64,000 nucleotides of DNA, from positions 16,006 to 80,005 of the forward strand of contig SAQE01000025.1 in NCBI GenBank assembly GCA_004020545.1, in the 5' to 3' direction. The number at the start of each line of letters is the position of its first letter. Positions within the stretch are counted from its first letter, which is position 1. This DNA comes from Mesorhizobium sp. Its GTDB lineage: Bacteria > Pseudomonadota > Alphaproteobacteria > Rhizobiales > Rhizobiaceae. The notes beneath the pieces were generated by a model. That model did not search any database. It was not told where the DNA came from and was given only the letters and a program-made list of their open reading frames with translations. Shown here in pieces: positions 1 through 64,000 of the stretch. Both the position numbers and the translations under genes were made by a program.

Positions 1-2
1 TC

Positions 3-725
<723 letters not shown>

Positions 726-752
726 ATCATCGCGATCAACATTTGAGACCAC

Positions 753-1580
753 ATGACAGCCAACGTGAGAGACCAGGACCTGAGCCGCACCGAGATAGCT
801 GCCGAACCGCGCCGGTCGCGCACGCGCACCAGCGGCATCGACCGCGTGCTGCAGATATTGGATTGCCTGCAGCGGCGGGGACGCCCGGCAACCGCCTATG
901 AGATCGCGCGCGATATCGGCGCGCCGCTGTCGACCGTCTACGTCATCGTCGACGACATGGTCGAGAAGGAGCTCCTCGATCGCAAGGATGGCGGCCTGCT
1001 GTGGCTCGGGCCGAGGCTTTACCAATACGGGCTGACCTATGCCCGCACGCTCGACCTGCTCAATGTCGCGACGCAGGAAATGCATGAACTCGCCCAGAGT
1101 TCGAAAGAAACCATCCAGATATGCGGTCGCGACGGCGACTATATGGTCGTTTTTGCCATGGAGGAGGGCAAGGATCATTTTCAGGTGACGTCGCGCGTCG
1201 GCACGCGCACGCCGCTCAACTGGACGGCATCCGGCCGGCTGCTCGTCGGTCACCTGCCGGAGGAAGAACGTCTTGCCATTTTTGCCCGCTCGGCGACCGC
1301 TTCGCCAACGGGACGCGCCGAAACGGACAAGCACGTGCTGGCCCAGGCATCGGCGGCGGCGCTGTCCCAGGGGCTTGCGATCCAGGCCGGCGAGTCGGAC
1401 TTTTCGGTTGCCTGCATCGCGGCGCCGATCCGCGACAATCTCGGAGCGTGCCGGGCGACGATTTCGATCGTCGTGCCGGATGTGAAGGTCAGGCAAAAAG
1501 ATCCCGATTTGACTTCGCTGGTCAGGCAGAGCGCCAAGCGGATCGAGGAGCGGCTGGGCTGGCGTCGCGCTGGCTCGTAA
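753..1580 (+). CDS. IclR-family transcriptional regulator
   Basis: This 275-residue protein has the usual IclR size and layout. The N-terminal winged helix (about residues 28-90) includes GIDRVLQILDCL and the recognition-helix stretch IGAPLSTVYVIVDDM. A C-terminal effector-binding domain (about 100-270) contains the typical TASGRLLVGHLP element. IclR proteins bind promoters as dimers or tetramers and usually respond to small organic acids or aromatic compounds. It follows the peptide-type ABC ATPase gene with only 27 bp between them, so co-transcription and control of that transporter are likely. The inducer is unknown. Confidence 0.9.
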   Translation: MTANVRDQDLSRTEIAAEPRRSRTRTSGIDRVLQILDCLQRRGRPATAYEIARDIGAPLSTVYVIVDDMVEKELLDRKDGGLLWLGPRLYQYGLTYARTLDLLNVATQEMHELAQSSKETIQICGRDGDYMVVFAMEEGKDHFQVTSRVGTRTPLNWTASGRLLVGHLPEEERLAIFARSATASPTGRAETDKHVLAQASAAALSQGLAIQAGESDFSVACIAAPIRDNLGACRATISIVVPDVKVRQKDPDLTSLVRQSAKRIEERLGWRRAGS

Positions 1581-1698
1581 CCGCTGACGTCCGGACAGCC
1601 GACCGGCAGGCTTTTCATTTTAGATGGCTTGCACTATCTGTTGCCCTTGCGCGGGGGCGTGTCTTGTCAACCGTAAAAGCATTCGTTACGCCCCGCTC

Positions 1699-3072
1699 AT
1701 GACAGTTACCGTCCGTTTCGCCCCGTCGCCGACTGGCCGCATCCATATCGGCAATGCGCGCACCGCGCTGTTCAATTGGCTGTTCGCCATGAACAACAAG
1801 GGCCGCTACATCCAGCGCTTCGACGATACCGACGTTGCCCGCTCGACGCAGGAGTTCGCCGATTCCATCCTCTACGATCTGCATTGGCTGGGCATTTTCC
1901 CGGACGCCACCGAATACCAATCGCGGCGCGTCGAGATCTACGATGCGGCGGTGGAGCGGCTGAAGGCGGCGCGCGTGCTTTACGCCTGCTACGAAACACC
2001 CGAGGAACTCGATCTACGCCGCAAGGTGCGCCGCACGCGCGGCCTGCCGCCGGTCTATGGCCGCGAGGCGCTGACGCTGACGCCGGAGCAGGTGGCCGAA
2101 TACGAGTCCGACGGGCGCCGGCCGCACTGGCGCTTTCTTTTGCCGAACTTCACCGGCGATCCGCTGCAGCCGGAGCGGACCGAGGTGCACTGGAACGACC
2201 TGGTGCGCGGCGAGGAGACCGTCGATCTCGCCTCGCTGTCGGACCCGGTCCTGGTGCGCGAGGACGGCACCTATCTCTACACGCTGCCTTCCGTGGTCGA
2301 CGACATGGAGATGGGCGTCACCCACGTGATCCGCGGCGACGACCATGTGACCAACACCGGTGTGCAGATTGCCTTGTTCCAGGCGCTCGGCGCCGAACCG
2401 CCGGTCTTCGGGCATCATAATCTGCTCACCACAGTCTCCGGTGAGGGGTTGTCGAAGCGCACCGGCGCGCTGTCGATCGAGAGCCTGCGCGAGGACGGCA
2501 TCGAGCCGATGGCGGTCGCCTCGCTGGCGGTGCTGGTCGGCACGTCGGAAAACGTCACGGCTGCGCACGACCTCAACGAACTCGCCGGGCATTTCGACCC
2601 GGCAGCGACGTCCAAGTCCGCCGCCAAGTTCGATCCCGACGAGCTCTTCGTGCTCAACCGGGCCCTCATGCATCACATGCCGTTCGAGGAGGCGCGCGAC
2701 CGGCTGATGGTGCTCGGCATTTCCGGCGACAAGGCCGAGCCGTTCTGGCTGGCGGTGCGCGGCAATCTCGATCGTTTGTCGGACGCGGTCGCATGGTGGC
2801 GAATCCTGAGCGATGGCCCGCAGGAGCCGGCGGAGTTTTCCGGCGAGGACCGCGATTTCCTCTATCAGGCCTTCGACCTTCTGCCTGAAGAACCCTGGAA
2901 CGGCACCGTCTGGAAGGACTGGACCGGCAAGATCAGGGAAGCGACGGGCCGCAAGGGCAAGCCGCTGTTCATGCCGCTGAGGCTCGCCCTTACCGGACGT
3001 TCTTCCGGGCCGGAGCTTGCAGATCTATTGCCGCTGATGGGTCGGGAAGGAACGCTGGCCCGACGACCCTGA
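1699..3072 (+). CDS. gltX: Glutamyl-tRNA synthetase (class I, GltX family)
   Basis: The 457-residue protein charges tRNA with glutamate in the cytoplasm. The ATG at 1699 was chosen because the product then begins with [19 protein letters not shown], the canonical start carrying the HIGH-type ATP site (HIGN). The frame is open further upstream to 1624 but that part is unlike the family. The KMSKS-equivalent is GLSKRTGA near residue 255. Many alphaproteobacteria carry two GltX paralogues with different tRNA preferences; one gene alone does not show which this is. Its last 83 bp overlap the convergent DUF2865 gene. The C-terminus (ending [12 protein letters not shown]) looks family-typical, so the overlap appears real. 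Confidence 0.93.
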
Positions 3073-4201
3073 CCTTGCGCTGCTCCGGCGGCAGCGCCGA
3101 AACCGGCGACACCGGCGCCTTGGTGGTCAGGCGCTTGATCGCCTCTCGGTCAAGCCCGCCTTCGGCATTGGCAAGCGTTTCGGGGTCGGCGCCAGGATCG
3201 GGCTTCGAGGGCTGCACCGGGACGAAGGGCGTCGCCTCGCTGTCCGGCTGCGACTGCTCAGGCTCGGGCGGATTGCCGGCGATGATCGAGAAATTCTCGG
3301 CTTGGGCGTTGCAGCCGCAGGCGGGCGGCCGCGAGTAATTGGGCTGCTTGTACAGGTAGGCGTTCGGCAGTTCGCTGTAGGGGCGGCCGCTCACTGACGA
3401 GGTCATCGAGCCCGCATTGTCATCCATGCCGCGCGTGTAGAAGACCTGCATCTCGGTGTCGGGACAGCTCGATTCGCAATTTTTCTGATCGCGTTCGAAA
3501 TCGCCGTAGGAGGCGGCATTCGACATCGGGAAGAAATAGCCGTCACAGGTGCGCACGCAGACCGTGCGGAACTCGCCGCTCAGCCTCGGCAGGTCCATGC
3601 CGTCCGGCTGGCTGATGACGCGGCGGATGTTGCGTTCGCTGGGATCGTCCGGCGGAACATCGGGGGCTTCAGGCGTATCGAGCGTGTCGATCTCCTGGTC
3701 GCCGCGTCCGAAGAGCTGCTCGAACAGATTGCCGCCGGCATTGTTGCGGGCGGCCTCCTGGATCGGCGCACGCCGCGGCGCGATCTCGTCGCCGCGGCAG
3801 CCATTGGCGTCGAGCGCCGCAAGGATGCGGCTGCGGTCGCGCCGCGTGCCACCGCCGGCCAGCCGCTCGCGCTTGGCCTGCAGGGTGTCGAGATTGGCGT
3901 TCATACGCTCTATCGAGGCATTGATCCCTGCGCATTGGCTGACATTGCGCGAAAACAGCGTGAAGCCGCAGTTGGCGTCGCTGGCGCGGCTGCGCGCCTT
4001 CGCCAGTTGCTCGCGCTGGCGGGCGATCGCGTCGTTATATTTGCGGATCAGGCCCGGCCCGCCACCGCCGCGCGCCGCGGCGAGTTCGGCTTCGAGCTGG
4101 CGGCACATGCGGGAGGCTGCCTGCGGCTCGGTCACCGCGACGGCCGACGCCGCCAGCGCCGCAAGCAGCGCCGCGAGATGCGTCAGATTCAACCCTTTCA
4201 T
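2990..4201 (-). CDS. DUF2865 domain secreted protein
   Basis: This 403-residue protein starts with a Sec-type signal peptide (about residues 1-28, [15 protein letters not shown]). A charged coiled-coil-like region with [13 protein letters not shown] and a Cys-rich middle follow. The middle contains [14 protein letters not shown] and [19 protein letters not shown], the hallmark of the DUF2865 family found in Hyphomicrobiales. The C-terminal third is proline- and acid-rich and low in complexity. The paired cysteines suggest a disulfide-stabilised periplasmic domain. No enzymatic function is known. The 3' end runs convergently into gltX by 83 bp. Confidence 0.85.
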
Positions 4202-4250
4202 CCGCCTGAAACCCCGATTTGCCGTGGCCGGAAGGCTACCGTGTTCGTGG

Positions 4251-4661
4251 TTAACTGTTCCCTAGTGAAGGCCACACCGATGCCAGCAAAAGCATAACGA
4301 TTCCAACAAACGCGACGTTCCAGACGAGCGAACGGAGCAGGGGAACGCCGAATGCATAGAGCGGAAGATAGACAAGCCTGGCCGAAAAATAGAGCCCGGC
4401 TCCCCACTTGCCGAGCGCGGTTTCGTGGCCAGCCGCGTGGGCAAGAAAAACCGCCGCCACGAACACCGGAAATGTCTCGACGAAGTTTCGCAGTGCCCTT
4501 TCCAGGCGCCCTGCCATCCCTTTGAGCGGAGGGACTTCGGCGTCTCGGGCGCTAGCCGTCCAGCGGTAACCTCGCTGAAAGCTCGCCGAATGCGAGGCGA
4601 GAACTATGTGAATGAAACAGAGCACGCAACTTGCGGCGAGCATGGCTAGTTCGAAGCTCAT
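4251..4661 (-). CDS. MAPEG-family membrane protein
   Basis: The 136-residue protein has four predicted membrane helices: about residues 5-25, 62-82, 86-104 and 110-130. Between helices 1 and 2 a polar loop carries RLERALRNFVETFPVFVAAVF, part of the MAPEG (membrane-associated eicosanoid/glutathione metabolism) signature. Bacterial MAPEG proteins may act as glutathione-dependent membrane enzymes, but substrates are mostly unknown. It lies upstream of and on the same strand as the DUF2865 gene, with 49 bp between them. Confidence 0.85.
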   Translation of the reverse strand: MSFELAMLAASCVLCFIHIVLASHSASFQRGYRWTASARDAEVPPLKGMAGRLERALRNFVETFPVFVAAVFLAHAAGHETALGKWGAGLYFSARLVYLPLYAFGVPLLRSLVWNVAFVGIVMLLLASVWPSLGNS

Positions 4662-4782
4662 TCAACCCTCGCACCTGCCCATTCGTCTTTCGCGCTTGAA
4701 TATCGAAACGTGACAGTGAGGCCGTGATGGTCGCCACCAACTTACAGTGAAGCACCATCGGTGTTTACGGCCAGAGTCATCC

Positions 4783-7107
4783 TCAACCCAGATCGGCGAT
4801 CGCCTGCGCCTTGTGCGCCGCCTCGACCACCGCCAAAGCCGTCATGTTGACCACGCCGCGCGACGTCACGGACGGCGTCAGGATATGCGCCGGCTTGTCG
4901 GTGCCGAGCAGGATCGGCCCGACATGCAGCGCATCCATCATGGCGCCAAGCGCCGTCAGCGTGATGTTGGCAGAATCGAGGTTCGGGAACACAAGCAGAT
5001 TGGCTTCACCCTTCAGCCGCGAATGCGGATAGACGCGCTGGCGCAAATGTTCCGACAGCGCTGTGTCGGCATGCATCTCGCCGTCGCATTGCAGGTCGGG
5101 CGCGATGCGCGCCAGGATCGCCGCGGCTTCCCGCATTTTGAATGCGCTCGGCGCGTCGCGCGAACCGAAATCCGAGAACGACAGCAGGGCGGCCTTGGGT
5201 TCCATGCCGAAACGCCTGATCTCCTCGGCTGCCAGGACGGTCATCTCGGCGATCTCCTCGGCCGTCGGATCGATGGAAACGTAGGTGTCGGTGAGGAAAA
5301 TGACGCCGCGCTGCGAAATCAGCATGGAGAGCGTCGACAGGTCGCGATCCTTGACGCCGGCGCGCGGCCCGATGATCAGCGTGACATTGCGCAGATGCCG
5401 CTCGAAGCGGCCTTCGAGCCCGCAGACCATCGCATCCGCATCGCCACGCTTCAGCGCGAGCGCCGCGATCACCGTGTTGTTGGTGCGCACCATGGTGCGG
5501 GCGGCTTCCGTCGTGATGCCGCGGCGGCCGGCAAGCTCGATCAGCAGATCGACATAGTGGCGGTAGCGCGGGTCGTCTTCCGGGTTGATCAGGCCGAAAT
5601 CGACGCCCGGCCGGATGCGCAGGCCGTAGCGCTTCAGCCGGACCTCCACGACATGCGGGCGGCCGATCAGGATAGGCTCGGCGATGCCTTCCTCCAGCAC
5701 CACCTGCGCAGCGCGCAGCACGCGCTCATCCTCGCCGTCGGCATAGATGACGCGCTTGGCGCTGGAGGCCTTGGCCGAAGAGAACACCGGCTTCATCACC
5801 AGGCCGGAGCGGAAGACGAAGCGGTTGAGCTTGTCGATATAGGCCGCGAAGTCGGCGATCGGCCGCGTCGCCACGCCGGTATCGCAGGCGGCCTTGGCGA
5901 CCGCCGGCGCGATGCGCAGGATGAGGCGCGGGTCGAAGGGCGAGGGGATCAGGAAATCCGGGCCGAAGACCGGCGTCTCGCCGGAATAGGCGCGCGCGGC
6001 GACGTCCGAGGGCTCTTCGCGGGCAAGGGCGGCGATCGCCCGCACGGCGGCCATCTTCATCTCCTCGTTGATGGCGCTGGCGCCGCAGTCCAGCGCGCCG
6101 CGGAAGATGTAAGGAAAGCAGAGCACGTTATTGACTTGATTGGGAAAATCGGAACGTCCGGTGCAGATCATGGCGTCGGGACGGGCGGCGCGCGCCACCT
6201 CCGGCATGATCTCCGGCGTCGGGTTGGCAAGCGCCAGGATCAGCGGCTTTGGCGCCATGTGCTGCAGCAATTCGGGCTTCAGCACGCCGGCGGCGGAAAG
6301 GCCGAGGAAGACATCGGCGCCGGGGATGACTTCGGCCAGCGTGCGCGCCTGCGTATCCTTCACATAGGGGTCTTTCCAGCGGTCCATCTCCTCGATGCGG
6401 CCTCTGTAGGCGACGCCGAAGCGGTCGGTGACCCAGATGTTTTCGACCTTGGCGCCGAGCGAGACCAAGAGGTTGAGGCAGGCGAGCGCCGCGGCACCGG
6501 CGCCGGAGGTGACGATCTTGATGTCTGCAATTGTCTTGCCGGCGAATTCCAGCCCGTTGAGCACCGCCGCGGCGACAATGATCGCCGTGCCATGCTGGTC
6601 GTCATGGAAGACCGGAATGCCCATGCGGGCCTTCAGCCGCTCCTCGACCTCGAAGCATTCCGGCGCCTTGATGTCCTCGAGATTGATGCCACCGAAGGTC
6701 GGCTCGAGCGCGGCCACCGTCTCGACCATGCGCTCGATTTCAGGCGCGTCGATCTCGATGTCGAAGACGTCGATGCCGGCGAACTTCTTGAACAGCACCG
6801 CCTTGCCTTCCATGACCGGCTTGGAGGCGAGCGGGCCGATATTGCCGAGGCCGAGCACCGCCGAGCCGTTGGAGACGACGCCGACGAGATTGGCGCGCGC
6901 CGTGTAGTCGGCGGCGGTCGCCGGGTCGTCGCGGATCTCGAGGCAGGGCGCGGCGACGCCAGGCGAATAGGCAAGCGCGAGATCCCGCTGGTTGCCGAGC
7001 GGCTTGGTCGCCTGGATCTCGAGCTTTCCAGGCGTGGGGTACTTGTGGAAGAAGAGCGCGGCCTCGTCGAGGTCCGACCTGGCCGTTTTCTTGCTCTCGC
7101 CGTCCAT
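4783..7107 (-). CDS. maeB: NADP-dependent malic enzyme with C-terminal phosphotransacetylase-like domain
   Basis: This 774-residue two-domain enzyme decarboxylates malate to pyruvate with NADP reduction. The N-terminal malic domain (about 20-150) contains [12 protein letters not shown]. The NAD(P)-binding domain (about 160-430) includes [15 protein letters not shown] and [14 protein letters not shown]. The C-terminal 330 residues resemble phosphate acetyltransferase ([20 protein letters not shown]), usually a regulatory module in this family. The ATG at 7107 is preferred over the longer frame from 7206 because an AGGAGG ribosome site lies just before it. The extended region would translate a palindromic repeat. 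In rhizobia the malic enzymes link dicarboxylate use to acetyl-CoA and NADPH supply. Confidence 0.95.
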
Positions 7108-7144
7108 CGCGGCCCCTCCTGTGCTTCCTGCTTTCGAGCCTTTT

Positions 7145-7193
7145 AGAGCAATTCCAGGAAAAGTGTGAAACGGTTTTCCGTCCGGAATTGCGT
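7145..7193. repeat. RIME-like intergenic palindrome, copy 1
   Basis: This is a roughly 49-bp imperfect palindrome with ends AGAGCAATTCC and GGAATTGCGT around a GGAAAAGTGTGAAACGGTTTTCC core. An inverted near-identical copy sits at 56484-56532. It lies in the maeB leader region and resembles the palindromic modules of rhizobial intergenic mosaic elements. A transcript would fold into a hairpin. Confidence 0.8.
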
Positions 7194-7336
7194 CAGGCAG
7201 ATACATGCGGCGACGATTCTTCGCGACGCCACATCACGCTATTTGCGTTCGTCCTACTTAAGCTCAAATAATCGAGTTATTTCAGCCTGTTGTAACAAGA
7301 CATTCGAGTTCTGTCGGCGGCCGTGAACTGGCTTAG

Positions 7337-8116
7337 TCAGAATGCGCTGACGTAGAGGCCTCCGTCGACCGGGATGTTCTGGCCAGTGAGGTAGCCGGCA
7401 TGGACCGAGCACAAGAAGGCGCAGATCTGGCCGAATTCCTCCGGCGTGCCGAGGCGCTTGGCCGGCACATCGGCGCTGATGCGGGCCTTGCGCGCGGCGG
7501 CAGCCGCAGGCTCCTCCGGCGTGCCTGCCTCATGCGGGCCGCGCAGCCGGTCGGTGTCGAGCTTGCCGGGCAACAAGCTGTTGATGGTGACGTTGCGGTC
7601 GATCACCGTGCGCGCCACGCCGGCAAGGAAGGAGGTCAGGCCGGCGCGCGCGCCAGACGAAAGATCGAGCCCGGGGATCGGGACATAGACCGACAGCGAG
7701 GTGATGTTGACGATGCGGCCGAAGCCGCGCTTCGCCATGCCGTCGATGACCGCCTGGACCAGCTCGATCGGCGTCACCATGTTCTGTGTCACGCCTTCGA
7801 GGATCTTGCTGCGGTCGAGCTCGCGGAAATCGCGCAGCGGCGGGCCGCCATTGTTGTTGACCAGGATGTCGGGATCAGGGCAGGCGGCGAGGATCGCCTT
7901 CTGCACGTCCGGCTTCGAGACGTCGCCGGCGATCTCGATCACCTTGACGCCGAACCTTTCGCGGATTTCCTGAGCGGTCTTCGCCAGAAGCTCGGCGTTG
8001 CGGCCGTTGACGACGAGATCGACACCGGCTTCGGCGAGCGCAATCGCGCAGCCGCGCCCCAGTCCCTTGCTCGATGCGCAGACGATGGCCTTCTTTCCGC
8101 GAATGCCGAGATCCAT
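7337..8116 (-). CDS. SDR-family oxidoreductase
   Basis: The 259-residue protein is a classical short-chain dehydrogenase/reductase. Near the N-terminus an unusual nucleotide-binding segment reads VCASSKGLGRGCA (TGxxxGxG-like), and NNNGGPP occupies the NNAG position. The catalytic region near 140-160 has ITSLSVYVPIPGLDLSSGAR. Here the position normally held by the YxxxK tyrosine is occupied by the 'DLSSGAR' stretch, so the canonical Tyr-X3-Lys is not obvious. Such SSKGLG/LSSGAR SDRs form a recognisable subgroup. The C-terminus has the usual TGQNIPVDGGLY. It is divergent from the LpxH-type gene. Substrate unknown. Confidence 0.85.
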   Translation of the reverse strand: MDLGIRGKKAIVCASSKGLGRGCAIALAEAGVDLVVNGRNAELLAKTAQEIRERFGVKVIEIAGDVSKPDVQKAILAACPDPDILVNNNGGPPLRDFRELDRSKILEGVTQNMVTPIELVQAVIDGMAKRGFGRIVNITSLSVYVPIPGLDLSSGARAGLTSFLAGVARTVIDRNVTINSLLPGKLDTDRLRGPHEAGTPEEPAAAAARKARISADVPAKRLGTPEEFGQICAFLCSVHAGYLTGQNIPVDGGLYVSAF

Positions 8117-8234
8117 GGTGATTTCTCCTTTTTCGAGGGCGGCAAGCTAGCGCCTGGGCTGGACCAACCGCAACCGTCATACGGTTGTTGCATGAATCGA
8201 GGCATAGGCACGCGAAAGAAAGGTGGAAATCGCG

Positions 8235-9059
8235 ATGTCCGGTCCAGAACCCCGCACTTTCCGAACCATGTTCATTTCCGACGTGCATCTCGGGTCGAAG
8301 GCGGCCAAGGCCGATTTCCTGATCGATTTCCTGCGCTACCACGATGCCGATACCATCTATCTGGTCGGCGACATCGTCGACGGATGGCGCCTGCGGCGTA
8401 GCTGGCATTGGCCGCAGAGCCACAACGACGTCGTGCAGAAATTGCTGCGCAAGGCACGCAAGGGCGCCTCGATCACCTACATCGCCGGCAACCACGATGA
8501 ATTCGCCCGCCAGTTCCAGGGCGTGCATTTCGGCGGCATCGTCGTTGCCGACCGCGCCATCCACGAGACGGCCGACGGCAGGCGGCTGCTCGTCATCCAT
8601 GGCGACCAGTTCGACACGGTGGTGCACAATCAGCGCTGGCTCGCCTATCTCGGCGACTACGCCTATGACGCAGCGATGCTGGTGAACCGAGTCGTGACCA
8701 AGCTGCGCCATCTGCTCGGGCTGCCTTACTGGTCGTTCTCGTCATGGGCCAAGGTCAAGGTCAAGAAGGCGGTGAACTTCATCGGCTCGTTCCAGACCGT
8801 GCTCTCCGATGAAGCGCGACGCTCGCATGTCGACGGCGTGATCTGCGGCCACATCCACCATGCCGCGATCGAGGACTATGGCGACGTGCGGTACATCAAT
8901 ACCGGCGACTGGGTGGAAAGCTGCACGGCGGTGGTCGAGCATTTCGACGGCCGCATGGAGATCCTGACCTGGGCGCATGTGCTGCCCGAATCGGGCAAGG
9001 ATGTGCTGGTGCCTGTCGATATCGCCAGCCTCAAGGGCAGGACGGCCAAGGCCGCCTGA
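8235..9059 (+). CDS. UDP-2,3-diacylglucosamine diphosphatase-like metallophosphoesterase (LpxH/COG2908 family)
   Basis: The 274-residue protein carries the full calcineurin-like metal-binding set in order: SDVHLG, GDIVDGW, AGNHDE, VIHGDQFD and CGHIHHA. This arrangement is typical of the COG2908 group that includes LpxH, which hydrolyses UDP-2,3-diacylglucosamine in lipid A synthesis. Many alphaproteobacteria use the unrelated LpxI for that step, so the actual substrate here could be another phosphodiester or pyrophosphate. An ATG at 8235 with an AAAGGTGG ribosome site is preferred over a GTG at 8223. Confidence 0.82.
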   Translation: MSGPEPRTFRTMFISDVHLGSKAAKADFLIDFLRYHDADTIYLVGDIVDGWRLRRSWHWPQSHNDVVQKLLRKARKGASITYIAGNHDEFARQFQGVHFGGIVVADRAIHETADGRRLLVIHGDQFDTVVHNQRWLAYLGDYAYDAAMLVNRVVTKLRHLLGLPYWSFSSWAKVKVKKAVNFIGSFQTVLSDEARRSHVDGVICGHIHHAAIEDYGDVRYINTGDWVESCTAVVEHFDGRMEILTWAHVLPESGKDVLVPVDIASLKGRTAKAA

Positions 9060-9074
9060 GGCGGCCTCCTTACC

Positions 9075-9995
9075 TCAAGCGGCGACCGCGTTGCGATCGC
9101 GGCCGTACTGGCGGGGCGAAGCGCCCATCACGCGTTTGAAGGCCGTGCTGAAGGCGCTTTCGGATTCGTAGCCGAGCGAGAGCGCAATGACCGAGGTGTG
9201 TTCGCTGGAATTGGCGAGCCTCTCGCCGGCAAGCAGCATCCGCCAGCGGGTCAAATATTCCATTGCCGATGTGCCGACCATCTCCTTGAATTTGAGCGCG
9301 AAATTCGACCGCGACATGCCGGCGCGCTCGGCCAGGTCCTGCAGCGTCCAGCGATGCGCCGGATCCTCGTGCATGGCGCCGATCGCGGCGCCCATCTGCC
9401 TGTCGGCCAGGGCAAAAAGCCAGCCGACCCCACCGTTCGGCCCTTCCGCCATATGCAGGCGCAGCGCCTGGACCAGCATCATGTGGGAGAGGTGCTGCGC
9501 CACCAGGAAGCCGCCAGGCTGGCCTTCGCTGAGCTCCTGCATCATCCGCTCCACCGACCAGCGCAGCGCTGCTTTGTCCTCATCCCTGCGGATATGGATG
9601 ATCGGCGGCATCATCTTGAGCAGGATGTCTGCGTGGCGGCCGCTGAGGACGAAACGGCTGCCGACCAGGAACACGTCACCGCCGCCATTATAGGTGACGA
9701 CGCCGCCGGCGCGGGCCGGGGGAAAGATGGTGTGCGCGCCGACGGGTTTCACCTTGAGGTCGCTTGCCAGGCGGAACGGCCGGCCGCCTGGCAGCAGGAA
9801 GCAGTCGCCCGCGGCGAGGTGCACCGGCTCGGGCACGTCTTCAACGGCGAGCCAGCACTGGCCCGAGACGACCGCGTAGCATTTGATGCCGATGTTGCGG
9901 GGGAACTCGATCGACCAGTCTCCGCCGGCATCGAAGCCGGCCGAGACGTTGCTCTGCGGCTTCAGCAGCGACAGCACGTCGGATAGCGGGTCCAT
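9075..9995 (-). CDS. AraC-family transcriptional regulator with cupin N-terminal domain
   Basis: With the start at 9995 the protein has 306 residues and begins MDPLSDVLSLLKP, the characteristic opening of AraC regulators with an AraC_binding_2/cupin_6 sensor domain. The frame is open to 10040. The sensor occupies roughly residues 1-190. Two helix-turn-helix motifs follow in the C-terminal 100 residues, including DLAERAGMSRSNFALKFKE and VIALSLGYESESAFSTAFKR. It is divergent from an NAD-dependent epimerase/SDR gene 129 bp away, which is the natural target candidate. Effector unknown. Confidence 0.9.
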   Translation of the reverse strand: MDPLSDVLSLLKPQSNVSAGFDAGGDWSIEFPRNIGIKCYAVVSGQCWLAVEDVPEPVHLAAGDCFLLPGGRPFRLASDLKVKPVGAHTIFPPARAGGVVTYNGGGDVFLVGSRFVLSGRHADILLKMMPPIIHIRRDEDKAALRWSVERMMQELSEGQPGGFLVAQHLSHMMLVQALRLHMAEGPNGGVGWLFALADRQMGAAIGAMHEDPAHRWTLQDLAERAGMSRSNFALKFKEMVGTSAMEYLTRWRMLLAGERLANSSEHTSVIALSLGYESESAFSTAFKRVMGASPRQYGRDRNAVAA

Positions 9996-10124
9996 AAGCG
10001 TACCTGGACGATTGCGAAGATAATACGGACTTTGCAGCATAGATCGTCTTTCCTCAAGCGCTTATTTGATTGTCACGCGCCGCCAAGGCAGCGGCGCCGA
10101 TCAAATCAAGCAAGGGAAACTGCA

Positions 10125-11015
10125 ATGCGTGTCTTCGTCACCGGAGCCACCGGCTTTGTCGGCTCGGCCACCGTCCAGGAACTTCTACGCGCCGGCCACA
10201 AGGTGCTCGGCCTCGCCCGCTCGGATGCCGGCGCCAACGCTCTCGCCGCCGCGGGCGCCGAGGTGCTTCGGGGAAATCTGGAGGATCTCGACAGCCTCCG
10301 CCGCGGCGCGGCGCAGGCGGATGGCGTCATCCACACCGGCTTCAACCACGATTTTTCGAAGTTCAAGGAGAACTGCGAAACCGACCGGCGCGCGATCGAG
10401 GCGATTGGGATGGAGCTTGCCGGTTCCGACCGGCCGCTGATCGTCACCTCTGGCATCGGACTGGTCGAGCCCGGCCGCGTCGCGACCGAGGATGTTCCGC
10501 CGGCCTCGAACTCAAGGATCCCGCGCGTGTCGGAGCAGGCGGCCTATGCCGCGGCCGAGAAGGGTGCGCGCGTGTCGATCGTGCGCCTGCCGCCGTCGGT
10601 CCATGGCGCCGGCGATCACGGCTTCGTCCCGATCCTGATCGGCATGGCGCGCGAGAAGGGCGCCTCGGTTTACACCGGCGAGGGCCTTAACCGCTGGCCG
10701 GCCGTGCATCGCTTCGATGCCGCCAGGCTCTACAGGCTGGTGTTGGAAAAGGGACGGGGCGGCGCGCGCTACCATGCTGTTGCCGAAGCGGGCTTACCCT
10801 TCCGCGAAATCGCCGCCGTCATCGGCAGGCGGCTCGGCGTGCCGGTAGTCAGCAAGAGTCCCGAAGAGTCGGCTGCGCATTTCGGCTGGTTCGCGCATTT
10901 CGCGGCGATCGACAACGAGGCGTCGAGCGCGTTGACGCGGCAGGAACTGGGTTGGGAGCCCACCCAGGCCGGGCTGATCGAGGACGTCGACCAGGCAGTC
11001 TATTTCCAGGCTTGA
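10125..11015 (+). CDS. NAD-dependent epimerase/extended SDR-family oxidoreductase
   Basis: The 296-residue protein begins MRVFVTGATGFVGSATV, an extended-SDR Rossmann fold with the TGxxGxxG motif. The ATG at 10125 was chosen because it starts exactly at this fold. The frame is open to 10032 but without family similarity. A YAAAEK-like segment (SEQAAYAAAEKGARV) near residue 140-150 supplies the probable catalytic Tyr and Lys. Extended SDRs of this type act as NAD(P)H reductases or sugar epimerases; the substrate is not predictable. The divergent AraC gene probably regulates it. A GC-rich hairpin lies just after the stop. Confidence 0.86.
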   Translation: MRVFVTGATGFVGSATVQELLRAGHKVLGLARSDAGANALAAAGAEVLRGNLEDLDSLRRGAAQADGVIHTGFNHDFSKFKENCETDRRAIEAIGMELAGSDRPLIVTSGIGLVEPGRVATEDVPPASNSRIPRVSEQAAYAAAEKGARVSIVRLPPSVHGAGDHGFVPILIGMAREKGASVYTGEGLNRWPAVHRFDAARLYRLVLEKGRGGARYHAVAEAGLPFREIAAVIGRRLGVPVVSKSPEESAAHFGWFAHFAAIDNEASSALTRQELGWEPTQAGLIEDVDQAVYFQA

Positions 11016-11032
11016 GTCAGGAGCTGCGGCAA

Positions 11033-11060
11033 GCCCGGGGCGCAGACGCGCCTCGGGCCT
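11033..11060 (+). terminator. Possible terminator hairpin after the SDR gene
   Basis: GCCCGGGGCG and CGCCTCGGGC form an imperfect stem around a short loop, 17 bp after the SDR stop. There is no clear T tract, so it may be a weak or Rho-assisted terminator. Confidence 0.4.
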
Positions 11061-11186
11061 GAGACTCTTTATCTTTCAACAGCTTTAGCTTGATCGGTTG
11101 GTCCAGGCAGTTCCGCCGCGTCTTGCCGCATGTTAGGGATCGAAACGCGCTGCGGGCCGTCGAATGCAGCGTAATTGGATCGATTC

Positions 11187-12401
11187 ATGTCGCTGCCGCC
11201 GCTTTCGCCTGAGCAACTGGTCAAGCCGAGCCGTTTCGAACTGCGCATGAGCCTGATCTTCGCGACATTGTTCGTGTCGCTGGGCACGCATCTGCCTTAT
11301 TTCCCGCTCTGGCTGCAGGCAAAAGGCTTCCACGCCGAGCAGATCGCCGTCATCCTGGCTGCCCCGATGTTCCTGCGCGTCGTGACGACGCCGATGTTGA
11401 CCGCGCTTGCCGACCGGGCGAAGGACCGCGCCAATGTCTATATCGCGCTGGTCGCCGCATCGATGATCATTTCGGCCGGCTATTTCCTGCCGGCCAGCTA
11501 CGCGATCGTGCTGGCCGTATCGCTGCTTCTGACCATCGTCTGGACGCCGCATTCGCCGCTGGCCGACTCGCTGGCGCTCTCGGGCGTGCGCCGCTTTGGT
11601 TCCAACTACACCGGCATGCGCAAATGGGGCTCGATCTCCTATCTTTGCGTCAATGTGGCGGGCGGCTTCATCCTCGCGGTGACCGGAGCCAAGGCGGTGC
11701 CGGCGATCATCTTCGTGGCCCTTGCCGCTGCCCTTGTCGCCGGGCTCTGGGCGCCGCGCATGGGACGGCCCCGCAAGGCATCGCCGCTGTCGGCGACCGA
11801 TATCCAGCATTCGGCCCCGAGCCTTTTCAACGCCTATTTCCTCTATTTCACTCTCGGCGTCGGCATCATCACGGCCAGCCACGCCTTTCTCTACGGTTTC
11901 GTGTCGATCTACTGGAAGTCGATCGGTATCGGCGATTCCATCGTCGGCCTCTTGTGGGCCTGGGGTGTGGTTTCGGAGGTCTGCATGTTCTTGTTCTTCA
12001 ATCGCATTTTCGCCTCCGTCTCCGTCGTTCGGGTGATGGTGATCGCCGGCATCGGCTCGATCGTGCGCTGGATCGCCTTTCCGCTGGTCTGGCCGCTCGG
12101 GCTGGGCGTCGCCGGCTTCTTCGGCGTCCAGACGCTGCATTCGGTATCGGTGGCGATGGTGCTGATCGGCCTGCAGAAGATGATCGGCGAGACGGTCTCG
12201 GAAGAGCGCACGGGTGCAGCGCAAGGTATCGCCTATTTCTTCAACGGCTTCTTCATGGCCGCGGTGACGCTGGCCTCGGGCCCGCTCTACGATCGTTTCG
12301 GCGTCGATGGTTTCCTGGCCATGATCCCGATAGCGATCGTCGGCCTGGCGTTGATCGGGCTCGCCGCGCGATCAACCCCACAGCGCCCGGTCAGGGGGTG
12401 A
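11187..12401 (+). CDS. MFS transporter, HcaT/MFS_1-like family
   Basis: The product has about 404 residues from the ATG at 11187 (MSLPPLSPEQL). An in-frame ATG at 11175 adds four residues and is equally possible. About twelve hydrophobic segments are evenly spaced. The first helix region LIFATLFVSLGTHLPYFPLW and the LADRAKDRA loop after helix 2 match the MFS_1-like (3-phenylpropionate/nucleoside-symporter-like) group. It probably imports or exports a small organic solute by proton symport or antiport. Its last 30 bp overlap the convergent dgcA-like gene. Confidence 0.85.
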   Translation: MSLPPLSPEQLVKPSRFELRMSLIFATLFVSLGTHLPYFPLWLQAKGFHAEQIAVILAAPMFLRVVTTPMLTALADRAKDRANVYIALVAASMIISAGYFLPASYAIVLAVSLLLTIVWTPHSPLADSLALSGVRRFGSNYTGMRKWGSISYLCVNVAGGFILAVTGAKAVPAIIFVALAAALVAGLWAPRMGRPRKASPLSATDIQHSAPSLFNAYFLYFTLGVGIITASHAFLYGFVSIYWKSIGIGDSIVGLLWAWGVVSEVCMFLFFNRIFASVSVVRVMVIAGIGSIVRWIAFPLVWPLGLGVAGFFGVQTLHSVSVAMVLIGLQKMIGETVSEERTGAAQGIAYFFNGFFMAAVTLASGPLYDRFGVDGFLAMIPIAIVGLALIGLAARSTPQRPVRG

Positions 12402-13355
12402 CACCAGCGATCCCCGGTAGACAAGGCCAGGATCGCGGTCGCGCGCAAGCAGCAGCGGCCCGTCGAGGTCGACGAAATCGGCGCCTTGAGCCAGTAAGAC
12501 AGCCGGCGCCATGGCGAGCGACGTGCCGACCATGCAGCCCACCATGATGCCGAAACCCAGTTCCTGGGCGCGCTCGCGAAGCTTGAGCGCTTCCGTCAGG
12601 CCGCCCGACTTGTCGAGCTTGATGTTGACGGCGTCGTAGAGGCCGACCAGCGAATCGAGGTCTTTTGCCTCATGCACGCTTTCGTCGGCGCAGATCGGCA
12701 CGGGATGCGCGATTTCGTGCAGGATGCCGTCGCGACCGGCGGGAAGCGGCTGCTCGATGAGCCCGATGCCACACTGCGCGGCAAAGGCGAGGTTGGCCTC
12801 GATGTTGTCGTCGGTCCATCCCTCGTTTGCATCGAGGATGATGCGGCTCTGCGGGGCGGCCTCCGTCACAGCGCGTATCCTTGCCAAGTCGTCGTCACCG
12901 CCGATCTTGACCTTGAGCAATGGCCGCGAGGCGTTGGCGCTAGCCTGCGCGGCCATCGCTTCAGGTGCGCCGAGCGACAGCGTGTAGGCGGTTTCCAGCG
13001 CCTTTGGCGAGGCTGCGCCGATCGCGTCCGCTACCGGACTGCCGCTGAGCTTTGCCTCCAGATCCCACAGGGCACAGTCGATCGCGTTGCGTGCCGCGCC
13101 GGCCGGCATGGCCGCGAGCAGGGCGGTTCGGTCTATGCCACCCTCAATCCTGCCACGCATGGCCTCGATTGCGGCGCGCACACCCTCCATGGTCTCGCCA
13201 TAGCGCTTATAAGGAACACATTCGCCGCGACCGACATACCCGCTCTCGCCGATCGTCACGGTGATGACTTCGGCCTCGGTTTTCGAGCCGCGCGAGATGG
13301 TGAAGGTGCCGGCGATCGGGAACCGCTCGGCCTCGACCGAAATGACACGCGCCAT
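12372..13355 (-). CDS. dgcA: N-acetyl-D-glutamate racemase DgcA-like enzyme (enolase superfamily)
   Basis: The 327-residue protein belongs to the mandelate racemase/muconate-lactonising branch, close to dipeptide epimerases and DgcA. The capping domain spans about residues 1-115. The barrel holds LLKVKIGGDDD (KxK catalytic pair), IILDANEGW (metal Asp), GLIEQPL (metal Glu), ICADESVH (metal Asp) and VNIKLDKSGG (second-face lysine). The start at 13355 (MARVISVEAERF) is chosen over 13394 because the family begins there. DgcA racemises N-acetylglutamate in D-glutamate catabolism. Its usual partner DgcN is not adjacent, so an L-Ala-D/L-Glu epimerase role in peptidoglycan recycling remains possible. 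Confidence 0.85.
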   Translation of the reverse strand: MARVISVEAERFPIAGTFTISRGSKTEAEVITVTIGESGYVGRGECVPYKRYGETMEGVRAAIEAMRGRIEGGIDRTALLAAMPAGAARNAIDCALWDLEAKLSGSPVADAIGAASPKALETAYTLSLGAPEAMAAQASANASRPLLKVKIGGDDDLARIRAVTEAAPQSRIILDANEGWTDDNIEANLAFAAQCGIGLIEQPLPAGRDGILHEIAHPVPICADESVHEAKDLDSLVGLYDAVNIKLDKSGGLTEALKLRERAQELGFGIMVGCMVGTSLAMAPAVLLAQGADFVDLDGPLLLARDRDPGLVYRGSLVSPPDRALWG

Positions 13356-13431
13356 ATTTTTTTCTCCGGCTGTGCGACACCGGTCTGCCGGCAAATCGAC
13401 ACGCCAGTCCGGTCACGCTAAACAGGACGCC

Positions 13432-14619
13432 ATGTTGACCATCCGCAAACGCGACGCAAGCCGCACGCCTGCCGGTGAAGGCAATCACCAGCCGCGCATC
13501 GCCGTCGGCGAAGAAGGCGGCGTGCTCGGCTGCGCCTTTTCCGGTGTCTGGACGACGCGGACGGTGGCATCGGTCGACGCCGAGATGCGCAGGATCGAGA
13601 AGCGCAGCGGCGCAAAGCAGCTGATGCTCGATCTTTCCCGTATCGAAAAGATGGATACGGCGGGCGCCTGGCTGATCGATCGGCTGGCCAGCGCCTTCGA
13701 GAAGAAGGGCGTCGAGGTCCACGTGCAGGGGCAGAGCGAGATCGCCTCGATCCTGCTTGGCGCCGTCGGCGACGCGGTGCGGCGCGAACCCGAATCGGGA
13801 CCGGCCGGACCGCCCAACATCATCATGCGCGCATTGGAACTGGTCGGCCGCCGCGTCTACGAGATGCGCGACGATTTTCTTGCCTCGATGAACATCCTCG
13901 GCGCCACCATTCGCGGCGCGCAGATGAAGCTTGGGCGTGGCCATGCCGTCAATCCGGCCGCGATCTTCAATCAGATCGACCGCATGGGCGTCGGCGCCAT
14001 CCCTGTGGTGGTGCTGATGTCGGCCATCGTCGGGGCGATCGTCGCGCAGCAGGGCGCCTATCAGCTCAGCTATTTCGGCGCCGATATCTTCGTCGTCGAT
14101 CTTGTCGGCGTGCTGATCCTGCGCGAGCTCGGCGTGCTGATGACCGCGATCATGCTCGCCGGCCGCTCGGGAAGCGCGATCACCGCAGAGATAGGCTCGA
14201 TGAAGATGCGCGAGGAGGTCGACGCGCTGAAGGTGATCGGGCTCAACCCGATCGGCGTTCTGGTGTTTCCGCGGCTCGTCGCCCTGGTGATCGCGCTGCC
14301 ATGCCTAACGATCATCGCCAATTTCGCGGCGCTTGGCGGCGGCATCGTCGCCGCCTACCTCTATTCCGACATTCCGCCGGCCGCGTTCATTGACCGGCTG
14401 CGTGTCGCCATCGACCTCAGCACCATCTTCTCCGGCCTGATCAAGGCGCCGTTCATGGCCATGATCATCGGCACCATTGCTTCGGTGGAAGGCATGAAGG
14501 TCGGCGGCAGCGCCGAATCGCTCGGCCGCCATGTGACCGCCTCGGTGGTGAAGTCGATCTTCGTCGTCATCATCCTCGACGGGCTTTTCGCCATGTTCTA
14601 CGCAGCGATCGAGTTCTGA
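13432..14619 (+). CDS. mlaE: MlaE-family ABC transporter permease with N-terminal STAS-like domain
   Basis: The 395-residue protein fuses an MlaB/STAS-like domain (about residues 15-115, with LMLDLSRIEKMDTAGAWLID) to an MlaE permease domain (about 140-395). The permease has five to six membrane helices and the conserved segments RSGSAITAEIGSMK and EVDALKVIGLNP. In E. coli the STAS subunit (MlaB) and permease (MlaE) are separate proteins. It is the first gene of a four-gene operon that would move phospholipids between the outer and inner membranes. The next gene follows after 1 bp. The ATG at 13432 sits 76 bp from the divergent dgcA start. Confidence 0.93.
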   Translation: MLTIRKRDASRTPAGEGNHQPRIAVGEEGGVLGCAFSGVWTTRTVASVDAEMRRIEKRSGAKQLMLDLSRIEKMDTAGAWLIDRLASAFEKKGVEVHVQGQSEIASILLGAVGDAVRREPESGPAGPPNIIMRALELVGRRVYEMRDDFLASMNILGATIRGAQMKLGRGHAVNPAAIFNQIDRMGVGAIPVVVLMSAIVGAIVAQQGAYQLSYFGADIFVVDLVGVLILRELGVLMTAIMLAGRSGSAITAEIGSMKMREEVDALKVIGLNPIGVLVFPRLVALVIALPCLTIIANFAALGGGIVAAYLYSDIPPAAFIDRLRVAIDLSTIFSGLIKAPFMAMIIGTIASVEGMKVGGSAESLGRHVTASVVKSIFVVIILDGLFAMFYAAIEF

Positions 14620-14620
14620 G

Positions 14621-15439
14621 ATGGCAGTCGCGAGCGGCAACGGCGTCAAGACCACGCAGAACGCGGATGAAAGCGAGATAGTGCTTTCGGTCAAGGACGT
14701 CACGGTTGCCATCGAAGACAAGCTGATCCTCGACAAGCTTTCGCTCGACATCAAGCGCGGCGAGATCCTGGGCTTCGTCGGCGCCTCGGGCGCCGGCAAG
14801 TCCGTCCTGTTGCGCACCATCCTCGGGCTGATGCCCAAGCAATCGGGCACGATCAGGCTGTTCGGCGTCGACGTCGACAAGGCAAGCGACGCCGAGCGCT
14901 TGCGCATCGACATGCGGCTTGGCGTTCTTTTCCAGCACGGGGCGCTGTTTTCGGCGTTGACGGTGCTCGAAAACGTGCAGGTGCCGATGCGCGAATATCT
15001 CGACCTGCCGAAGAAGCTGATGGACGAGCTCGCCATGCTCAAGGTCGAGCTGGTCGGGCTGCCGCCGGATGCGGCGCAGAAATTCCCCTCCGAGCTGTCG
15101 GGCGGCATGATCAAGCGCGCGGCTCTGGCGCGCGCGCTGGCGCTCGACCCGGACATCGTCTTTCTCGACGAGCCGACTTCGGGCCTCGATCCGATCAGTG
15201 CCGCCGAATTCGACGAATTGGTCGTCAAGCTGCGCGATACGATGGACCTGACGGTCTACATGGTCACGCACGACCTCGACACGCTGTTCACCGCCTGCGA
15301 CCACGTGGCGGTGCTCGGCAAGAAGAGGGTGCTGGTCGAAGGCACGATCGACGACATGCTGAAGAGCGAGGAGCCGTGGGTCAAATCCTATTTCCGCGGA
15401 AAACGCGCCCGGCAACTTGATCTTGCGGCGCGCGCATAG
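14621..15439 (+). CDS. mlaF: MlaF-family ABC transporter ATP-binding protein
   Basis: The 272-residue ATPase has Walker A GASGAGKS, the Q-loop region GVLFQHGALFSALTV, signature LSGGMIKRAALARAL, Walker B IVFLDEPTSGLD and the switch His in YMVTHDL. The QHGALF and GGMxKR forms are diagnostic of MlaF/Ttg2A ATPases. It powers the MCE lipid transporter encoded with it. The start codon lies 1 bp after the mlaE stop, so the two are translationally coupled. Confidence 0.95.
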   Translation: MAVASGNGVKTTQNADESEIVLSVKDVTVAIEDKLILDKLSLDIKRGEILGFVGASGAGKSVLLRTILGLMPKQSGTIRLFGVDVDKASDAERLRIDMRLGVLFQHGALFSALTVLENVQVPMREYLDLPKKLMDELAMLKVELVGLPPDAAQKFPSELSGGMIKRAALARALALDPDIVFLDEPTSGLDPISAAEFDELVVKLRDTMDLTVYMVTHDLDTLFTACDHVAVLGKKRVLVEGTIDDMLKSEEPWVKSYFRGKRARQLDLAARA

Positions 15440-15453
15440 CCATAAGTGGGGCA

Positions 15454-16827
15454 ATGGAAACCAGAGCCAACTACGTCATTGTCGGCATCTTCACACTGGC
15501 CGCGATCCTCGCGGCGTTCGCCTTCGTCTACTGGACGGCCGCGATCGGCGAACGTGGCGAGACGACGCTCCTGCGCGTGCGCATTCCCGGCTCGGCTTCG
15601 GGCCTCGGCCGCGGCAGCTTCGTGCTCTTCAACGGCGTCAAGGTGGGCGACGTCAAGCGTGTCTATATCGACGTCGACAATCCGACCGTCGCCATCGCCG
15701 ACACCGAGATCGACCGCATGACGCCGATCACCAAGTCGACGCAGGCCGATATCGGGCTCGCGGGCCTCACCGGTCAGGCCAATATCGAGCTCAGGGGCGC
15801 GGATCCCAAGGAAGCCAAGCTGCTCGACGAGGCGGAGAAGGAGGGCAGGGTCCCCGAGATCGTCGCCAATCCTTCGGCCGTGACCAACCTGTTGCAAACG
15901 GCGCAGAACATCTTCACTCGTGCCGACAAGGTGCTTTCAGATCTTGAGGGCTTCACCAAGGACGTTCGCGGCCCGCTGACGCAGACCGTCAAGAACGTCG
16001 AGACCTTCTCCGACGCGCTGGCCAGGAATTCGGACGGCATCGACAAGTTCCTGTCTGCCGTGAGCTCGCTCTCGGATCAATTGCAGAACGTGTCAGGCAG
16101 GCTCGACAGCACGTTGAAGGCCGCGGAAGGACTGCTCAACTCCGTCGACAAGGACAGGATCAAGAGCATCGTCGCCAACGTCGACACGGTCACGGCGAAC
16201 CTGAAGGAAACCAGCGGGCAGCTTGATGGCGTGTTGAAGAATGTCGATACGGCGGTGGGGTCGGTCAACGACTTCGCCAAGCAGACGCAAGGCACGCTCG
16301 CCAAAGTCGACAACGTGCTCGATGGGATCGATCCCGCGGATGTCCGCACGGCGCTCGCCAACATCCAGAAGGCCAGCGACAGCGCCAACAAGGCCGCAGC
16401 CGATGTCGCCAAGGTCACCGACAAGATCGCCAACCGCTCCGACGATATCAATGATACCATCAAGAACGCACGCCAGCTTTCGCAGCGCCTCAACGACGCC
16501 TCGGTGCGCGTCGACGGCATCCTAGCCAAGGTCGACAAGCTTCTCGGATCCGGTGAGGCCAACGGCGTGATGGCCGATGCGAGAGCGACGCTGAAATCCT
16601 TCAAGCAGGTCGCCGACACGCTGAACGCGCGCCTTGGCACCATCACCGACAATCTGGCGCGCTTCTCCGGCCAGGGGCTGCAGAATGTCGAGGCGCTGGT
16701 GCAGGACAGCCGGCGCTCGATCAACCGCATCGAGGAAGCGGTAACCGACCTTAGCCGCAACCCGCAGCGCATCCTGACGGGCGGCGAGGGCGAGGTCCGG
16801 CAGTTTGACGGCAGGGCACGGCGTTGA
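15454..16827 (+). CDS. mlaD: MlaD-family MCE protein
   Basis: The 457-residue protein has one N-terminal membrane anchor (about residues 6-28, VIVGIFTLAAILAAFAFVYW). A single MCE domain follows (about 38-115), with ASGLGRGSFVLFNGVKVGDV. After that comes about 300 residues of predicted amphipathic helix rich in NVxxxxANLKETSGQLDG-type repeats. E. coli MlaD is only about 180 residues. The long helical tail resembles that of alphaproteobacterial MCE proteins and could form a periplasm-spanning bundle, as in LetB/PqiB-type or Mce-needle systems. It would bind lipid substrates in the periplasm. Confidence 0.93.
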   Translation: METRANYVIVGIFTLAAILAAFAFVYWTAAIGERGETTLLRVRIPGSASGLGRGSFVLFNGVKVGDVKRVYIDVDNPTVAIADTEIDRMTPITKSTQADIGLAGLTGQANIELRGADPKEAKLLDEAEKEGRVPEIVANPSAVTNLLQTAQNIFTRADKVLSDLEGFTKDVRGPLTQTVKNVETFSDALARNSDGIDKFLSAVSSLSDQLQNVSGRLDSTLKAAEGLLNSVDKDRIKSIVANVDTVTANLKETSGQLDGVLKNVDTAVGSVNDFAKQTQGTLAKVDNVLDGIDPADVRTALANIQKASDSANKAAADVAKVTDKIANRSDDINDTIKNARQLSQRLNDASVRVDGILAKVDKLLGSGEANGVMADARATLKSFKQVADTLNARLGTITDNLARFSGQGLQNVEALVQDSRRSINRIEEAVTDLSRNPQRILTGGEGEVRQFDGRARR

Positions 16828-16906
16828 CTTCGGCTGCTGCGAACGCCAAGAACAGAGATTGCAGCTGTAAGTTGATCGTCAGATCCGGGGACAATGGGGA
16901 TCGTGC

Positions 16907-17506
16907 GTGAAGTCGGGTAGAGGGTTGAGGTCGGTTGCCGCCGCGGCGCTCGTGCTTGGGCTCGCCGGCTGCGCGGCGCTGGGAGCCAAGCCGCCGCCGC
17001 TCGACACGTTCGAGCTTTCTGCTCCGTCAGTCGACATGCGCGGCCATAGCCGCCGTCAGATCCTGATCGCCCAGCCCTCTGCGCTGAAGGCGCTCGACAG
17101 CCAGAACATCGTCATCAGGCCGTCCGACCAGTCGATTCAGTTCCTCAAGGGCGCGCAATGGGCGGATCGCCTGCCGCTGATCGTGCAGGCAAGGCTCGCC
17201 GAGACCTTCCAGCGCTCCGGCAGCTTTGCCGGCGTCGGCAAGCCGGGCGAGGGGCTGGCGATCGACTATCAGATCATAGTCGAGGTCCGGTCCTTCGAAG
17301 TTCGCGTCAATGGCGGCGAACATGCCGAAGTCGACCTGTTCGTGCGCGTCCTCAACGACCGCAACGGCGAGGTGCGCGCCTCCAAGAGCTTCACCGCGAG
17401 CGCGCCGGTCTCCGGCAGCGGCAACGCCGCCTATGTCGGCGCGCTGGACAACGCCTTCGGCCAGGCGGCGAAAGACATCGTCCGCTGGACGGATTCTGTG
17501 ATCTGA
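16907..17506 (+). CDS. ABC-type transport auxiliary lipoprotein (PqiC/ABC_trans_aux family)
   Basis: This 199-residue lipoprotein has a signal peptide ending in the lipobox LAGC at residue 22. The domain (about 35-195) with TFELSAP, IVIRPSDQSIQFLKGAQWADRLP and VGALDNAFGQAAKDIVRW matches the ABC-type auxiliary lipoprotein family (DUF330/PqiC). Such proteins sit in the outer membrane and receive lipids from MCE partners. A GTG start is used. It closes the mla operon, 79 bp after mlaD and just before a strong terminator. Confidence 0.9.
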   Translation: MKSGRGLRSVAAAALVLGLAGCAALGAKPPPLDTFELSAPSVDMRGHSRRQILIAQPSALKALDSQNIVIRPSDQSIQFLKGAQWADRLPLIVQARLAETFQRSGSFAGVGKPGEGLAIDYQIIVEVRSFEVRVNGGEHAEVDLFVRVLNDRNGEVRASKSFTASAPVSGSGNAAYVGALDNAFGQAAKDIVRWTDSVI

Positions 17507-17545
17507 GCGCCTGACCTCTGACCTGGTCGGCTGGGTCGAAGACAC

Positions 17546-17576
17546 AAAAAAAGGCGGGCCGAAACCCGCCTTTTTT
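17546..17576. terminator. Bidirectional intrinsic terminator between the mla operon and the giant coiled-coil gene
   Basis: A GGCGGG/CCCGCC stem is flanked by a run of A on one side and T on the other, so it can end transcripts on both strands. The mla operon and the gpr-like gene converge on it. Confidence 0.9.
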
Positions 17577-17599
17577 GATTTCCCTCAGCGTTTGCCGGC

Positions 17600-20500
17600 T
17601 CAGTGCAGGCGGCCGCTGGCGTGGGCAAGCATGGTGTAGACCTTGCCGGTGTCCGACGTGAGGTACGTCTGCGCCATGATGTTGTCGCGGTCGTTGCGCG
17701 AGACATCCTTGAGCAGCTTCTCGAAATCGTCGCAGTAGCGGTCGACGGCGGCGCGGAATTCGGCCTCGGCCTGGTACTTGCGGCGGATCTCGTCGAAGGT
17801 CTGCTGGCCCTTCAGCGTGTAAAGCCGGCGCGTGAACACGTCGCGTTCGCCGCGGCGATAGCGGTTCCACAGTTCGATCGAGGCGTCATGGTCGATGGCG
17901 CGCGCGATATCGACGGACAGCGAATTGAGCGACTCCATGACATGCAGCGGCGAACGCTGGGCAGGCGCCGCACGCGGCGCTTCCGCCGGCGCCGCCGGCT
18001 TCAGGTCTTCCTCGCGCGAAGCGTTGGTCAAGAGATCGCGCACCCAGCCGCCCTGCTGTGTGCGGCCATTCTGGTCGCGCCGCGGCGTCTCCGCGGGACG
18101 CTCGAGATCGAGCGTACCGCGCAGCGTCGTCTCGGCGAGCGGTGCCTGCGGCGCGCGACGCTCCGGTTGCGGCTGAGGCTGCGGCGCCGGCGGACGGCGC
18201 AGCGGCTGTTCGGCGGGACGGGCGGGCGCCTGCGGTGCAGGGCGCAGGCTGCGGGGCTCACCGGTCTCGCTGCTGCCGCTGCGGCCGGATTTCGCAACGA
18301 TGTCAGACAGTTCCTTGAGCGCGTTGATCTGCTCGGAGACGGCGCGCCGAATGGCCGAGGTCGATTCTTTGGCCTCCTCCGGCATCTCGATCACGCCCTT
18401 CTTGAGCTCGGCGCGGGTGAGATCCAGCTCGCTCTTGATCGAGCCCGCGGTGCGCCGCATCTCCTCGGTGGCATCGGCAAAGCGCCGCGTCGCCGAATCG
18501 ACGACCTCGGCGATGGCCGTGCGGATCTTCTCCGCCGATTCCATCGTCCGGCCCTCGGCATTCTGCATCGTCTTGCCCACAAGGCTTTCGAACGAGCGCA
18601 TCACTTTCTCGAGGTCTTCCGACTTCTTGACCAGGCCGACGGCGAGGTCTTCCAGCGAGGACTGCCGCTCCAGCGTGTGCTCGAGATTGCTCTGCGCGGA
18701 GCTCAGCAGAGCCGAGGCGCTCGACAGTAGGCGGCTGTGCTCGTCGAACTTGGTCGCGATCGAGGCAACCTCGCGCAACGTCGCCGACGACAGATCGGTG
18801 AGCCGCGTCGTGTTGGAATCGACGAGGCGCGCCGAGCTGGCAAAGGTCTGGGCCGCCTTTTCCGTGGTCGTGGCGAAGCTCTGCGTGCTGCCGGCGAGGC
18901 GTTCCTCGACCTGACCAAGGTTGACCGCCGCCTGATCGATCAACTGGCCGAGCTGCGCGCTGGAGGTGGACATGCGGCCGATGAGGTCGGCAACGCTGTC
19001 GGCCAGCGTCGAGCGCGCGCCCTCGACGGCCGAAAGCGTCTCGGCCGTGCGGTTGGCGAGGGCGTTGACGAGGGCCGCGTTTTCGCTGCGCAGCTTCTCG
19101 GTCGCCCGCTCGGTGACCTCTTCCATGCTCTTTTGCAGTTCGGAGCCGCCCTGGGCGAAGCGCTCGACCAGAGGACGCGCCGTCTCGTCGAGGATCTTCG
19201 ACATCTCGGCCGAACGTGCCGCAAGCATGGTGTTGAGCTCGCGGGTATTGGCGCCAATGGTCTTTGCCGCCTCGTTGGTGCTCTGGCCGATATGCTGGCC
19301 GACCGCGGTGAAGGTTTCGGCGATAACGTTGGCGCGCGAGATAAGCTGCGCCTCGGCGCTCGATACCTGCTCGCTGAGCTTCTGGCCCATCGTGTCGGCG
19401 GAGGAGGCGAGGCGGCTCTCGACGCTCGCCACCTGCTCCTCGACACGGGTAGCGGCCGCGGCCGCGCTCGATGCCAGGCGCTCGTCGGCGCCGGCAAGCG
19501 CCTGCTCGATCTCGCGGGCGTGGACGGCGAGCTCCTGGCCGGTCTGGCGAGCACGATCGGCGACGCGCTGCTCGGTGGCCGCGAATGCGCCGACAATGGC
19601 GTCGGTATGTTCGCCGATTGTCGAACTGCTGCTGGCGATGCGCGACACCAGGCGGCTATCGGCATCGTCGAAGATGCGGGCAATTTCAGACGCCCGCGAC
19701 GACAGCGCTTCCGAGCCTTCCGCGATGCGTGAGATCAGATGCTGGTCGGCGGCGTCGAAGATGCGGCCGAGATCGGAGGCGCGTGCGGCCAGCGCCTCGG
19801 CCGATTCGGTGATGCGCATGCTCAGCCGCTCGTCGGCACCCTCGAAGTTGCGCAGGATGTCGCCGGCGCGCGCCGCCAGCGACTGCGCCGTTTCGACCGC
19901 GCGAGCGACCAGCTTCTGGTCGGCGGCGTCGAAAGTGCCGGCGATCTCGCCGGCGCGGGCGGCCAGCTTGTCGGCAGTTTCCTCGGCGCGGGCCATGAGC
20001 GAATTGGACGCATCGTCGGCGCGAGCCATCAGCATGCTGGACGTGTCCTGCGCACGCTCGTGCAGGCGGCGGTCGGCCGCCTCGAAGGCGTTGGCGATGT
20101 CCTCGGCCCTGGCAAGCAGCGCGGCCGACGTCTGCTCGGCGCGTTCGGCGATCTTGCGGTCGGCATCGCTGAAGGCGGCCCCGGCCTGCTCGTGCAGCGT
20201 GCTGGTGATTTCCATGACCTTGTCGCGCAACGCGCCGGCAACGAAGACGGCGGTCTTCTCCAGCACGCCGCGGACATTGTCGACGCCGGTCGACAATGCA
20301 CGCTCCATGGTGCCGGCACGCTCTTCAATGATACCGGTCTGCCGGCTGAACGCGTGCTCGATCTTCTCGACATCGGCGGCGATCGCCGCCGAAATGTCGC
20401 TGCTCTTGGCAGCGATCTGGTCGATGTGGCCGGACACCGAACGATCGACGTCCTTGCGTGCCTCGGCAAGCTTGGCGAGATCGTCCTCCAAGGCGCGAGC

Positions 20501-23500
20501 CAGCGTATCGCGCCCCTCGGACAGCTTGCCGACATGGCCGGCAATGATGCCGTCGAGTTCCGAGCGGCTTTCCGCCAGCTTCTGCAGGTCGGCTTCGAGC
20601 GCACGCTTGAGGATATCGCGGCCCTCGGCGAGCTTCTCCACCTGGCCGGAGACCAGGCCATCGATACCGGCGCGGCTCTCGGCGAGCTTGGCGAGATCGG
20701 CCTCGAGAGCACGCGTGAGCACATCGCGACCCTCCGCAAGCTTCTCGACCTGGGCTGCGACGAGGCCGTCGATCGAGGCGCGGCTTTCGGCGAGCTTGGC
20801 GAGATCCGCCTCCAGGGCGCGCTTGAGGATGTCGCGGCCTTCCGCCAGCTTCTCGACCTGGCCGGCGACCAGGCCGTCGATGCTGGAGCGGCTCTCGGCA
20901 AGCTTGGCGAGATCGTCCTCCAAGGCCTTGGACAGCGCCGAGCGGTCCTGCGAGAGCCTGTCGGCGTGGGTCTGCATGAGGTCGCTGGCATTGGCCATGT
21001 CGGCGTCGAGGGCGCGTGAAAGCTCGGCGCGGTGGTCGGTGATCTTTTGGGAATGATCGACGATAGCGCCCTGAATGGTGTTGAGGTCTGCTTCCAGCGC
21101 GCGCTTGAGGATGTCGCGGCCTTCCGCCAGCTTCTCGACCTGGCCGGAGACCAGTCCGTCGATGCTGGAGCGGCTCTCGGCCAACTTGGCTAGATCGTCC
21201 TCGAGAGACTTCGACAGCACCGCGCGGTCCTCGACAAGCCGGTTCTGGTGGTCGGACATTGCGCCGCCAACCGTCTGCAGGTCGGCCTCCAGGGCCTTCG
21301 ACAGTTGCGCGCGTTCCTCCTGCACCCTCTCGGAATGTCCCGCGATGGCACCCCTGATGGTATTGATGTCCGCTTCGAGGGCGCGCTTGAGGATATCACG
21401 CCCTTCGGCGAGCTTCTCGACCTGGCCGGCGACAAGGCCGTCGATGCTGGCGCGGCTCTCGGCCAACTTGGCGAGGTCGGATTCCAGCGTCTGCGACAAC
21501 AGGCTGCGGTCCTCGACGAGCTTGCCGGCATGGCTGTCGATCAGGCCGCGGATGCCGCTCAGGTCGCCTTCCAGCGCGCGGCTGAGTTCGCCCCTGTCTT
21601 CCGCGAGCTTGGCCGAATGGGTCTCGATCAGGTTCCTTATGCCGGCGATGTCGGTCTCGAGCGCCTTGGCGAGCACGGCGCGACCTTCGGCGATCTTCTC
21701 GACCTGGCCGGCGACCAGGCCATCGATCGAAGCCCGGCTGTCCGACAGTTTGCCGAGATCGGCTTCCAGCGCGCGCGCCAGGATGTTGCGGCCCTCGGCC
21801 AGTTTGCCGACATGGCCAGCGACCATTTCGTCAATCATTGAACGGGCTTGCACGAGTCTGCCGGAGTCTTCGTTCAAGGCCTGAGACAGGCGGTTGCGAC
21901 CCTCTTCGAGCTGTTCGAGGTGGCTGCCCAGCGAAGCGTCGATGGCTGCGTGCGCCTCGTTGACTTTGCGCAGGTCGTCTTCCAGAGCGCGCGAGATCAG
22001 GCTGCGGCCTTCGGCCAATTTCTGGACCTGATTGGCCACGGCGTCATCGATGCCGGCGCGACTCTCGGCGAATTTCGCGAGATCCTCCTGCATGGTGGCC
22101 GCCATACGGTGGCTGCTTTCGGCCAGCTTCCGGCTGTGATCTTCGATGGCTTCGTCGATGCCGGCGCGAGCATCGGCGAGCCGCTGGATGTCGGCGTCGA
22201 ACGATCGCGACACGACGTGGCGGGCGGCTTCCATGCGCCCGGCGAAATCGGTGGCGCGCGCTTCGAGCATGGAGGAGGTCGACGACACGATGTCGGCCAT
22301 ATCGGCGCCGATCTGGGTCTTGCCCTGATCGATCATCGCCGACAGCGTGTCCTTGCTCTCGGCGAAGGTGTTGGCGATCTCGCGCGCGCGTTCGACCAGA
22401 GTCTCGTTGATCTGGCGGGCGCGTGCCTCGAGCGCGGCGTTGAGCTTCTGGGTGCCGGTGTCGAGCGCCTCGGCGCGGGTCTGGAACTCGCTGATCAGCG
22501 CCTGGCCGCGTTCGGCCAGCGTCCGCTCGATGCCGTTGAGGCTCGCTTCGAACTCGGAGCTCAGTGTGCGTGCAGCGCCGCCGAGCAGCGAGACCATGCC
22601 GGTGGTGCGGTCATCCAGCAGGTCGGTCAGCGAGCGGGTGAGGCCGTCGGTCGTGTCGGTCAGCTTGGCGATGCGGGTGTCGAGCAGGCTGGCGAAGGCC
22701 TCGCCCGAGGTCGACAGGCGGTCGGTGATCGTATCGAGCCGGGTTTCCACCGAATCGAAGATCGACATCGAGCTTTCGTTGATGCGATCGATCAGCGTGT
22801 CGCCGGAATTGTTGATCGTCATCGACAGCTTGGTCGAGGCGTTGAGGATCGAGTCGCGAATGATGTCGCTGGCCGAGCCGATTTCGTCGCGCAGCGTCTC
22901 ATGGGCGCCGGCGATCGAGGCACGCACGCGCTCGGCGTGGGTGACGACTGCCTCGCGCTCGCTGCCGAGGCCGTCGACCAGCGAGCGGATACGAGCCTCG
23001 TTCTCGGAATAGGAGCGCTCGATCTGGCTGACTTCGCTGTGGACGAGCGTTTCGAGCTCGACGGCGCGCGCCAGCGTGCGCTCGATGCCTTCGCCCATTG
23101 CCGCCACCTCGCGGCGCACGGCCTGACCGATCATCATGACGCGGTCCTGGGCAAGGTTCTCCGGCTCGGCGAGGCGGAAGGCCACCTCGGTCATCGATTG
23201 TGCGGCAATGCGCATTTCCTGGGCGCGCCGGATCATGGCCGCGAAGGCCCAGAACAGGATGACCGGGATGATCGCCGCGACCACCAGGCCGATCAGCTCG
23301 GGGCGGGCGAAGAACTGATCGAAGGTGCGGATCTTCCAGATGCTTGGGCCGAACAGCAGGTTGGCAAGGCCGCCGGCGCCGGCGATCCAGGCAAGCGAAA
23401 TGAACGCTATGACCCAGTAGACGGTGCTCGAGGCGCGCCTGTTGAGGCCATACAGAAGCGTCCTGTAATCCTTCTGGCGGTCATCATTTGCCGGTGTGAA

Positions 23501-23806
23501 ACCGGCAGGAGCCGGCGTGAAACCGGCCGGCTGAGAAGCGCGCGATTCGACCGGGCGCAGCTCCGCCGGCTTTGGCTGGGGCGCCGCCTTCGCGGCCTGA
23601 GGCTCATTTGCCGGCTCAGTCCTCTGGCTGCGGCCTTCGCGCGCCAATTCGTCCGCGGCCGCCGAAATCTGGGCTTCGAGATCTTCCATCGACGCCGCCA
23701 TGTCGAGGCCGCCTTCGTCGCCGTTGAGGTCAAGGTCAAGCGCCTTTTCCAGTTCCGCGGCTACGTCGCTCTCGAAGGATTTCGTCGTCGTCGGTTTCTT
23801 AGCCAT
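17600..23806 (-). CDS. Giant membrane-anchored coiled-coil protein, probable growth-pole ring protein (GPR/RgsE family)
   Basis: This 2068-residue protein has an acidic N-terminus (1-60), a Pro/Ala linker, and two membrane helices (about 128-152 and 171-192). Some 1650 residues of nearly uninterrupted helix follow. Then come a proline-rich linker rich in RPAPQAP/PQPQPQ and a compact C-terminal domain of about 110 residues (ending TGKVYTMLAHASGRLH). Two repeat arrays lie at residues 606-1139 (36/29-residue units) and 1234-1458 (29/11-residue units). Size and architecture match Agrobacterium GPR and Sinorhizobium RgsE, which organise unipolar growth. Database labels such as 'kinesin' or 'apolipoprotein' for such proteins reflect only the coiled coil. 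It is divergent from an Hpt gene. The family assignment rests on recalled architecture, not alignment. Confidence 0.82.
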   Translation of the reverse strand: MAKKPTTTKSFESDVAAELEKALDLDLNGDEGGLDMAASMEDLEAQISAAADELAREGRSQRTEPANEPQAAKAAPQPKPAELRPVESRASQPAGFTPAPAGFTPANDDRQKDYRTLLYGLNRRASSTVYWVIAFISLAWIAGAGGLANLLFGPSIWKIRTFDQFFARPELIGLVVAAIIPVILFWAFAAMIRRAQEMRIAAQSMTEVAFRLAEPENLAQDRVMMIGQAVRREVAAMGEGIERTLARAVELETLVHSEVSQIERSYSENEARIRSLVDGLGSEREAVVTHAERVRASIAGAHETLRDEIGSASDIIRDSILNASTKLSMTINNSGDTLIDRINESSMSIFDSVETRLDTITDRLSTSGEAFASLLDTRIAKLTDTTDGLTRSLTDLLDDRTTGMVSLLGGAARTLSSEFEASLNGIERTLAERGQALISEFQTRAEALDTGTQKLNAALEARARQINETLVERAREIANTFAESKDTLSAMIDQGKTQIGADMADIVSSTSSMLEARATDFAGRMEAARHVVSRSFDADIQRLADARAGIDEAIEDHSRKLAESSHRMAATMQEDLAKFAESRAGIDDAVANQVQKLAEGRSLISRALEDDLRKVNEAHAAIDASLGSHLEQLEEGRNRLSQALNEDSGRLVQARSMIDEMVAGHVGKLAEGRNILARALEADLGKLSDSRASIDGLVAGQVEKIAEGRAVLAKALETDIAGIRNLIETHSAKLAEDRGELSRALEGDLSGIRGLIDSHAGKLVEDRSLLSQTLESDLAKLAESRASIDGLVAGQVEKLAEGRDILKRALEADINTIRGAIAGHSERVQEERAQLSKALEADLQTVGGAMSDHQNRLVEDRAVLSKSLEDDLAKLAESRSSIDGLVSGQVEKLAEGRDILKRALEADLNTIQGAIVDHSQKITDHRAELSRALDADMANASDLMQTHADRLSQDRSALSKALEDDLAKLAESRSSIDGLVAGQVEKLAEGRDILKRALEADLAKLAESRASIDGLVAAQVEKLAEGRDVLTRALEADLAKLAESRAGIDGLVSGQVEKLAEGRDILKRALEADLQKLAESRSELDGIIAGHVGKLSEGRDTLARALEDDLAKLAEARKDVDRSVSGHIDQIAAKSSDISAAIAADVEKIEHAFSRQTGIIEERAGTMERALSTGVDNVRGVLEKTAVFVAGALRDKVMEITSTLHEQAGAAFSDADRKIAERAEQTSAALLARAEDIANAFEAADRRLHERAQDTSSMLMARADDASNSLMARAEETADKLAARAGEIAGTFDAADQKLVARAVETAQSLAARAGDILRNFEGADERLSMRITESAEALAARASDLGRIFDAADQHLISRIAEGSEALSSRASEIARIFDDADSRLVSRIASSSSTIGEHTDAIVGAFAATEQRVADRARQTGQELAVHAREIEQALAGADERLASSAAAAATRVEEQVASVESRLASSADTMGQKLSEQVSSAEAQLISRANVIAETFTAVGQHIGQSTNEAAKTIGANTRELNTMLAARSAEMSKILDETARPLVERFAQGGSELQKSMEEVTERATEKLRSENAALVNALANRTAETLSAVEGARSTLADSVADLIGRMSTSSAQLGQLIDQAAVNLGQVEERLAGSTQSFATTTEKAAQTFASSARLVDSNTTRLTDLSSATLREVASIATKFDEHSRLLSSASALLSSAQSNLEHTLERQSSLEDLAVGLVKKSEDLEKVMRSFESLVGKTMQNAEGRTMESAEKIRTAIAEVVDSATRRFADATEEMRRTAGSIKSELDLTRAELKKGVIEMPEEAKESTSAIRRAVSEQINALKELSDIVAKSGRSGSSETGEPRSLRPAPQAPARPAEQPLRRPPAPQPQPQPERRAPQAPLAETTLRGTLDLERPAETPRRDQNGRTQQGGWVRDLLTNASREEDLKPAAPAEAPRAAPAQRSPLHVMESLNSLSVDIARAIDHDASIELWNRYRRGERDVFTRRLYTLKGQQTFDEIRRKYQAEAEFRAAVDRYCDDFEKLLKDVSRNDRDNIMAQTYLTSDTGKVYTMLAHASGRLH
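19433..20107 (-). repeat. Second tandem repeat array inside the gpr-like gene (29- and 11-codon units)
   Basis: Units of the form A-(E/D)-I-x5-(F/L)-x3-(A/T)-(D/E)-x-(K/R)-L begin at 20107, then after two 11-residue inserts at 20020 and 19987. Regular 29-residue steps continue at 19954, 19867, 19780, 19693, 19606 and 19519. They encode residues 1234-1458. Confidence 0.85.
20498..21991 (-). repeat. Tandem repeat array inside the gpr-like gene (36- and 29-codon units)
   Basis: Taking the (R/K/Q)(A/S/T)LE-type motif as anchor, sixteen units start at 21991, 21883, 21775, 21667, 21580, 21493, 21385, 21298, 21211, 21103, 21016, 20929, 20821, 20713, 20605 and 20497. Steps are 36 or 29 codons. The steps 29-29-36 occur three times in a row, giving three 282-bp super-repeats (21667-21386, 21385-21104, 21103-20822). 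Three 108-bp units follow (20821-20498). The 36-residue unit splits into two 18-residue halves, each beginning LAE(S/G)R. Confidence 0.9.
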
Positions 23807-23959
23807 GCCTTCGCTACCCTGTACTAGCTGCCGCGGGACTTATGATTTTGGCCTGAATCTGGCTTGTCTGGTCCCAGACAGGAGGCTGAAAATGGACGTT
23901 CGTATCGTAATGACACACAGGGGTAAAGAAAACATGCATTCCGGGCGATACGTAAAACT

Positions 23960-23975
23960 TTAAATATAAGGTTAA
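23960..23975. promoter_or_regulatory. CtrA-like TTAA-N8-TTAA motif between gpr-like and hpt genes
   Basis: TTAA at 23960-23963 and TTAA at 23972-23975 are separated by 8 bp. The consensus for CtrA is TTAA-N7-TTAA, so the spacing is one too long. Read on the minus strand the second half is TTAACCTT, one base from the TTAACCAT version. A further TTAACC lies at 24026-24031. This is suggestive only. Confidence 0.3.
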
Positions 23976-24094
23976 CGCAAGCGTGATTTGGCTGCCTCCG
24001 TGACAACATTTTTCCCCGGTAACCGTTAACCCGATGGCGACGCGGATCGCCTATTTTTTTGGGTGCCAGCCGCCTTTTCAGGAGTGCAGTGCGT

Positions 24095-24463
24095 ATGCGT
24101 GGCGACAGTGGAATCGCGTTTTCCATGCCCGGCGGAGACGTGTCGGGAACGGCAGGGTCGCGACCTGTGGATTTGGCCCATTTGGCGCGGCAGACGATGG
24201 ACGATCGCGCGCTCGAACAGGAAGTGCTGGCGCTGTTCGTGCAGCAGGCGCTTTCGGTGCGCGACAAGATCCTCGACGCCGATGCCAGGGAACGTGTGCT
24301 CCTTGCGCACAGCCTGAAAGGCTCGGCGCGCGGCATCGGTGCCTTTGCCGTCGCCGAATGCGCCGCAACCATCGAAAAGCAGCCCGAGGACACCCGCACC
24401 CTGAAGAAGCTCGGCATGTTGATCGACGAAGTGCGGGATTTCATCGCCGCCATCAGCCGCTAG
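24095..24463 (+). CDS. Single-domain Hpt (histidine phosphotransfer) protein
   Basis: The 122-residue protein carries an Hpt four-helix domain (about residues 28-115), with the phosphoacceptor His in LLAHSLKGSARGIGAF. The ATG at 24095 has GGAG about ten bases upstream. A TTG at 24059 would add twelve residues without support. Stand-alone Hpt proteins shuttle phosphate between hybrid kinases and response regulators. No kinase is adjacent; CckA is encoded 14 kb away and has a different dedicated partner (ChpT) in this lineage. The gene is divergent from the giant polar-growth gene, with 288 bp shared upstream DNA. Confidence 0.88.
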   Translation: MRGDSGIAFSMPGGDVSGTAGSRPVDLAHLARQTMDDRALEQEVLALFVQQALSVRDKILDADARERVLLAHSLKGSARGIGAFAVAECAATIEKQPEDTRTLKKLGMLIDEVRDFIAAISR

Positions 24464-24570
24464 TCTCTCCAAAGGGCACCTTCCGAAAAACGTCATTTCG
24501 TGGCGCTTTCGCGCCGCAGTTGACTTGTCCGGTGGAGTGATTATTTCCGCTGCGACTCCTCAGGTGACAA

Positions 24571-24891
24571 ATGACCAAGCTGACTTTCATCGCCAATGAC
24601 GGCACTCAATTCGACGTGGATGCCGAAAACGGCTCGACCGTCATGGAAAATGCGATCCGCAATGCGGTGCCCGGCATCGAGGCCGAGTGCGGCGGCGCCT
24701 GCGCTTGCGCGACCTGCCATGTCTATGTGGACGAAGCGTGGACGGCCGAGGTCGGCGAGCCGGAAGCGATGGAAGAGGACATGCTGGACTTCGCCTACGA
24801 TGTCCGGCCGAACTCGCGCCTGTCCTGCCAGATCAAGGTGCGCGACGCGCTCGACGGCCTGGTCGTGCGCGTTCCCGAACGCCAGGGCTGA
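24571..24891 (+). CDS. [2Fe-2S] ferredoxin, adrenodoxin type
   Basis: The 106-residue protein has the adrenodoxin-type cluster motif in [15 protein letters not shown], with a fourth cysteine in SRLSCQI. This gives the C-x5-C-x2-C...C ligand set. It is the family that feeds electrons to cytochromes P450, Rieske oxygenases or iron-sulfur assembly. A ferredoxin-NADP reductase-like gene starts 96 bp downstream on the same strand, so the two probably form an electron-transfer pair. Confidence 0.93.
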
Positions 24892-26019
<1,128 letters not shown>

Positions 26020-26030
26020 AACAAATGGTT

Positions 26031-26068
26031 AGAGCAGTTCAGCGCTCTGCCGGTCGCTGAATTGCTCT
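26031..26068. repeat. Short intergenic palindrome, AGAGCAGTTC type
   Basis: The ends AGAGCAGTTCAGCG and CGCTGAATTGCTCT form an inverted repeat just after the ferredoxin reductase gene. A related module is at 56431-56469. It could act as a terminator or mRNA end-protecting hairpin. Confidence 0.75.
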
Positions 26069-26096
26069 GGCAGCTTGGCTCAAAAAGGCCGCGCGG

Positions 26097-27584
26097 CTAC
26101 TCCGAGAGCACCGGCGCCGAATGCTCAGCCTGGCCGCGCAACGGCTTTTCCGGCATCAGCGCCAGCGCGACGAGCGCCAGGACAAGCGTGATGCCGGCGG
26201 TGAGGAAGATCATCACGAACGGTGTCACCGAGGTGACCTCGATGCGGGTGAGCGACCCCTCGGCGGCCAAAGGCAAGCCGTAGCCGAGCGCAACGGCGCC
26301 GAGCATGGCGACGCCGAGCGCGCCGCCTAGCGAACGCAGGAACGTCAGCACCCCGGTCGCGACGCCGAGATGCGCGCGGTCGACCGCGTTCTGGACCGAG
26401 ACCGTGCTGACCGGAAACGTCGTTCCGGTGCCGATGCCGATCAAGGCCGTCAGGATCTCGACTTCGAACAGCGAAGCTTGGCCCGCAATGGCGCTGAGCA
26501 CGCCGATGCACAGGATCGCGAAGGTGATACCGAACATGGCGATGCGCTTGTAGTGGAAGAAGCGCGGGATGGTGCGGCCGCTGAAGGTGGCGCCGGCGAC
26601 GGTGCCGAGGAGCAATCCGAGCATGGCCGTGCCGGACTCGCTGACCGAAAGCCCGACGACCGCCTGCAGATAAACCGGCAGATAGACCGAGATGCCAATG
26701 CTGGCCGCCTGCAGCAGGAACATCGACAATGTGCCGGCGAGCACGATCCGATTGCTCAGCACTTCGAGCGAGACCAACGGTTCGGCGGCGCGCAGCAGTC
26801 TGACCGCGAACAGCGCCCAGAACACGGCCGAGCAAGCCACCAGTCCAAGGACTTCCAGTGAGAACCAGGGATAGGTGCTGCCGCCCCAGTTGAGCGCAAG
26901 GAGCAGCAGCGCCGTGGCGATCACCAGCAGCACGGCACCCAGCCCGTCGATGCGGTGGTGTTTCGCGGCGATCGGCAGCTTTTTCAGCGGCTTGTTGATG
27001 ATCGCCATCGCCAGGAAGCCGAGCGGCAGGTTGATCCAGAAGATCAGCGACCAGTGCAGATGCTCGGCGAAGGTGCCGCCGAGCAGAGGCCCGGCAACAC
27101 TGGCGACGGCCCATGTGCCTGCAATCCAGGCCGCATAACGGGCCCGTTCACGCGGCGGCACGAGGTCGCCAATGACGGTCTGCGTCAGGGCGAACAGGCC
27201 ACCGCCGCCAGCGCCCTGGATGGCGCGGCCGATGACCAGCACCAGCATGTTGGGGGCGAGAGCGCTGACCAGCGATCCCAAGAGAAAAATGAGCACGGCG
27301 GCATAGATGACCGGCCGGCGGCCATAGACATCGGAAATCTTGCCGTAGAGTGGCGCCATCGCGGTCGCCGTCAAAAGATAGCCGGTGACAATCCAGGGCA
27401 GGTATTCGGCATGGCCGAGCGCGCGGCCGATCGTCGGCAGGGCAGGAGCGACGATGGTCTGATCAAGCGCCGCCAGAAGCATCGACAAAAGCACGCCGCC
27501 GATGATGGCGTTCTTCTCGCTCTCGCTCATCAGCGGCGAGGTTGTCGTTCCCATCGTCGTGCGATTGTCGACGGTCTGGTCCAT
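26097..27584 (-). CDS. MFS drug-efflux transporter, DHA2 (EmrB/QacA-like) family
   Basis: The 495-residue protein has about fourteen hydrophobic segments. The first helix carries LAALDQTIVAPALPTIGRAL, the DHA2 motif D1. Motif A is PLYGKISDVYGRRP, and motif C-like glycines lie in helix 5 (TWAVASVAGPLLGGTF). DHA2 proteins expel drugs or hydrophobic toxins by proton antiport. No TetR/MarR regulator or EmrA-type adaptor is adjacent, so it may work alone. Confidence 0.9.
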   Translation of the reverse strand: MDQTVDNRTTMGTTTSPLMSESEKNAIIGGVLLSMLLAALDQTIVAPALPTIGRALGHAEYLPWIVTGYLLTATAMAPLYGKISDVYGRRPVIYAAVLIFLLGSLVSALAPNMLVLVIGRAIQGAGGGGLFALTQTVIGDLVPPRERARYAAWIAGTWAVASVAGPLLGGTFAEHLHWSLIFWINLPLGFLAMAIINKPLKKLPIAAKHHRIDGLGAVLLVIATALLLLALNWGGSTYPWFSLEVLGLVACSAVFWALFAVRLLRAAEPLVSLEVLSNRIVLAGTLSMFLLQAASIGISVYLPVYLQAVVGLSVSESGTAMLGLLLGTVAGATFSGRTIPRFFHYKRIAMFGITFAILCIGVLSAIAGQASLFEVEILTALIGIGTGTTFPVSTVSVQNAVDRAHLGVATGVLTFLRSLGGALGVAMLGAVALGYGLPLAAEGSLTRIEVTSVTPFVMIFLTAGITLVLALVALALMPEKPLRGQAEHSAPVLSE

Positions 27585-27806
27585 GCGTCATTCTTTCAAA
27601 CAAAGGCTGGTTCGCGGTACGCAAACGCGACCGGTTCGGGCGTCTTCCGCCTGTCGTTCGGGTCTCTTGTTCTTGAAGCCCGCCTGCCGGCGAACCCGAT
27701 ATATGTCGTTCGATATAGGCCGTTTTCGACCGCCGCTCGAAAGTTTTTCGAATCTGGCACCATGTTTAGGGTGGGATTGGCCTTCGCGGGGCCGCCGCGC
27801 CGACGA

Positions 27807-28427
27807 TCAAGCCGGCGGCAATTGGCCGCTTTGGATGCGCTGCATCCGGTAGCGCAGAAGCCGGATGATCCGGCTTTCGAAGTTGGCGCTTTCGACGCGG
27901 TCGAACTGCACCTGGGCGCGGTCGTGCCTGGCGAGGACGGCGGCCGAGATCTCGGCGGCCCTCGCCTTTGCGGCTTCGCAAGTCTTCTGCGGATAGGTCG
28001 CCCTCAGCGCATCCTCGAGTTCGCGTGCGTGGTTCTTAGCGATCTCGACATGGCGCTCCTCGTGGCGCTTGATGTCCGCCGACAGCGTGTCCCAGAACAG
28101 CCTGACTTCCGGATCGGCCTTGCGCGGCCGCCGCCATTCCGGAAGGATGACCTTGACCTTCACGGTAACCTGCGCATTGGCGATCCGGCAGGAATTCGCC
28201 GTCTGCGCGTAGCTGACGCGGGTGGTGAAAGCCATCTGCGTTGCGCCCGGGTGCCTGGAGCCGGTGCTCTTCACCTCGGGGCCGTTTTTCGTCAGCTGCT
28301 TTTCGATATCGTCCAGCGTGCGGCCGGTGACGCTGAAATAGCTGTAGGTCTTCACCAGGCTGGCCGCGCCGGCCGGCATGACGGCGAGGATGAGCATCAG
28401 GGCGCAGAGCAGGGAGCGGTTCATCAT
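27807..28427 (-). CDS. Secreted DUF922 family (putative Zn-dependent protease)
   Basis: The 206-residue protein has a signal peptide (cleavage near residue 22, AGAAS). The body holds a metal-binding-like segment IKRHEERHVEIAKNHARELE, the HExxH-like core of DUF922, which is annotated as a putative zinc-dependent protease family. Two cysteines (NSCRIANA and KTCEAAKA) may form a disulfide. It would act in the periplasm. The substrate is unknown, and protease activity is not demonstrated for the family as far as I recall. Confidence 0.83.
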   Translation of the reverse strand: MMNRSLLCALMLILAVMPAGAASLVKTYSYFSVTGRTLDDIEKQLTKNGPEVKSTGSRHPGATQMAFTTRVSYAQTANSCRIANAQVTVKVKVILPEWRRPRKADPEVRLFWDTLSADIKRHEERHVEIAKNHARELEDALRATYPQKTCEAAKARAAEISAAVLARHDRAQVQFDRVESANFESRIIRLLRYRMQRIQSGQLPPA

Positions 28428-28511
28428 GTTGCCTCTTCACGCACCTTGCTTTACGGCCGATGCCAGCGCAACGAAATTGATTTCGCGCGGATCACACATG
28501 GTTGATGGACA

Positions 28512-29363
28512 ATGACAACAAGGCGATGGCAGCTCGCGCATGCGCGCCATCTCGACCTCGGCCCGAAAGCGGTCGTCGTCGGCATCCTCAACGTCACCCC
28601 GGACAGTTTTTCCGATGGCGGGCTGTTCATCGCCCCGGAGAAGGCGGTGGCCCAAGCGCGCCGCATGGTGGAAGAGGGCGCCGCCGTCATCGATATCGGT
28701 GGGGAATCGACGCGTCCGGGTTTCGCCCCGATCACCGCCGAGGAAGAGCAAGGGCGGGTGCTGCCGGTCATCGAGGCATTGGCATCCTCGGGCGACGTCC
28801 TGATTTCGATCGACACTTATCGCGAGGATACCGCGCGCCGCGCAGTCGCGGCCGGCGCGCATATCGTCAACGATGTCTGGGGCCTGCAGCGCGAGCCCGG
28901 CATCGCCCGTGTCGCCGCCGAGACCGGCGCCGGCCTCATCATCATGCACACAGGCCGCGAGCGGCAGAAGCTGCCTGACGTGATCGAAGACCAATTCCTG
29001 TTCCTGCGCAGATCGCTGGAGATCGCGCGCGCCGGCGGCGTTGCCGACGGCCAGATCGTGCTCGACGCCGGCTTCGGCTTCGCCAAGGAGACGGCGGAGG
29101 AAAACCTCGACCTGATGGCGCGGTTCTCGGAACTCACAGCACTTGGCTTTCCACTGATGGCAGGGACGTCGCGAAAGCGTTTCATCGGCGGCGTCACGGG
29201 GCGCGAGCCTGCCGAGCGGGCCGTTGGAACGGCGGCCACCAGCGTGATCCTGCGGCTCAAAGGCGCCGATCTTTTTCGCGTCCACGATGTCGCAATCAAC
29301 GTGGATGCGCTGGCGGTGGCCGATGCTATGCTGGCGCGAGAAAACCTTTCTTCCGGACGCTGA
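28512..29363 (+). CDS. folP: Dihydropteroate synthase
   Basis: The 283-residue enzyme joins p-aminobenzoate to dihydropterin pyrophosphate in folate synthesis. Diagnostic segments are VVGILNVTPDSFSDGG near residue 22, VIDIGGESTRPG, DTYREDTARRAV, IVNDVWG, VLDAGFGFAKE and GTSRKRFIG. It is the target site of sulfonamides. It is the first gene of folP-folB-folK; folB starts 2 bp after its stop. Confidence 0.95.
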   Translation: MTTRRWQLAHARHLDLGPKAVVVGILNVTPDSFSDGGLFIAPEKAVAQARRMVEEGAAVIDIGGESTRPGFAPITAEEEQGRVLPVIEALASSGDVLISIDTYREDTARRAVAAGAHIVNDVWGLQREPGIARVAAETGAGLIIMHTGRERQKLPDVIEDQFLFLRRSLEIARAGGVADGQIVLDAGFGFAKETAEENLDLMARFSELTALGFPLMAGTSRKRFIGGVTGREPAERAVGTAATSVILRLKGADLFRVHDVAINVDALAVADAMLARENLSSGR

Positions 29364-29365
29364 GC

Positions 29366-29725
29366 ATGTATGTCATCCGCATGAAGAACTGCGCCTTCTT
29401 TGCCCGGCACGGCGTGCTGGACGAGGAGGAGACGCTCGGCCAGCGTTTCTATGTCGACGCCGAGCTCACGGTCGAGCCCAGCCGCCCGCTGGAGGAAGAT
29501 TCCATCGAAGACACCGTCAATTACGGCATCGCCTTCACGGTCATCGAGAAGATCGTCACCGGCCACCGCCGCTTCCTGATCGAGGCGCTGGCGCTGGAAG
29601 TTGCGAAGGCGCTGGTGGCGCGGTTTCCGCAGATCAGGAAAGCCGAGATCACGGTGCGCAAGCCGAACGCCCCGGTGCCGGGCGTGCTCGATCATGTCGA
29701 GGTGACCGTTGTCTGGCCAGAATAG
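29366..29725 (+). CDS. folB: Dihydroneopterin aldolase
   Basis: The 119-residue protein carries the FolB fold, with KNCAFFARHGVLDEEETLGQ near the N-terminus. Also present are DTVNYG and FLIEALALEVAKAL, which holds the conserved active-site Glu. It converts dihydroneopterin to hydroxymethyl-dihydropterin, the substrate for the next gene product. It overlaps folK by 17 bp, indicating translational coupling. Confidence 0.94.
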   Translation: MYVIRMKNCAFFARHGVLDEEETLGQRFYVDAELTVEPSRPLEEDSIEDTVNYGIAFTVIEKIVTGHRRFLIEALALEVAKALVARFPQIRKAEITVRKPNAPVPGVLDHVEVTVVWPE

Positions 29726-30221
29726 CGCCGTCTATCTCAGTCTCGGCGGCAATCTCGGCGATCCGGCGAAATCCATGGCCGCGGCGCTGCGCATGCTGGA
29801 TGGCGACGACAAGACACGCGTCACCGCCGTCTCCTCGCTCTACCGCACGCCGCCCTGGGGCAAGCTCGACCAGCCGGATTTTCTCAACGCCGCGGCCGCG
29901 ATCGAGACGGTGCGCTCGCCGCGCGACCTGCTCGATCTCTGCCTGGACGTCGAAAGGCGCCTGAAGCGGGTGCGCGAGGAGCGCTGGGGGCCGCGCCTGA
30001 TCGACATCGACATCCTGGTGTTCGGCGATCGGGTGATCCACGAGACCGGGCTCGAGGTGCCGCATCCGCGCATGCTGGAGCGGGCCTTCGTGCTGGCGCC
30101 GCTGGCCGAGATTGCGCCCCACCTCGCGGTCGGCGGCAAAAGCGTTTCGGAGCGGCTCGGTGCCGTCGATAATTCGGGGATCGAGCGGCTGCCGTCGGGC
30201 CGGGAGTGGTGGCTCGGCTGA
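29709..30221 (+). CDS. folK: 2-amino-4-hydroxy-6-hydroxymethyldihydropteridine pyrophosphokinase
   Basis: The 170-residue kinase transfers pyrophosphate from ATP to hydroxymethyl-dihydropterin. It shows VYLSLGGNLGDP at the start, SSLYRTPPWG, and the HPPK signature WGPRLIDIDILVFGD. The start is a TTG inside the end of folB. The stop is 7 bp from the convergent DUF924 gene, leaving no room for a separate terminator. Confidence 0.95.
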   Translation: MSGQNSAVYLSLGGNLGDPAKSMAAALRMLDGDDKTRVTAVSSLYRTPPWGKLDQPDFLNAAAAIETVRSPRDLLDLCLDVERRLKRVREERWGPRLIDIDILVFGDRVIHETGLEVPHPRMLERAFVLAPLAEIAPHLAVGGKSVSERLGAVDNSGIERLPSGREWWLG

Positions 30222-30228
30222 GCCGCAC

Positions 30229-30777
30229 TCAACCCGAGAAGCCGCCGCCATCGAGAAAAGCCATTTCCTCGGGCGTCGTCTCGCGGCCGAGCATTCTGTT
30301 TCGATGCGGAAAGCGGCCAAAGCGCTGGATGATCTCCAGGTGCTCCTTGGCGTATTTGAGATAGTCGGGCGCCCGGGTGGCAGTGAGTTCCACCGACCGC
30401 TGCTGATCGGCGAGCGATTCCGAATGCTCGAAGGGGAGATAGAGGAACACGCGGACCACTTGGTCGAGCGCCAGATCGTGGCCGGAGACAATCGCCCTGT
30501 CGGCGAAATGCCTGGCCAGCGGATCGGTCGCATACATGTGTCCGGTACCGCGGAAGCAATTGCGCGGGAACTGGTCGAGCAGGATCATCAGCGCCAGAGA
30601 TCCTTCGGCATGCGCGTTCCAGTCGTCGCATTCGCGCCGCGCGACGGCATGGTGCAGCTCGAGGAAGCGGTTGCGGAAATCCGTGTCGAACGCGTCGTTC
30701 CTCTCGAACCAGGCGTCCTCGCCGGCATCGCGCCAGAATTTCGTGACGGAAAACGCTCGCGCGTCGAGCTCTGCCAT
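30229..30777 (-). CDS. DUF924 family protein
   Basis: The 182-residue helical protein matches DUF924, with FWRDAGEDAWFERNDAFD near the N-terminus, LILLDQFPRN-like LMILLDQFPRNCFRGTG, and FLYLPFEHSESLADQ. The family is widespread in proteobacteria and folds like a TPR-type helical bundle. No biochemical role is established. It follows the CPA2 antiporter gene on the same strand, 11 bp after its stop, so the two are probably co-transcribed. Confidence 0.9.
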   Translation of the reverse strand: MAELDARAFSVTKFWRDAGEDAWFERNDAFDTDFRNRFLELHHAVARRECDDWNAHAEGSLALMILLDQFPRNCFRGTGHMYATDPLARHFADRAIVSGHDLALDQVVRVFLYLPFEHSESLADQQRSVELTATRAPDYLKYAKEHLEIIQRFGRFPHRNRMLGRETTPEEMAFLDGGGFSG

Positions 30778-30788
30778 GCATTACCCTC

Positions 30789-32624
30789 TCAGCTCTTCGT
30801 CTCTGCCTTGTGCAGCACGCCGGCCGTTTCTTCGTTCAGCGCCCGGCCGGCGCGGCGCGGCTGGGTCAGCGGCGTCGGGATCGGCGTGCCGATATTGCCC
30901 TTGAGGAAGCGCTGTCCGGCGCGCACGCCCTCGGCCAGTTGCGTTTCGAAACGGGCGGTGTCGCGGCGCCGAACGTCCTCGATGACCTCGGCGACCTCTT
31001 CAGGGTCGACACCCAGCGCCTCCAGCGCCGAACCGCCGAAGACCAGCGCCGATTCGAAGGTTTCGCGTAGTTGATAGTCGACGCCGGCGCGGATGAGCTG
31101 CAGCGCGGTTCCCCGATCGAAGGCACGCGCCATAACGGTGACCAGCGGGAATTCGGATTTGATCAGTTGCGCGATGCGCACGGCAGCGTCCGGCTTGTCG
31201 ACGCAGATCAACACGGCGCGCGCCCGGCCGGCGCCGGCCGCATGCAGGATGTCGAGCCGCGTGCCGTCGCCGTAATAGACCTTGAAGCCGAAATCGGCCG
31301 CCGCCTGGATCATCTCGACCTCGTTGTCGATGATCGAGACGTCGAGACCGCGCAGAAGCAATGGCTGGCTGGCGATCTGGCCGAAGCGGCCGAAGCCGAT
31401 GATCAGCACGCTGCCGGTGAGGCCGTCGGCGATGTCGACACCCTCGAGCGATTGCTCGTCGCGCGGCGTGAGGTAGCGCAGCGCCACGATTGCCAGGGGT
31501 GTCAGAACCATCGAGATGATGATGATGGCGGTCAGCGTGGCGTTGGCCTGGCCGTCGATGATGCCGACCGCGGCCGCCGAGGAATAGAGCACGAAGGCGA
31601 ACTCGCCGCCTTGCGCCATGAAGACGGCGCGTTCGAGCGCTTCGCGGTGGCCGCTCTTGAGCATGCGCGCGACGATGTAGATGCCAAGCGCTTTCATGAT
31701 CATGTAGGCGACGACATAGATGGCGACGAGCCGCCAGTTCTGGGCGACGACGCCGAGATCGAGCGACATGCCGACGGCAAGGAAGAACAGGCCGAGCAGG
31801 ATGCCGCGGAACGGCTCGATGTCGGCTTCGAGCTGATGGCGGAAGGTCGATTCGGAGAGCAGCACGCCGGCGAGGAAAGCGCCCATCGCCATCGACAGGC
31901 CGGAAAGCTGCATGGCTAAAGCCGACCCAAGCACCACGAGCAGCGCCGCGGCCGTCATCACCTCGCGGGCGCGGGCATCGGCCAGGATGCGGAAGAGCGG
32001 GTTGAGAAGATAGCGTCCTGCCACCACCAGCCCGACGATTGCCGCGACGCCGATGCCGACCTCGGTGAACCGCTCGGACAGGCTGGTGTCGGCGCCGCCC
32101 GGCGCCAGGAACGCGACCAGCGCCAGAAGCGGCACGATCATCAGGTCTTCGAGCAGAAGAATGGAAACGATGCGCTGACCCTTGGGCGCGGCGATCTCGC
32201 CGCGTTCCTCGAGCAACTGCATGACGATCGCCGTCGAGGTCAGGACGAAGCCGGCGCCGGCGACGAAGGACTGAGCGATCGGAAAACCTCCGGCCAGTCC
32301 GACACCGGTCAGAAGCAGGGCGCAGACGCCGACCTGCAGCGCGCCGAGCCCAAAGATCTCGCGGCGCAGGCCCCAGAGCCGCGACGGCTGCATTTCGAGG
32401 CCGATGATGAACAGGAACATGACGACGCCAAGCTCGGCGACATGAAGGATGGCTTCCGATTCGGAAAAGACGCGAAGGCCGAACGGCCCGATGACCACGC
32501 CGGCCGCAAGGTAGCCGAGGATGGAGCCCAGCCCGATGCGCTTGAAGATCGGCACGGCGACCACGCCGGCAGCAAGCAGCGCAACTACCTGAATGAGATC
32601 GCTGTTCGATGCCTCAGCCGCCAT
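30789..32624 (-). CDS. Monovalent cation:proton antiporter-2 (KefB/KefC-like) with RCK domain
   Basis: The 611-residue protein has a CPA2 exchanger domain of about twelve helices (residues 1-385). GLEMQPSRLWGLRR, ALAMQLSGLSMAMGAFLAGVLLSES and FFLAVGMSLDLG are typical. A cytosolic TrkA-N/RCK domain follows (about 405-525), with VLIIGFGRFGQIASQPLL and a downstream Asp. The closing region is a DxxxxEE-rich tail. The ATG at 32624 with an AAAGGA ribosome site is preferred over 32747. It resembles glutathione-gated potassium efflux systems; no KefF/KefG partner is adjacent. Confidence 0.9.
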   Translation of the reverse strand: MAAEASNSDLIQVVALLAAGVVAVPIFKRIGLGSILGYLAAGVVIGPFGLRVFSESEAILHVAELGVVMFLFIIGLEMQPSRLWGLRREIFGLGALQVGVCALLLTGVGLAGGFPIAQSFVAGAGFVLTSTAIVMQLLEERGEIAAPKGQRIVSILLLEDLMIVPLLALVAFLAPGGADTSLSERFTEVGIGVAAIVGLVVAGRYLLNPLFRILADARAREVMTAAALLVVLGSALAMQLSGLSMAMGAFLAGVLLSESTFRHQLEADIEPFRGILLGLFFLAVGMSLDLGVVAQNWRLVAIYVVAYMIMKALGIYIVARMLKSGHREALERAVFMAQGGEFAFVLYSSAAAVGIIDGQANATLTAIIIISMVLTPLAIVALRYLTPRDEQSLEGVDIADGLTGSVLIIGFGRFGQIASQPLLLRGLDVSIIDNEVEMIQAAADFGFKVYYGDGTRLDILHAAGAGRARAVLICVDKPDAAVRIAQLIKSEFPLVTVMARAFDRGTALQLIRAGVDYQLRETFESALVFGGSALEALGVDPEEVAEVIEDVRRRDTARFETQLAEGVRAGQRFLKGNIGTPIPTPLTQPRRAGRALNEETAGVLHKAETKS

Positions 32625-32859
32625 GCCTGCCGTCCTTTCGTCTCGAAGCACTCCTTGCATGCAGCGGGAGTGCGAGGCAAGGGCAGGGAACCTGGCAGCA
32701 AGAGCAGGCGCCATTGGCAGGAAACAGACGAGGCGCTCGCCCGGCAAACTCCTGTTGCAGCTTCGTTACACAAGTTTACGCGGCCCGGTCGTTGCGTGCC
32801 GCCACAATCAGAGGTTAAGGCACGGTCGGCTTTGGCCATTGGGGCTTCGGCCATTGGGA

Positions 32860-32888
32860 GGCAGCGGCGATGGGCCGCTGCCTTTTTT
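32860..32888 (+). terminator. Terminator-like hairpin immediately upstream of a small lipoprotein gene
   Basis: A perfect 9-bp stem GGCAGCGGC/GCCGCTGCC with a five-base loop is followed by six T residues. It lies directly before the ribosome site of the lipoprotein gene. It could end a short upstream RNA or act as an attenuator in the leader. Confidence 0.75.
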
Positions 32889-32903
32889 GAGGAGATGACT
32901 GAC

Positions 32904-33170
32904 ATGAAGAAGTTTTTGCTCGTCGCCGTTGGTGTTGCGGCGCTGGCCGTTTCGGCCTGTTCGAAGGGACCGGAGTGCACGCAGGAGATCGCCACCAAGA
33001 AGGCGCAGGATATGGCTGCCGCGCTTCAGGAAGCAATCACCAAGGATCCGAGCAAGGCGGCCGATCTGACGGCCAAGGTGCAGGCCGTGACGACGAAATA
33101 CCAGAACGCCACGACGCTGGACGAAGCCTGCAAGGCCTATGACGAAGTGACCGCCGCCATCAAGGGTTGA
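32904..33170 (+). CDS. Small lipoprotein of unknown function
   Basis: The 88-residue product has a short signal peptide and lipobox VSACSKG, placing the lipidated Cys near residue 19. A highly helical, Lys/Ala-rich mature part follows (TKKAQDMAAALQEAITKDPSKAA), with two further cysteines. The ATG at 32904 lies nine bases after GGAG; the in-frame ATG at 32895 would leave no spacing. It is framed by two terminator-like hairpins (32860-32888 and 33191-33219), so it is a monocistronic unit. I do not recognise a named family. Confidence 0.82.
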   Translation: MKKFLLVAVGVAALAVSACSKGPECTQEIATKKAQDMAAALQEAITKDPSKAADLTAKVQAVTTKYQNATTLDEACKAYDEVTAAIKG

Positions 33171-33190
33171 GCTAAGTCAAACAAGAAGGA

Positions 33191-33219
33191 AGGCGGTGGC
33201 CGTTGGCTGCCGCCTTTTT
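33191..33219 (+). terminator. Intrinsic terminator after the small lipoprotein gene
   Basis: A stem AGGCGG/CCGCCT, extended by GU-containing pairs, has a short loop and is followed by five T residues. It lies 20 bp after the lipoprotein stop. Confidence 0.8.
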
Positions 33220-33243
33220 GTTTGCCTGGCTGAGTGCGTTTGC

Positions 33244-33798
33244 TCAGTTTTTCGCGATGGAGCCGACCTCGACGGTGTCGACCCGCTTCAGGCTCATGCC
33301 GATAACCGGAACCAGCTGCTTATTAACGCGCACGGCCACCGTCACGGTCATCGAATTGTCGTCGGGGATACGGGCCTGCATGACACCGTTCAACTGATTG
33401 CGGTTGATGGTGAAGACCACCTTCTGCGGATCGACGACATTGCCGCCGATGATGTCGAGCCCGTTGCCGGTCGAGCCGCCCATGAAATTGCCCTTGTAGC
33501 CTTCGCGGCCCTTGCGCTCGACGGACGCCGACATCTTCTGGGTGAACACGCCGACCCTGCAGTCGCCGTCGAGCGTCATGCCGACCTTGCCGTCAGGCGT
33601 GGAACCGTTGAAATTGCAGGTGAATTTCGTGCCCTTGTATTTGCCGGCGATGATCTCGCCTGGGCCGATCCACTTGCCTTCCACTGAGCGAAAGAACTGC
33701 TTGTCCGGCTCTGCTCCAAAGGCTTTTCCGACAAGGCCGAGCGGTGCGGCAACTGTAACTGTCACAGGCAGGACGCAGGACAAGATCACGCTTTTCAT
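33244..33798 (-). CDS. Secreted protein of unknown function
   Basis: The 184-residue protein has a signal peptide ending near residue 29 (KAFGAEP). The mature part is rich in beta-strand and glycine, with EGKWIGPGEIIAGKYKGTKFTC, a Cys pair (TCNFNG, GDCRVG) and GNGLDIIGGNVV. It resembles small lipocalin-like or calycin-type periplasmic proteins in pattern, but no family is recognised with confidence. The frame stays open upstream to 34713 only as the shadow of the ycjF gene. The ATG at 33798 is chosen because it begins the signal peptide. Confidence 0.75.
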   Translation of the reverse strand: MKSVILSCVLPVTVTVAAPLGLVGKAFGAEPDKQFFRSVEGKWIGPGEIIAGKYKGTKFTCNFNGSTPDGKVGMTLDGDCRVGVFTQKMSASVERKGREGYKGNFMGGSTGNGLDIIGGNVVDPQKVVFTINRNQLNGVMQARIPDDNSMTVTVAVRVNKQLVPVIGMSLKRVDTVEVGSIAKN

Positions 33799-33911
33799 GG
33801 ACGACACCCGGCACAACAGAGTCTGTATCTTGGGACAGAAACGACCATGAAGAAGATTGGTTAATGCTTCGTCACTGGCGGCCTTTTCGCTGTTTACCTT
33901 ACTGCCCGGTC

Positions 33912-34994
33912 TTATTGGTCGCTCTGGCCATCCTTCCGGGTCGCGAACGAGGTCAGCGCCGAGAGGAAATCGCCAAGTCCGGGGCGCTTGATCGCGATGA
34001 ACGGCAGCGGGCGCGCCGTTTCCATCGCCGCAATGCCGATGCGCGCCGTCATCATGCCGTTGACCACGCCTTCGCCAAGCTTTGCGGAGAGCTTCGCCGC
34101 CAGGCCGTGGCCGACGATCTGCTGAACGAAACTGTCGCCGACCGCGATCGAGCCGGTCACCGCGAGATGGGCGAGCACGCCGCGCGCCAGCCGGAGGAAG
34201 CCGAGGGTGCCGGGGCGGCCGCCGTAGAGTTCCGAGAGGCGTCGGATCAGCCTGCCGGCCTCGAACACGACATAGGCGACGTCGACGAGCGCGCGCGGGC
34301 TGACCGCCGTCACCAGCGAGACACGCTTCGCCGCTTCGAGGATCATCGTCTTGGCGCGGGCATCGAGCGGCGACAGGATCTCGGTTTCGGCGAGCCGCAC
34401 CAGATTGCCGCCATCGATGATCTCGCCGCGCAACTCGGCGAGCGAGCGCCGCCCGGCCGCCGTCTCCGGTTTTGCCGCGACGAAGGCTGAAAGCTCGTCG
34501 ACCAGGGCGCGCGCGGCCTTGGGGTCGTCGCGCGCCACGGCATCCAGGGCCCGCCGCTGCAGCTTCTCGACTTCGGCGAGGCGTGCAATGGCCAGGAATT
34601 CGCGGATGAGGATGACGAGCAGCGACAAAAGCGCGATCGCCGCCATGCCGGCCGCCAGCCAGCCCAGCCATTCGGCGCGCGCGAAGAGATCGCGGATGAG
34701 TTGGTCCGTCCACAAGCCCACCGCGAGCGAGACGAGCACGCCGAGGGCGCCGAAAAACAGGCGGGCGAGCAGCGAGCGCTTTCTTGGCGCCGTGGCCGGC
34801 GGTGGCGCCGCCTGCTCGATGTCCGGCTCGTCGAAGACGTCGATCTCCGAAGGAATGACGACAGCGACATCGGACCTTGCTGCTTGCGGTTTGCGCGCGG
34901 GCCGTCCGTCGGCGCGATGCTTGCCCGCCGCCTCCTGCCTTGGCGCCGGCTCGGGCTCGATGCGGAAGGCGGCCGGTTTGCGGGGCGCGGTCAT
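33912..34994 (-). CDS. YcjF-family membrane protein (TIGR01620/DUF697)
   Basis: The 360-residue protein has a polar N-terminus of about 85 residues and two membrane helices (about residues 88-108 and 118-145). A C-terminal DUF697 domain follows, with ARIGIAAMETARPLPFIAI. YcjF and YcjX form a conserved pair whose E. coli orthologues are envelope-stress (phage-shock)-associated. The start overlaps the ycjX stop by 4 bp (ATGA-type), so the two are coupled. Confidence 0.9.
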   Translation of the reverse strand: MTAPRKPAAFRIEPEPAPRQEAAGKHRADGRPARKPQAARSDVAVVIPSEIDVFDEPDIEQAAPPPATAPRKRSLLARLFFGALGVLVSLAVGLWTDQLIRDLFARAEWLGWLAAGMAAIALLSLLVILIREFLAIARLAEVEKLQRRALDAVARDDPKAARALVDELSAFVAAKPETAAGRRSLAELRGEIIDGGNLVRLAETEILSPLDARAKTMILEAAKRVSLVTAVSPRALVDVAYVVFEAGRLIRRLSELYGGRPGTLGFLRLARGVLAHLAVTGSIAVGDSFVQQIVGHGLAAKLSAKLGEGVVNGMMTARIGIAAMETARPLPFIAIKRPGLGDFLSALTSFATRKDGQSDQ

Positions 34995-36460
34995 GCCAGA
35001 CGATCTCCGATCAGGAATTGCAGCGCGCGGTCGAGCCGGATATGCGCCAAAGACAGCGTGACGCCTTCGGCCGTGCGCTCGAGCTTCGGCGGACGGAACC
35101 GCACGAAGCGGATCGCCGGTTCGTTGTCTTTCGGCTGCGGTCCGGGAAGTTCGAACACAGCATCGACTTTTTCCGGCAAATCGCCGGGAAATATGGCAGT
35201 TTCGGTCTTGCCGTCGAATGTTTCGCCGTCGATCTTCTCGCCTTTCAGCGGCGTGCCGATGATCACCGGCAATGTCTCGCGACCTTGCTTGACCGTTCCC
35301 TCGCGGGTCGAGCGCACAGCCGCCATGGCGACCACGTCGACATCGGCGCCGCTGAAATTGGCCCGCGCGACGGCCCGGTCCGCCAGCCTGCGCACGATGG
35401 CCTGGAGCAGGTCATGGCTTTCATGATGCAGTTGGTCGGCCTTGGTCGCCGCCACCAGGATGCGATCGATGCGCCTGGAAAGCAGGTCGGTGACGAAATT
35501 GCCCCGGCCGGGCCGAAAACAGGAGAGGATTTCCGTGACGGCCCGTTCGAGATCGGCCATGGCGGCCGGGCCGGCGTTGAGCGCCTGCATGGCGTCGATC
35601 AGCACGATCTGCCGGTCGAGGCGGGTGATGTGCTCACGAAAGAACGGTTTCACGACATGCGTCTTGTAGGCCTCGTAGCGCCGCTCCATCATCGCCTGCA
35701 GCGATCCGGAGCGCCGCCGTTCGGACAACCGCATCAGCGGGGCGAAGGTGAGTGCCGGCGAACCTTCGAGATCGCCCGGCATCAGGAAGCGACCGGGCGG
35801 CAGCGTGGAGAGCGCGCGCTCGTCGAGCTTGCAGGCCTTGAGATAAGCGGCGAAGCTTTCGGCGAGGCGGCGCGCCGTCATCTCGTCGGCGTCGGCGTCC
35901 GGATCGATGGCGGAAGCCAGTTCGCGCCATGCCTGCGAAAGGTCGGAGCGCACGGGCAGGGCCGCCAACTCGACCGCCTCGCGCGAAAAATCGGCGAAGG
36001 ATTTGCCGAGCAGCGGCAGGTCGAGCAGCCATTCGCCGGGATAATCGACGATATCGACCGACAGCTTTCCGGCCGAAAACAGGCGGTTCCAGCCGGAGGC
36101 CGATTCGTATTCGATGGTGAGCCTCAATTCGGAAATGGCGCGCGTCGAATCCGGCCAGACGCGGTCGTCGACCAGGGCAGCGATATGGTCCTCATACTGG
36201 AAACGGGGAACGGCGTCGTCCGGTTGCTCCTCGAGGAAGGCGCGGGCGATGCGGCCCGACTTCTGCGCCTCGAACAGCGGCAGCCGACCGCCATGGATCA
36301 GGTTGTGGACCAAAGCGGAGATGAACACCGTCTTGCCGGCACGGGAGAGACCGGTGACGCCGAGGCGCAGCGATGGGGAGAAGAGCCCGGCGGCGCGGCC
36401 CGACAATGTGTCGAGCGCAATTCTCGCCTCGTCGGTGAAGGTGGTCAGTGATGATGCCAA
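34991..36460 (-). CDS. YcjX-family P-loop GTPase-like protein
   Basis: The 489-residue protein has a P-loop near residue 34 (GVTGLSRAGKTVFISALVHNL), the YcjX form of Walker A, and SVDIVDYPGEWLLDLP as the Walker B/DxxG region. VLIDAMQALNAG-like and VAATKADQLHHES segments give a KAD-type NKxD nucleotide-specificity motif. The family is DUF463 and binds GTP/GDP. It is upstream of and overlaps ycjF; a SixA-like phosphatase gene lies 63 bp upstream on the same strand. The cluster may monitor envelope state. Confidence 0.92.
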   Translation of the reverse strand: MASSLTTFTDEARIALDTLSGRAAGLFSPSLRLGVTGLSRAGKTVFISALVHNLIHGGRLPLFEAQKSGRIARAFLEEQPDDAVPRFQYEDHIAALVDDRVWPDSTRAISELRLTIEYESASGWNRLFSAGKLSVDIVDYPGEWLLDLPLLGKSFADFSREAVELAALPVRSDLSQAWRELASAIDPDADADEMTARRLAESFAAYLKACKLDERALSTLPPGRFLMPGDLEGSPALTFAPLMRLSERRRSGSLQAMMERRYEAYKTHVVKPFFREHITRLDRQIVLIDAMQALNAGPAAMADLERAVTEILSCFRPGRGNFVTDLLSRRIDRILVAATKADQLHHESHDLLQAIVRRLADRAVARANFSGADVDVVAMAAVRSTREGTVKQGRETLPVIIGTPLKGEKIDGETFDGKTETAIFPGDLPEKVDAVFELPGPQPKDNEPAIRFVRFRPPKLERTAEGVTLSLAHIRLDRALQFLIGDRLA

Positions 36461-36523
36461 ATCTGCCTCTGGGTCGCCCGTCAGGGGCCGATATAGGCGC
36501 TGGAGCCGTCGTTTGTAATGGCG

Positions 36524-37027
36524 TCAGAGATCGGCGGGGGTGAGAAAGGCTTCGAGATAGCCGTTGCCCTGAGCCGCCTCGGCGAGGTTGCCGGGAAAAC
36601 GCACGACAGCGAGGCCGGAGGTGGGAAAGCCATGGTTGAGCGTGCCGCGCGCGGCCTCGTCGCCGTCGCCTGATACCGCCATGGCGAGATCCTCCGTCAT
36701 GGGATTGTGGCCGATCACCAGCAAGGAGCCGGTCCCGCCATTCTTGCGGATGATGTCGAGATAGCCGGCGGCATCCTCGCTGTAGAGCGTGTCGAAGAAC
36801 ATGACCCGACCGGTGTCGGTGCGGGCCGCCAGGCCTTCCAGCGTCTGCCGCGCCCGCTTGGCATTGGAACAGAGCGTGATATCCGGCACATAATTGCGGG
36901 CCCGCATGGCATCGCCCATCACCTCGGCATCGGCCATGCCCGATTCATCGAGCGGACGATCGAAATCGCGCACGCCGGGCAGCGCCCATCCGGCCTTGGC
37001 ATGCCTCAACAGATAAAGTCTGCTCAA
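36524..37027 (-). CDS. SixA-type phosphohistidine phosphatase (histidine phosphatase superfamily)
   Basis: The 167-residue protein has the catalytic RHG-type motif LYLLRHAKAGW, the second conserved Arg in CSNAKRARQTLEGL and the second His in LVIGHNPMTEDLA. E. coli SixA removes phosphate from histidine on phosphotransfer proteins (ArcB Hpt, and EIINtr). In this window the neighbouring ycjX-ycjF pair on the same strand suggests a common unit. Its target here is not known. Confidence 0.88.
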   Translation of the reverse strand: MSRLYLLRHAKAGWALPGVRDFDRPLDESGMADAEVMGDAMRARNYVPDITLCSNAKRARQTLEGLAARTDTGRVMFFDTLYSEDAAGYLDIIRKNGGTGSLLVIGHNPMTEDLAMAVSGDGDEAARGTLNHGFPTSGLAVVRFPGNLAEAAQGNGYLEAFLTPADL

Positions 37028-37273
37028 CCGGACCCTCGTGGTGCTGACCTCGCAGCGCGATTAGTCACCAGAACGGTGTCAAGCACAATGGTCGACAGCC
37101 AGCAACCACACCGAATCATGGATGAATTCGATCCAAGCCGTTCAAACAAAGGAGGCGGCGAGGCGCCATCGGTGCGAGATTAACAAATGCGTGAAACTGT
37201 TATCGTTTGCGCTTGTGCAGGGCCTTGTCGGCGAATATATAGGCGCCAAATTTGGGGTTGTTGGGTGAGTCGA

Positions 37274-37690
37274 ATGAACGATATCGCTACCGCCGATTAC
37301 GTACCCTCCGAAGACGAGCCGTTCATGAACGAACGGCAGAAATCTTACTTTCGCATGAAGCTCATCACCTGGAAGAACGATATCCTTCGGGAAGCGCGTG
37401 AAACCCTCGAAATCCTCCAGCAAGAAAACGCCAATCATCCCGACCTAGCCGACCGCGCCTCTTCCGAAACCGACCGTGCCATCGAATTGCGCGCCCGCGA
37501 TCGCCAGCGCAAGCTCATCTCAAAAATCGATTCCGCGCTGCAGCGCATCGACGAAGGCACCTACGGCTATTGCGAGGAAACCGGTGAGCCGATCGCACTG
37601 AAGCGGCTCGACGCACGCCCCATCGCGACGCTGTCGATCGAAGCGCAGGAGCGTCACGAGCGCCGTGAGAAGGTCTACCGCGACGACTGA
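37274..37690 (+). CDS. dksA: DksA-family RNA polymerase-binding transcription factor
   Basis: The 138-residue protein has the coiled-coil hairpin (about residues 20-85) and a C-terminal zinc-finger-like region GYCEETGEPIALKRLDARP. Only one of the four zinc-ligand cysteines of E. coli DksA remains, a pattern known in alphaproteobacterial DksA. It binds the RNA polymerase secondary channel with ppGpp to tune rRNA and amino-acid promoters. The ATG at 37274 is preferred; a GTG nine bases upstream and a longer open frame from 37187 are less likely. A strong terminator follows. Confidence 0.9.
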   Translation: MNDIATADYVPSEDEPFMNERQKSYFRMKLITWKNDILREARETLEILQQENANHPDLADRASSETDRAIELRARDRQRKLISKIDSALQRIDEGTYGYCEETGEPIALKRLDARPIATLSIEAQERHERREKVYRDD

Positions 37691-37713
37691 CGCAGGTAGG
37701 CATGGAATTTGTG

Positions 37714-37740
37714 AAAATGGCCGGGATTCCCGGCCATTTT
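37714..37740 (+). terminator. Intrinsic terminator after dksA
   Basis: AAAATGGCCGGGA pairs with TCCCGGCCATTTT, followed by a further T-rich stretch. It ends the dksA transcript and may also work toward the convergent fliO-like gene. Confidence 0.9.
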
Positions 37741-37814
37741 GTTTTTGATTTGCCGGAAAGTGTTGGAGAACGGGCGTCCGCCGGTTGCCGCGCGGCTCGA
37801 AGGCTGTTGCCGGA

Positions 37815-38531
37815 TCAGCGCTTGTGGCTGGCAAGCTCGCCGAGAAGCTTGGTCATCTCGTCATCGAGCGAAGGCTTGGCTGCCGGCTTGGCAGTGGCCG
37901 GCTTGGGGTGCGACTCGTCCAGCGATGCCTCGAGTTCGTGCATCAGCGTGTCGTCGATCGAATCGTTTGAGGGCGGCGGCGGGGCATGCCGGACGCTGCC
38001 GTTGCCCGTTCCATAGGCGGGGAGCGGCATGACTTTTGCGGTGGCCGGCTGACTCGGCGCCACCGGCCTGGGCGCGGGGCTCGCCGTGCGCGGGCGCTCG
38101 GTCGCCGGAGACGGCGCCGGTGCGGGCGGTTGTCGCGCGGGCGCGGGCTGCGGAGCGCGAGGGCGAGGGGCGGCAGCCTGTTGCTGGCCGCTGTCGCCGG
38201 TCAGCGCCGGACGGCGAGGTGCCGCCAGCCTTATGTCGCGCTCGACCACGACATCCGTCGGACCGCCGATCAGGATCAGGTGCTCGATATCGTCGCGCCG
38301 CACCAGAACAAGCCTGCGATGGCTGTCGACGGCGGTGGCGTCCATGACGGCGAGCCGCGTCTTGCGGTTCCTGCCGCCGGCAACGAAGGTGCCGAATGTC
38401 AGGTTGCGGACGACCTTGATGACGAGAAGGACGACGACCAGCAGGACAAGGGCTGCGAACGTCCACAGGATTGCGGCGACATAACCCGGACCCGCCACGC
38501 TATCCAGCCACTGCAGCATCGGTGCACCCAA
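37815..38531 (-). CDS. FliO-like membrane protein
   Basis: The product is about 234-238 residues; the start is a TTG at 38531 or an ATG at 38519, and the ribosome site (AGGAAGG) does not settle it. It has one N-terminal membrane helix (AAILWTFAALVLLVVVLLVI). The FliO-type segment KTRLAVMDATAVDSHRRLVLVRRDDIEHLILIGG follows, then about 130 Pro/Ala-rich residues. FliO assists flagellar export-gate assembly. Here it sits away from any flagellar cluster, beside cckA, so a flagellar role is not proven. Related proteins are often labelled 'flagellar biosynthetic protein FliO' or hypothetical. Confidence 0.72.
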   Translation of the reverse strand: MGAPMLQWLDSVAGPGYVAAILWTFAALVLLVVVLLVIKVVRNLTFGTFVAGGRNRKTRLAVMDATAVDSHRRLVLVRRDDIEHLILIGGPTDVVVERDIRLAAPRRPALTGDSGQQQAAAPRPRAPQPAPARQPPAPAPSPATERPRTASPAPRPVAPSQPATAKVMPLPAYGTGNGSVRHAPPPPSNDSIDDTLMHELEASLDESHPKPATAKPAAKPSLDDEMTKLLGELASHKR

Positions 38532-38740
38532 TCGCCTTCCTGAGGTGACGCGACACTAGACCGTTGGGACTAGCGACCGCAAGTTCGCATCACTCATCGT
38601 GAACAGTTTGAAACATGAATCGGTTGCCCGGCGTCATTTTTATCCGACATTTGCCGCCAAGGCCTTTTCCGCTACAGGAGAATGTGATTCAACCGGCCCG
38701 TTCGCGGGTGTCGGGCACCGGAATCACGAACAGGGGGCAC

Positions 38741-41320
38741 ATGGCCAAGGAAACGCGCGGCGATTTCTATCCGGTACCGATCGTCGACCAGAACACGCGT
38801 CCGGGCGCCGTCGCCAGGCTCATCGTCTTCATCGTCGTTCTGACCGGCGCCGCGATCGTGTTCGGACTATTCCGCGAGCGTCTGGGCGATCCGTTCCTGC
38901 TCGGCATGCTGGGCGTGCTCGCGATGATCGGCGTCGGCTTTCTGTTCGCCACCGCGATCGGCTTCGTGCAGATCGCGCCGCGCTCGACCAGCGACGAACT
39001 GTCGAAAGCCTTCGTCGATTCAATGTCGCAAGGTCTGCTGGTCACCGACACCAAGGGTCGGGTCGTCTATGCCAACCGGGCCTATGCCGACATGACAGGC
39101 GCCGCATCGGCAACCGATTTGAAGACGGTCGAGGGGCTGCTGTCCGACGTTCCCGAGGCCTCGATGACCATCTACCGGCTGGCCTCCGGACTGCGCGACG
39201 GCCAGGCAGGGGACGGTGAGTTCCGGCTGGCGCAGTCGATCAAGCCTGGCGCCGAGCCCGGCGCGCGCTGGTACCGCGCCCGCGCCCGCGCCTTCAGCGT
39301 GCCGGGCCAGCGGCTGCCGATGCTCGCCTGGCAGATCGCCGACATCTCGCAGGAGCGGGCAGAACAGGAGCGGTTCTTCCTCGATCTGCAAAAGGCGATA
39401 GACCACCTCGACCACGCGCCGGCCGGCTTCTTCTCCGCCGACCAGGAAGGTCGCGTCACCTATATCAACGCGACGCTCGCCGAATGGCTGGGCATCGACC
39501 TTGCCAGCTTCACCCCAGGCGCTGTGACGCTGCCGGAAATCGTCGCCGGCGACGGCATGGCGCTCGTCCGCTCGGTCAAGGCGGATCCCGGCACCACGCG
39601 CAATGCCGTCATCGACCTTGATCTCACGACAATGAGCGGCCAGGCGCTGCCGGTCCGCTTCATGCACCGCGTTTCGGCAAGCCGCGAGGGGGTGAACGGG
39701 CCGACCCGGACCATCGTGCTCAACCGCACTCAGGGCGAAGACGCTTCCGCCGACCTCCGTGCCTCGGAGGTCCGTTTCACCCGTTTCTTCAACTCGACGC
39801 CGATGGCGATCGCCGGCGTCGATGCCAGTGGGCGCATCCTGCGCACCAACGCGCCGTTCCTGTCGCTGTTTTCGTCCGTCGTCGACCGTGATGCCGTCGA
39901 CCGGCGCGTGCGCTTCGAGAGCGTCGTGCATGAGCGCGACCGGCCGGCCTTTGCCGCCGCCTTCGAGAAGGCGCGGCAGCGCCAGGCCAACATCGAGCCG
40001 ATCGACTCGCTGCTGCCTGGCAATGACGAGCGCCACATCCGCTTCTACGTCAACGCTGTGGCCGACAGCGCCGGCGCCGAGGGGGCGGAGGAGTCGGCCA
40101 TCGTCTACGCGGTCGAGACCACCGAACAGAAGGCGCTCGAGGGCCAGATGGCGCAGAGCCAGAAGATGCAGGCGGTCGGCCAGCTTGCCGGCGGCATCGC
40201 GCACGACTTCAACAACGTGCTCACCGCCATCATCATGGCTTCGGACCTTCTGCTCACCAATCACCGTCCGTCGGATCCGTCCTTCCCCGACATCATGAAC
40301 ATCAAGCAGAACGCCAACCGCGCGGCGTCTCTGGTGAGGCAATTGCTCGCCTTCTCGCGCAAGCAGACGCTGCGGCCGGAAGTGCTCAATCTGACCGATG
40401 TCCTGGCCGACCTCAGAATGCTGCTTGCCCGCCTCGTCGGCAACGACATCCGCCTGAAGATCGACCACGGTCGCGATCTGTGGCCGGTCAAGGTCGACAT
40501 CGGCCAGTTCGAGCAGGTGGTGGTCAATCTCGCCGTCAATGCGCGCGACGCGATGCCCGCCGGCGGGGACCTTACGGTGCGCACCCGCAACGTCACGACC
40601 GATGAATGCAAATCCTTCCCCTACCGGGAGCTTGTGCCGGCCGACTATGTGCTCGTCGAGGTCGAGGACACCGGCAGCGGCATCGCGCCGGATGTGCTGA
40701 AGAAGATCTTCGAGCCGTTCTTCACCACCAAGGAGGTCGGCAAGGGGACGGGCCTCGGCCTGTCGATGGTCTACGGCATCATCAAGCAGACCGGCGGCTT
40801 CATCTATTGCGACTCCGAGGTCGGCAAGGGGACGGTGTTCCGCATCTTCCTGCCGCGCCACCTCGCCGAGGTGAAGAAGGCGAGTGAGCCTGTCGAGGCG
40901 GCGGTTGCCGCGGCGCCGGCCAGGCCGGCCGATACGGTGAAGGACCTCTCAGGTTCTGCGACCGTGCTTCTGGTCGAGGACGAGGATGCCGTTCGCATGG
41001 GCGGCGTCAGGGCGCTGACCTCGCGCGGCTATACCGTCCACGAGGCCTCCTCCGGCGTCGAGGCGCTGGAGGTCTTCGAGGGCCTCGGCGGCAAGGTCGA
41101 CATCGTCGTGTCCGATGTGGTGATGCCGGAAATGGACGGACCGACGCTGCTCGGCGAATTGCGCAAGCGGCAACCTGACATCAAGTTCGTCTTCGTTTCC
41201 GGATATGCCGAAGACGCTTTCGCCAGGAACCTGCCGGCCGACGCGCATTTCGGGTTCCTGCCCAAACCTTTCTCGCTCAAGCAACTGGCCACCATCGTCA
41301 AGGACGTGCTGGAATCCTAA
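38741..41320 (+). CDS. cckA: Cell-cycle hybrid histidine kinase CckA
   Basis: The 859-residue kinase has two membrane helices (about 24-44 and 51-75) and tandem PAS-like domains (about 95-470). The HisKA segment [15 protein letters not shown] has its phospho-His at residue 488. A HATPase domain ([25 protein letters not shown]) and a C-terminal receiver with phospho-Asp at residue 792 ([12 protein letters not shown]) follow. CckA phosphorylates the phosphotransferase ChpT, which feeds CtrA and CpdR to control replication and division. The ATG at 38741 has an AGGGGG ribosome site; an upstream ATG at 38615 is less likely. Confidence 0.93.
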
Positions 41321-41395
41321 AACAGCTACCGCTTGCACATTGCTGCGACCCTGCCATGATGAAGGCGGGGTAGTTTTGCATGACAGGGAGGTAGC

Positions 41396-42103
41396 GTGAC
41401 GCCGCACATCGAGGCGGGCAGGGGGGATTACGCCGCAACGGTGCTGTTGCCGGGCGACCCGGAGCGCGCCCAATGGATGGCCGAAACCTTTCTCGAGGCG
41501 CCGCGCTGCGTCAATCGCCGCCGGGGCGCCCTAGGCTTCACCGGACGGTTTCGCGGCCAGCCGGTCAGCATCCAGGCGACCGGCATCGGCGTTTCGTCCT
41601 TCCTGATCTATGCCTATGAGCTGCTCGACTATCATGGCGTGAAGACGCTGATCCGCACCGGCACATGCGGTGCCCTGACCGAGGAAGTGCCGCTGCGCGG
41701 CATCGTCGTTTCCAGCTCCGTCCGCGCCGAGGGTGCAATCAGCGGACAAGTCTTCGGGCTGTACCAACCGGCCGGCCCGGATCAGGCGCTGCATGCGCTG
41801 GCGCTGCGGCGGGCCGCCGATCTCGGCATCGCCTGCAGCGCGGGGCTGACGGTCTGCAGCGACGTGTTCTACCACCCCGACGGCCGCGCGCGGTTTGACG
41901 GGTTCAGGGCACTCGGCGCGCTGGCAGTCGACATGGAAACCAGCGCGCTCTACCGCATCTCGGCGCAGTTCGGCGCGCGCGCCCTGTCGCTATTGACCGT
42001 GGTCGACCACGTCGCGACCGGCGAACAGACCGACTATTCCGAACGCCAGGCGCTGTTCACCGACATGACGCGGCTGGCGCTCGAAGTGGCCGCGAGCAGC
42101 TAG
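41396..42103 (+). CDS. deoD: Purine-nucleoside phosphorylase, DeoD type
   Basis: The 235-residue enzyme cleaves purine nucleosides with phosphate. It has the PNP/UDP family 1 features: LLPGDPERAQWMAE (phosphate loop), TGIGVSSFLIY, LIRTGTCGAL and AVDMETSALYRI (ribose-binding Met-Glu). The length matches hexameric DeoD. The start is a GTG after a GGGAGG ribosome site, 75 bp after cckA. Confidence 0.92.
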   Translation: MTPHIEAGRGDYAATVLLPGDPERAQWMAETFLEAPRCVNRRRGALGFTGRFRGQPVSIQATGIGVSSFLIYAYELLDYHGVKTLIRTGTCGALTEEVPLRGIVVSSSVRAEGAISGQVFGLYQPAGPDQALHALALRRAADLGIACSAGLTVCSDVFYHPDGRARFDGFRALGALAVDMETSALYRISAQFGARALSLLTVVDHVATGEQTDYSERQALFTDMTRLALEVAASS

Positions 42104-42405
42104 GCGGCCACCTGTTTCAGCGCTGCCTGCTCCTGCGCCGCCGGCCGGTGGCCGCGCAGATAGAGTGCGCAGGTCGTGCGCAGCATTGAAGCGAAGTTCG
42201 GTATCTGGCCGTTGATCTCGATCGCCTCGTCATAGAGGGTCAAGATGAATTTGGGCGTCGTCAGCCCCTGGCTTTCGGCGATCTCGTCGAGCAGCGCCCA
42301 GAACGTCGCCTCGAGCTGGATGCTCGTCGAATGCCCGTCTATGCGGATCGACCGGTTGATCTGCCGGTAGCCTTCCGGATCCTGTCCGGCAAAGACTCTG
42401 CACAT
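42100..42405 (-). CDS. Ribbon-helix-helix domain protein
   Basis: The 101-residue protein contains the rhizobial RHH_4-type domain: NRSIRIDGHSTSIQLEATFW (N-terminal strand) followed by two helices (LLDEIAESQGLTTPKFILTLYDEAI). Some databases mislabel this family as arylsulfate sulfotransferase. It is a likely DNA-binding repressor of unknown target. The ATG at 42405 follows GGGAGG; the frame is open to 42507. The stop overlaps the deoD stop by 4 bp in convergent orientation. Confidence 0.85.
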   Translation of the reverse strand: MCRVFAGQDPEGYRQINRSIRIDGHSTSIQLEATFWALLDEIAESQGLTTPKFILTLYDEAIEINGQIPNFASMLRTTCALYLRGHRPAAQEQAALKQVAA

Positions 42406-42748
42406 CGTTACCTCCCATTCTTGTTGGTCTTGGGCACCCGATTGAGCTGTTTTGGCGCCTTTTGAACACTGCCTGCGTTTGTCATCTTCGGCCCGACCGC
42501 CCGCCACGGCAATCAGACTTTCGTCCTTAAAGCGCGTCGCGACGAAGCGAATTCAGGCGACGCGTTTTAGGTCTTTGCTTCGATGCATGTCGTTCTCTCA
42601 AAACCGCTTCGCACTTTTGGGCGACAAGCATCAAAACCGGCGCGACACTAGCCGTTTTCCAGGCGCATGCGTGGTAATCGGCTGCCACCACCTTTTTTCG
42701 CCGGCGCGCATAATCGGCTTCTAAAACACGAAAGCTGCGGAGTCAGAT
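42406..42748. other. Intergenic region holding a mosaic palindromic repeat
   Basis: The 343-bp gap between the RHH gene and the glyoxalase-like gene contains the 42527-42632 repeat. No further gene was recognised. Confidence 0.6.
42527..42632. repeat. Mesorhizobium-type two-hairpin intergenic repeat
   Basis: Two adjacent imperfect palindromes are visible. One runs from AAAGCGCGTCGC to GCGACGCGTTTT and one from GATGCATGTCG to CGACAAGCATC. The sequence type is one I associate with dispersed Mesorhizobium intergenic repeats. It differs from the AGAGCAATTCC family elsewhere in the window. Confidence 0.75.
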
Positions 42749-43144
42749 TTGGCGAAGGCGATCCACACCATGATACGGGTTCTCGACGAGGTCCGGTCCG
42801 TCGATTTCTACAACAAGGCCTTCGGCCTCGACGTCGCGCAGCGGCTCGATTTCGAGACCTTCACGCTGATCTATCTCAGCAATGCCGACTCTCCATTCGA
42901 GGTCGAGTTGACCGTGAACAAGGGGCGCACCGAGCCCTACGCGCTGGGCGACGGCTACGGCCATCTCGCGCTCTCCGTCATCGACCTCGACAGCGAGCAC
43001 GATCGGCTCGGCGCGCTCGGACTCAATCCGAAGAAGATCGTGGAATTCAACCGCGACGGAGCGCTCATCGCCCGCTTCTTCTTTATCGAGGACCCCGACG
43101 GCTACAAGATCGAGGTCCTGCAGCGGGGAGGGCGCTTCCAATAG
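42749..43144 (+). CDS. VOC-family protein, glyoxalase I-like
   Basis: The 131-residue protein has the two-module vicinal oxygen chelate fold. Metal-ligand candidates are His in AIHTMIRVLDEVRS, Glu in FEVELTVNKG, His in GYGHLALSV and Glu in GYKIEVLQRG, the same H/E/H/E set as bacterial glyoxalase I. It may convert the methylglyoxal-glutathione adduct to lactoylglutathione. The start is a TTG at 42749 (family-typical MAKAIHTMIRV). Confidence 0.85.
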   Translation: MAKAIHTMIRVLDEVRSVDFYNKAFGLDVAQRLDFETFTLIYLSNADSPFEVELTVNKGRTEPYALGDGYGHLALSVIDLDSEHDRLGALGLNPKKIVEFNRDGALIARFFFIEDPDGYKIEVLQRGGRFQ

Positions 43145-43223
43145 GGACATTCGGCCGCGCGGATCGGCGCGGCGCCAGCAACGGCATCCGGGGAGGATGC
43201 CAACAGCAAGCAGGGAGGAAATT

Positions 43224-43754
43224 ATGGTCACGATCTATGAGAGGAAGCTTGGCCTTTCTCGGCGCGAGCTTCTCAAACGCGGCGGCGCAGGTGCGCTGCT
43301 CATTATTTCGGGCACCGCCATCATCAGCCCCGAACAGGCCTGGGGCCTGGAAACCTCGGCGCTGAAGCCCGAGACGATGGCGACGCTGATCCAGGTGGCG
43401 CGCGACATCTATCCGCACGACCAGGTGCCGGACAAATATTACGCCATCGCCGTCAAGGGCCATGACGAGACGGCCGCCAAGGATCCGGCCCACAAGGAGC
43501 TGATCGAGAAGGGCATCGCCGATCTCGACAAGAAGGCCGGCAAGGGTGGCTATCGCGGACTTGGCTGGGAAGAACAACGGGTCGCGCTGCTGAAGGAGAT
43601 CGAGAAGACGCCGTTCTTCCAGGCGGTGCGCGGCGGTCTCGTCGTCAGCCTCTACAATCAGAAGGAGGTGTGGCCGATCTTCGGCTACGAGGGCGAGTCC
43701 TATTCCAAGGGCGGCTACATCGCGCGCGGCTTCAACGACATCGAGTGGCTCTGA
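43224..43754 (+). CDS. Tat-signal gluconate 2-dehydrogenase subunit 3-like protein
   Basis: The 176-residue protein begins with a twin-arginine signal (SRRELLKRGGAGALLI), cleaved near residue 40. The mature domain, with MATLIQVARDIYPHDQVPD, matches the small third subunit of membrane-bound gluconate/sugar dehydrogenases. Such subunits guide folded flavoprotein partners through Tat. A GMC dehydrogenase gene without its own signal starts 65 bp downstream, so the pair probably forms a periplasmic dehydrogenase. A cytochrome c subunit is not found nearby. Confidence 0.87.
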   Translation: MVTIYERKLGLSRRELLKRGGAGALLIISGTAIISPEQAWGLETSALKPETMATLIQVARDIYPHDQVPDKYYAIAVKGHDETAAKDPAHKELIEKGIADLDKKAGKGGYRGLGWEEQRVALLKEIEKTPFFQAVRGGLVVSLYNQKEVWPIFGYEGESYSKGGYIARGFNDIEWL

Positions 43755-43819
43755 GCCGCTCTGTCCCGAACTGCTTTGACCGATTGAACCGCTTTTGACC
43801 GATTTCATGGGAGGAAACC

Positions 43820-45391
43820 ATGGCAGCACAATTTGATCTCAAGAACGACGGCGTGGTCGTCATCATTGGCTCGGGCGCCGGCGGCGGCACGCTCGGCAAC
43901 GAGCTCGCCCAGAAAGGCATAGACGTCGTCATCCTCGAGGCCGGCGCCAGGCACGAGTACGAGGACTTCATCAACGACGAGTGGGATTCCTTTACCCAGC
44001 TCGCCTGGAAGGACAAGCGCACTACCTCGGGCGACTGGCGCGTGGCGAAGGATTTCCCGAACCTGCCGGCCTGGATCGTCAAGTCGGTCGGCGGCTCGAC
44101 CACGCACTGGGCGGGCGCGTCGCTGCGCTTCCAGGAGCATGAATTCAAGGCGCTTTCGACCTACGGCAAGGTGAAGGGCGCGAACCTTCTCGACTGGCCG
44201 GTGACACTCGCCGAAATGGAGCCCTATTACGCCAAGGCCGAAGCCAAGATGGGCGTGACGGGCACCAATGAGTGGCCGCGGCTGCCCGGAAACAATAACT
44301 TCAAGGTGCTGAAGGCCGGCGCCGACAAGCTTGGCTATAAGGAATGCCACACCGGCAACATGGCGATCAATTCGGTGCAGCGCGACGATCGTAACTCGTG
44401 CCAGCAGACGGGTTTCTGCTTCCAGGGCTGCAAATGGGGCGCCAAATGGTCGACGCTCTACACCGAGATCCCGAAAGGCGAGGCCACCGGCCATCTCGAG
44501 GTCCGGCCGAACTCCATGGCGATCAAGATCAATCATGACGCCAGCGGCAAGGTGACGGGCGTCGTCTATGCCGACAAGGACGGCAAGCTGCAGGAGCAGA
44601 AGGCGCGCATCGTCGCCGTCGCCGGCAATTCGATCGAGAGCCCGCGCCTGCTGCTCAACTCCGAATCGAGCAAGTTCCCGCATGGGCTGGCCAATTCATC
44701 GGGGCAGGTGGGCAAGAATTACATGCGCCACACGACAGGCTCTGTCTATGCCGTCTTCGAGAAGCCGGTGCACATGTATCGCGGCACCACCATGGCCGGC
44801 ATCATCCGCGACGAGGCGCGCCACGATCCTTCGCGCGGCTTCGTCGGCGGCTATGAGATGGAGACGCTGTCGCTCGGCCTGCCGTTCATGGCGGCCTTCC
44901 TCAACCCGGGCGGCTGGGGCCGCTCCTTCACCACCGCGCTCGATCACTACGACCGTATGGCGGGGCTGTGGATCGTCGGCGAGGACATGCCGCGCGAGGA
45001 GAACCGCATCACGCTGCACAAGGACGAAAAGGACGAGCACGGCATGCCGATCGCAGACGTCCATTTCGACGACCATGCCAACGACACGGCGATGCGTGAT
45101 CACGCCTACAAACAGGGCCAGGTACTATACGCCGCTGTCGGCGCTACGCGAACCTTCCCGACGCCGCCCTATCCTTCGACCCATAATCTCGGCACCAACC
45201 GGATGAGCGAGAAGGCGACCGACGGCGTCGTCAACAAGCATGGCCAGACGCACGACATCAAGAACCTGTTCGTGTCGGACGGCAGCCAGTTCACCACGGG
45301 CGGCGCGGAAAATCCGACGCTCACCATCGTCTCGTTGGCTATCCGACAGGCCGACTACATCGCCACCCAAATGTCGGCGAAAAGCATCTAG
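43820..45391 (+). CDS. GMC-family FAD-dependent dehydrogenase (large subunit)
   Basis: The 523-residue flavoprotein has the FAD-binding motif VVIIGSGAGGGTLGNELAQ. SVGGSTTHWAG lies at the flavin site, and the active-site region includes PSTHNLGTNRMS (candidate catalytic His) and GAENPTLTIVSLA. A cluster of cysteines (SCQQTGFCFQGCKWG) occurs near residue 200, as in gluconate/sorbitol-type dehydrogenases. It oxidises an alcohol or sugar, passing electrons to the respiratory chain. It lacks a signal peptide and likely rides with the upstream Tat subunit. A terminator follows. Confidence 0.9.
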   Translation: MAAQFDLKNDGVVVIIGSGAGGGTLGNELAQKGIDVVILEAGARHEYEDFINDEWDSFTQLAWKDKRTTSGDWRVAKDFPNLPAWIVKSVGGSTTHWAGASLRFQEHEFKALSTYGKVKGANLLDWPVTLAEMEPYYAKAEAKMGVTGTNEWPRLPGNNNFKVLKAGADKLGYKECHTGNMAINSVQRDDRNSCQQTGFCFQGCKWGAKWSTLYTEIPKGEATGHLEVRPNSMAIKINHDASGKVTGVVYADKDGKLQEQKARIVAVAGNSIESPRLLLNSESSKFPHGLANSSGQVGKNYMRHTTGSVYAVFEKPVHMYRGTTMAGIIRDEARHDPSRGFVGGYEMETLSLGLPFMAAFLNPGGWGRSFTTALDHYDRMAGLWIVGEDMPREENRITLHKDEKDEHGMPIADVHFDDHANDTAMRDHAYKQGQVLYAAVGATRTFPTPPYPSTHNLGTNRMSEKATDGVVNKHGQTHDIKNLFVSDGSQFTTGGAENPTLTIVSLAIRQADYIATQMSAKSI

Positions 45392-45409
45392 TCCTCCCGA
45401 CTGCCTGCT

Positions 45410-45446
45410 GGCGCGGGACCCAGATCGGGGTTCCGCGCCCTTTTTT
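45410..45446 (+). terminator. Intrinsic terminator after the GMC dehydrogenase gene
   Basis: GGCGCGGGACCC pairs imperfectly with GGGGTTCCGCGCC across a five-base loop, followed by a run of T. It separates the GMC operon from the convergent phoX gene. Confidence 0.85.
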
Positions 45447-45463
45447 GCAAATGCCCGACAACC

Positions 45464-47377
45464 TTAGGCGCCGACCGGCTGACTGTCCTTGCGGCGGATG
45501 GCGACAACCGACGGGCGCGGCGGCTGGCCGTCCTTGAAGTCGGGCCACAGCGTCTCGGCCTTGTCGAGCGTCTCGGCATCCTCGGACGGGTGTTGGACCG
45601 AGAGGAACAGCGTCGTGCCGTCTGGCGTGAAGCAGGGGCCGGTCGCCTCGGCGCCATGCGGGCAGGTGAAGAGCAGTTTCGGCAAGCCGCGCGCCGCGCC
45701 CTCGGTGTCGACGCCATAGACGCCGTCCGGAAGGTCGAAGTCGTTGGCGCCGTCGGTCGCCACCCACAGCCGGCCGGCCGGATCGAAGGTGATGTTGTCG
45801 GGGCAGACGAACCAGCCATTGTCCGACGTATCGGGGTGGAAGGTGGCGCCGACCTTGGCGTCCTTGGGGTTGCCGCAGAGCACGAAAAGGTCCCAGGCAT
45901 ATTTGTCGGCGGTGTGGTCGGCGTCGGGACCGCGATCGCCGGGCGGGATCAGCTCGACGATGTGGCCCCAGAGGTTTTCCGGCCGCGTGTTGGCCGGGTT
46001 CACCTTGGATTGGTCGCGCTTCTTGTTCTTGGTCATGACGGCATAGACGCGGCCGGTGACCGGATTGGTCTCGATGTCCTCCGGCCTGTCCATCGGCGTC
46101 GCACCGAGCGCGTCGGCGGCAAGGCGGGTCTTGAGCAGGACTTCGGCCTGGTCGGCAAAACCGTTCTCGGCGGTGAGCTTGCCCTGGCCGTGGACCAGCG
46201 GCAGCCAGGTCATCGTGCCGTCTGCATCGAAACGCGCCACCGACAGGACGCCGTCGTCCAGGAGATCGTTACCGGAAGCGGGGTTCGCCGGATCGTACGG
46301 CTTGGCGGAGACGAAGCGGTACATGTATTCAAAGTAGTCGTCGTCGCCCATGTAGACGACGATGCGGCCGTCCTTGTTGCGCACGACGGTCGAGGCCTCA
46401 TGCGACATGCGGCCGAGCGCGGTGCGCTTGACCGGCGTCGACTGCGGATCGTAGGGGTCGATCTCGACAACCCAGTCGAAGCGGTTGGGCTCGTTCGGCT
46501 CCTTGTCGATGTTGAAGCGGTCGTGGAAGCGACCGCGGCCGTAGATGTCGGAGCCGTCGAAGCCGTAGCGGTCGAGGATATCGGCGGTCGGCGCCTTCTT
46601 CGGGTCGCCGCCGAAGAGATCGGAAACGCCTTCCTCACAGGTCAGCACCGTGCCCCAGGGCGTGACGCCGCCGCTGCAATTGTAGCTGGTGCCGAGCACC
46701 TTGCTGCCTGTCGGGTCGGCCGAGGTCTGCATCAGCGCATGACCGGCAACAGGGCCGGAGACAGCCGTCTCGGTGTTGGCGGTGATGCGGCGATTGAGCG
46801 GGCTGTCCTCGACGATCGCCCACTTGCCGTCCTTCAGCATCACCTCGACGATCGAATGGCCCATGGCCGCGAGGCCGAGGTCGACCTGTTCCTTCGTCAT
46901 CGTTTTGCCGGCGTCGTCCTCGGTCATGCCGGGGAACATCACGTTGGGCGAGATGTACTCGTTGTTGACGCAGAGCAGGCCGTGGTCGGAATTCACCGAA
47001 CCCTTGGGCAGCGGCATGAAGGCGATGTAGTCGCAGTTGTAGCCGAAGCGCTTTTCCTGCTCCTCCGCCGCGACCTTGTTGCCGTCGAATTCGGGCAAGC
47101 CAGCGGCGAGCGGATCGCCCCAGCGCGCGACGATGGTCGTCTCATAGCCTTCGGCTGCGGCGTGATTCTTGTCATAAACCCGCTTCAGCTCCGGAAAACC
47201 GAGGGTTGAAAGGGCGGCAGCGGCGTGTGTTTCGCCGGCAAACAAGGAGCCGACGAAGCTGCCGCCGGCAATCAGCACGCCGGAGGCAAGGCCGCCTCTG
47301 AGGAGCTCGCGGCGCGAGACCCGCGCGGCGATGACGGCGCGCATGACAGGGGAGGGTGAGGACGGGGAGTTGGCCAT
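45464..47377 (-). CDS. phoX: PhoX-family phosphatase (DUF839), Tat-exported
   Basis: The 637-residue protein has a twin-arginine signal (VSRRELLRGGLASGVLIAGG). The PhoX/DUF839 body includes FGYNCDYIAFMPLP, LLCVNNEYISP, CSGGVTPWGTVLTCEEG, MSHEASTVVRNKDG and YMGDDDYFEYMYRF. PhoX enzymes are calcium/iron-dependent periplasmic alkaline phosphatases that release phosphate from organic esters. No clear PhoB box was recognised in the 113 bp upstream. Confidence 0.92.
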   Translation of the reverse strand: MANSPSSPSPVMRAVIAARVSRRELLRGGLASGVLIAGGSFVGSLFAGETHAAAALSTLGFPELKRVYDKNHAAAEGYETTIVARWGDPLAAGLPEFDGNKVAAEEQEKRFGYNCDYIAFMPLPKGSVNSDHGLLCVNNEYISPNVMFPGMTEDDAGKTMTKEQVDLGLAAMGHSIVEVMLKDGKWAIVEDSPLNRRITANTETAVSGPVAGHALMQTSADPTGSKVLGTSYNCSGGVTPWGTVLTCEEGVSDLFGGDPKKAPTADILDRYGFDGSDIYGRGRFHDRFNIDKEPNEPNRFDWVVEIDPYDPQSTPVKRTALGRMSHEASTVVRNKDGRIVVYMGDDDYFEYMYRFVSAKPYDPANPASGNDLLDDGVLSVARFDADGTMTWLPLVHGQGKLTAENGFADQAEVLLKTRLAADALGATPMDRPEDIETNPVTGRVYAVMTKNKKRDQSKVNPANTRPENLWGHIVELIPPGDRGPDADHTADKYAWDLFVLCGNPKDAKVGATFHPDTSDNGWFVCPDNITFDPAGRLWVATDGANDFDLPDGVYGVDTEGAARGLPKLLFTCPHGAEATGPCFTPDGTTLFLSVQHPSEDAETLDKAETLWPDFKDGQPPRPSVVAIRRKDSQPVGA

Positions 47378-47490
47378 CGTGTCTGCCTCTTATGGTGGAT
47401 GTTTGACACCGCGCTGCCTAAGCCGCTTCGGCAACATCCGGATGACATGAGAGGGCGTATTGCAATGGCAGGCGCGGGCGCTGCCGGCGG

Positions 47491-47880
47491 TTACCTCTTG
47501 GTGCAGGTCGAAGCGGTGAAGGCGCCGTCCTGCTGCTTCATGATGATGTCGAAGGAAGGGGCGTTCGGATCGTCCAGCGTCGCCTGGGTGATGGAGAGAG
47601 AGTTGCCGCCGCTGGTGTAGCCGCCGAGCGGACCGAGCCAACTGATCTCGCCATTCGCATCCATCTGGTAATTGTAGGCCTGCGGCATTCTGCCGAAGGT
47701 GACCGGGCCACTGTAGAGATTGCCCTTGATGGTGATGTCGCCGAGGTTGAGGAACATGCCGAGCAGGTAGACCTCACAGTGATAAACGCCATCCGGGAGC
47801 CTGCCGTCGGCGAAGTCGGCGCGGGCGCCGCCGGCGGCGGATAAGAGAAGCAGGAAGCTCAGGATAATGCGTAAGGCCAT
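47491..47880 (-). CDS. Small secreted protein of unknown function
   Basis: The 129-residue protein has a signal peptide (about residues 1-21, ending GGARADF) and a beta-rich mature part. A cysteine occurs in VYHCEVYLLG and another near the C-terminus. There is a Gly/Asn-rich turn pattern (GNLYSGPVTFGRMPQAYNY). Not recognised as a named family. It lies upstream of phoX on the same strand, 113 bp away, so co-expression is possible. Confidence 0.75.
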   Translation of the reverse strand: MALRIILSFLLLLSAAGGARADFADGRLPDGVYHCEVYLLGMFLNLGDITIKGNLYSGPVTFGRMPQAYNYQMDANGEISWLGPLGGYTSGGNSLSITQATLDDPNAPSFDIIMKQQDGAFTASTCTKR

Positions 47881-48184
47881 GACGTCGCTCGTTTGCGCGG
47901 CGACCTTGCCCCATTTTGCTATCGTCTCGCAACCGCCGCCGAATTACCGCGCGTTGGATTGAGATTAAAGATTAGGCATTTTTACCATTTGGGCAAAATC
48001 TAGGCAGAGATGCGCAAAGTTTTCTCAATCCCTTTCCCTCCCGGATACCCGATCCGTTCGACGGCTATACGATAAGCGATTGTAAAAACTCATCTATCGC
48101 CGCTCAGCTCGCCATGCTCCCGCGTTTGGCACGTCGCTTGCACCGCTATGTTGCGATGAAACAACCAGCTTGGGAGCGTGGAAC
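47881..48184. other. Intergenic region upstream of urtA
   Basis: The 304-bp region is locally A+T-richer and holds the sigma-54 promoter at 48126-48142. No clear NtrC enhancer palindrome was identified by eye. Confidence 0.6.
48126..48142 (+). promoter_or_regulatory. Sigma-54 (RpoN) promoter of the urea transporter operon
   Basis: The sequence TTGGCACG, four bases, then TTGCA matches the -24/-12 consensus TGGCACG-N4-TTGCW in every fixed position. It ends 42 bp before the urtA ATG. This predicts NtrC/RpoN-dependent expression under nitrogen limitation. Confidence 0.88.
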
Positions 48185-49495
48185 ATGAGGGGTAATTACT
48201 CGACAATAACAAAAATGTTTTCGGCCGGCGTGATCGCTGCCGGCCTGTCGATGTCGGCTCCTGCCAAGGCGGCCGACGACACGATCAAGGTCGGCATCCT
48301 CCATTCGCTGTCGGGGACCATGGCGATTTCGGAAACGACGCTGAAGGACGTCATGCTGATGCTGATCGAGGAGCAGAACGCCAAGGGCGGCCTGCTCGGC
48401 AAGAAGCTCGAAGCGGTGGTCGTCGATCCGGCGTCCAACTGGCCGCTCTTCGCCGAAAAGGCGCGCGAGCTGATCTCCAAGGACAAGGTGGCGGCGGTGT
48501 TCGGCTGCTGGACTTCGGTGTCGCGCAAGTCGGTGCTGCCGGTGTTCTCGGAGCTCGACAACATCCTGTTCTACCCGGTCCAGTATGAGGGCGAGGAGAG
48601 CGAGCGCAATGTCTTCTACACCGGCGCGGCGCCGAACCAGCAGGCCATTCCGGCCGTCGACTATCTGATGAGCGCTGATGGCGGCTCGGTGAAGCGCTGG
48701 GTGCTCGAAGGCACCGACTACGTCTATCCGCGCACCACCAACAAGATCCTCGAGGCCTACCTCAAGTCGAAGGGCGTGCCGGCCGAGGACATCATGGTCA
48801 ACTACACGCCGTTCGGCTTCTCCGACTGGCAGACCGAGGTCTCGGCGATCAAGAAATTCGGCTCGGCCGGTAAGAAGACGGCGGTCGTGTCGACCGTCAA
48901 CGGCGACGCCAACGTGCCCTTCTACAAGGAGCTCGGCAACCAGGGCATCAAGGCCGAGGACATTCCGGTCATGGCTTTTTCGGTCGGCGAGGAAGAGCTG
49001 GCCGGCCTCGATACCGGGCCGCTCGTCGGCCATCTCGCCGCCTGGAACTACTTTGAAAGCGTCGACACGCCGGAGAACAAGACGTTCATCGACGACTGGC
49101 ACAAGTTCATCAAGAACGACAAGCGCACCACCAATGACCCGATGGAAGCCCACTATATCGGCTTCAACATGTGGGTGAAGGCGGTCGAGAAGGCCGGCAC
49201 CACCGATCCGGACAAGGTGATCGACGCCATGGTCGGCGTGTCGGTGCCGAACCTGACCGGCGGCTATTCGACGATGATGCCCAACCACCACATCACCAAG
49301 CCGGTGCTGATCGGCGAAATCCAGGCCGATGGCCAGTTCGAGACCGTCTCGCAGACGTCCGGCCTGGTGATGGGCGACGAATGGTCCGACTACCTGCCGG
49401 ATTCCAAGGACCTGATCTCGGATTGGCGTGCGCCTCTGTCCTGCGGCAATTTCAACGTCGCCACCGGCAAGTGCGGCGGCAAGGGCACTAACTGA
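48185..49495 (+). CDS. urtA: Urea ABC transporter substrate-binding protein
   Basis: The 436-residue periplasmic binding protein has a signal peptide cleaved after APAKA near residue 30. Typical UrtA segments are VGILHSLSGTMAISETTLKD, FGCWTSVSRKSVLPVFSE, LFYPVQYEGEE and EAHYIGFNMW. It binds urea for the UrtBCDE transporter. It is first in the operon, behind a sigma-54 promoter. The ATG at 48185 is used; a start at 48170 is possible but precedes the signal peptide. Confidence 0.95.
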   Translation: MRGNYSTITKMFSAGVIAAGLSMSAPAKAADDTIKVGILHSLSGTMAISETTLKDVMLMLIEEQNAKGGLLGKKLEAVVVDPASNWPLFAEKARELISKDKVAAVFGCWTSVSRKSVLPVFSELDNILFYPVQYEGEESERNVFYTGAAPNQQAIPAVDYLMSADGGSVKRWVLEGTDYVYPRTTNKILEAYLKSKGVPAEDIMVNYTPFGFSDWQTEVSAIKKFGSAGKKTAVVSTVNGDANVPFYKELGNQGIKAEDIPVMAFSVGEEELAGLDTGPLVGHLAAWNYFESVDTPENKTFIDDWHKFIKNDKRTTNDPMEAHYIGFNMWVKAVEKAGTTDPDKVIDAMVGVSVPNLTGGYSTMMPNHHITKPVLIGEIQADGQFETVSQTSGLVMGDEWSDYLPDSKDLISDWRAPLSCGNFNVATGKCGGKGTN

Positions 49496-49635
49496 TCCCG
49501 GTCTGGGCCTTGGTCCATAACCCCAGGTCTGTCGGATCGCGGAGTGGCCCCACGATCCGAGACCGCGGCCTGGGCGGGCCAATCCTCCGGTCCGCCCAGG
49601 CAAACCTTCAAACCTTTGAGGACCGCTCGAAGACG

Positions 49636-51252
49636 ATGATCCTGCTGCGCGCGATTGGACTGTTGCTGCTGCTGACGATGGCAAGTCTGCTGCCGTCGAG
49701 CGCGGCCGAAGCCGATCTTCGCGCAATCATCGCCAAATTCGCGACAGCCACCAACTTCTCGGCCACCGAGGCGGTGGTGCGCGAGCTGGCCGCGAGCGGC
49801 GATCCGGCGGTCGAACGACCACTTTCCGCGCTGGCCGACGGCGAACTTTATGTCCGCAAGGGCGACTCTCAAGTCTTCGTCGGCAAGGACGGCGCGGGCG
49901 GGGTGGAATTGCTCGATCCGCTGAGCGGCAAGAAGGCGGCTGACGCCGCCAAGACCGACCTCACCAAGATCAAGGTCAACAACGGCCTTCGCCGGACGAT
50001 CCGCGATGCGCTGGGCACGCTGACGCTGCGGGCCAAGGACGCGGGCGTGCGGCTCGCCGCCGCGACGACCATGTTCAAGACGCCCGATGCGGCGAATATC
50101 GACCCGCTCGAGGCCGCGATCGCCGTTGAGACCGAGCCGGCCGTCAAGGCCATGTTCGAACAGGCGCGCGCGGCGACGGTTCTGGTTTCCGACAAGCCTG
50201 AAGCCGACAAGCTGGATGCGATCTCGGTCATCGCCGCGCGGGGCGACCGCGACGCGCTTTCATTGCTGACTTCGGTCGAGGCCAGTGCCCAGGGCGCGGT
50301 CAAGGACGCGGCAGCCGGCACCATCGGCCGCATCAATTCGACGCTGGCGTTGTGGGATGCCGGCCAGAATATCTGGTACGGCATCTCGCTCGGATCGGTG
50401 CTGCTGCTTGCCGCGATCGGCCTCGCCATCACCTTCGGCGTCATGGGCGTCATCAACATGGCGCATGGCGAGATGGTGATGCTCGGCGCCTACACCACCT
50501 TCGTCGTTCAGCAGGTGATCCGCACCTCGTTCCCGGGCCTGTTCGACTGGTCGCTGGTGATCGCGCTGCCGCTCGCCTTCCTGGTCGCCGCGCTGGTCGG
50601 TCTTGCCATCGAGCGCGGCATCATCCGCTTCCTCTATGGTCGCCCACTGGAGACGCTTCTGGCCACGTGGGGCGTTTCGCTGATCCTGCAGCAGGCCGTG
50701 CGCACCATCTTCGGCCCGACCAACCAGGAGGTCGGCAATCCGTCCTGGATGTCGGGCTCGTTCGATGTCGGCCAGTTGGCCATCACCTGGAACCGGTTGT
50801 GGATCCTGGTGTTCGCGCTCCTGGTGTTCGCGGTGCTGCTCTATGTCATGAAGCGCACGCCTTGGGGCCTGCAGATGCGCGCCGTCACCGCCAACCGCCG
50901 CATGGCGGCTTCGATGGGCATCAGGACGCCATGGGTCGACGCGCTGACCTTCGCGCTCGGCTCCGGCATCGCTGGCATCGCCGGCGTCGCGCTCAGCCAG
51001 ATCGACAACGTGTCGCCCAATCTCGGCCGGGGCTACATCATCGACAGCTTCATGGTCGTCGTCTTCGGCGGCGTCGGCAATCTCTGGGGCACGCTGGTCG
51101 GCGCCTTCTCGCTCGGCATCGTCAACAAGTTCCTCGAGCCCTATGCCGGCGCGGTGCTCGGCAAGATCGTCGTGCTGGTGTTGATCATCCTCTTCATCCA
51201 GAAGCGCCCGCGCGGCCTGTTCGCGCTGAAGGGCAGGGCGGTGGAAGCATGA
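49636..51252 (+). CDS. urtB: Urea ABC transporter permease UrtB
   Basis: The 538-residue protein has a signal/first helix (about 1-22) and a soluble, periplasmic-looking segment of about 220 residues (FATATNFSATEAVVRELAAS, repeated short helices). A LivH-type permease domain with about eight helices follows from residue 245 (GIGLAITFGVMGVINMAHGEMVMLGAYT). The extended N-terminus is usual for proteobacterial UrtB and absent in LivH. Its stop overlaps the urtC start by 4 bp. Confidence 0.94.
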   Translation: MILLRAIGLLLLLTMASLLPSSAAEADLRAIIAKFATATNFSATEAVVRELAASGDPAVERPLSALADGELYVRKGDSQVFVGKDGAGGVELLDPLSGKKAADAAKTDLTKIKVNNGLRRTIRDALGTLTLRAKDAGVRLAAATTMFKTPDAANIDPLEAAIAVETEPAVKAMFEQARAATVLVSDKPEADKLDAISVIAARGDRDALSLLTSVEASAQGAVKDAAAGTIGRINSTLALWDAGQNIWYGISLGSVLLLAAIGLAITFGVMGVINMAHGEMVMLGAYTTFVVQQVIRTSFPGLFDWSLVIALPLAFLVAALVGLAIERGIIRFLYGRPLETLLATWGVSLILQQAVRTIFGPTNQEVGNPSWMSGSFDVGQLAITWNRLWILVFALLVFAVLLYVMKRTPWGLQMRAVTANRRMAASMGIRTPWVDALTFALGSGIAGIAGVALSQIDNVSPNLGRGYIIDSFMVVVFGGVGNLWGTLVGAFSLGIVNKFLEPYAGAVLGKIVVLVLIILFIQKRPRGLFALKGRAVEA

Positions 51253-52472
51253 TCACGCAGCGCTTCTTCGGCACCGACCGCCGCATCGCGATCACCATTC
51301 TCCTCCTGCTGGCGGCCGCCATCATCGTGCCGCTGCTCAACCTCGCAGTGTCACCGCAAAGCGCCTTTCACGTTCCGCCCTATATCGTGGCGCTGGTCGG
51401 CAAATATCTCTGCTATGCGCTGCTGGCGCTCGCGCTCGATCTCGTCTGGGGCTATTGCGGCATCCTTTCGCTCGGCCATGGCGCCTTCTTCGCGCTCGGC
51501 GGCTATGCGATGGGCATGTATTTGATGCGCCAGATCGGCTCGCGCGGCGTCTACGGCAACCCGATCCTGCCCGACTTCATGGTGTTCCTGAACTACAACG
51601 AGCTGCCCTGGTTCTGGTACGGCTTCGACCATTTCTGGTTCGCAGCAACGATGGTGCTGGCGGTGCCCGGATTGCTCGCTTTCGTGTTCGGCTGGTTCGC
51701 CTTTCGCAGCCGCGTCACCGGCGTCTACCTGTCGATCATCACCCAGGCGATGACCTATGCGCTGCTTTTGGCCTTCTTCCGCAACGACATGGGTTTTGGC
51801 GGCAACAACGGGCTGACCGACTTCAAGGACATTCTCGGCTTCAACGTGCAGGCCGACGCGACGCGCTCGGCGCTGTTTGCTGCCAGCGCCGTGACGCTTG
51901 CGCTGGCCGTCTTCGTCACCGCGGCGATCGTTCGCTCCAAATACGGCAAGCTGTTGATGGCGGTGCGCGACGCCGAAAGCCGCACCCGCTTCCTCGGCTG
52001 GCGGGCGGAGGACGTCAAACTGTTCGCCTTCACCGTCTCGGCGATCATGGCCGGCATTGCCGGCGCGCTCTACGTGCCGCAGGTCGGCATCATCAATCCC
52101 GGCGAATTCGAGCCGTCCAATTCGATCGAGGTGGTGATCTGGACCGCGGTCGGCGGACGCGGCACGATCGTCGGCCCGATCGTCGGCGCGCTGCTCGTCA
52201 ACGCCGGCAAATCCTGGTTCACCGGCGTGCTGCCGGAATTCTGGCTGTTCGCGCTGGGTGGTCTGTTCGTCGCCGTCACGCTGTTCCTGCCCAAGGGCAT
52301 CGTCGGCATGTGGGAAAGCTGGCGCGGCAAGGCCAAGGCGCTGCGCGCGGCCTCGCTCGCCGCCGAAGCCGGCGCCGATGCGCAGGAACCGCAGCCGAAG
52401 ATCGTGCGCTCGGCGGCGAGGACGCCCGGTGCCTGGTCGGCCTCGGGCGCCGAACCGCAGCCGGCGGAGTGA
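51249..52472 (+). CDS. urtC: Urea ABC transporter permease UrtC
   Basis: The 407-residue LivM-type permease has about nine to ten helices. Typical segments are LALDLVWGYCGILSLGHGAFFALGGYA and FRNDMGFGGNNGLTDFKDILGF, the latter diagnostic of UrtC. The C-terminal tail is Ala/Glu-rich and cytoplasmic. The ATG at 51249 overlaps the urtB stop (ATGA), indicating translational coupling. Confidence 0.94.
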   Translation: MITQRFFGTDRRIAITILLLLAAAIIVPLLNLAVSPQSAFHVPPYIVALVGKYLCYALLALALDLVWGYCGILSLGHGAFFALGGYAMGMYLMRQIGSRGVYGNPILPDFMVFLNYNELPWFWYGFDHFWFAATMVLAVPGLLAFVFGWFAFRSRVTGVYLSIITQAMTYALLLAFFRNDMGFGGNNGLTDFKDILGFNVQADATRSALFAASAVTLALAVFVTAAIVRSKYGKLLMAVRDAESRTRFLGWRAEDVKLFAFTVSAIMAGIAGALYVPQVGIINPGEFEPSNSIEVVIWTAVGGRGTIVGPIVGALLVNAGKSWFTGVLPEFWLFALGGLFVAVTLFLPKGIVGMWESWRGKAKALRAASLAAEAGADAQEPQPKIVRSAARTPGAWSASGAEPQPAE

Positions 52473-52478
52473 GCGATC

Positions 52479-53225
52479 ATGAGCAAGTCGAACACCATCC
52501 TCTATCTCGACGGCGTCTCGGTCTCCTTCGACGGCTTTCGCGCCATCAACAGTCTGTCGCTGGTGCTCGACAAGGGCGAGATGCGCGCGATCATCGGACC
52601 CAACGGAGCCGGCAAGACGACGATGATGGACATCGTCACCGGCAAGACGCGGCCGGACGAGGGCGAGGTCTTTTTCGACGGCCAGGTCGATCTGACCCGC
52701 CACGACGAGGCCGAGATCGCCATGATGGGCATCGGTCGCAAATTCCAGAAGCCGACCGTCTTCGAGAGCCACAGCGTCGAGGACAATCTGATGCTGGCGC
52801 TGAAAGGGCCGCGCTCGATCTTCCCGGCGCTCTTCCATCGCCGCTCGGCCGCCGAGGCACGCCGCATCGACGATATATTCGGCATCATCCGTCTCGGCGA
52901 CAAGCGCGACGAGCTCGCCGCCAATCTCAGCCACGGCCAGAAGCAATGGCTGGAGATCGGCATGCTGCTCGCGCAGGACCCGAAGCTCTTGCTTGTCGAC
53001 GAGCCGGTCGCCGGCATGACCGACGCCGAGACCGAGGAAACCGCGCGCCTGCTCAAGGACATCGCGCGCGACCATTCGGTGATCGTCGTCGAGCACGACA
53101 TGCATTTCGTGCGCGAGCTTGGCGTCAAGGTCACCTGCCTGCACGAGGGCTCGGTGCTGTCGGAAGGCACGCTCGATTTCGTCTCGTCCGACGAGCGCGT
53201 CGTCGAAGTCTATCTGGGGCGATGA
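52479..53225 (+). CDS. urtD: Urea ABC transporter ATP-binding protein UrtD
   Basis: The 248-residue LivG-type ATPase has Walker A IGPNGAGKTTM and the signature NLSHGQKQWLEIGMLLAQD. The LSHGQKQ form is characteristic of UrtD. Walker B is LLLVDEPVAGMT and the switch His lies in VVEHDMHFV. It follows urtC by 6 bp. Confidence 0.95.
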   Translation: MSKSNTILYLDGVSVSFDGFRAINSLSLVLDKGEMRAIIGPNGAGKTTMMDIVTGKTRPDEGEVFFDGQVDLTRHDEAEIAMMGIGRKFQKPTVFESHSVEDNLMLALKGPRSIFPALFHRRSAAEARRIDDIFGIIRLGDKRDELAANLSHGQKQWLEIGMLLAQDPKLLLVDEPVAGMTDAETEETARLLKDIARDHSVIVVEHDMHFVRELGVKVTCLHEGSVLSEGTLDFVSSDERVVEVYLGR

Positions 53226-53295
53226 GCATGGTCTGGCGGGTTCCGTTCTACCGTTTCGATTTCGCTTTCCTGAAGCGCTGGAGAAGGGGCTGACC

Positions 53296-53991
53296 ATGCT
53301 CGAAGTCTCCAATGCCACGCTCCACTATGGCGCCGCGCAGGCGTTGCGCGGCGTTTCGCTGAAGGCCGGCGCCGGCAAGATCACCTGCGTGCTCGGCCGC
53401 AACGGCGTCGGCAAGACAAGTTTGATGAGATCGATCGTCGGCCATCACCGGCTGACGAGCGGAAGCGTTGCCTTCGAGGGGAAGGCGCTCGACCGGAGCG
53501 CGGCGTATGACCGCGCCCGGTCGGGCATCGCATTCGTGCCGCAGGGCAGGGAGATTTTTCCCCTGCTCACGGTGCGCGAAAACCTGGAGTCGGGCTTCGC
53601 GCCGCTGAAGCGCGTCGACCGCAATATTCCGGCGCATGTCTTCGAGCTGTTTCCGGTGCTGAAGCAGATGCTGGGGCGTCGCGGCGGCGACCTGTCCGGC
53701 GGCCAGCAGCAGCAGCTCGCCATCGGACGGGCGCTGGTGATGCGGCCGAAGCTGCTCGTTCTCGACGAGCCGACCGAAGGCATCCAGCCCTCGATCATCA
53801 AGGACATCGGCCGCGCCATCCGCTATTTGCGCGACCAGGCGGGGATCGCGGTGCTCCTGGTCGAGCAGTATCTCGACTTCTGCCGCGAGCTCGCCGACGA
53901 GGTCAACATCATGGATCGTGGCCAGATCGTGCATACCGGACCGGCCGCGGATCTCGACCGGGCGGATGTAAGGAAGTTCCTCACCGTTTAA
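53296..53991 (+). CDS. urtE: Urea ABC transporter ATP-binding protein UrtE
   Basis: The 231-residue LivF-type ATPase has Walker A LGRNGVGKTSLMRS, signature DLSGGQQQQLAIGRAL, Walker B LLVLDEPTEGIQPS and a QYLDF switch region in place of the usual histidine. The GRNGVGKT and EGIQPS forms are typical of UrtE. It closes the operon, 70 bp after urtD. No urease genes follow within the window. Confidence 0.95.
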   Translation: MLEVSNATLHYGAAQALRGVSLKAGAGKITCVLGRNGVGKTSLMRSIVGHHRLTSGSVAFEGKALDRSAAYDRARSGIAFVPQGREIFPLLTVRENLESGFAPLKRVDRNIPAHVFELFPVLKQMLGRRGGDLSGGQQQQLAIGRALVMRPKLLVLDEPTEGIQPSIIKDIGRAIRYLRDQAGIAVLLVEQYLDFCRELADEVNIMDRGQIVHTGPAADLDRADVRKFLTV

Positions 53992-54474
53992 TCGAGGTGA
54001 GGTCAGCGACCCCCTGGATGACAATGACAAACTTTGGAGATTAGCTGAAGCATCTCTCGCGTCGTCATCCTTGGGCAAAGCAAGGAGCGAAGCGACGCGG
54101 CGTAGACCAAGGACCCATGCCGTTACGTCTGCCGAATGGTGCGGCGGCGCAGAATGCAGGCCGTTCTCCCGCGCCCCGACCACTCCAGATTCTGCACCGA
54201 GGGCGACGTTTCGAAGTAACGGCATGGATCCTTGGGTCTTCGCTCCGCTTCGCGTCGCTACGCCCAAGGATGACGAACTCTTCTAAGTCTGGCGCATCAA
54301 AGGCCACATGCTAGTCTTTTCTTGGCCTTGGTGAGTCGGCCGCTTTCCGTACCAGTCGCGAATGAAGGGAAGGGCGGGCTCGGCCGGCAAGTTCCACGCA
54401 AGCAAACCCGCCTAGCTTTCCCCGCAGTGATTGTCGGTCAATGCGTCCAACAAAGAACTTGCCAGGGGAAGGCG
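53992..54474. other. Intergenic region after urtE
   Basis: The 483-bp gap holds the palindromic element 54063-54276. The remaining 198 bp before the small protein gene (GATTGTCGG region) shows no recognisable gene. Confidence 0.6.
54063..54276. repeat. About 214-bp palindromic MITE-like element
   Basis: The termini are inverted copies: CGTCATCCTTGGGC at the left and GCCCAAGGATGACG at the right. The arms continue as imperfect inverted repeats containing GCGAAGCGACG/CGTCGCT-type stretches, CAAGGACCCATGCCGTTAC on the left and GTAACGGCATGGATCCTTG on the right, around a roughly 85-bp centre. There is no coding capacity for a transposase. It looks like a dispersed non-autonomous or REP-like element. 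Confidence 0.75.
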
Positions 54475-54651
54475 ATGGAACGTTTTGTCGAGGATTATCA
54501 GAAGCGACGCCTCACCGAGCGCGTGGATATCATGACGGCGATCAACATCCTGATGTCGCAAGGCTATGACGAAGACGAGCTGATCGGCGAAATAACCAAG
54601 GTCTTCTATGTCGACCTCGACGCCTACAATGAAGTGATCGGGCACCACTGA
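54475..54651 (+). CDS. Small conserved protein of unknown function (58 residues)
   Basis: The product begins MERFVEDYQKRRLTERVDI and is predicted all-helical and acidic, with DEDELIGEITKVFYVDLDAYNEV. The ATG at 54475 follows an AGGGGAAGG ribosome site. The compact acidic helical pattern and strong initiation site support a real gene. I recall similar short proteins in Hyphomicrobiales but no function. It is convergent with the diguanylate cyclase gene, 24 bp away. Confidence 0.7.
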   Translation: MERFVEDYQKRRLTERVDIMTAINILMSQGYDEDELIGEITKVFYVDLDAYNEVIGHH

Positions 54652-54675
54652 GGCCCAAGCCTAAGCCCTTCAGGC

Positions 54676-55821
54676 TCAACCGGCGCGGCGGAAGTCGAGC
54701 ACGCGGTTGCGGCCGCCGCGCTTGGCTGCGTAAAGTGCCTTGTCGGCGGCGCTGAGAACCTTGTCGAAGCTGACGCCTTCGTTGCTGCCGAACGCGAAAC
54801 CGGCGCTCACCGTGCATTTGAGCTGGCCCGTCTCGGTCTCGATCGTTCGCGCCGCGAAGGCCATCCTTATCCGTTCCGCCGTACCCTCGACCATCTCGGG
54901 CAAGGTGCGTTTCAGAACCAGCGCGAATTCCTCGCCACCCATGCGGGCGGCGGCGTCGTTCGGGCGCAGATTGCCGGATAGTTCTTCGGCGAAGACCTTC
55001 AGCACCTCGTCGCCGGCGGCGTGGCCGTACTGGTCGTTGATCGCCTTGAAGCCGTCGAGGTCGAAGACCACGACCGCGGTGAAGGCGCCGACGGACACCT
55101 TGCCATGCAGGTCGAACAAAGCGCGGCGGTTGAGCAGCCCGGTCAGCGCATCGGTCCGCGCTTCGCGCTGGTGGTGCCGGGCAAGCCGGCCCTGGTTGAG
55201 CGCCAGCGACAGCGCGCCTATGCCGGTCATCGAGGCGATGACGACGACCAGGCTCAGATCTTCGGCCCAGTTGCTCGGCGCGTGGCCGAGGACGAATTTG
55301 CCGCCCCATGCCAGCACGGCTGCGCACAGCACGAAGGAGGCGGCGGTCAGCGAGTAGAGCAGCGCCACGCCGACGAGCTGCGCCGGCGCCTCCGCGCGGC
55401 CTTTCCAGTATTCGCGCGCCGTGCCGAACAGGAGCAGCGCCGCAAGCGAATTCTCCAGCATGAAGGCCAGCCCGTCATAGCCGAGCGCCATGGCCGGCAG
55501 AGCCAGCGCGAAGGAGATGCCGGCGCCAAGCGCGATACGCGGCAGCGGCGAACGGCCGGTCCGGAACTGGTGTGCGGCGCCCAGCATCACCGAGAAACCG
55601 AGCAGCAGCAGCGCTAGTGTCAGGACGCCGAGGGCTGTTCCAGGCACCTCGATATAGGCGTCATAAGCAAACACCTCGGCCACGACCACCAGCACGCTGA
55701 TTGCCCATGTCAGCAGGAACTTGTCGGAACGGGCGGTCAGCCAGGTTCCGAAAAGCGTCAAGCTGAGGCAGGCAGCGGAGAAGCCGACGGCCAGCAGCAA
55801 TGAGTTGTAGTCGAGCAGCAT
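54676..55821 (-). CDS. Membrane-bound diguanylate cyclase (GGDEF domain)
   Basis: The 381-residue protein has six or seven N-terminal membrane helices (about residues 5-205). A C-terminal GGDEF domain follows (about 218-378), with TDALTGLLNRRALFD, VVVFDLDGFKAINDQYGH and the active-site loop RMGGEEFALVL. The GGEEF variant is catalytically competent in known enzymes. It should make cyclic di-GMP from GTP. No EAL domain and no obvious RxxD inhibitory site were noted just upstream of the loop (EELSGNLRPND). Confidence 0.92.
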   Translation of the reverse strand: MLLDYNSLLLAVGFSAACLSLTLFGTWLTARSDKFLLTWAISVLVVVAEVFAYDAYIEVPGTALGVLTLALLLLGFSVMLGAAHQFRTGRSPLPRIALGAGISFALALPAMALGYDGLAFMLENSLAALLLFGTAREYWKGRAEAPAQLVGVALLYSLTAASFVLCAAVLAWGGKFVLGHAPSNWAEDLSLVVVIASMTGIGALSLALNQGRLARHHQREARTDALTGLLNRRALFDLHGKVSVGAFTAVVVFDLDGFKAINDQYGHAAGDEVLKVFAEELSGNLRPNDAAARMGGEEFALVLKRTLPEMVEGTAERIRMAFAARTIETETGQLKCTVSAGFAFGSNEGVSFDKVLSAADKALYAAKRGGRNRVLDFRRAG

Positions 55822-55933
55822 GCACTGTCCTTGCCGTCGCCGGACTTCTGCAACCTGGCGTAGGTACCTTCATGCGGCAAGGAAGTATCGATTACGTTAC
55901 GATAGCGGTGAAAAACGCGATAATTCCGTGGCG

Positions 55934-56188
55934 TCAGAGAACCGCCACCGACAACAGCAGTATGATGCCTACCCCCATCATCACCAGACCCGGCCAATTC
56001 TGCGACAGGCCGAGGAAACCGAGCCCGCGTCGCCGCGGCTCCAGTGTCGGGCCTGGTGTTGCCAGGTTCGGCGCCGGACGATTCGGCGCAGTAGGCATTG
56101 GATCACTCAGACGTCCGCGTCTCAAAGTGGCGCCTGCCATGTACACGACGCCGGCGACGGTAAGCAACGCACCGAGGATGACGGTCAT
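55934..56188 (-). CDS. Small membrane protein of unknown function
   Basis: The 84-residue protein has two hydrophobic helices: about residues 3-20 (VILGALLTVAGVVYMAGA) and 65-84 (PGLVMMGVGIILLLSVAVL). They are separated by a Pro/Arg-rich loop. No family is recognised. It lies 113 bp upstream of the cyclase gene on the same strand. Confidence 0.65.
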   Translation of the reverse strand: MTVILGALLTVAGVVYMAGATLRRGRLSDPMPTAPNRPAPNLATPGPTLEPRRRGLGFLGLSQNWPGLVMMGVGIILLLSVAVL

Positions 56189-56529
56189 CTTTCCTCGCTC
56201 CTTCTCGACGCTGCGGGACTTGGCAAACGTTTCGCGAGGTGACTGCCTCGCCGTCTATCTTCGGCGAGATGACCAGTGTGACTCGCAGGGCCTCCCGCGG
56301 TCAGCGGCTGAGACAGAACGGTCAAGATGGCCGGCAGGTTCCGACAAGCCAACCGCCGACTAGCGTCGCGTGGCGCGCCGGGCAGAGCTTGGCATTTGGA
56401 CAGAGAGCCGCAGTGGAGGTTCGCAGCGCTAGAGCAGTTCATCGTTTCACGGAAACGCCGAACTGCTCTAACTGTTTGTTTTTACGCAATTCCGGCCGGA
56501 AAACCGTACACACTTTTCCTGGAATTGCT
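56189..56529. other. Intergenic region with composite repeat
   Basis: The first roughly 240 bp hold no recognisable gene. The last 100 bp are the composite palindromic repeat at 56431-56532. Confidence 0.6.
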
Positions 56530-56532
56530 CTA
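56431..56532. repeat. Composite RIME-like repeat made of two palindromes
   Basis: The first palindrome runs 56431-56469 (AGAGCAGTTC ... GAACTGCTCT). After a TTTGTTTTT spacer, the second runs 56484-56532 (ACGCAATTCCGG ... CCTGGAATTGCTCTA) and is an inverted copy of the 7145-7193 element. The two-palindrome structure of about 100 bp resembles the rhizobial RIME1 layout. Its end supplies the TAG stop codon of the DUF72 gene. Confidence 0.82.
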
Positions 56533-57336
56533 AGCCGCCACCCGCTTCATCAGCGCCATGGCGCCGAAGGGCGCGCGCACCTTGCCCTCGGTGATGAAGT
56601 AGACGAACACGTCGCGCGGCTTGACCGGCGCATCGGTCTTGGGATCGGCGCGCGGCAGGTCGGCCGGCTGCTTGCCTTCCGCCCAGGTCTTTGCCCGCGC
56701 CGCCCATTCGTCGAGCCCCTTCGGCGTGTAGCAGTCTGGATTGTCGTCGCTTCCGGTCTGCAGCCGCACATAGACGAAATCGCCGGTGACGTCGGCGATC
56801 GCCGGATATTTTGCATGGTCGGCAAAGACGATCGCAGCATTGTATTTGCGCGCCAGCGCCGGGAATTCCGGCACGACGAAGCTGTCATGCCTGACTTCGA
56901 GAGCGTGGCGCAGCGCAACCCCGTCCTGCTTCTCGGGCAGCAGCTTCAGGAAGGCCTCGAAATCGTCCGGGTCGAATTTTTTCGTCGGTGGGAACTGCCA
57001 TAGGATCGGCCCGAGCTTTTCGCCAAGTGCGGCGACGCCGGAGCCAAGGAAGCGCACCATCGATTCGCCGGCCTCGCCGAGCACGCGGCGGTTGGTGACG
57101 AAGCGGTTGCCCTTCAGCGAGAAGGCGAAGCCGTCTGGCGCATCGCCGGCCCATTTCACGAAGGTCGGTTCCTTGAAGCTGGAATAATAGGTGCCGTTGA
57201 CCTCGATGCTCGGCACCTGGCGGCTGGCATAGTGCAACTGCTTGGCCTTGGCGAGCTTGTCCGGATAGAAGGAGGTATCCCACGGCTCGAAGGTCCAGCC
57301 GCCCATGCCGGAGCGGATCTTTCCTTGGCTGCTCAT
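56530..57336 (-). CDS. DUF72 domain protein
   Basis: The 268-residue protein has a TIM-barrel DUF72 pattern: RSGMGGWTFEPWDTSFYP at the start, FALSLKGNRFVTNRRVLGEA-like FAFSLKGNRFVTNRR, LGPILWQFPPT, ALEVRHDSF and VYVRLQTGSD. The family (YecE-like) has no settled function. Its stop codon lies within the terminal bases of the RIME-like repeat, so the repeat probably inserted at or just behind the original 3' end. Confidence 0.9.
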   Translation of the reverse strand: MSSQGKIRSGMGGWTFEPWDTSFYPDKLAKAKQLHYASRQVPSIEVNGTYYSSFKEPTFVKWAGDAPDGFAFSLKGNRFVTNRRVLGEAGESMVRFLGSGVAALGEKLGPILWQFPPTKKFDPDDFEAFLKLLPEKQDGVALRHALEVRHDSFVVPEFPALARKYNAAIVFADHAKYPAIADVTGDFVYVRLQTGSDDNPDCYTPKGLDEWAARAKTWAEGKQPADLPRADPKTDAPVKPRDVFVYFITEGKVRAPFGAMALMKRVAA

Positions 57337-57363
57337 CGTCTTCCTCCCCAGTTTTCGAATTGA

Positions 57364-57828
57364 TCAGGCTGCTTTGTCGGCGGGCTTGGCCATGTCGACC
57401 ACCGTCCATCCCGGCCGGTATGGATTGGGCCGGCGACCCGTCTCGCGATAGCCATAGGCCGTGTAGAGCGCGATGTTCCGCTCCATGCGCGAATTGGTGT
57501 AGAGCCGCACCTCCGGCAGGTGCCACTGCCGCGCCTGCTCGTCGGCGAAGTCGAGCAGCTTGATGCCGAGCTTCCTGCCCTGGAAGGCCGGGGCGACGGC
57601 GACGCTGAAGATCATGGCGTGATCGGGGTGTCGCTCAAGGACGATCAGCCCGGCCAATTCGGAGCCTTCTTCGAGCAGCCAGACCTCGCCGCGCTCGATG
57701 CGCGGCGCGTAGTCTTCCGTGACCGGGATCGGCGGCGCGCCGAGCAAGGCGGTGTAGGGTGCGTAGGCCGCCGCGGTCAGCGCGGCGATGGGCTGAAGAT
57801 CACCGGCAAGCGCTTGTCTGATCTTCAT
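57364..57828 (-). CDS. GNAT-family N-acetyltransferase
   Basis: The 154-residue protein has the GNAT acetyl-CoA site VAVAPAFQGRKLGIKLLDFA (V-x-x-x-x-Q-x-x-G-x-x/A form) and the C-terminal segment IALYTAYGYRETGR. The substrate is unknown. The ATG at 57828 begins the fold (MKIRQALAGDLQPI). The frame is open into uvrA but only as a shadow. It lies between uvrA and DUF72 on the same strand. Confidence 0.88.
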   Translation of the reverse strand: MKIRQALAGDLQPIAALTAAAYAPYTALLGAPPIPVTEDYAPRIERGEVWLLEEGSELAGLIVLERHPDHAMIFSVAVAPAFQGRKLGIKLLDFADEQARQWHLPEVRLYTNSRMERNIALYTAYGYRETGRRPNPYRPGWTVVDMAKPADKAA

Positions 57829-57863
57829 TTGAGACTCTTCCAAACGCCTGCCGGCACGTTCAG

Positions 57864-60785
<2,922 letters not shown>

Positions 60786-60938
60786 CGCCGGTCGCCGCCT
60801 CAGATCTGGAATTTTGCTGGATTGGGCGGGTTCGTCCCGGCCATTCCCTATGTAGGTAATTTCGCCGCCACGTCGAGAGACGCCACAATTCTCGACAAAA
60901 GCGTTTAACCGTCTTTCGCGCGGGCGAGCAAGCGCAAA

Positions 60939-60953
60939 GAACAAAGACCGAAC
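60939..60953 (-). promoter_or_regulatory. LexA (SOS) box of uvrA
   Basis: GAAC, seven bases, GAAC on the plus strand equals GTTC-N7-GTTC in the direction of uvrA, the alphaproteobacterial LexA box. It predicts induction of uvrA by DNA damage. Confidence 0.88.
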
Positions 60954-61454
60954 ACGCTCCTGACAAAGCGCTGTGGAAACAGCGACTGCCAAAGGCCGTC
61001 CTGACCGATCCGCGGGAAGCAGGCGACTTACCTGAACGTAACCTCCAAGCGATCACATTTTTCCGTAACCGGCTATTCAACGGTTGACGTCCCGGACCCG
61101 CGGGAGCAGTCTCGAAGGCGTCAACGAAGCCGGCCGTCTTTCGATGGCCTCGTCACCCAGAGGTGGTCTGCGAGACGCCGCAGGCGATAGCGATTTGTGC
61201 TTCGAACGACATTGTCGCAACGGACCCAGGAGCGGAGCATGACGCCACCGGACAGTCCATTGAGGCTCCACGCGTTGATGGAGCCGCGGCAGGCATAAGT
61301 GCCAGGGTAGCGCGAGCGCCGGCCCGACAAACCGTGACTTGCCGATTCCGTACAATCAGAGACCATAGTCGGATCGTCGGCTGAAAGCCGCGTTGCATCC
61401 GAAACAGAACGCCGGCAGTCCACTCCCGGCTAAAGTTGGGTTTCAGATCCATGA

Positions 61455-61490
61455 AAGCCCCGTCCACCTGCGGAAGCAGTGGCGGGGCTT
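61455..61490. other. Strong hairpin in uvrA-clpP spacer
   Basis: AAGCCCCG pairs with CGGGGCTT; inner CCA/TGG and CTGC/GCAG stems close a GGAA tetraloop. Only a weak T stretch (ACATTTT) follows. It may be a terminator or the end of a structured RNA. Confidence 0.5.
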
Positions 61491-61529
61491 ACATTTTGGG
61501 GATCGAGTACCTTTGCGGCATATCGCCGA

Positions 61530-61811
61530 TCAGTGGCTGGGAGGCCTGATGCCGCCGGTTCCCATGTCGATGGTTATGCTGCCGGAAATCCTGACATCGG
61601 TGTCGCCGATCTTGAATGCGCCATTATCGCCGGCGGGCTGCGCGTCGTCCGGCTCGGGCTGCGGGGCAGGCTTGGCGATGCGGTAGTCACCGCTGACGCC
61701 CGGCAGTTTTTGCGTCGGATTGTCATCCGCAAAAGCGGAGTCGGCCATCAGCGCGCCGACAAGCCCGGCGACGGCAATAGCCAGTTTCTTGAAGGAGCGG
61801 TCTCGGATCAT
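61530..61811 (-). CDS. Small secreted protein of unknown function
   Basis: From the ATG at 61811 the product has 93 residues with a signal peptide (FKKLAIAVAGLVGALMADSAFA). A short mature part with Pro-rich and Gly-rich stretches (KPAPQPEPDDAQPA, GSITIDMGTGG) follows. No family is recognised. It lies 63 bp downstream of clpP on the same strand. A start at 61862 is possible but would put the signal peptide inside the protein. Confidence 0.68.
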   Translation of the reverse strand: MIRDRSFKKLAIAVAGLVGALMADSAFADDNPTQKLPGVSGDYRIAKPAPQPEPDDAQPAGDNGAFKIGDTDVRISGSITIDMGTGGIRPPSH

Positions 61812-61874
61812 CCACAAACTATAGAGTCGCGCCGCAGGCGAGGCCAGACGCGCGGCAATCAATTTGCCGCGCGG

Positions 61875-62480
61875 TCAGGCAGCTTTCTTGCGCGTATCGT
61901 AGACATGGTCGACGAGGCCCCAGGCCTTGGCTTCCTCGGCGGTCATGAAATAGTCGCGGTCGAGCGTGCGCTCGACCTCCTCGTAGCTCCGCCCGCAATG
62001 CCTTGCATAGAGTTCCGTCATATGGCGCTTGGTGCGCAGAATGTCTTCCGCGTGGCGCTGGATGTCGGAGGCCTGGCCCTGAAAACCGCCCAGCGGCTGA
62101 TGCAGCACGATCCTGGTGTTGGGCAGCGCGATGCGCCGGCCGGGTGAGCCGGCCATCAAAAGGAAGGAGCCCATCGAGGCCGCAAAACCCATGCAGACCG
62201 TCGACACCGGACAGGAGATGTATTGCATCGTGTCGTAGATGGCGAAGCCGCTGGTCACCACACCGCCCGGCGAGTTGATGTAGATCGATATCTCCTGGTC
62301 GGGATGATCGGATTCCAGCGACAAAAGCTGCGCGCAGACCAGCGCCGACACGCCGTCATTGATCTCGCCGTTGATGAAGACGATGCGCTCGCGCAGTAGC
62401 CGCGAAAAGATGTCGAAAGCGCGTTCGCCGCGGCTCGACTGCTCGATCACCATCGGCACCAGATTGGCAAGGGCGCTCAT
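61875..62480 (-). CDS. clpP: ATP-dependent Clp protease proteolytic subunit (ClpP)
   Basis: The 201-residue serine protease carries the complete triad: Ser102 in GFAASMGSF, His127 in IVLHQPLGG and Asp176 in LDRDYFM, each five residues after the E. coli mature numbering. Alphaproteobacteria commonly have several clpP paralogues. This copy is not next to clpX or tig, so it is probably a second, accessory ClpP. It would form heptameric rings with an AAA+ partner. Confidence 0.92.
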
Positions 62481-62505
62481 TGGCCAAGTCTCCTCGGTTC
62501 GTTGA

Positions 62506-62979
62506 TCAAGCCGCGCGCAGCATCATGCAGGGCGCATTGGCGGCGGTCGGGTTCTTGCGCGTGTCGAGCGACAGCTCGCAGCCGGCACCGGCCACGGCGA
62601 CGACAGGCCGCGCCGCCGGCACGAAGCCGTCATGGACGATGCGAAGATGCGTGCCGCCGGAGATCGTGCGCTCGAGCGTGAAGGTGACGATGCTGTCGAA
62701 GGCTGGAAGCTGGTCAGCGTCCTCGCCCGGCCGTTCGCGCCAGGAATAGCGCAGCAGCTTGCTGGGCTCGGCGTCGAGCACTTCGCAGTCGATCGGGGCG
62801 TCCGGTCCGGCAAAGGAAAAACGCTTGCCGGTTTCCGGCTTCATGTCGTTCGGCATCATCCAGGCGGCGAGCAGTTCGGGCTCGGTCAGCGCGCGCCAGA
62901 CTTTTTCCGGCGGATCCGGAAGCTCGCATTCGAAGCTGAGCGGTGCATCGGCCGCTGCTGGGTGTTTCTTTGCCGTCAT
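62506..62979 (-). CDS. AHSA1/SRPBCC-family protein
   Basis: The 157-residue protein has the activator-of-Hsp90-like START-type fold, with [32 protein letters not shown] at the N-terminus and [24 protein letters not shown]. In bacteria this family is often encoded with ArsR-type regulators, as here, where it overlaps the arsR-like gene by 4 bp. The ligand is unknown; it may bind a hydrophobic molecule. Confidence 0.9.
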
Positions 62980-63290
62980 TGGTCCATTTCCTTCAGAACC
63001 GTCTTCAACCTCTCGATCCGCTCCGGCCAGAAGGCGCGATAGCGTTCGATCCAGCCGAGCAGCGGATCGAGCCCTTTCGGCTCGGCGCGGTAATAGGCGT
63101 TGCGGCCGGCGCGCCGCTCGGCGACGAGGCCGGCGCCGCGCAGCACGGCAAGGTGCTGAGAGACCGCAGGCTGCGACACGCTCATGCCGGCGCGCAATTC
63201 GGACACCGTCATCTCGCCGGCCGCTAACTGCTCATAAACGGCGCGCCGCGTCGGATCGGCCAAGGCCCGGAAAATCTCCGTCTCCATCAT
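62976..63290 (-). CDS. ArsR-family transcriptional regulator
   Basis: The 104-residue winged-helix protein begins METEIFRALADPTRRAVYEQL, followed by the recognition helix MSVSQPAVSQHLAVLRGAGLV. It lacks the CxCxxC-type metal site, so it probably does not sense arsenic-like ions. Such regulators coupled to AHSA1 proteins usually autorepress their operon. The stop overlaps the AHSA1 gene start (4 bp). Confidence 0.92.
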   Translation of the reverse strand: MMETEIFRALADPTRRAVYEQLAAGEMTVSELRAGMSVSQPAVSQHLAVLRGAGLVAERRAGRNAYYRAEPKGLDPLLGWIERYRAFWPERIERLKTVLKEMDQ

Positions 63291-63411
63291 GGCAAAAGCA
63301 TAAGTCGATACTTATTGGTTTGGCAAGCCGCCATTTGATCGCCATATCGAGATATGCAGGCCCGATCGTGCCTTTGCTGACATTCCTTGACAGGACGGAC
63401 GGTCATGATTA

Positions 63412-63426
63412 GAACGAAAAGAGAAC
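63412..63426 (+). promoter_or_regulatory. LexA (SOS) box of ssb
   Basis: GAAC, seven bases, GAAC lies about 102 bp before the ssb ATG. It is the same alphaproteobacterial LexA motif seen upstream of uvrA. Confidence 0.85.
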
Positions 63427-63527
63427 AAAAACCTTGTGGGAAAAGCCAGCCTTTGCGGGCATGAGCGATCTGCAGGCTGTAAGGTGAGCGACTTAAAATT
63501 TGTTTCGGATGAGCGCGGAGAAGTACG

Positions 63528-64000
63528 ATGGCGGGTAGCGTCAACAAGGTCATTCTGGTCGGCAACCTCGGAGCGGATCCCGAAATCCGCCGCCTGAATT
63601 CGGGCGACCCGGTCGTCAACTTCCGCATCGCCACGTCGGAAAGCTGGCGCGACAAGAATTCCGGCGAGCGCAAGGAAAAGACCGAGTGGCACAACGTCGT
63701 CATCTTCAACGACCAGCTCGCCAAGGTCGCCGAGCAGTATCTGAAGAAGGGCATGAAGGTCTATGTCGAGGGCCAGCTGCAGACGCGCAAATGGCAGGAC
63801 CAGACCGGCAATGACCGCTACACGACCGAGGTCGTGTTGCAGAAATTCCGCGGCGAGCTGCAGATGCTCGACGCGCGCGGCGAGGGTGGCGGCGGCCAGG
63901 TCGGCAATTATTCAGGCGGCGGCAACAGCCGCGGCTCGGATTTCGGCCAGTCCGGTCCGAACGAGGGCTTCAGCCGTGGCGGCGGGGGCGGCTCCAGGGG
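63528..64000 (+). CDS. ssb: Single-stranded DNA-binding protein, 3' end beyond window
   Basis: The frame is open from the ATG at 63528 to the window end, about 157 residues visible. The OB-fold (about 1-115) begins [20 protein letters not shown] and includes [20 protein letters not shown] and [14 protein letters not shown] Gly/Ser-rich flexible linker follows ([15 protein letters not shown]). The acidic C-terminal tip that recruits repair proteins is outside the window. A GGAG ribosome site precedes the ATG. It protects single-stranded DNA during replication and repair. Confidence 0.97.

Follow-up and report, generated by a model that had tools for sequence, protein, structure and literature searches.

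Repeat units of whole helical turns in a putative rod protein of Mesorhizobium, a probable orthologue of the growth-pole-ring protein GPR/RgsE

The long amphipathic helices of the apolipoproteins A1, A4 and E (PF01442) have a periodicity of 11 and 22 residues. Regions matching PF01442 also occur in the growth-pole-ring proteins of the Rhizobiales, which are GPR of Agrobacterium tumefaciens (Atu1348, 2115 aa) and RgsE of Sinorhizobium meliloti (SMc00190, 2089 aa). They form a ring at the growing pole, and cells that lose them become round or misshapen. As described in the accessible parts of two papers (PMC8262873, PMC7327166), these proteins have two N-terminal membrane helices, a rod of apolipoprotein-like regions and coiled coils, and a low-complexity C-terminus, with homologues in all Rhizobiales families. 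The GPR ring measures 200 nm, judging from the title of a PNAS 2019 paper cited in PMC9938171. The word 'repeat' is absent from the main text of PMC8262873, RgsE is termed 'repeat-containing' in the methods of PMC7327166, and the accessible text of the two gives no unit lengths, super-repeats, copy-number variation or phase quantisation for either protein. Scy and FilP of Streptomyces are very long scaffolds of polar growth, with non-canonical repeats near the pitch of a straight helix. According to the accessible text of the papers concerned, the CC51 repeat of Scy/FilP places 51 residues in 14 turns (PMC3718342), and the proteins carry hendecads in the coiled coil and a DivIVA-like N-terminal domain (PMC9858780).

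The window (the whole stretch of DNA analysed, 64 kb) contains a gene for a protein of 2068 aa, whose features are itemized in Table 1. The 19-residue hydropathy mean reaches 1.6 or more only at the two hydrophobic segments. The protein matches PF01442 in 8 stretches (E 2.2e-25) with a score of 89.9 bits, missing the curated cut-off of 90 bits by 0.1 bit. The hydrophobic periodicity is 3.61 residues in the first array, 3.65 before it and 3.64 after it. In the predicted model of the first array 544 of 586 residues are helical, with three low-confidence breaks (mean pLDDT 68.7, pTM 0.22). The C-terminal cap is 97–100% identical across 12 chosen named Mesorhizobium relatives; its AlphaFold model has a mean pLDDT of 53.7, which is too low to use. 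A search of PDB sequences with the array returned a single weak match (E 0.00028), a chain with a name suggestive of a designed coiled coil, and is uninformative.

Table 1. Features of the gene and the encoded protein, in window coordinates
Feature	Residues	Window position	Strand	Evidence
Gene, 2068 aa; putative helical rod with membrane anchor, probable orthologue of GPR/RgsE		17600..23806	-	ORF list, PF01442, conserved N block
Two hydrophobic segments, likely membrane anchor	129-152 and 165-195	23222..23422	-	Hydropathy
First repeat array	570-1139	20390..22099	-	Motif steps, self-comparison, orthologue-trained model, predicted structure
Super-repeat 1 (29-29-36)	714-807	21386..21667	-	Motif steps, self-comparison
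Super-repeat 2 (29-29-36)	808-901	21104..21385	-	Motif steps, self-comparison
Super-repeat 3 (29-29-36)	902-995	20822..21103	-	Motif steps, self-comparison
Second repeat array, steps 29,51,29,29,29,29	~1212-1436	19499..20173	-	Anchor F-[DESA]-[DAG]-[AT]-[DE]
Proline-rich low-complexity linker	~1848-1950	17957..18265	-	Read by eye; approximate limits
C-terminal cap	1944-2068	17603..17977	-	Identity among relatives

The protein is probably the Mesorhizobium orthologue of GPR/RgsE, an assignment made by matching described features. As far as the accessible parts of the published account go, the protein is close in size to GPR and RgsE (2068 aa, against 2115 and 2089) and resembles them in a pair of hydrophobic or membrane helices near the N-terminus, a predicted rod with PF01442-like stretches, a low-complexity region close to the C-terminus and homologues across the order. 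The conserved N block is present in 59 of 61 genomes searched in the genus, 196 of 198 in the family and 120 of 120 in the order. It lies at two places in seven genus genomes, where each hit covers its own part of the query (gapped hits or hits split between contigs), and in one order genome; the remaining genomes have one place each. Compared with the apolipoproteins, the protein is bacterial, carries a putative membrane anchor, falls just below the cut-off and exceeds human apolipoprotein A-IV (396 aa in the accessible text of PMC8262873) several-fold in length. A 51-residue spacing is shared between the CC51 repeat of Scy/FilP and the GPR/RgsE-like genes analysed here, but in the latter the unit length shifts from genus to genus, and none of the 11 Pfam matches that the 2068-aa protein has up to E 1 is a DivIVA domain.

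The first array is a regular succession of units of two lengths. The initial annotation had read steps of 36, 36, 36, 29, 29, 36, 29, 29, 36, 29, 29, 36, 36, 36 and 36 residues (sum 498), and these are reproduced exactly at anchor residues 606, 642, 678, 714, 743, 772, 808, 837, 866, 902, 931, 960, 996, 1032, 1068 and 1104, which run from 21991 down to 20497 of the window on the minus strand. A model trained on orthologues adds a further 36-residue step on the N side, with its anchor at 570. The full array is therefore four steps of 36, then 29, 29, 36, 29, 29, 36, 29 and 29, then four of 36, followed by a last 36-residue unit. The 29-29-36 pattern had been described as three exact 282-bp blocks; the length is indeed exact, but the sequences differ, with 185, 190 and 207 of 282 nucleotides (66–73%) and 59, 58 and 64 of 94 amino acids (62–68%) identical in the block comparisons. 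Among units of equal length in the array, those of 36 residues in super-repeats 2 and 3 are the closest (91.7% nucleotide identity), and the longest exact repeat within the gene is 49 nt.

Ungapped self-comparison of the protein over residues 601–1110 has peaks at lags of 94 (identity 0.44) and 36 residues (0.35), against a maximum of 0.19 in 200 shuffles at the lags tried. The DNA self-comparison has peaks at 282 and 108 nt and TRF reports periods of 282, 216 and 108, so that both off-diagonals for which a dotplot check had been proposed are present. When the whole window was scanned for repeats (75% identity over 87 nt, lags 33–399 nt), 438 of 438 start positions fell inside this gene. In 87 orthologues the second array has steps of 29, 40, 51, 62 and 102 residues, plus a single 160.

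Throughout the genus the first array keeps to the same two lengths. The 1754 steps counted across 103 distinct Mesorhizobium orthologues comprise 972 of 36 residues and 782 of 29, with none of any other length, though these are not independent observations because the orthologues share ancestry. Sixteen of the 103 proteins, each interrupted by a contig end, a gap or a stop, contribute to the 1754 steps and stand outside the tree and the copy-number counts; L060 is kept among the remaining 87 despite an out-of-frame cap. Three loci (L053, L119 and L138) were dropped, as the motif of the ORF finder failed on them, and from one contig scan the best 80 of 147 relatives were kept, 78 of them titled Mesorhizobium. 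Unit number, which the initial annotation had proposed counting in relatives, varies widely: the array has 11 to 31 steps in the 87 long ORFs, and their gene tree requires at least 50 changes of pattern and at least 45 of unit number. Both whole 282-bp super-repeats and single units of 87 or 108 bp are present in some relatives and missing from others. In L164 an a-a-B block is 98, 95 and 99% identical in nucleotide sequence to the units three earlier and is missing in L089, and in L160 a block is 91, 100 and 92% identical to the units three earlier and is missing in L087. Single units near-identical to their neighbour are present in L073 (94%) and L086 (90%). The stepwise tandem duplication originally suggested from the one sequence is thus supported by near-identical adjoining blocks in L164, L160 and L073. 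The array spans 361–997 residues in the genus (s.d. 99), compared with an s.d. of 10 on the N side and 35 on the C side; compensation between array and C-side length was sought and none was found (86 contrasts, r = 0.007).

Elsewhere in the family and order the units have other lengths, of 22, 33, 40, 44, 47, 51, 62, 66 and 84 residues. Open frames are 1526–3387 aa long in 80 family genomes and 868–2887 aa in 40 order genomes, some being cut by contig ends. Counting lags from 9 nt upwards, 102 of 103 genus genes and 65 of 80 family genes have repeats in the DNA (at least 75% over 87 nt); counting from 33 nt, so do 24 of 40 order genes. Lags were analysed in 223 genes: 103 from the genus (including that of the window), 80 of 196 family matches and 40 of 120 order matches, the latter two sets hand-chosen among the matches listed and spread over genera and families. 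The 455 gene-lag pairs of between 10 and 100 residues were compared with a helix of 3.63 residues per turn, the value for an undistorted alpha-helix in the accessible text of PMC9858780; 451 of them come to within 0.25 turn of an integral number of turns. Lags up to and including 10 residues (3, 5, 9 and 10) are outside the 455 and, where inspected, fall in proline-rich or low-complexity parts. The four pairs out of phase have lags of 12, 20, 24 and 68 residues. Two lags are out of frame, each beside an assembly gap: 263 nt in L043, which is in phase and among the 451, and 347 nt in L165. In several genes the 0.25-turn limit is also missed by longer lags, at 100, 110, 128 and 132 residues; 110 and 132 are multiples of 11, with a pitch of 3.667.

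For a hand-picked set of lags not divisible by 11 (29, 36, 40, 47, 51, 62 and 84 residues) the cosine mean is 0.895 at a fixed pitch of 3.63, a value reached by none of 20000 random sets. The relabelling test confined to the genus is weaker, with the observed value reached by 6 of 5000 random sets. The fitted pitch varies with the set, being 3.616 for the genus, 3.636 for family, order and window together and, in sets made up of distinct lags, 3.632, 3.652, 3.654 and 3.676. The initial annotation had proposed that the 29- and 36-residue units keep helical phase; this holds, and extends across genera beyond their difference of seven residues. A heptad pitch was rejected, the concentration for family, order and window being 0.25 at 3.5 and 0.76 at 3.636. 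A test of lengths of the form 7a+11b was dropped in favour of the pitch test, because every number from 60 upwards fits that form.

We consider it likely that the protein is a scaffold rod of the GPR/RgsE type, tolerant of length and strict in phase. The polypeptide would start with a short stretch followed by two membrane helices, run on for ~1500 residues in an almost unbroken alpha-helix and finish with a proline-rich linker and the conserved C-terminal cap. Units of 29 and 36 residues would form 8 and 10 turns, and the super-repeat of 94 residues 26 turns. Since these are whole turns, the rod could change its length without rotating the hydrophobic stripe. Comparison of relatives shows that units come and go through tandem duplication and deletion, gain and loss being distinguishable only where neighbouring units are near-identical. 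Selection would then purge changes that break frame or phase, as indicated mainly by the differing unit lengths of other genera; within one array the grid could also stem from in-register recombination without selection. By analogy with published work on GPR/RgsE, the rod may space the membrane anchor from the cap at the growing pole.

Neutral turnover on its own has almost an even chance of being the whole explanation. On that account the quantisation into 29 and 36 is a mutational by-product because homologous units recombine in register, and the length of the rod has no functional meaning beyond its being a helix. This overlaps with the phase-strict scaffold and differs from it in denying selection for phase inside the array. 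The frequent changes of unit number in the 87 genes, the uncompensated lengths of array and C side, and the similarity of extra units to others of the same array (77–100%) are all consistent with it; the single pitch shared by the differing unit lengths of the genera that are not multiples of 11 is left unexplained. Selection that matched unit number to the size of a species' growth-pole ring or cell pole would fit the large recurrent differences of array length in the genus, the wide ORF ranges in family and order and the small variation at the protein ends, but near relatives readily differ in unit number and the C side does not compensate, making such tuning quite improbable. We regard as slightly more doubtful still an evolvable molecular ruler, in which a rod that grows or shrinks only in whole turns of the helix would fix how wide the growth-pole ring is or how far it reaches; if it were true, species would reshape the geometry of the pole via units of 29 and 36 residues (22, 33, 40, 44, 62 and 66 elsewhere).

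The amphipathic helices might instead lie on or carry lipid as in apolipoproteins, the repeats tuning capacity and not rod length. The PF01442 match points that way, as does a hydrophobic periodicity of 3.61–3.65 and not 3.5. The gene also converges on an MlaE-ATPase-MlaD-lipoprotein operon, which by family we take to be a lipid-transport system, and in 13 of 20 distant genomes the stretch retrieved includes MlaE. A lipid role is proposed in the accessible text of PMC8262873. Similarity of amphipathic helices is, however, weak evidence of lipid binding, and the score is 0.1 bit short of the cut-off. The other flank is conserved too (ferredoxin in 20 of 20 and Hpt in 18 of 20 distant genomes), so the Mla link may merely reflect slow change of gene order; we think a lipid-binding surface unlikely. 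Chance self-similarity of a helix rich in Ala, Glu, Leu and Arg, with no true duplication, is given next to no weight. Its biased composition might produce short lags such as 11 at the protein level, but the repeats are widespread in the DNA of genus, family and order, and in codon-shuffled copies of 121 genes lags are absent from 33 nt upwards. For the Mesorhizobium array this explanation is refuted.

The lengths of the duplications alone read out the pitch of the alpha-helix (the fitted values run from 3.62 to 3.68, according to which lags are included). Quanta of helical turns point to in-phase deletions of units as apt mutants. With conserved ends and a rod of variable length, these proteins form a natural length series, with arrays of 361 to 997 residues inside a single genus and open frames of 868 to 3387 aa among the relatives retrieved, for testing the size of the growth-pole ring against the length of the rod.

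The rod gene (table) encodes a probable orthologue of GPR/RgsE, with two hydrophobic N-terminal segments, helices resembling PF01442, a Pro-rich linker and a C-terminal cap. It contains two repeat arrays. The steps of 29 and 36 residues assigned to the first array in the initial annotation are exact when recounted between anchors, and one additional 36-residue step lies beyond them towards the N side. The 282-bp blocks of the 94-residue super-repeat (29-29-36) are equal in length as claimed, but their sequences are not exact copies, with a DNA identity of 66–73%. Self-repetition of the array is well beyond that of shuffled controls, and the rod gene is the sole place in the window with repeats at 75% identity over 87 nt. 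The second array lies in the protein's C half and has steps of 29, 51, 29, 29, 29 and 29. In 87 orthologues its steps are 29 (534), 102 (68), 51 (67), 40 (34), 62 (19) and 160 (1), so that the differences between short steps are multiples of 11 residues, compared with 7 in the first array. The first array is predicted to be helical by a structure model of modest confidence. The hydrophobic periodicity of the protein, computed directly, is 3.61–3.65 residues, in agreement with the pitch derived from repeat spacings. The cap is 97–100% identical in 12 chosen named relatives, compared with 79–94% for the array in 19 relatives.

Coordinates of the rod gene and its neighbours in the window
Feature	Position	Strand	Remarks
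Rod gene	17600-23806	-	2068 aa; super-repeat finding at residues 606-1103
MlaE, ABC ATPase, MlaD and ABC auxiliary lipoprotein	13462-17506	+	Converging on rod gene

These features of the protein match those described for GPR and RgsE in passages of PMC8262873 and PMC7327166, where depletion of either gives round or misshapen cells. From the reported features we infer that the rod protein is probably GPR. The conserved N-terminal block was located in 59 of the 61 genus genomes, 196 of the 198 from the family and all 120 from the order, the family and order sets each including the genome itself and a few genus members. In 20 distant genomes fetched with flanking sequence, tblastn located ferredoxin and the cap in all 20, Hpt in 18 and, within the fetched stretch, MlaE in 13. 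The Mla neighbours might indicate a lipid link for GPR, or merely slow change in gene order.

The number of units varies widely among Mesorhizobium relatives. The window and 137 genus loci gave 135 proteins (103 distinct; first-Met starts approximate), related by common ancestry and so not independent. The 1754 first-array steps in the distinct proteins comprise 972 of 36 and 782 of 29 residues, with none other. Among 87 long, closed ORFs the array ranges from 11 to 31 steps; it begins with four steps of 36 followed by 29, 29, 36 in 83 of the 87, counted from step patterns, and variation lies mainly downstream of this. On a gene tree based on the DNA preceding the array at least 50 pattern changes and at least 45 changes in unit number are needed, these being minima on a tree with weak support at 23 of 84 inner branches. 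A unit-by-unit comparison covered ten hand-picked pairs of relatives, two of which have L155 in common. In two of the ten the extra part consists of a 29-29-36 block, whose units are 91–100% identical to those three earlier. Between L080 and L081 it is a 29-36-29 stretch with the same total length as the super-repeat (best matches 90–92% identical). The other seven differ by a single unit of 29 or 36 residues; its best match within the array, at 77–94% identity, is in some cases not an adjacent unit. The most similar pair of units reaches at least 95% nucleotide identity in 10 of the 87 genes. The expansion and contraction of units that the initial annotation had raised are thus seen in the ten pairs and the 87-gene tree. 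In seven genus loci the frame ends early and the cap motif is found at another place in the locus, reflecting either sequencing error or genuine disruption; N occurs in four (L043, L088, L165 and L166) and in none of L034, L060 and L095.

Across hand-chosen samples of 80 family and 40 order genomes unit length also varies. Repeats at the DNA level (75% over 87 nt) are found in 65 of the 80 family and 24 of the 40 order genes, and in none of 121 codon-shuffled genes. The spacings between self-similar repeats (lags) nevertheless keep helical phase. Gene-lag pairs from 10 to 100 residues number 455, and 451 of them fall no more than a quarter turn from whole turns at 3.63, where uniform lags would be expected to place half. 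Family, order and window taken together give a best pitch of 3.636 (equalled by none of 5000 random sets), and the genus gives 3.616 (6 of 5000 as high). Counting each of 21 distinct lags once, in a set chosen by hand, gives 3.632 (none of 20000 as high). Because 11-residue units yield multiples of 11 through register alone, lags that are not such multiples were tested apart. A hand-chosen set of these (29, 36, 40, 47, 51, 62 and 84) keeps phase more closely than any of 20000 random sets, with a best pitch of 3.676, or 3.652 when 69, 76 and 80 are added. Four lags below 100 residues are out of phase: one of 68 adjoins an assembly gap (L232), and the other three are short and lie in low-complexity sequence or simple repeats (L268, L277). 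Two lags are out of frame, each adjoining an assembly gap (L043, L165). Misses above 100 residues are mostly multiples of 11 (110, 132); there is also one at 100 and one at 128. Some rods, each from a single genus, are dominated by one unusual spacing: 84 residues in L243, 51 in L195, 62 in L239, 40 in L185, 66 in L215 and 22 in L223. These would be useful as a structural series.

The closest mechanical parallels are the polar-growth scaffolds Scy and FilP. According to passages of PMC3718342 and PMC9858780, both contain hendecads, and Scy has a repeat of 51 residues in 14 turns. The Pfam matches of the rod protein include no DivIVA domain, and the protein is therefore likened to Scy and FilP in its working and not classed with them. 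The titles, abstract openings and passages covered, a partial literature, hold no prior account of the 29/36 hierarchy or the phase rule.

An α-helix rises by 0.15 nm per residue, and 1700 residues are thus calculated to span 255 nm. The title of the 2019 GPR paper, as cited in PMC9938171, speaks of a 200-nm ring, a size close to this. The conclusions of PMC8262873 put the extended length of a 1700-residue helical domain at 600 nm, which is inconsistent with the rise of 0.15 nm per residue.

Differences between relatives are of whole units, with frame and phase nearly always preserved and little variation at the ends. Selection would purge phase-breaking changes, probably because the hydrophobic stripe has to keep to one side of the helix so that it can pack against a partner helix or a membrane. 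The length of the array has a standard deviation of 99 residues, which is not offset on the C side, and so tolerance of length fits better than a strict ruler for a protein of the GPR/RgsE type, which published work, as far as covered, describes as organising the growing pole.
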